From: Candidatus Rifleibacteriota bacterium
GTDB taxonomy: Bacteria > UBP17 > UBA6191 > JACPRK01
Assembly: GCA_016213865.1 (NCBI GenBank)
Contig: JACQZL010000122.1
Location: 1-5,365 of the forward strand
DNA length: 5,365 nucleotides
Direction of reading: 5' to 3'
Part shown: positions 1 to 5,365 of the stretch, one piece after another
How the letters are laid out: each line of letters starts with the position of its first letter
How positions within the stretch are numbered: position 1 is the stretch's first letter
Position numbers and translations under genes: made by a program
The notes under the pieces: model-generated
Database searches by the model: none
The model's input: the letters and a program-made list of their open reading frames with translations, nothing else
What the model was told of the DNA's origin: nothing

Positions 1-81
1 CAGGCCGGGGTTGGCCAGATAGGGGGATCTCGGTCTCTGCATGGGGTCTCTCCTGGGTGTCCGCTGGGAGTGTCTTCGCAA

Positions 82-174
82 CGCGCGCTCACCGCCGGCC
101 GGGTGAGCCCGAGGAACGCGAGGGCAGGTGGGCCGGCGTCCCTGCCGGCTCCTGACCGGCGTCAGCCGGGTCAG
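82..174. other. Cluster of GC-rich stem-loops upstream of dnaG
   Basis: Three hairpins lie in series. The first has arms GCTCACC (87-93) and GGTGAGC (102-108) around an 8-nt loop, and may be closed further by CGCG at 82-85 with CGCG at 117-120. The second has arms GCCGGC at 132-137 and 144-149. The third has CTGACC (152-157) with GGTCAG (169-174) and inner GGC (158-160) with GCC (165-167), leaving one bulged G and a GTCA loop. None is followed by a T tract, so a standard intrinsic terminator is unlikely. It could be a structured small RNA, the 3' end of an upstream transcript, or simply GC-rich intergenic sequence. Confidence 0.4.
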
Positions 175-380
175 CATGGGACTGGAGGCCTGATCGTAGG
201 CATCGACCTGGAATCGGGTACCTCGAGCCTGGCTCCTGCGGCCTTCGGTCTCGCTTCACTAGCCATCGGCGAGCAGGCGCGCCGTCATGAGAGGCAATAG
301 CGACATGGGCCGTATCATCATGGCATCGTCTTTGCTTACTCCTTCGGGCCGTGGGGACTGATCTCGACCTGCTTTTCTGT

Positions 381-409
381 TTGCATCTTCTTGTGCGTTC
401 TGATACCAT
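381..409 (+). promoter_or_regulatory. Candidate sigma-70 extended -10 promoter for dnaG-rpoD
   Basis: TTGCAT at 381-386 is a weak -35 element, separated by 17 nt from TACCAT at 404-409 (four of six matches to TATAAT). The TG at 401-402, one base before the hexamer, makes an extended -10 element, which can compensate for a poor -35. Transcription would start near 416-420, beside a run of seven T residues at 418-424, giving a leader of about 40 nt before dnaG. This is by eye only; the surrounding 340-430 segment is visibly less GC-rich than the genes, which fits a promoter. Confidence 0.4.
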
Positions 410-451
410 AGCTCGAGTTTTTTTCCTTGGCGCCAGCACTATCTCCGGGAC

Positions 452-456
452 GGGAG
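452..456 (+). promoter_or_regulatory. Ribosome binding site of dnaG
   Basis: GGGAG lies four bases before the ATG at 461, which is a short spacing. The GGAG at 453-456 is complementary to CTCC at 443-446, so a small hairpin with a 6-nt loop could partly mask the site. A GTG codon four codons into the gene (470) is a possible alternative start but would have a worse site. Confidence 0.5.
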
Positions 457-460
457 TGGA

Positions 461-2260
461 ATGGCCACTGTGAAGGGAATCCCTCAGGGGGTCCTGGACG
501 AGATCCGAGAACGGGCAGACATCGTAGCAGTAGTCTCCGATCACGTCCTGTTGAAGCGTGCGGGGGCGAACTTCTCCGGCCTCTGTCCGTTCCACTCCGA
601 AAAGACCCCGTCGTTCACCGTCCATCCCGGGAAACGTATCTTCCACTGCTTCGGCTGTGGTGTCGGAGGCGACGTCTTCAGTTTCGTGATGCGGATCCAG
701 AACATTTCCTTCCCTGCCGCCATCGAAAAACTGGCGATGCAGGTCGGGCTTGATCTGACCCCTTACCGCGGCCGCGAGAGCGACGTGGACTTCGCGCGCA
801 TCCACAATCTGATGCGAGAGGCCCAGGGCTTTTTCAAGCGGGCCCTGGCCGCCGCGCCGGCCGCTCGCGCCTACCTGGAGAAGCGTGGGCTGACCGCGCA
901 GACGATCCGCGAATTCGGGATCGGGTACGCGCCCGACGAGTGGCGGGCGGCGACCGATCACCTCACCTCCCGCGGCTACACGCGCGACGAACTGGTCACC
1001 TTCGGCCTCGTGCGCCGTGGCAAGGAAGACAGCGTCTACGACTACTTCCGGGGCCGCGTGGTCTTCCCCATCGAAGACGAGTTCGCCAAACCCGTCGGGT
1101 TCGGCGGTCGCATCCTGGGCGACGGCAACCCCAAGTACCTCAACTCCCCCGAGAGCGCCGTCTACAGCAAGGGCAGGATGCTCTTCAACCTGCACCGGGC
1201 GGCCCCCGCTGCGGCCGAGGCCGGGATGACTCTCCTGCTGGTCGAGGGGTACATGGACGTCATCGGCTTGTGGCAGGCAGGCTTCCACCACGTGGTGGCC
1301 ACGCTCGGAACGGCCCTGACCGAAACCCAGGTGCGCAAGCTGGCCAAGGTGGCGAAGCACCTCGTATTTGCGTACGATCCTGATGCAGCGGGTGTGAAGG
1401 CGACCCTTCGGGCGTTGCCGCTACTGGAAAAAACTGGTCTGGAAGTCTCGATGTTGCGGTTGCCCCAGGGGGTGGATCCGGACGAGTTCGTCCAGGAAAA
1501 CGGCGCCGACGCCCTCCAGGAGCGGCTACATCAGGGTCAACCGGTCGAGCAGTTCCTCTTCGAAGCCACGCGCGACCGGCATCCCAACTGGAAGAGCCCG
1601 GAAGGCAAGCGGCTAGCCATGCGCGACATGATCGAAGTCTTCGGCCTGTTGCCGTCCGTCCTCTCGCAGCAAGCCTTCGTGGAGCGGGTGGCCGACTGCT
1701 TCGAGATCGGCGAGGAGCTCGTTCGCAAGGCCCTGATGGGCCAGGGAGACCGCGCGGCGGCCCCCGTGGACGCCACGCCGACCCGGCCCCATGCCATCTC
1801 ACCGCTCGTGCAGGCCGAGCGGACTCTCATCTACTGCTTTCTCACCGATTTCGCGACGTACCGGAAGGTCTCCTCCGATATGCGCATCTCGGAGTTCCGC
1901 GACCCCTACTGCAAGAAGCTCCTCCAGATCCTGGCGGAGATCGACCAAGAGGCCGGTCCCGTCACGAGCCTTCTGCTGGACACTTGCGAGGACGAGGAAC
2001 TCCGTCGATTCATCACCGCCGAGCTCATGGTACGCCCGACGGTGGACGAAGCCGGCGTCGAGGCGATGCTCGACGACTGCCTGAGAGAATTGAAAAAACA
2101 CCGGCTGGAAGCTCGTAAGCGTGAGCTGCAGCGGCAGGTTTCCAGCAGTGGTGCAAGCGACGCGGCTCTCCTTCGAGAGTTCAAGCAGGTCACGGAGGAT
2201 CTGCAGTCGCTGTTGAAGGGTCCGGGAGCGCCGGCCGCATCGGCGCCTCGGGCCGGATAG
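461..2260 (+). CDS. dnaG: DNA primase DnaG
   Basis: DnaG makes the short RNA primers that start leading-strand and Okazaki-fragment synthesis, working with the replicative helicase DnaB at the fork. The 599-residue product is of normal length for the family. Residues 1-100 form the CHC2 zinc-binding domain, with ligands C42, H45, C63 and C66. The RNA polymerase core follows (about 110-430), including the basic motif KYLNSPES near 225-232. The TOPRIM fold has its glutamate in VEGYMDV (E262) and its metal-binding aspartates in YDPDAAG (D306, D308); proline replaces the glycine often found between these aspartates. Residues about 445-585 are mostly helical and charged and match the position of the helicase-binding domain. 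The start is supported by GGGAG upstream and by the family-typical early sequence IPQGVLDEIRERADIVAVV. rpoD follows after six bases, so the two are very probably cotranscribed and perhaps translationally coupled. Confidence 0.98.
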   Translation: MATVKGIPQGVLDEIRERADIVAVVSDHVLLKRAGANFSGLCPFHSEKTPSFTVHPGKRIFHCFGCGVGGDVFSFVMRIQNISFPAAIEKLAMQVGLDLTPYRGRESDVDFARIHNLMREAQGFFKRALAAAPAARAYLEKRGLTAQTIREFGIGYAPDEWRAATDHLTSRGYTRDELVTFGLVRRGKEDSVYDYFRGRVVFPIEDEFAKPVGFGGRILGDGNPKYLNSPESAVYSKGRMLFNLHRAAPAAAEAGMTLLLVEGYMDVIGLWQAGFHHVVATLGTALTETQVRKLAKVAKHLVFAYDPDAAGVKATLRALPLLEKTGLEVSMLRLPQGVDPDEFVQENGADALQERLHQGQPVEQFLFEATRDRHPNWKSPEGKRLAMRDMIEVFGLLPSVLSQQAFVERVADCFEIGEELVRKALMGQGDRAAAPVDATPTRPHAISPLVQAERTLIYCFLTDFATYRKVSSDMRISEFRDPYCKKLLQILAEIDQEAGPVTSLLLDTCEDEELRRFITAELMVRPTVDEAGVEAMLDDCLRELKKHRLEARKRELQRQVSSSGASDAALLREFKQVTEDLQSLLKGPGAPAASAPRAG

Positions 2261-2262
2261 GA
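2259..2262 (+). promoter_or_regulatory. Ribosome binding site of rpoD, overlapping the dnaG stop
   Basis: AGGA shares two bases with the TAG stop of dnaG and lies four bases before the GTG at 2267. This favours 2267 as the start and suggests that ribosomes finishing dnaG feed rpoD translation. Alternative in-frame starts are GTG at 2273 and ATG at 2282, which would shorten the protein by two or five residues and matter little. Confidence 0.45.
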
Positions 2263-2266
2263 ACAG

Positions 2267-3736
2267 GTGCAAGTGGGCAAGATGGATTTGAAGGTTGCAG
2301 GGAACAAGGTCACGAGCGACGAACCCACGACCGAATCTGGACCCAAGTTTGTCATGGAGCAACGCCGACCGCCGAGAGTGCCCGCGCCCAAGCGTGAGCC
2401 CGGGGATCGCCACAGCCAGGGCGTTTGGCCCAAGGCCGGCGCCAGTCCGCAGCCACGACCGCACGAGGCCGAGCGGACGGTCGTCCTGCCGAAGGCAGTC
2501 CGAGACGTCCCGCGGCACTCCAACGGCAAGGCTGCCAAGGACGGAAGGAACGCCGACAGCATGATCACCAAGGTGGTGCCACCCAGGCGCGCCAATCCGG
2601 CAAAGGCCTGCCCCGGGTCGTCCCACGACGACAACCCTCAGGCCAAGCTCCAGCAGCAACCTCCGGGCGAGCGAGACCCTCGCCCCCTGGCTCCGGCGCG
2701 CGCGCCCGCGGCTCAGACCACGCCGGCGGCCAAGCAGTCTTGCCGCCCGCACGGACGCAACGAACCCTGCGGCCGGCAGCGGCGCCATGACGACAAGAAC
2801 CGGGCGCCGAAGCAGGTTGCCCCTCCGGCGGTGCAGCATCCGGTCCACCCGGCAGCCCCATCGGCCGGATCGAAGCCGGCGCACCCGGAAGCAAGCCGCC
2901 ACCGGGACGCCCAGTTCAAGCACCCCCACGCCGAAGCCAAGGCCAAGGCTCCCCACGGCCATCCCGACTCGCGTCACGACAGCGCTCGGTCGACCAACCC
3001 CGAGCCGCACCAGCAGGCGGCCCGGCCCGCGAACCCGGATCGCCAGCCCCGCCGGCACGAGTCCCCCAAGGCCAACACCTCCGCGCGGCCCGCGCCTCGC
3101 GTCCCCGAGAACCGTGACCCACGGCCGAAGAACACCAAGCCCACCGGCAAGACCGTGGAGGCAGGGCAGCCGTCTCAGTCCACCCAGGGCCCTGCCCCTC
3201 GAAACGCCGCTCCTCAGACCATGTCCAGGAGCGAACGACGCAGGGCTAGAAGGGCCCACGCTCACGGGCAGCCGCGCGTGCAGCCGCCTCGCGAGGATCG
3301 CAAGCCGTTGCCTCCTCAGGAGGCGGCGGCCCAATCGTCGGCTCCGGCGTCCGTCAAGGACCAAAGAGACCAGGCCAACCACCGGGTCGCTCCGTCCCTG
3401 ACGTTCCGCCGCAACGCCCCGGGGCCCCAGCAGGCCTCCGCCCGGCCACCGGCCAAGTCGCCCGCTGCTCGACCGCAGAAGGCGCCGGCCCAGTCCAAGG
3501 CCCAGCAGACGCCTCCCCAGCACGGCAACCGCCCCAACCTTGTCACCAAGGGCAGAAAGGCCCAGATTCCGCCGAGCGGGCCCATCCCGACGTCGGGGCT
3601 CCAGCCCGTCTCGGGGCCGGCTCGGATCCGCGCTTCCCGCTCCAGTCTTGCCGACTCGCGACCGGTCATGACCCGTCCCGCCGCCCCTCCACGGCCTCGG
3701 GCCAGTTCCTCCAGCCGTCCGGGCGGCCACGGCGGC
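2267..3736 (+). other. Disordered Pro/Ala/Arg-rich extension of RpoD (residues 1-490)
   Basis: By hand count about 84 of the first 490 residues are proline (roughly 17%). Alanine, arginine, glutamine, lysine and histidine make up much of the rest. Aromatic residues are almost absent: I see only W54, F28, F217 and F380, and no tyrosine. No globular domain, membrane segment or exact repeat unit is evident. The segment contains a histidine-rich stretch (residues 191-248) and an arginine cluster ([14 protein letters not shown], from residue 321). It is therefore most likely an intrinsically disordered, positively charged tail. Actinobacterial primary sigma factors also carry long charged N-terminal tails, so the principle is known, but I do not recognise this sequence. 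Confidence 0.8.
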
Positions 3737-4807
3737 GAGACCGAGAGCATGCTGGGCTGCGAGGACGCTCGCGCCCTCATGACGATGCCGTCGCTCCGCG
3801 CCAACCTGGGCGAGGCGATGGACGCCGAAGCCGGCCTGGCCGTCGCGGCCCCGGCCGAGTCCGAAGCCGAGGTGGTCAGCCGCGGTGGCATCGAGGCCTG
3901 GGAAGTGATGGCCGCAGCCGGAGCCAAGCCGATGCCGGCACCGGTCCACAAGCCCAGCTCCGAGTACACCCCCGGCTCCTACGCGGACGCCATCAAGATC
4001 TACCTGCAGGAGATCGGCCGCACGCCACTGCTCTCCTCGGCCGAAGAGGTCGAACTGGCCAAGCGCATCGAGAAGCACGACCACCTCGCGCACGAGGCGC
4101 TGGTCAAGGCGAACCTCAAGCTGGTCGTCAGCGTGGCCAAGAAGTACGTCAACCGCGGCATGGGCCTCCTCGACCTCATCCAGGAGGGCAACCAGGGCCT
4201 CATCCGGGCCGTCGAGAAGTTCAAGTACCAGAAGGGCTTCAAGTTCAGCACCTACGCGATGTGGTGGATCCGCCAGGCCATCACCCGAGCCCTGGCCGAT
4301 CAGAGCCGGCTCATCCGGGTTCCCGTCCACATGGTCGAGAACATCAACCGGGTGCGCAAGGTCGCCCGCATGCTGACCCAGCGTCTGGGCCGCGAGCCGA
4401 GCAAGGAAGAGATCGCCGTCGACATGAACCTCCCGCTCGAAAAGGTCGAGCACATCCTGAAGGTGGCCCAGGAGCCCGTCTCGCTCGAGACCCCCATCTC
4501 CAGCCAGGACGACGGCAACCTGGGCAACTTCGTCGCCGACGAGACCGCTGTCTCGCCCACCGACGAGGTCGCCAACACGATGCTCAAGGAGCAGATCCAG
4601 AGCGTGCTGTCGACTCTGCACGGCCGCGAGCGGGACGTCATCCGCTACCGGTTCGGCATAGGTCAGACCCAGCAGCTCACGCTGGAGGAAGTGGGTCAGA
4701 AGTTCGGCGTCACCCGCGAGCGGATCCGACAGATCGAGGCCAAGGCGCTCTCGCGCCTGCGCCACCCGACCCGCAGCCGCAAGCTGGAGGACTTCTACCA
4801 CAAGTAG
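2267..4807 (+). CDS. rpoD: Primary sigma-70 factor RpoD (SigA) with very long N-terminal extension
   Basis: This is the housekeeping sigma factor that directs RNA polymerase to -10/-35 promoters. The 846-residue product has a typical sigma core only at its C-terminal end: region 1.2 (about 572-605, [18 protein letters not shown]), regions 2.1-2.4 (about 609-689, with [17 protein letters not shown] and the -10 recognition helix [20 protein letters not shown]), region 3 including the 3.2 finger (about 690-768), and region 4 with the -35 helix-turn-helix ([20 protein letters not shown], 805-824). There is no large non-conserved insert between 1.2 and 2.1. Residues 1-490 are a proline-rich, basic, predicted disordered extension; 491-566 are acidic. 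E. coli RpoD is 613 residues and B. subtilis SigA 371, so this is unusually long. The frame stays open with G/C third positions and AAG lysines throughout, which argues that the extension is really translated. It sits six bases after dnaG. Confidence 0.96.
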
Positions 4808-4925
4808 GCCCGAGGCTCCGGGGTCGAGGCGAAGGACACCCGAGGCTCGAGGCTTCGAGCTCGAGCCGGGCAGTCTGGAGCTTCTGCCCGGTGCGAGCGG
4901 CGGCCACATCCGAGACGAGACTGAC
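4808..4925. other. rpoD-tRNA spacer with direct repeat and overlapping hairpins
   Basis: CCCGAGGCTC occurs twice, at 4809-4818 and 4839-4848. The second copy starts a hairpin: CCC (4839-4841), a GA bulge, GGCTCGAG (4844-4851), an 8-nt loop, CTCGAGCC (4860-4867) and GGG (4868-4870). A second perfect 8-bp hairpin has arms CCGGGCAG (4866-4873) and CTGCCCGG (4884-4891) around a 10-nt loop. They share 4866-4870, so only one can form fully at a time. No T tract follows either, so neither is a standard intrinsic terminator. They may mark the 3' end or a processing site of the rpoD message. No clear promoter for the tRNA is visible. Confidence 0.6.
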
Positions 4926-4999
4926 GGGCCTATAGCTCAGTTGGTTAGAGCGGGCGGCTCATAACCGCTTGGTCCCAGGTTCGAATCCTGGTAGGCCCA
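4926..4999 (+). tRNA. tRNA with anticodon CAT, probably tRNA-Ile2 (lysidine type)
   Basis: The cloverleaf folds cleanly. The acceptor stem GGGCCTA (4926-4932) pairs perfectly with TAGGCCC (4992-4998), with discriminator A at 4999. The D arm is GCTC/GAGC. The anticodon stem GGCGG (4953-4957) pairs with CCGCT (4965-4969), with one G-T pair, around loop CTCATAA with anticodon CAT at 4960-4962. The T stem CCAGG/CCTGG encloses TTCGAAT. The 3' CCA is not encoded. It is not the initiator, because position 1 pairs normally with 72 and the GGG/CCC triple of the anticodon stem is missing. Consecutive C4-G69 and C5-G68 pairs, which in E. coli mark tRNA-Ile2 for TilS against elongator tRNA-Met, are both present, and the CTCATAACCG segment resembles Ile2 of Bacillus as I recall it. 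Confidence is about 0.97 for a tRNA and 0.75 for Ile2 rather than elongator Met. Confidence 0.9.
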
Positions 5000-5010
5000 G
5001 TCAGGTTTCG

Positions 5011-5037
5011 GGTCACCACGAAAGCCCCGTGGTGGCC
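5011..5037 (+). other. Stem-loop just downstream of the tRNA
   Basis: GGTCACCACG (5011-5020) pairs with CGTGGTGGCC (5028-5037), ten pairs including one G-T, around the loop AAAGCCC. It lies 11 nt after the tRNA. No T run follows, so it is not a textbook intrinsic terminator, but its position suggests it ends or stabilises the tRNA precursor trailer. Confidence 0.5.
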
Positions 5038-5081
5038 TGGAAGCCTTACCCCGCTTCATGCACTGCCTTCGGGCGAGCAGA

Positions 5082-5105
5082 GTAGAAGCGGCATCTTGCC
5101 GCTTC
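5082..5105 (+). repeat. REP-like unit 1 (GTAG foot plus hairpin)
   Basis: GTAG at 5082-5085 stands at the 5' foot of a hairpin with arms GAAGCGGCA (5085-5093) and TGCCGCTTC (5097-5105) and a 3-nt loop TCT. It matches the reverse complement of unit 2 at 21 of 24 positions; the differences lie only at the stem tip and loop. REP elements mobilised by RAYT (TnpA-REP) enzymes have this GTAG-plus-hairpin layout. Confidence 0.65.
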
Positions 5106-5142
5106 CGCCTGCCCGGCGCGCTCTCGAACTGACAGCGTCGGT

Positions 5143-5166
5143 GAAGCGGCTGGAAGCCGCTTCTAC
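5143..5166 (-). repeat. REP-like unit 2, inverted partner of unit 1
   Basis: On the minus strand this reads GTAG followed by the same hairpin. On the + strand the arms are GAAGCGGCT (5143-5151) and AGCCGCTTC (5155-5163), with loop GGA, then TAC. With unit 1 it forms an inverted pair 37 bp apart whose outer 11 bases (5082-5092 and 5156-5166) are perfectly complementary. The loop and stem-tip changes against unit 1 keep the pairing, which suggests selection on structure. Confidence 0.65.
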
Positions 5167-5250
5167 CCTCGGGTCTTCGGCGCCTGGAGGGCGTCGGGGA
5201 ACTATCTCAGGCCACCAGGCATTATTGCTGCCTCGAGTGAAAAGGTCTTG

Positions 5251-5276
5251 GTGGTGGCCGGTCTCCAGACCGGCCA
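5251..5276 (+). repeat. REP-like unit 3 (GTGG foot plus perfect 10-bp palindrome)
   Basis: GTGG at 5251-5254 precedes TGGCCGGTCT (5255-5264) and its exact complement AGACCGGCCA (5267-5276), separated by CC. The architecture is the same as units 1 and 2, but the stem sequence differs, so this is a diverged or separate subfamily. Confidence 0.5.
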
Positions 5277-5345
5277 GGATTGATGCGGCCTCAGGAGCGG
5301 GTCTGTCCTTCGATACGCGGCCTGACGGCCTCTGCTCAGGATGCA

Positions 5346-5363
5346 CGGGCACCCGCTACCACC
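5346..5363 (-). repeat. REP-like unit 4, degenerate, near the window edge
   Basis: On the minus strand this reads GTGGTAGCGGGTGCCCG: a GTGG foot, then a weak CGGG/CCCG stem. The foot together with flanking bases (ACCACCA at 5358-5364) is the inverted copy of TGGTGGT at 5249-5255, so it could be the partner of unit 3. The hairpin is poor and the element is close to the edge, so this call is tentative. Confidence 0.35.
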
Positions 5364-5365
5364 AG

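Follow-up and report, generated by a model that had tools for sequence, protein, structure and literature searches.

The stretch of DNA analysed here (the window, 5,365 nucleotides of contig JACQZL010000122.1, assigned to a Candidatus Rifleibacteriota bacterium) carries on its + strand the gene for DNA primase, dnaG, followed by a gene for an RpoD-like sigma factor and a tRNA-Met gene (Table 1). The sigma gene is one uninterrupted open frame running from GTG 2267 to its stop. Because an in-frame GTG at 2273 is conserved in the three best-matching loci (L001-L003) and GTG 2267 is not, the start was placed at GTG 2273, probably giving a protein of 844 amino acids; the nearest protein, P0001, begins as deposited with a Met that aligns with the window ATG at 2282. 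An antisense open frame of 1036 codons (1799-4909, - strand) overlies the sigma gene and is most likely an artefact of GC-rich DNA. Downstream of the tRNA gene lies an imperfect inverted repeat (5079-5169) with 27-nt arms that are 85% complementary, and the stem pattern built from it was absent from all 177 loci fetched.

Table 1. Positions of genes and sigma factor segments in the window; residues are counted from GTG 2267.
Feature	Position	Strand	Evidence or remark
dnaG, DNA primase, 599 aa	461..2260	+	TIGR01391 434.7 bits, cut-off 283.6; directly upstream of sigma gene
Long-tailed RpoD-like sigma factor (846 codons when counted from GTG 2267)	2267..4807	+	
Distal tail, residues 3-372, Pro/Arg/Ala/Gln/His-rich, basic, fast-evolving, disordered by composition	2273..3382	+	
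Proximal tail, residues 373-489	3383..3733	+	Short stretches common with P0001
Acidic junction, residues 490-569, net -8	3734..3973	+	Occupies the would-be place of region 1.1
Sigma-70 core, regions 1.2 to 4.2, residues 570-846	3974..4804	+	Pfam PF00140, PF04542, PF04539, PF04545
Asn 754 in LGNF, sigma-finger region	4526..4528	+	
tRNA-Met (CAT)	4926..4999	+	Also 3' of sigma gene in L001-L003

The C-terminal 277 residues form a complete sigma-70 core, in which Pfam places regions 1.2, 2, 3 and 4 at residues 574-833; no further Pfam family was found in the frame at E 0.001. An earlier sequence-only reading had described about 490 basic residues, rich in Pro, Ala and Arg, joined in frame to this core and making up more than half of the protein, and both statements hold, residues 1-490 representing 58% of it. 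The 569 residues ahead of region 1.2 contain 62 Arg and 32 Lys against 22 Asp and 28 Glu (net +44), with 16% Pro, 15.3% Ala and 6 Phe, Trp or Tyr in all, in keeping with the description of the tail as nearly free of aromatic residues. Its proposed disorder agrees with the composition and with charge-hydropathy values that put the tails of the window, P0001 and L001-L003 on the disordered side, and DnaG and the sigma core on the ordered side. The AlphaFold2 model, based on 8 sequences, was weak (mean pLDDT 43), with ten-residue blocks scoring 31-42 over residues 1-490 and 32-86 in the core; the low confidence in the tail is weakly consistent with disorder, given the shallow alignment.

The tail bears the marks of a translated sequence. 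It is G/C-rich at third codon positions, as previously noted (GC by codon position 0.73/0.62/0.81, a weaker signal than the 0.65/0.35/0.94 of the core), and the codon-position periodicity of its GC content is significant (p = 2e-10). It has no in-frame stop; mononucleotide shuffles contained 6.8 on average, and 0 of 2000 were stop-free. Open length alone is nevertheless little proof, because one antisense frame is likewise stop-free across the tail. Tail and core share one frame in all four close relatives (L001, L002 and L003 as DNA, P0001 as protein only), with neither a stop nor a frameshift between them. The tails of L002 and L003 align over 418 codons without a gap, with dS of 0.26, dN of 0.086 and dN/dS of 0.33 (bootstrap 95% CI 0.24-0.45), and on this comparative sequence evidence the tail is translated and under moderate constraint in the relatives. 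On the same alignment and dN/dS, the idea that a GC-rich frame had stayed open by chance was rejected. That the tail might be the Lys/Ala-rich tail of the relatives read out of frame was also rejected, the other + strand frames across the window tail not being Lys/Ala-rich by eye. If translation started instead at the internal ATG of GETESML (3749-3751), the sigma factor would measure ~350 residues and the upstream frame would be open by accident. This ATG is present in the window and in L001-L003, and P0001 has a Met there, but the upstream frame evolves as protein in L002-L003, the in-frame GTG just behind dnaG is conserved, and by eye no clear Shine-Dalgarno sequence precedes the internal ATG; we regard such a start as very improbable.

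Judged from its sequence, the window gene is a member of the sigma-70 family and RpoD-like (groups 1/2). The RpoD C-terminal model TIGR02393 matches with 358.3 bits, barely above its cut-off of 354, and the full-length RpoD models stay below theirs (PRK05658, 435.7 of 555; PRK09210, 426.3 of 572). The stretches of regions 2.4 and 4.2 follow the usual pattern; the pattern used for region 2.4 was too strict, so that in the six rows left unmatched the region is not missing. The nearest named relatives are metagenome-assembled genomes (MAGs) of Candidatus Wallbacteria, also labelled Candidatus Walliibacteriota, among them the three loci L001-L003. P0001 shares 89% identity with the window protein over residues 480-846 and 97% across 273 columns of the core. 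Fourteen of the 120 listed proteins were read in sequence and 12, picked by hand, entered a core tree of 58 rows, from which seven rows with duplicate cores had been dropped and most of the loci L008-L080 left out. In this tree the window joins P0001 (supports 99/99), then L001 and L003 (100/99; the L002 core is the same as that of L003), and then P0004-P0006 as the closest outgroup (100/100). The window thus falls among Wallbacteria, separately from L013 and L033 and outside the actinobacterial SigA clade. In the sigma-finger region, the window, P0001, L001 and L002 read LGNF, and the other 38 of 42 sigma rows, many of them closely related, read LGDF.

The genomic setting is that of rpoD. Of the 39 genomes searched in the phylum, 37 contain a dnaG that passes the cut-off, and 36 of the 37 have an RpoD above its cut-off nearby on the same contig (the exception being G032, with dnaG at a contig end), which places the window gene in the rpoD position. 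Thirty of the 36 dnaG-linked RpoD frames span 284-454 codons, three span 543-562 (G037-G039), and three, in the related genomes G001-G003, reach 792-802. G016 has two RpoD frames that pass the cut-off, of 454 and 399 codons, only one of them near a dnaG. Two of the three related genomes also hold a second RpoD over the TIGR02393 cut-off, namely G002 (740-codon frame, L123:3600-5822, - strand) and G003 (606-codon frame, L122:2133-3953, - strand); none was found over that cut-off in G001, a genome of unstated completeness. A related RpoD of 808 codons is present in G032 (L121:2791-5217, - strand). These genes (L121, L122/L081 and L123/L082, with P0026 and P0030) make up clade B of the core tree, beside which the dnaG-linked clade A sits on a longer branch, with long branches flagged. 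Like the window gene, clade-B RpoDs carry a basic disordered tail before the core, but they differ from it in having region 1.1 between tail and core: it exceeds the Pfam cut-off in L122 (the G003 copy, from which the G002 copy differs there by 1 residue) and in L121, is sub-threshold in P0026 and is unrecorded for P0030. The stretches read at L121-L123 contained no dnaG, and the 10 neighbouring frames scanned gave no clue to the role of these genes. Second RpoD genes in MAGs may stem from misbinning.

Region 1.1 occurs only in group 1 sigma factors, where it occludes the DNA-binding parts of the free protein and acts as a DNA mimic in the polymerase channel, according to the available text of PMC4598750. 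In the window, region 1.1 (PF03979) was not found at E 0.001, and P0001, L001 and L002 gave no Pfam match to it at E 1. The junction that occupies its place is conserved and acidic (net charge -7 or -8 in the window, P0001 and L001-L003), with the motifs GETESMLG and GGI(E/D)AW. As a query, the P0001 junction recovered only P0001 among 1571 candidates. A hidden region 1.1 in the junction was unsupported by profile comparison, which stayed below 1% with a junction profile of five similar rows that could miss a very diverged 1.1. The outgroup P0004-P0006 resembles the window in having a basic N-terminal part (region 1.2 is preceded by 289-493 residues), but has Asp in LGDF, lacks the 13-letter junction sequence and shows a 1.1-like N terminus. 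In these proteins, residues 1 to about 58 resemble region 1.1 (in hhalign, 85.8% with E 5e-6 for the clade-B profile and 70.7% with E 4e-5 for one made from other RpoDs), and region 1.2 follows after a basic linker of roughly 230-430 residues. P0004-P0006 thus probably still have region 1.1 at the extreme N terminus. In the simplest history, a basic linker would have expanded between regions 1.1 and 1.2, and the clade of the window would later have lost region 1.1; because Pfam reports no region 1.1 in P0004-P0006, such a loss, as opposed to original absence, is likely but falls short of certainty.

These observations qualify the label of housekeeping sigma factor given to the gene in the sequence-only reading. 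The position behind dnaG and the family model speak for it; the failure to find region 1.1 speaks against it, as does the presence in two of the three related genomes of a further RpoD that has region 1.1 and sits on a shorter branch. Because of these features and of LGNF, we do not file the gene as a canonical group-1 sigma. The apparent loss of region 1.1, the long branch and the sigma-finger change from Asp to Asn point to a specialised copy. The tailed, dnaG-linked copy could accordingly be a group-2-like paralog devoted to a regulon or condition, with the clade-B RpoD doing the bulk of transcription. The narrow TIGR02393 score and the lack of region 1.1 in alternative sigmas (available text of PMC4598750) would fit such a paralog, as would the second RpoDs of G002 and G003, the latter with a recognised region 1.1. 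On the other side stand the rpoD position shared with 36 of 37 genomes, the ordinary region 2.4 and 4.2 stretches, the lack of a second RpoD over the cut-off in G001, the chance of misbinning elsewhere, and a core that is 95-100% identical among the window and L001-L003 (pairs compared), with dN/dS of 0-0.07. We consider the paralog a serious possibility, if somewhat short of an even one.

The rates of tail and core were compared, as had been proposed. Between L002 and L003 the junction and core show zero amino-acid changes (core dN/dS 0, against 0.33 in the tail), and between L001 and L002 the tail has a dN/dS of 0.37 (0.27-0.48) and the core 0.02. Against L002 and L001, respectively, the window gives 0.93 and 0.77 for the tail (21-27% identity, poor alignment and dS of about 1.3, near saturation), 0.91 and 0.74 for the well-aligned junction, and 0.07 and 0.06 for the core. 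As the window tail and junction thus reach 0.74-0.93, the claim of constraint is limited to the relatives and does not extend to the branch of the window. Synonymous divergence between L002 (4855-6108) and L003 (5575-6828) is about three times higher in the tail (dS 0.26) than in the core (0.09), for which we have no explanation beyond codon bias or recombination.

In the L002-L003 pair, the single pair close enough for a gap-free alignment and one that does not include the window, 103 of 104 basic positions of the tail were kept, while 59 of the 314 other positions changed (255 kept; Fisher p 2e-7), pointing to selection for positive charge. One gain or loss of a basic residue was observed, compared with 23.4 expected from the 4-fold-site spectrum of the tail (minimum 11 in 5000 draws) and 19.6 under flat rates (minimum 6). 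The second RpoD that these two genomes also carry served as a control, and its tail displayed no basic bias (6/46 versus 30/184, p 0.66), so that in this one pair clade-B tails, unlike those of the window's relatives, do not preferentially keep their basic positions. Between L001 and L002, at 48% identity and with uncertain alignment, a basic residue was gained or lost in 62 of 204 tail changes. The net charge of the N-terminal part, counted from the likely start, is +44 in the window, +75 in P0001, +95 in L001, +87 in L002 and +85 in L003; per residue, the window tail is less basic (+0.11) than the other four (+0.20 to +0.23).

The two parts of the tail differ in conservation. The proximal part has 1 amino-acid change in 98 codons, and the window shares with P0001 the short stretches RVAPSLxFRR (373-382), PPSGPIP (435-441) and one of 19 letters (from 449). 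Residues 1-380 resemble the relatives little above the level of shuffles, and a search with residues 1-570 against 7981 candidates gave no hit at E 0.001. A near-neutral disordered spacer, grown by mutation in a GC-rich genome and kept merely soluble and open, would account for the hardly alignable distal tail, for its variable length and composition (K-rich in the relatives, R/H/Q/P-rich in the window), for the high dN/dS on the window's branch and for the Pro/Ala/Arg-rich character of other frames in the same DNA. It sits poorly with the dN/dS values of the two closer pairs, which lie far below 1, with the selective retention of basic positions in L002-L003 and with the nearly invariant proximal part, and we consider it improbable.

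The kept positive charges fit a tail that binds nucleic acid or another polyanion. We infer that the tail may act as a tethered polycation, holding sigma or the holoenzyme on DNA through non-specific phosphate contacts; as an antenna, it would raise the local concentration and speed promoter search or closed-complex formation, and the acidic 13-letter junction sequence would stand in for the region 1.1 gate near the polymerase channel. That such a DNA tether took over the N terminus, with the junction substituting for the gate, appears to us the best of the readings considered, if close to evenly balanced between right and wrong. The partner of the tail might instead be polyphosphate, RNA or an acidic protein, or the tail might cluster RNA polymerase in condensates: a polycation with conserved charge and few aromatic residues would bind polyanions of any kind, although the scarcity of aromatics would argue against aromatic-driven self-association. 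We rate a partner other than DNA as unlikely, if a shade less so than the neutral spacer.

The DNA tether can be set against Mycobacterium SigA, which, according to the available text of PMC10011835, is a primary sigma factor that likewise has a long, disordered N terminus, one that matters there for function. That N terminus is shorter than the tail of the window (207-225 versus about 490 residues), and its stretch needed for transcription, residues 132-179, is mainly acidic. In the same text, N-terminal truncations of SigA caused no significant change in promoter-DNA affinity by SPR, a result that would count against a DNA tether in the window.

The sequence-only reading had held that known primary sigma factors bear either a short region 1.1 or the actinobacterial tail, which proved too narrow, Lys/Ala-rich extensions being found on the RpoD frames of several sampled groups. 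Ten long RpoD frames were fetched from phylum samples and, chosen for length, give no frequency; at the limits used, a match was present in 107/139 genomes of the phylum of G043 (an actinomycete), 134/139 of that of G042 (a Clostridiales-titled locus) and 136/140 of that of G045 (from L060). In L170 and L171, from the phylum of L013 (an actinomycete), a 1.1-like N terminus, a Lys/Ala-rich linker and the core follow one another by eye, the arrangement of P0004-P0006. L173-L176 (phylum sample of L060, titled Rickettsiales), P0068 and P0088 share with the window a basic N-terminal RpoD tail, of histone H1-like K/A composition, but this tail is under about 350 residues and accompanied by region 1.1, recognised by Pfam in P0068 and P0088 and by eye in L173-L176. 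In L172-L177, 138-325 residues of open frame precede region 1.2, which leaves the remaining length of these frames to the core or to what follows it. Two candidates for long tails were rejected, L168, whose frame runs on from dnaG-like sequence upstream, and L169, in which the first Met is residue 437 of the open frame. Histone H1-like HC2 (PF07382) has a comparable Lys/Ala/Pro composition; it matched P0006 below threshold (26.5 bits, cut-off 40) and did not match the window at E 0.001. A literature search, with subscription papers mostly outside its scope, yielded no paper on this tail among the matches listed, which is not proof that none is in print. Basic RpoD extensions are not unique to the window, and disordered N-terminal tails are known on the primary sigma factors of several bacterial groups.

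Taken in full, the reading would be that a primary-type sigma factor gave up the region 1.1 gate in exchange for a very long polycation, with nearly every charge selected, and changed its sigma finger, possibly beside a second RpoD with an ordinary gate; transcription would then start with a machine equipped with a DNA-binding tether of its own. On the sequences compared here, we find this complete combination somewhat unlikely. The function of tails on primary sigma factors is poorly known, and the lineage of the window offers a natural experiment in whether the autoinhibitory gate of a sigma factor can be replaced by a basic tail: it has nearly identical cores, relatives whose tail goes with a probable region 1.1, others with a tail but no region 1.1, and a paralog in the same genomes with no sign of charge selection in its tail.
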